Part shown: piece by piece, positions 1-5,340 of the stretch
Position numbering within the stretch: the stretch's first letter is position 1
Layout of the letters: every line of letters starts with the position of its first letter
Assembly: GCA_029565815.1 (NCBI GenBank)
Contig: JAKQNL010000316.1
Coordinates: forward strand, 1-5,340
Source: Spirochaetota bacterium
Lineage (GTDB): Bacteria > Spirochaetota > Spirochaetia > Treponematales > UBA12059
DNA: 5,340 bases
Reading direction: 5' to 3'
Position numbers and translations under genes: made by a program
The notes under the pieces: model-generated
What the model was told of the DNA's origin: nothing
Databases searched by the model: none
What the model saw: the letters and a program-made list of their open reading frames with translations, nothing else

Positions 1-1148
1 CCTGCCATGCCCAATATCAAAAAATTTAGGTGGAAGGTTTCGCCAGAAAGGCCCAGCAGGATCAGAGATTGACTAAAAGCGGTACCGATAATCGCGCCAA
101 GGGCAAGCAGGGGCAAGAAGATCCCGCCTGGCGCACCGGAGCCGTAGGACAGTGAGGTAAGGGCGAGTTTGCCAGCGAACAGTATACCCAGCATGGGCAA
201 TGCCGGAACCGATTGGGATAAATTCTGGATCACGTGGTGGCCGCCTCCTATGACATCATACAGCCATAGGCCCAGGGGTACCGACAGAAGGAGGGGTAGG
301 ATTGGACGCAGAACCACAGGGATGCGCAGATGCTGGAATAAATTTTGTGCCGAATACAAGGAGCGTTTGAACAGCTCGCCAATGATGGCGCAGACCAAGC
401 CAAGAACGAGTGCGGCGGGCAAAAACGACAGGGGCAAGGGGTCGATGGTGCGGAAATCGAAGACCGGCCCAAGGCCGAAAAACGCCCCGGCTACCAGGTC
501 GCCGGCGATGGAGCCGGCCATAGCGCACAGGATAAGCAGCGGCGAGAAGTGCTTGTGCAGTTCCTCGAGCGCGAAGAGAACCCCCGCCAAAGGCGCGTTA
601 AAGGCGGCTGCAAGGCCTGCAGCCGCGCCGCTTGTTATCAGGTATTTGCGCTCGGTATCCGGTCGTTTCATGAGCCGGGTAAGAGCCTGGCCCGTGTAGG
701 CTCCTAGCTGGACCGATGGGCCTTCCCTGCCCAGCGACAGGCCGCATCCGATGGCAAGGACGCCTCCGCCAAGCTTCATGGGAAGCTCTGGCCACCAGCC
801 CATGTGCAGCTTCCGCTCCATGGAGCCTTTGAGCTGGGGGATGCCCGAACCACGTATCATTGGATATCGCTTGCTCATGAAGCCGAGGACAAGACCGGCG
901 ACAACCAGGAAGGCGGCCCACAGCACAAAGAGCCTAAGCCCTCCGGACCGGAGGCCTTGGTACAGCGCTTTGCGTAAGCCGTCCGCCTTGTCGAGCAAGA
1001 TGCGGAAAAGAACGACAACAATGCCCGTTGCAGTACCTATGGCAAGACTACGGAGTACAGCTCCGGCTTTCGAGTTGAAGAAAGGACTCAGGGCTGCTCC
1101 GACTGTATCGCCTTGCCGGTAGCTCTGTCGAATTTTCATGCGACCCAT
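1..1148 (-). CDS. ClC-family chloride channel / H+:Cl- antiporter, C-terminus cut by window edge
   Basis: An inner-membrane protein of the ClC (EriC/ClcA) family, which exchanges chloride for protons or conducts chloride. The reverse-strand frame is open for about 382 codons and runs off the window at base 1, so the C-terminal part is missing. All family signatures expected in this portion are visible: GSGIPQ at residues 100-105 (selectivity serine S101), GREGPSVQLG at 140-149 (gating glutamate E142), LFALEELHKHF at 191-201 with the EE pair at 195-196, and GAPGGIFLP at 338-346. In E. coli ClcA the second glutamate of the corresponding pair is the internal proton-transfer residue, so an antiporter rather than a pure channel is inferred. 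The anion-coordinating tyrosine would lie outside the window. ATG 1148 is chosen as the first in-frame ATG; ATG 1139 is an alternative. The gene begins 22 bases after the upstream VWA gene stop and is probably co-transcribed with it. Any C-terminal CBS or RCK-type domain cannot be assessed. Confidence 0.93.
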   Translation of the reverse strand, partial: MGRMKIRQSYRQGDTVGAALSPFFNSKAGAVLRSLAIGTATGIVVVLFRILLDKADGLRKALYQGLRSGGLRLFVLWAAFLVVAGLVLGFMSKRYPMIRGSGIPQLKGSMERKLHMGWWPELPMKLGGGVLAIGCGLSLGREGPSVQLGAYTGQALTRLMKRPDTERKYLITSGAAAGLAAAFNAPLAGVLFALEELHKHFSPLLILCAMAGSIAGDLVAGAFFGLGPVFDFRTIDPLPLSFLPAALVLGLVCAIIGELFKRSLYSAQNLFQHLRIPVVLRPILPLLLSVPLGLWLYDVIGGGHHVIQNLSQSVPALPMLGILFAGKLALTSLSYGSGAPGGIFLPLLALGAIIGTAFSQSLILLGLSGETFHLNFLILGMA

Positions 1149-1163
1149 ACTAATGAAAGCCAG

Positions 1164-1169
1164 CTCCTT
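1164..1169 (-). promoter_or_regulatory. Shine-Dalgarno for the ClC gene, with long spacing
   Basis: On the minus strand AAGGAG follows the TGA stop of the upstream gene almost directly (TGA then TAAGGAG). It is 15 bases from ATG 1148 and 24 from ATG 1139, both longer than the usual 5-10. An in-frame ATT at 1154 would give a 9-base spacing, but ATT starts are very rare. I keep ATG 1148. Translational coupling to the preceding gene may compensate. Confidence 0.55.
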
Positions 1170-1170
1170 A

Positions 1171-3009
1171 TCACAGCCCTAGGTTTAGGTCGATTTTTGC
1201 CCGGGTAACGGCAAGCACTTCGGCAGTGGAAACGCGCACAAGCTTTAAGAACAGCTCGTAACGCTCCTCGCGTTTGTACAGGGTGCCGGTTATGAGCACC
1301 TGGGCTCCCATGAGCTTACCCACCTTGGCTACTGTTGCTTCGTCGGTAAGCCCGGACATCTGTAGTTCCAGCTCTTCCAGGATGGCTTGCAGGTTTACCC
1401 GTTCCACCAGCTTGAATCGCCTCGGCTCGACAGCAGCTGCCAGGTTAAGCCGTGCTGTAAAATATTCGGCGGTGGAGCTTAGCCCCTCGGAACCTGGAAC
1501 CATCGGGATTACTGCTGCCAGGGTGCTTGGGTCCACCTTGAACGTGGAGTAATCGGCCAGGTTGCCTAAGGCCTGGGCGAACAATTTGTCCAGGGTAGCG
1601 TCGCGGGTTTCGCTGTCTATGCTGTCGGCGGTAAAGAAGCTTTCGTCTATCACCGGGGGCGTGTCGGACAGGAATGCTACCTCGTCCTTCACAAAGCGGA
1701 TGATGATTGCCTCGAGCTTGTCGGTGGTGAAATTCGAGCCGGTGTGGTGGCTAACCGAGCCGACTGTGCCGCCGGAGCTTTCGTCCTTTTCGCCATAGGT
1801 AAGGAATATATAGCGAGCGCTGGTCAGTTGGGATACCTGGCGCAACAGGTACTCGCCTTCAAGCGGCAGGCCGCCGGTTCCTATGGTGTACAGCTTAATG
1901 GCCTTGGCTCGGGCATCGTTGGCCGCATGTATGTAGGTGTAATCGCGGCCGTAGTCCAGGTGGGCTTCCGCGTCGGTTACCACAAAGGCAAGGCGTATGC
2001 CGTCCTTGTTCCAGTTCATCTTGTTTACGCCTGCGTCCAGGGCAGATTCCAGGTCTTCGGGGCCGTCGCCGCCGCCTGTGGCGTAAACGCCATCCAGGAT
2101 TTTCTGAAACGCACCCAGGTCTTGGGTAAACTGGTGTAGCTCAGTTATATAACTGTCACCGCGGTCCTTGTACAGGACCAGGCCAAAGCGCACCAAGGGC
2201 CTGGGCTTAAGCGCATTCAGGTTTGCGTAAATGATGGCTATGGTATCGCGCAGGCGTTCTATCTCTTCGCCCATGGAGCCGGTGGTATCCATGATGAACA
2301 GCACGTCCAGCGGCACCGGGCTTGCTATGCTCCTGGGCGCAGCTAGCCGTATTTCCACGCTGCGCGGGCCATCGCGGCTAACGGTAATCTGGGCTTCCGC
2401 CTTGCCTGCCTGGGCGCTTACCGTCCAGGACTGATCCTGCGAGCCAAAAGCCGACGGGAAAAATCGGAACTCGCCGTTTGCATAGCTCAGCCCCGAAGCT
2501 CTGGTCGTGCTGCCGGCTTGTACGGTCACGGCCGCGTTGGACACACTCTTGCCTGCACTGTCGAGCACCTTTACCGTGATGCGCTCGCTGATGTCGTAGG
2601 GGTAGTGCTCAACCTGCGAGTATTTTTGAAGGAACTCTACAAAATAATTGAACTGCTCGTTGTCGTCGGAATAGCCGGCTTTTAGGCCAGAAGCCGACGG
2701 TGTGCTGCGCCCGGAGCCGTAGGTAGAGGCTGTACCGCTAGGGCTCACCGAGCCAGGAGATGCAGGAAGGCCGCCGGGTACTGGTGCGCCGGCAGGAGAT
2801 GGCGCTGCCTTCGATGCTTCTGCGCTGTCTTCGTAGGACCCGATACTGATGGAAACGCCCCCGTCAGACAGCGCATCCGCCTCGGCCGGCCTATATGCGC
2901 TGTCCGGTTTTGCTCCGCTTGCAGAACTTGCGCAGCCCAGGAAGGCCAGGGAGACAGCAGTACCGAGCACAAGCGCCACGGCCGCGCGGAACAGGTTCTT
3001 GTATCGCAT
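1171..3009 (-). CDS. Lipoprotein with von Willebrand factor A domain and CsgG/FlgO-like C-terminal domain
   Basis: A predicted 612-residue envelope lipoprotein of unknown specific function. The N-terminus is a basic stretch (MRYK), a hydrophobic core and a lipobox-like FLGC with the acceptor at Cys26; Phe at -3 fits the relaxed spirochaetal lipobox better than the E. coli one. Residues 61-108 are a low-complexity Ala/Pro/Ser/Gly linker. Residues 143-223 resemble an Ig-like or carboxypeptidase-regulatory beta domain. The VWA domain spans about 234-405 with a MIDAS metal site: DTTGS at 241-245, GGGDGPED at 312-319 and D346 in VVTDAEAH. The C-terminus (about 513-609) contains RFKLVERVNLQAILEE, then LSGL-type and GKLMGAQVLITGTL segments. 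This is the pattern of the CsgG/FlgO/LpoB-like fold common in outer-membrane-associated lipoproteins. VWA domains usually bind protein ligands via a divalent cation. ATG 3009 has an excellent Shine-Dalgarno. The gene lies between the DUF2807 and ClC genes and is probably in one transcript with them. Domain calls are by eye; partner and role are unknown. Confidence 0.9.
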   Translation of the reverse strand: MRYKNLFRAAVALVLGTAVSLAFLGCASSASGAKPDSAYRPAEADALSDGGVSISIGSYEDSAEASKAAPSPAGAPVPGGLPASPGSVSPSGTASTYGSGRSTPSASGLKAGYSDDNEQFNYFVEFLQKYSQVEHYPYDISERITVKVLDSAGKSVSNAAVTVQAGSTTRASGLSYANGEFRFFPSAFGSQDQSWTVSAQAGKAEAQITVSRDGPRSVEIRLAAPRSIASPVPLDVLFIMDTTGSMGEEIERLRDTIAIIYANLNALKPRPLVRFGLVLYKDRGDSYITELHQFTQDLGAFQKILDGVYATGGGDGPEDLESALDAGVNKMNWNKDGIRLAFVVTDAEAHLDYGRDYTYIHAANDARAKAIKLYTIGTGGLPLEGEYLLRQVSQLTSARYIFLTYGEKDESSGGTVGSVSHHTGSNFTTDKLEAIIIRFVKDEVAFLSDTPPVIDESFFTADSIDSETRDATLDKLFAQALGNLADYSTFKVDPSTLAAVIPMVPGSEGLSSTAEYFTARLNLAAAVEPRRFKLVERVNLQAILEELELQMSGLTDEATVAKVGKLMGAQVLITGTLYKREERYELFLKLVRVSTAEVLAVTRAKIDLNLGL

Positions 3010-3015
3010 AGCAAG

Positions 3016-3023
3016 TCCTCCTT
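3016..3023 (-). promoter_or_regulatory. Strong Shine-Dalgarno for the VWA lipoprotein gene
   Basis: AAGGAGGA on the minus strand, a near-perfect anti-16S match, ends 6 bases before ATG 3009. It fixes that start and implies efficient independent initiation inside the operon. A run of six U in the mRNA lies just upstream of it. Confidence 0.88.
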
Positions 3024-3031
3024 AGAAAAAA

Positions 3032-3051
3032 CGGACAGCGCAGACAGCGCG
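3032..3051 (-). repeat. Tandem 9-mer in the VWA gene leader, complementary to the early coding region
   Basis: The 63-base gap between the DUF2807 and VWA genes holds two adjacent copies of a 9-mer: GACAGCGCA at 3034-3042 and GACAGCGCG at 3043-3051 on the plus strand. The mRNA stretch from 3042 to 3032 (TGCGCTGTCCG) is perfectly complementary over 11 bases to the coding stretch 2906-2896 of the same gene. Further copies of the 9-mer occur in either orientation at 2821-2829, 2867-2875 and 2896-2904. The U-tract after these repeats does not follow a convincing stem, so I do not call a terminator here. Confidence 0.5.
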
Positions 3052-3072
3052 CACAATAGTGTTGAAAGATCC

Positions 3073-3783
3073 CTACTGGTTAATTTTTTGTATCTGGCCA
3101 AGGCCTGAGACTGATTGTTTTACCGTTGGGCTTCCGTAGTAGCTGATGGTGCCCATGCCGGAAATGGACGCTGTAAGCTCCTTGGATACCGCAAGCGTAA
3201 TGTCTCCCAAACCGCTTAAGGATACGTTTGCCGTCTTGCTCAAGAGCTGGCGGCCGTCAAAATCGGTGGAGCCGCTTGAGTTGATGGATAGCTTATCTGC
3301 GCTGCCTTCAACCGTAAAGCTGGCCGTGCCGCTTACATCAATTTTTATCTCAGTATATGTGAGCGAACCGGAAAAACCGCAGCCGCCGGAAATGTCCATG
3401 TTCAGGCTGGGGCCGGAGAATCCTTTGCCCACGGTGATGTCCGCGGCACCGGAAACGCTCAGGCTTACAAGCTCGGGCATGCTTATCGTAACGATCAGTT
3501 CGGTAAGGTCGCTCACGGATGTGCCGCTTTTGAAACCGAGCATGAGTATGCCCCCGGAAAGTTTTGCCTCAAAGGCATCCTGCAGGTTGCTGTCCAGCCG
3601 TACCGTTACCTTCCATGAAGGACCCTTGGTAATGCGGATTTCGCCGCCTGCGCTAAAAGAAATGCCTTTAAAATTGCTGACGGAGCGTTCCGAGTCCACG
3701 GGCTTTCCATTACCGGTAAGGCTTAACGCATTGGCGGAAACGGCGGCCATGCATGCGGCTAAAACTAAAATCGATCGATTCAT
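3073..3783 (-). CDS. Secreted DUF2807 (GIN-type, putative adhesin) beta-repeat protein
   Basis: A predicted 236-residue exported protein matching the DUF2807/'head GIN' family, a right-handed beta-solenoid-like domain often labelled putative autotransporter adhesin; its biochemical role is not established. Residues 1-19 form a signal peptide with an ANA cleavage site at 17-19. An LAAC lipobox-like string at 8-11 is also present, but its n/h region looks too short for a lipoprotein signal. The domain opens with NFKGISFSAGGEIRITKG (37-54), typical of the family start. Seven SG-containing rungs follow at residues 111, 132, 151, 170, 190, 208 and 226, spaced 18-21 residues, with the last three reading SGLGDI, SGMGTI and SGLGQI. 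ATG 3783 is preferred over ATG 3789 and over a longer open frame reaching 3891, because AAGGGA sits 6 bases upstream of 3783 and the signal peptide starts there. It is the first gene of the apparent three-gene operon, 63 bases before the VWA gene. Confidence 0.87.
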   Translation of the reverse strand: MNRSILVLAACMAAVSANALSLTGNGKPVDSERSVSNFKGISFSAGGEIRITKGPSWKVTVRLDSNLQDAFEAKLSGGILMLGFKSGTSVSDLTELIVTISMPELVSLSVSGAADITVGKGFSGPSLNMDISGGCGFSGSLTYTEIKIDVSGTASFTVEGSADKLSINSSGSTDFDGRQLLSKTANVSLSGLGDITLAVSKELTASISGMGTISYYGSPTVKQSVSGLGQIQKINQ

Positions 3784-3789
3784 GTACAT

Positions 3790-3795
3790 TCCCTT
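3790..3795 (-). promoter_or_regulatory. Shine-Dalgarno deciding the DUF2807 start
   Basis: AAGGGA on the minus strand ends 6 bases before ATG 3783. It would directly abut the in-frame ATG at 3789, so it selects 3783 as the start and rules out the longer upstream frame as the main product. Confidence 0.7.
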
Positions 3796-3862
3796 GTGGC
3801 GGAAGTGTTGAACCTTGCTATGAGGCTCATTGAGCAAAGCATCGCTTCTACTCTGGCTGGAA

Positions 3863-3891
3863 AGTATAGCCCTCATTATGCGCGAACACAA
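3863..3891 (-). promoter_or_regulatory. Candidate sigma-70-type promoter for the minus-strand operon
   Basis: On the minus strand TTGTGT (3891-3886) is followed after 17 bases by TATACT (3868-3863), a 5-of-6 match to the -10 consensus with a weak -35. Initiation near 3856 would give a leader of about 73 bases to ATG 3783. The left arm of the inverted-repeat element ends only about 10 bases upstream of the -35. Prediction by eye only. Confidence 0.4.
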
Positions 3892-3900
3892 GAAAAGCTA

Positions 3901-3921
3901 AGTGTTACGAAGCTTTGGGAT
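3901..3921 (+). repeat. Left arm of the inverted-repeat element
   Basis: First copy of the repeat unit (A followed by GTGTTACGAAGCTTTGGGAT). It matches the reverse complement of 4026-4046 at every one of 21 bases, and its last 20 bases match 5321-5340 exactly. The unit itself is imperfectly palindromic around AAGCTT. Confidence 0.95.
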
Positions 3922-3993
3922 GAACCTACCGCGCACGTCGGATTAGCCGTGGTTTTGCGTGAGCAGTCTTTTTGCTCGGTAGAATTTGGACAA

Positions 3994-4021
3994 ATTATTA
4001 CTGTATATAGAAATACGTTAA
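3994..4021 (-). promoter_or_regulatory. Weak candidate promoter inside the element, minus strand
   Basis: TTAACG (4021-4016) lies 16 bases from AATAAT (3999-3994, a 5-of-6 match to TATAAT) on the minus strand, in the AT-rich core. It would read out toward the DUF2807 operon with a leader of about 200 bases crossing the left arm. If the segment were inverted it would read toward the rlmI-like gene. In an AT-rich stretch such matches arise easily by chance. Confidence 0.22.
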
Positions 4022-4025
4022 GCTT

Positions 4026-4046
4026 ATCCCAAAGCTTCGTAACACT
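4026..4046 (-). repeat. Right arm of the inverted-repeat element
   Basis: Exact reverse complement of 3901-3921 over 21 bases; the bases on either side diverge at once. It ends 45 bases before the rlmI-like start codon. Confidence 0.95.
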
Positions 4047-4091
4047 AGAGATGCCTTGCTTGAAACGCCTGCTCGGGGCTAGGCTAGGCGC

Positions 4092-5309
4092 ATGAAAGCA
4101 CGAGCCGTTGCAACACTGAAGCCGAAAGAAGAAAACCGCCTCCTTTTGGGCCACCCATGGGCATACGACAACGAAATCGCATCCGTAAGCGGCAATCCGC
4201 AAGCTGGATCCGAAGTAAGCTTACGGAGCGCTCGGGGCAAAAACCTGGGCACGGCCATCTGGAGCCCGGTGAGCAAAATTCGTGCCCGCAGGTATACATG
4301 GGCCGATGAAGAGCTCGATGGATCATTTATCCGGGCTGCTGTGGCCAAAGCGCTAGCACGGCGGGCTCCGTTTCGGGATACCGCAAACGACTCCATGCGG
4401 GCCGTGTTTGCCGAGGCTGATGGACTACCGGGGCTTATCGTGGACCGTTTTGTCGGCACAGGCTCCGACGGAAGCAAAGGCTCCTGGTTGTCGGTGCAGA
4501 TACTGTGCGCCGGCATGGATGCGCGCCGCGAGCTGATACTGGATGCGCTTAAGGACACGCTGCGACCCGACGGCATCATGGAGCGTTCCGACGCACCGGT
4601 TCGCTCGTTTGAGGGCCTGCCTGCGGTGTCCGGTGTTGTGGCCGGCTCGGTACCCGAGCGCATCCAGATTATAGAAAACGGCTTGCGCTTTTCCCTGTGC
4701 CTGGGTCATGGCCAGAAAACTGGCTGGTTTTTGGACCAGCGGGAGAACCGGGCGGCATCGGCAGCGTGGGCCAGGGGCAAGGCTGTACTCGATGTGTTCA
4801 GTAATGCCGGTGGTTTTGCGCTGGCTGCAGCCAAGGCTGGCGCAGAATCGGTGCTCGCCGTCGATTCGTCCGCGGATGCGATTGCCGAACTGAAAGCTAA
4901 CGCCGCGCTCAATGGCCTACAGGGCAGGGTGTCGGCCGTCGAGGCCAATGCTTTTGACTGGCTGCGCGAAGCCCAGGCGCGCAAAGAGCATTACGGTTTG
5001 GTCATATTGGACCCGCCAGCTTTTGCGAAAAACAAAGCGTCCCTGGATGGCGCAATGCGCGGATACAAAGAAATTAACCTGCGGGCTTTGCACCTTTTGG
5101 AAGACGGCGGAATTCTAGCAAGCTTTAGCTGCTCGTTCTGGCTGTCCAGGGATCGTTTCCGCCTGGCTTTGGAATCGGCCGCAGCGGATGCCCATGTGAA
5201 TCTACGGTACCTGGATGAACGGGGACAGGCACCGGATCATCCGGTGCTGGCTGGCTATCCGGAATCGTCGTACCTGAAAGGTTGTGTGGTGCAGGTGGAA
5301 CGGCGCTGA
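4092..5309 (+). CDS. rlmI: RlmI-family 23S rRNA (cytosine-C5)-methyltransferase
   Basis: A 405-residue cytoplasmic class I SAM-dependent methyltransferase of the RlmI/YccW family. The E. coli member makes m5C1962 in 23S rRNA and is about the same length (396). Motifs in order: an N-terminal PUA RNA-binding domain starting with GHPWAYDNEI (20-29); EADGLPGLIVDRF (108-120); the family-specific GQKTGWFLDQREN (207-219); SAM motif I DVFSNAGGFALAAAKAGA (234-251); acidic D258; motif IV LDPPAFAKNK (306-315); GYKEINLRAL (324-333); and SFSCS at 344-348 with the likely catalytic C347. The C-terminal DHPVLAGYPESSYLKG (382-397) also fits. An in-frame TAG lies four codons upstream at 4080, so ATG 4092 is the first possible ATG; only a weak AGG-type ribosome site precedes it. 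The gene is divergent from its neighbours and flanked on both sides by the 20-bp repeat. Exact target position is inferred from family; relatives (RlmK-like or RlmCD-like) are less likely. Confidence 0.92.
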   Translation: MKARAVATLKPKEENRLLLGHPWAYDNEIASVSGNPQAGSEVSLRSARGKNLGTAIWSPVSKIRARRYTWADEELDGSFIRAAVAKALARRAPFRDTANDSMRAVFAEADGLPGLIVDRFVGTGSDGSKGSWLSVQILCAGMDARRELILDALKDTLRPDGIMERSDAPVRSFEGLPAVSGVVAGSVPERIQIIENGLRFSLCLGHGQKTGWFLDQRENRAASAAWARGKAVLDVFSNAGGFALAAAKAGAESVLAVDSSADAIAELKANAALNGLQGRVSAVEANAFDWLREAQARKEHYGLVILDPPAFAKNKASLDGAMRGYKEINLRALHLLEDGGILASFSCSFWLSRDRFRLALESAAADAHVNLRYLDERGQAPDHPVLAGYPESSYLKGCVVQVERR

Positions 5310-5320
5310 TCGCTGTCTTT

Positions 5321-5340
5321 GTGTTACGAAGCTTTGGGAT
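5321..5340 (+). repeat. Third copy of the 20-bp repeat, at the window edge
   Basis: GTGTTACGAAGCTTTGGGAT begins 12 bases after the rlmI-like stop codon and matches the left arm of the upstream element base for base, in the same orientation. It reaches the last base of the window, so whether a second complete element follows cannot be seen. The preceding base differs from the other two copies, which puts the conserved boundary at the G. Confidence 0.93.

Follow-up and report, generated by a model that had tools for sequence, protein, structure and literature searches.

A repeated 144-bp element with conserved inverted ends in a Spirochaetota genome, very probably a MITE moved in trans by a DDE transposase

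What is a short stretch of DNA with long, exact inverted repeats at both ends, lying among ordinary genes, and what could have moved it there? The window, by which we mean the whole stretch of 5,340 nucleotides analyzed here, is contig C134 of a Spirochaetota genome (G000) whose assembly comprises 1.95 Mb in 452 contigs and is 67% complete. The genes in the window encode a ClC channel, a VWA/CsgG-type protein, a DUF2807 protein and a SAM methyltransferase with a PUA domain, and neither a tRNA nor an Rfam family was found in it. The original prediction, made from the sequence of the window, had pointed to exact 21-bp inverted arms and a third, 20-base unit at the end of the contig, and these were confirmed at positions 3901-3921 and 4026-4046 and at 5321-5340, respectively. 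The features of the locus are as follows.

3902..4045, + strand: miniature element, 144 bp between the outer arm ends; 68.9 bits against its own model, in which this copy is included
3902..3921, + strand: left terminal inverted repeat, GTGTTACGAAGCTTTGGGAT, present 66 times without mismatch in the 61 contigs examined
4026..4045, - strand: right terminal inverted repeat, the same 20-mer inverted
3991..4015, + strand: AT-rich conserved subterminal box, 10 bp inside the right arm, from column conservation in the 22-copy alignment
3922..3990, + strand: filler of near-fixed length and hardly conserved sequence, from the copy alignment
3899..3901, + strand: left flank TAA, with TA one base beyond the 20-bp arm, read from the sequence
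4046..4047, + strand: right flank TA, read from the sequence
5321..5340, + strand: third arm copy, the final bases of the contig; any partner would be beyond the assembly

The element is gene-less, as it is too short to hold a transposase, and open reading frames cross it. Inverted repeats had also been described as nested in its core; these may exist in the window copy, but none is conserved in the alignment of 22 copies.

The arm was found at 107 places genome-wide with up to three mismatches and the pattern read backwards at none, which bears out the claim that its repetition is far beyond chance, and a genome-wide search for further copies thus yielded the many dispersed copies that a MITE requires. 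Sixty whole contigs (53 chosen for the presence of an arm and seven others) together with the window, about 410 kb in 61 sequences, hold 106 arms, comprising 66 exact copies, 28 with one mismatch, eight with two, four with three and none with four. Matches with five or more mismatches were at the level expected by chance, as judged by a partly contaminated control. The exact 20-mer was absent from the named genome collection and the viral contigs searched, the former perhaps leaving out this very genome.

A search tolerating arms with up to five mismatches identified 29 inward-facing inverted pairs less than 260 bp apart in the 61 sequences, and 22 of these measured 143-149 bp. These 22 constitute the copy alignment, from which the seven off-size pairs (45, 72, 83, 91, 164, 166 and 203 bp) were left out. 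After the copies had been oriented by the similarity of their interiors, left arms averaged 98% pairwise identity, right arms 92% and interiors 38%, the last compared with 28.7-30.0% in five sets of shuffled interiors, so that the interiors are related but near saturation. Even the best interior pair in G000 is 66% identical, and the similar interiors among recent copies that are a usual, though not strictly defining, trait of MITEs were not found in this genome; one recent burst would not give interiors so much more different than the arms. Additionally, nine interior columns are identical in at least 19 of the 22 copies, and six of them reach 21, as against at most one column at 19 in 12 shuffled sets that were each re-oriented and re-aligned. 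The most conserved columns make up the subterminal box, which keeps a constant distance from the right arm and fits an IHF-like site only loosely. Copies without a conserved interior had been named as an argument against a mobile element, and the sequence of the interior is indeed nearly unconserved, whereas its length and one box are kept. A role of the interior as RNA or single-strand structure was rejected, since only the arms pair in the consensus structure of the 22-copy alignment, no pair is altered on both sides, and folding z-scores ranged from -2.8 to +1.1 (single-sequence folding of 21 interiors against mononucleotide shuffles).

The dinucleotide TA, the target of IS630/Tc1-mariner elements, lies immediately outside 43 of the 58 paired arms and 19 of the 49 unpaired ones. 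The motif CAA occupies positions -13 to -11 at 14 of the 58 paired and seven of the 49 unpaired arms, and several full insertion sequences were seen by eye to have GCAA-type flanks. Insertion at stop codons was considered and set aside, as seven of the 43 TA flanks close a frame of at least 100 codons compared with 12.7% of 181 random TA sites, which is no clear excess.

Empty sites, for which the original prediction had proposed a search, were identified at two loci in G001, a genome of the same genus. At L074:7076-7221 the element is absent from G001 while the genes on both sides are conserved, and the distance between the aligned stretches is 280 bp in G000 but 120 bp in G001; at L094:5423-5568 the corresponding distances are 294 and 146 bp. 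These differences, 160 and 148 bp, nearly match the 146 bp of the element, and the spacers of both empty sites are too diverged for a TA duplication to be read. At the window's own locus the G001 spacer is likewise highly diverged. No arm with up to two mismatches was found in G001, which is 57% complete, and the simplest reading is therefore that the elements were inserted once the two species had separated. In the main stretches at the two loci, aligned host DNA is 66-76% identical between the species, and since the interiors within G000 differ more than this, their variety probably predates the insertions.

A candidate for the source of the transposase was found in insertion sequences of about 1.2-1.3 kb carried by relatives, which have similar TA-flanked ends and encode a DDE-fold transposase of about 387 amino acids. 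G000 itself has three partial copies of the transposase gene, each reaching a contig end and two adjoining an arm:

C201:10054-10317: partial transposase match, 63 bp inside an exact arm
C190:7833-8651: partial transposase match, 80 bp inside a one-mismatch arm of the GAACC form
C69:5169-6182: partial transposase match, preceded by the variant end GTGCCCCGAAGCTTATGGG at 5068

No complete transposase gene was found in the 67%-complete G000 assembly, and the full-length transposon that had been sought is thus complete, with termini of the element's type, in relatives and partial in G000. Contig C223 carries an apparent second right end of such an insertion sequence, resembling that of C190 by eye. 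The GAACC form is found in the right arm of six of the 22 elements and in the left arm of none, a polarity that links the right end of the element with that of the insertion sequence; the box was not seen by eye in the insertion sequence ends of G000. The transposase matched no Pfam model at E 0.001, and none of the 13 Pfam families that any of 41 members matched at E 0.01 was an IS630/Tc1-mariner transposase family. Four of the 41 relatives weakly matched the ISL3 helix-turn-helix, and one protein gave a weak N-terminal match to the ISL3 model NF033550 (E 2e-5, residues 14-120); ISL3 membership was rejected for this protein at 23.9 bits against a curated cut-off of 180. Because of these results with the transposase, the element is filed under neither IS630 nor ISL3. 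ISL3 elements produce 8-bp target duplications, unlike the TA flanks observed here.

Altogether, the element in the window is very probably one of at least 22 gene-less MITE copies of the same length, and likely moves by cut and paste through the DDE transposase encoded by insertion sequences that carry similar ends. Mobilization in trans, as originally suggested, is supported by the copies, the TA flanks, the target motif, the shared kind of ends and the two empty sites. The transposase of a resident insertion sequence would bind both 20-bp arms, with the fixed length and the subterminal box assisting binding or transposition, and the element would insert at TA sites, often with CAA 11-13 bp outside. 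If only arms, box and spacing mattered for movement, the filler would drift.

Much of this behavior is already precedented by RUP and TIMEs (PMC2229807, PMC4133298). RUP of Streptococcus pneumoniae (107 bp, 108 copies, intergenic) has a TA target and ends resembling those of the full IS630-Spn1, its proposed mover (PMC2229807). The present element shares with RUP the TA target, the many short copies and ends like those of a full insertion sequence; unlike RUP, its helper transposase has no IS630-type Pfam match and its interiors are almost unconserved. The Tn3-derived TIMEs of Pseudomonas (PMC4133298) resemble it in their conserved ends, a less conserved core with short conserved stretches and a size kept despite sequence differences, but are 262 bp long, have 38-bp ends and make duplications of 5-6 bp, in contrast to about 146 bp, 20-bp ends and TA here. 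Correia elements or NEMIS of Neisseria are likewise short, mobile and numerous, and an IHF site is cited for elements of this kind (PMC2229807), the possible counterpart of which here would be the AT-rich box. No description of this element was found in the titles and abstract openings searched. An unnamed repeat is now tied to insertion sequences of a little-catalogued family common among spirochaetes. The repeat also amounts to a natural experiment on what the transposase needs, as the filler is near saturation and the positions kept, namely the two ends, one box and their spacing, point to the functional minimum.

The same architecture was searched for in 116 genomes with a sequence-only model of the 22 elements, scoring the best candidates (up to 27) in each genome. 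Eleven genomes matched at E 0.01, G000 included; among the matches listed, only G000 and G070, a genome in another family of the same order, had many, and the other nine genomes had one or two weak matches each. The 26 matches in G070 resolve into 22 distinct full-length copies, two repeats on the opposite strand and two partial copies. Twenty of the full-length copies are 140-147 bp long and two are 154 and 166 bp; with all 22 aligned, identity is 82-83% in the arms and 47% in the interiors. TA, or a dinucleotide one base different from it, flanks most of them, and a similar box is present. Six of these copies make up a young subfamily with 3% mismatch in the arms and 13% in the core, in which the interiors are similar. 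In a further scan of 390 genomes from the order, with the best eight candidates scored in each, seven genomes matched at E 0.001, G000 again among them.

Unpaired arms raise the question of how the ends of a transposon multiply. In G000, 49 arms lack a partner within 260 bp; of these, three are ends of insertion sequences (L085, L086, L089), and five stand no more than 150 bp from the end of a contig. Decayed partners were rejected as an explanation, as for the 47 unpaired arms tested, apart from three beside a pair, no match in the following 220 bp had fewer than seven mismatches; the reversed-arm control is contaminated because the reversed arm resembles TA plus arm. One arm with a single mismatch (L059:366-385) encodes SQSFVT in frame within a variable-length linker of a PF22052-type protein, and this one case would fit an insertion of about 21 bp that kept the frame. 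Another, matching at 19 of 20 positions (L111:5055-5074), lies inside uvrC (4141-5958, minus strand) in place of about seven codons, and since no length difference was found among 53 aligned homologues, it looks like an equal-length replacement, again in one case. It is conceivable, though rather unlikely, that the 20-bp end of this family is itself a self-spreading repeat, single ends being copied into genes and spacers and sometimes overwriting host bases without change of length, as in uvrC, and that the same process maintains uniform arms throughout a genome while the interiors of the miniature elements drift. Tandem arms, some of them among the 49, are spaced 20 or 22 bp apart (L100:3098-3161, L065:2920-2979, L092:212-251), and facing arms surround possible gene cassettes at L103:1213-2576, with an amylase-like frame, and at L059:366-2463.

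Tandem and spaced arrays occur as well in G008 and G013, each with its own arm form, mostly GTGTCACGAAGCTTCCGGG (L149-L162), a sequence identical to an insertion sequence end in G008 and similar to one in G013. The arm pattern has 41 matches in G008 and 45 in G013, compared with two and one for the transposase. Such short arrays, the 49 unpaired arms and the lack of a decayed tail, with no arm at four mismatches, would suit arms that are host binding sites under selection, with a REP-like regulatory or chromosome-organizing role and incidental pairing. Against this stand the dispersed arms of G008, G013 and G028, which match the ends of each genome's own insertion sequences (closely in G013), the lack of arms in the incomplete G001, and the one strict length and common box of the pairs, which together leave host sites improbable. 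Less probable again, and by our estimate very unlikely, is that the elements are integron attC-like recombination sites moved by an integrase; conserved ends around a variable center of near-fixed length would agree with this, but interior folding is not conserved, the elements are dispersed singly and not in cassette arrays, and their ends are common to a DDE-fold insertion sequence. Misjoining of short repeats in a fragmented metagenome assembly is scarcely credible; the number of contigs, the incompleteness and a window that stops exactly at a repeat copy would allow for it, but the 22 copies of the same architecture in the independent G070 and flanking genes that match relatives on both sides do not.

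Arms of other types were also observed beside those of the MITE copies. The variant GTGCCCCGAAGCTTATGGG is a second arm type with several copies in G000 (C25, C64, C66, C87, C135 and C69:5068). In G050, inverted pairs of about 110 bp at L163:1440-1550, L164:1916-2026 and L167:1766-1875 carry the related arm GTGTTACGAAGCTTGGGG and an interior that appears hairpin-like by eye, and perhaps represent another miniature family.
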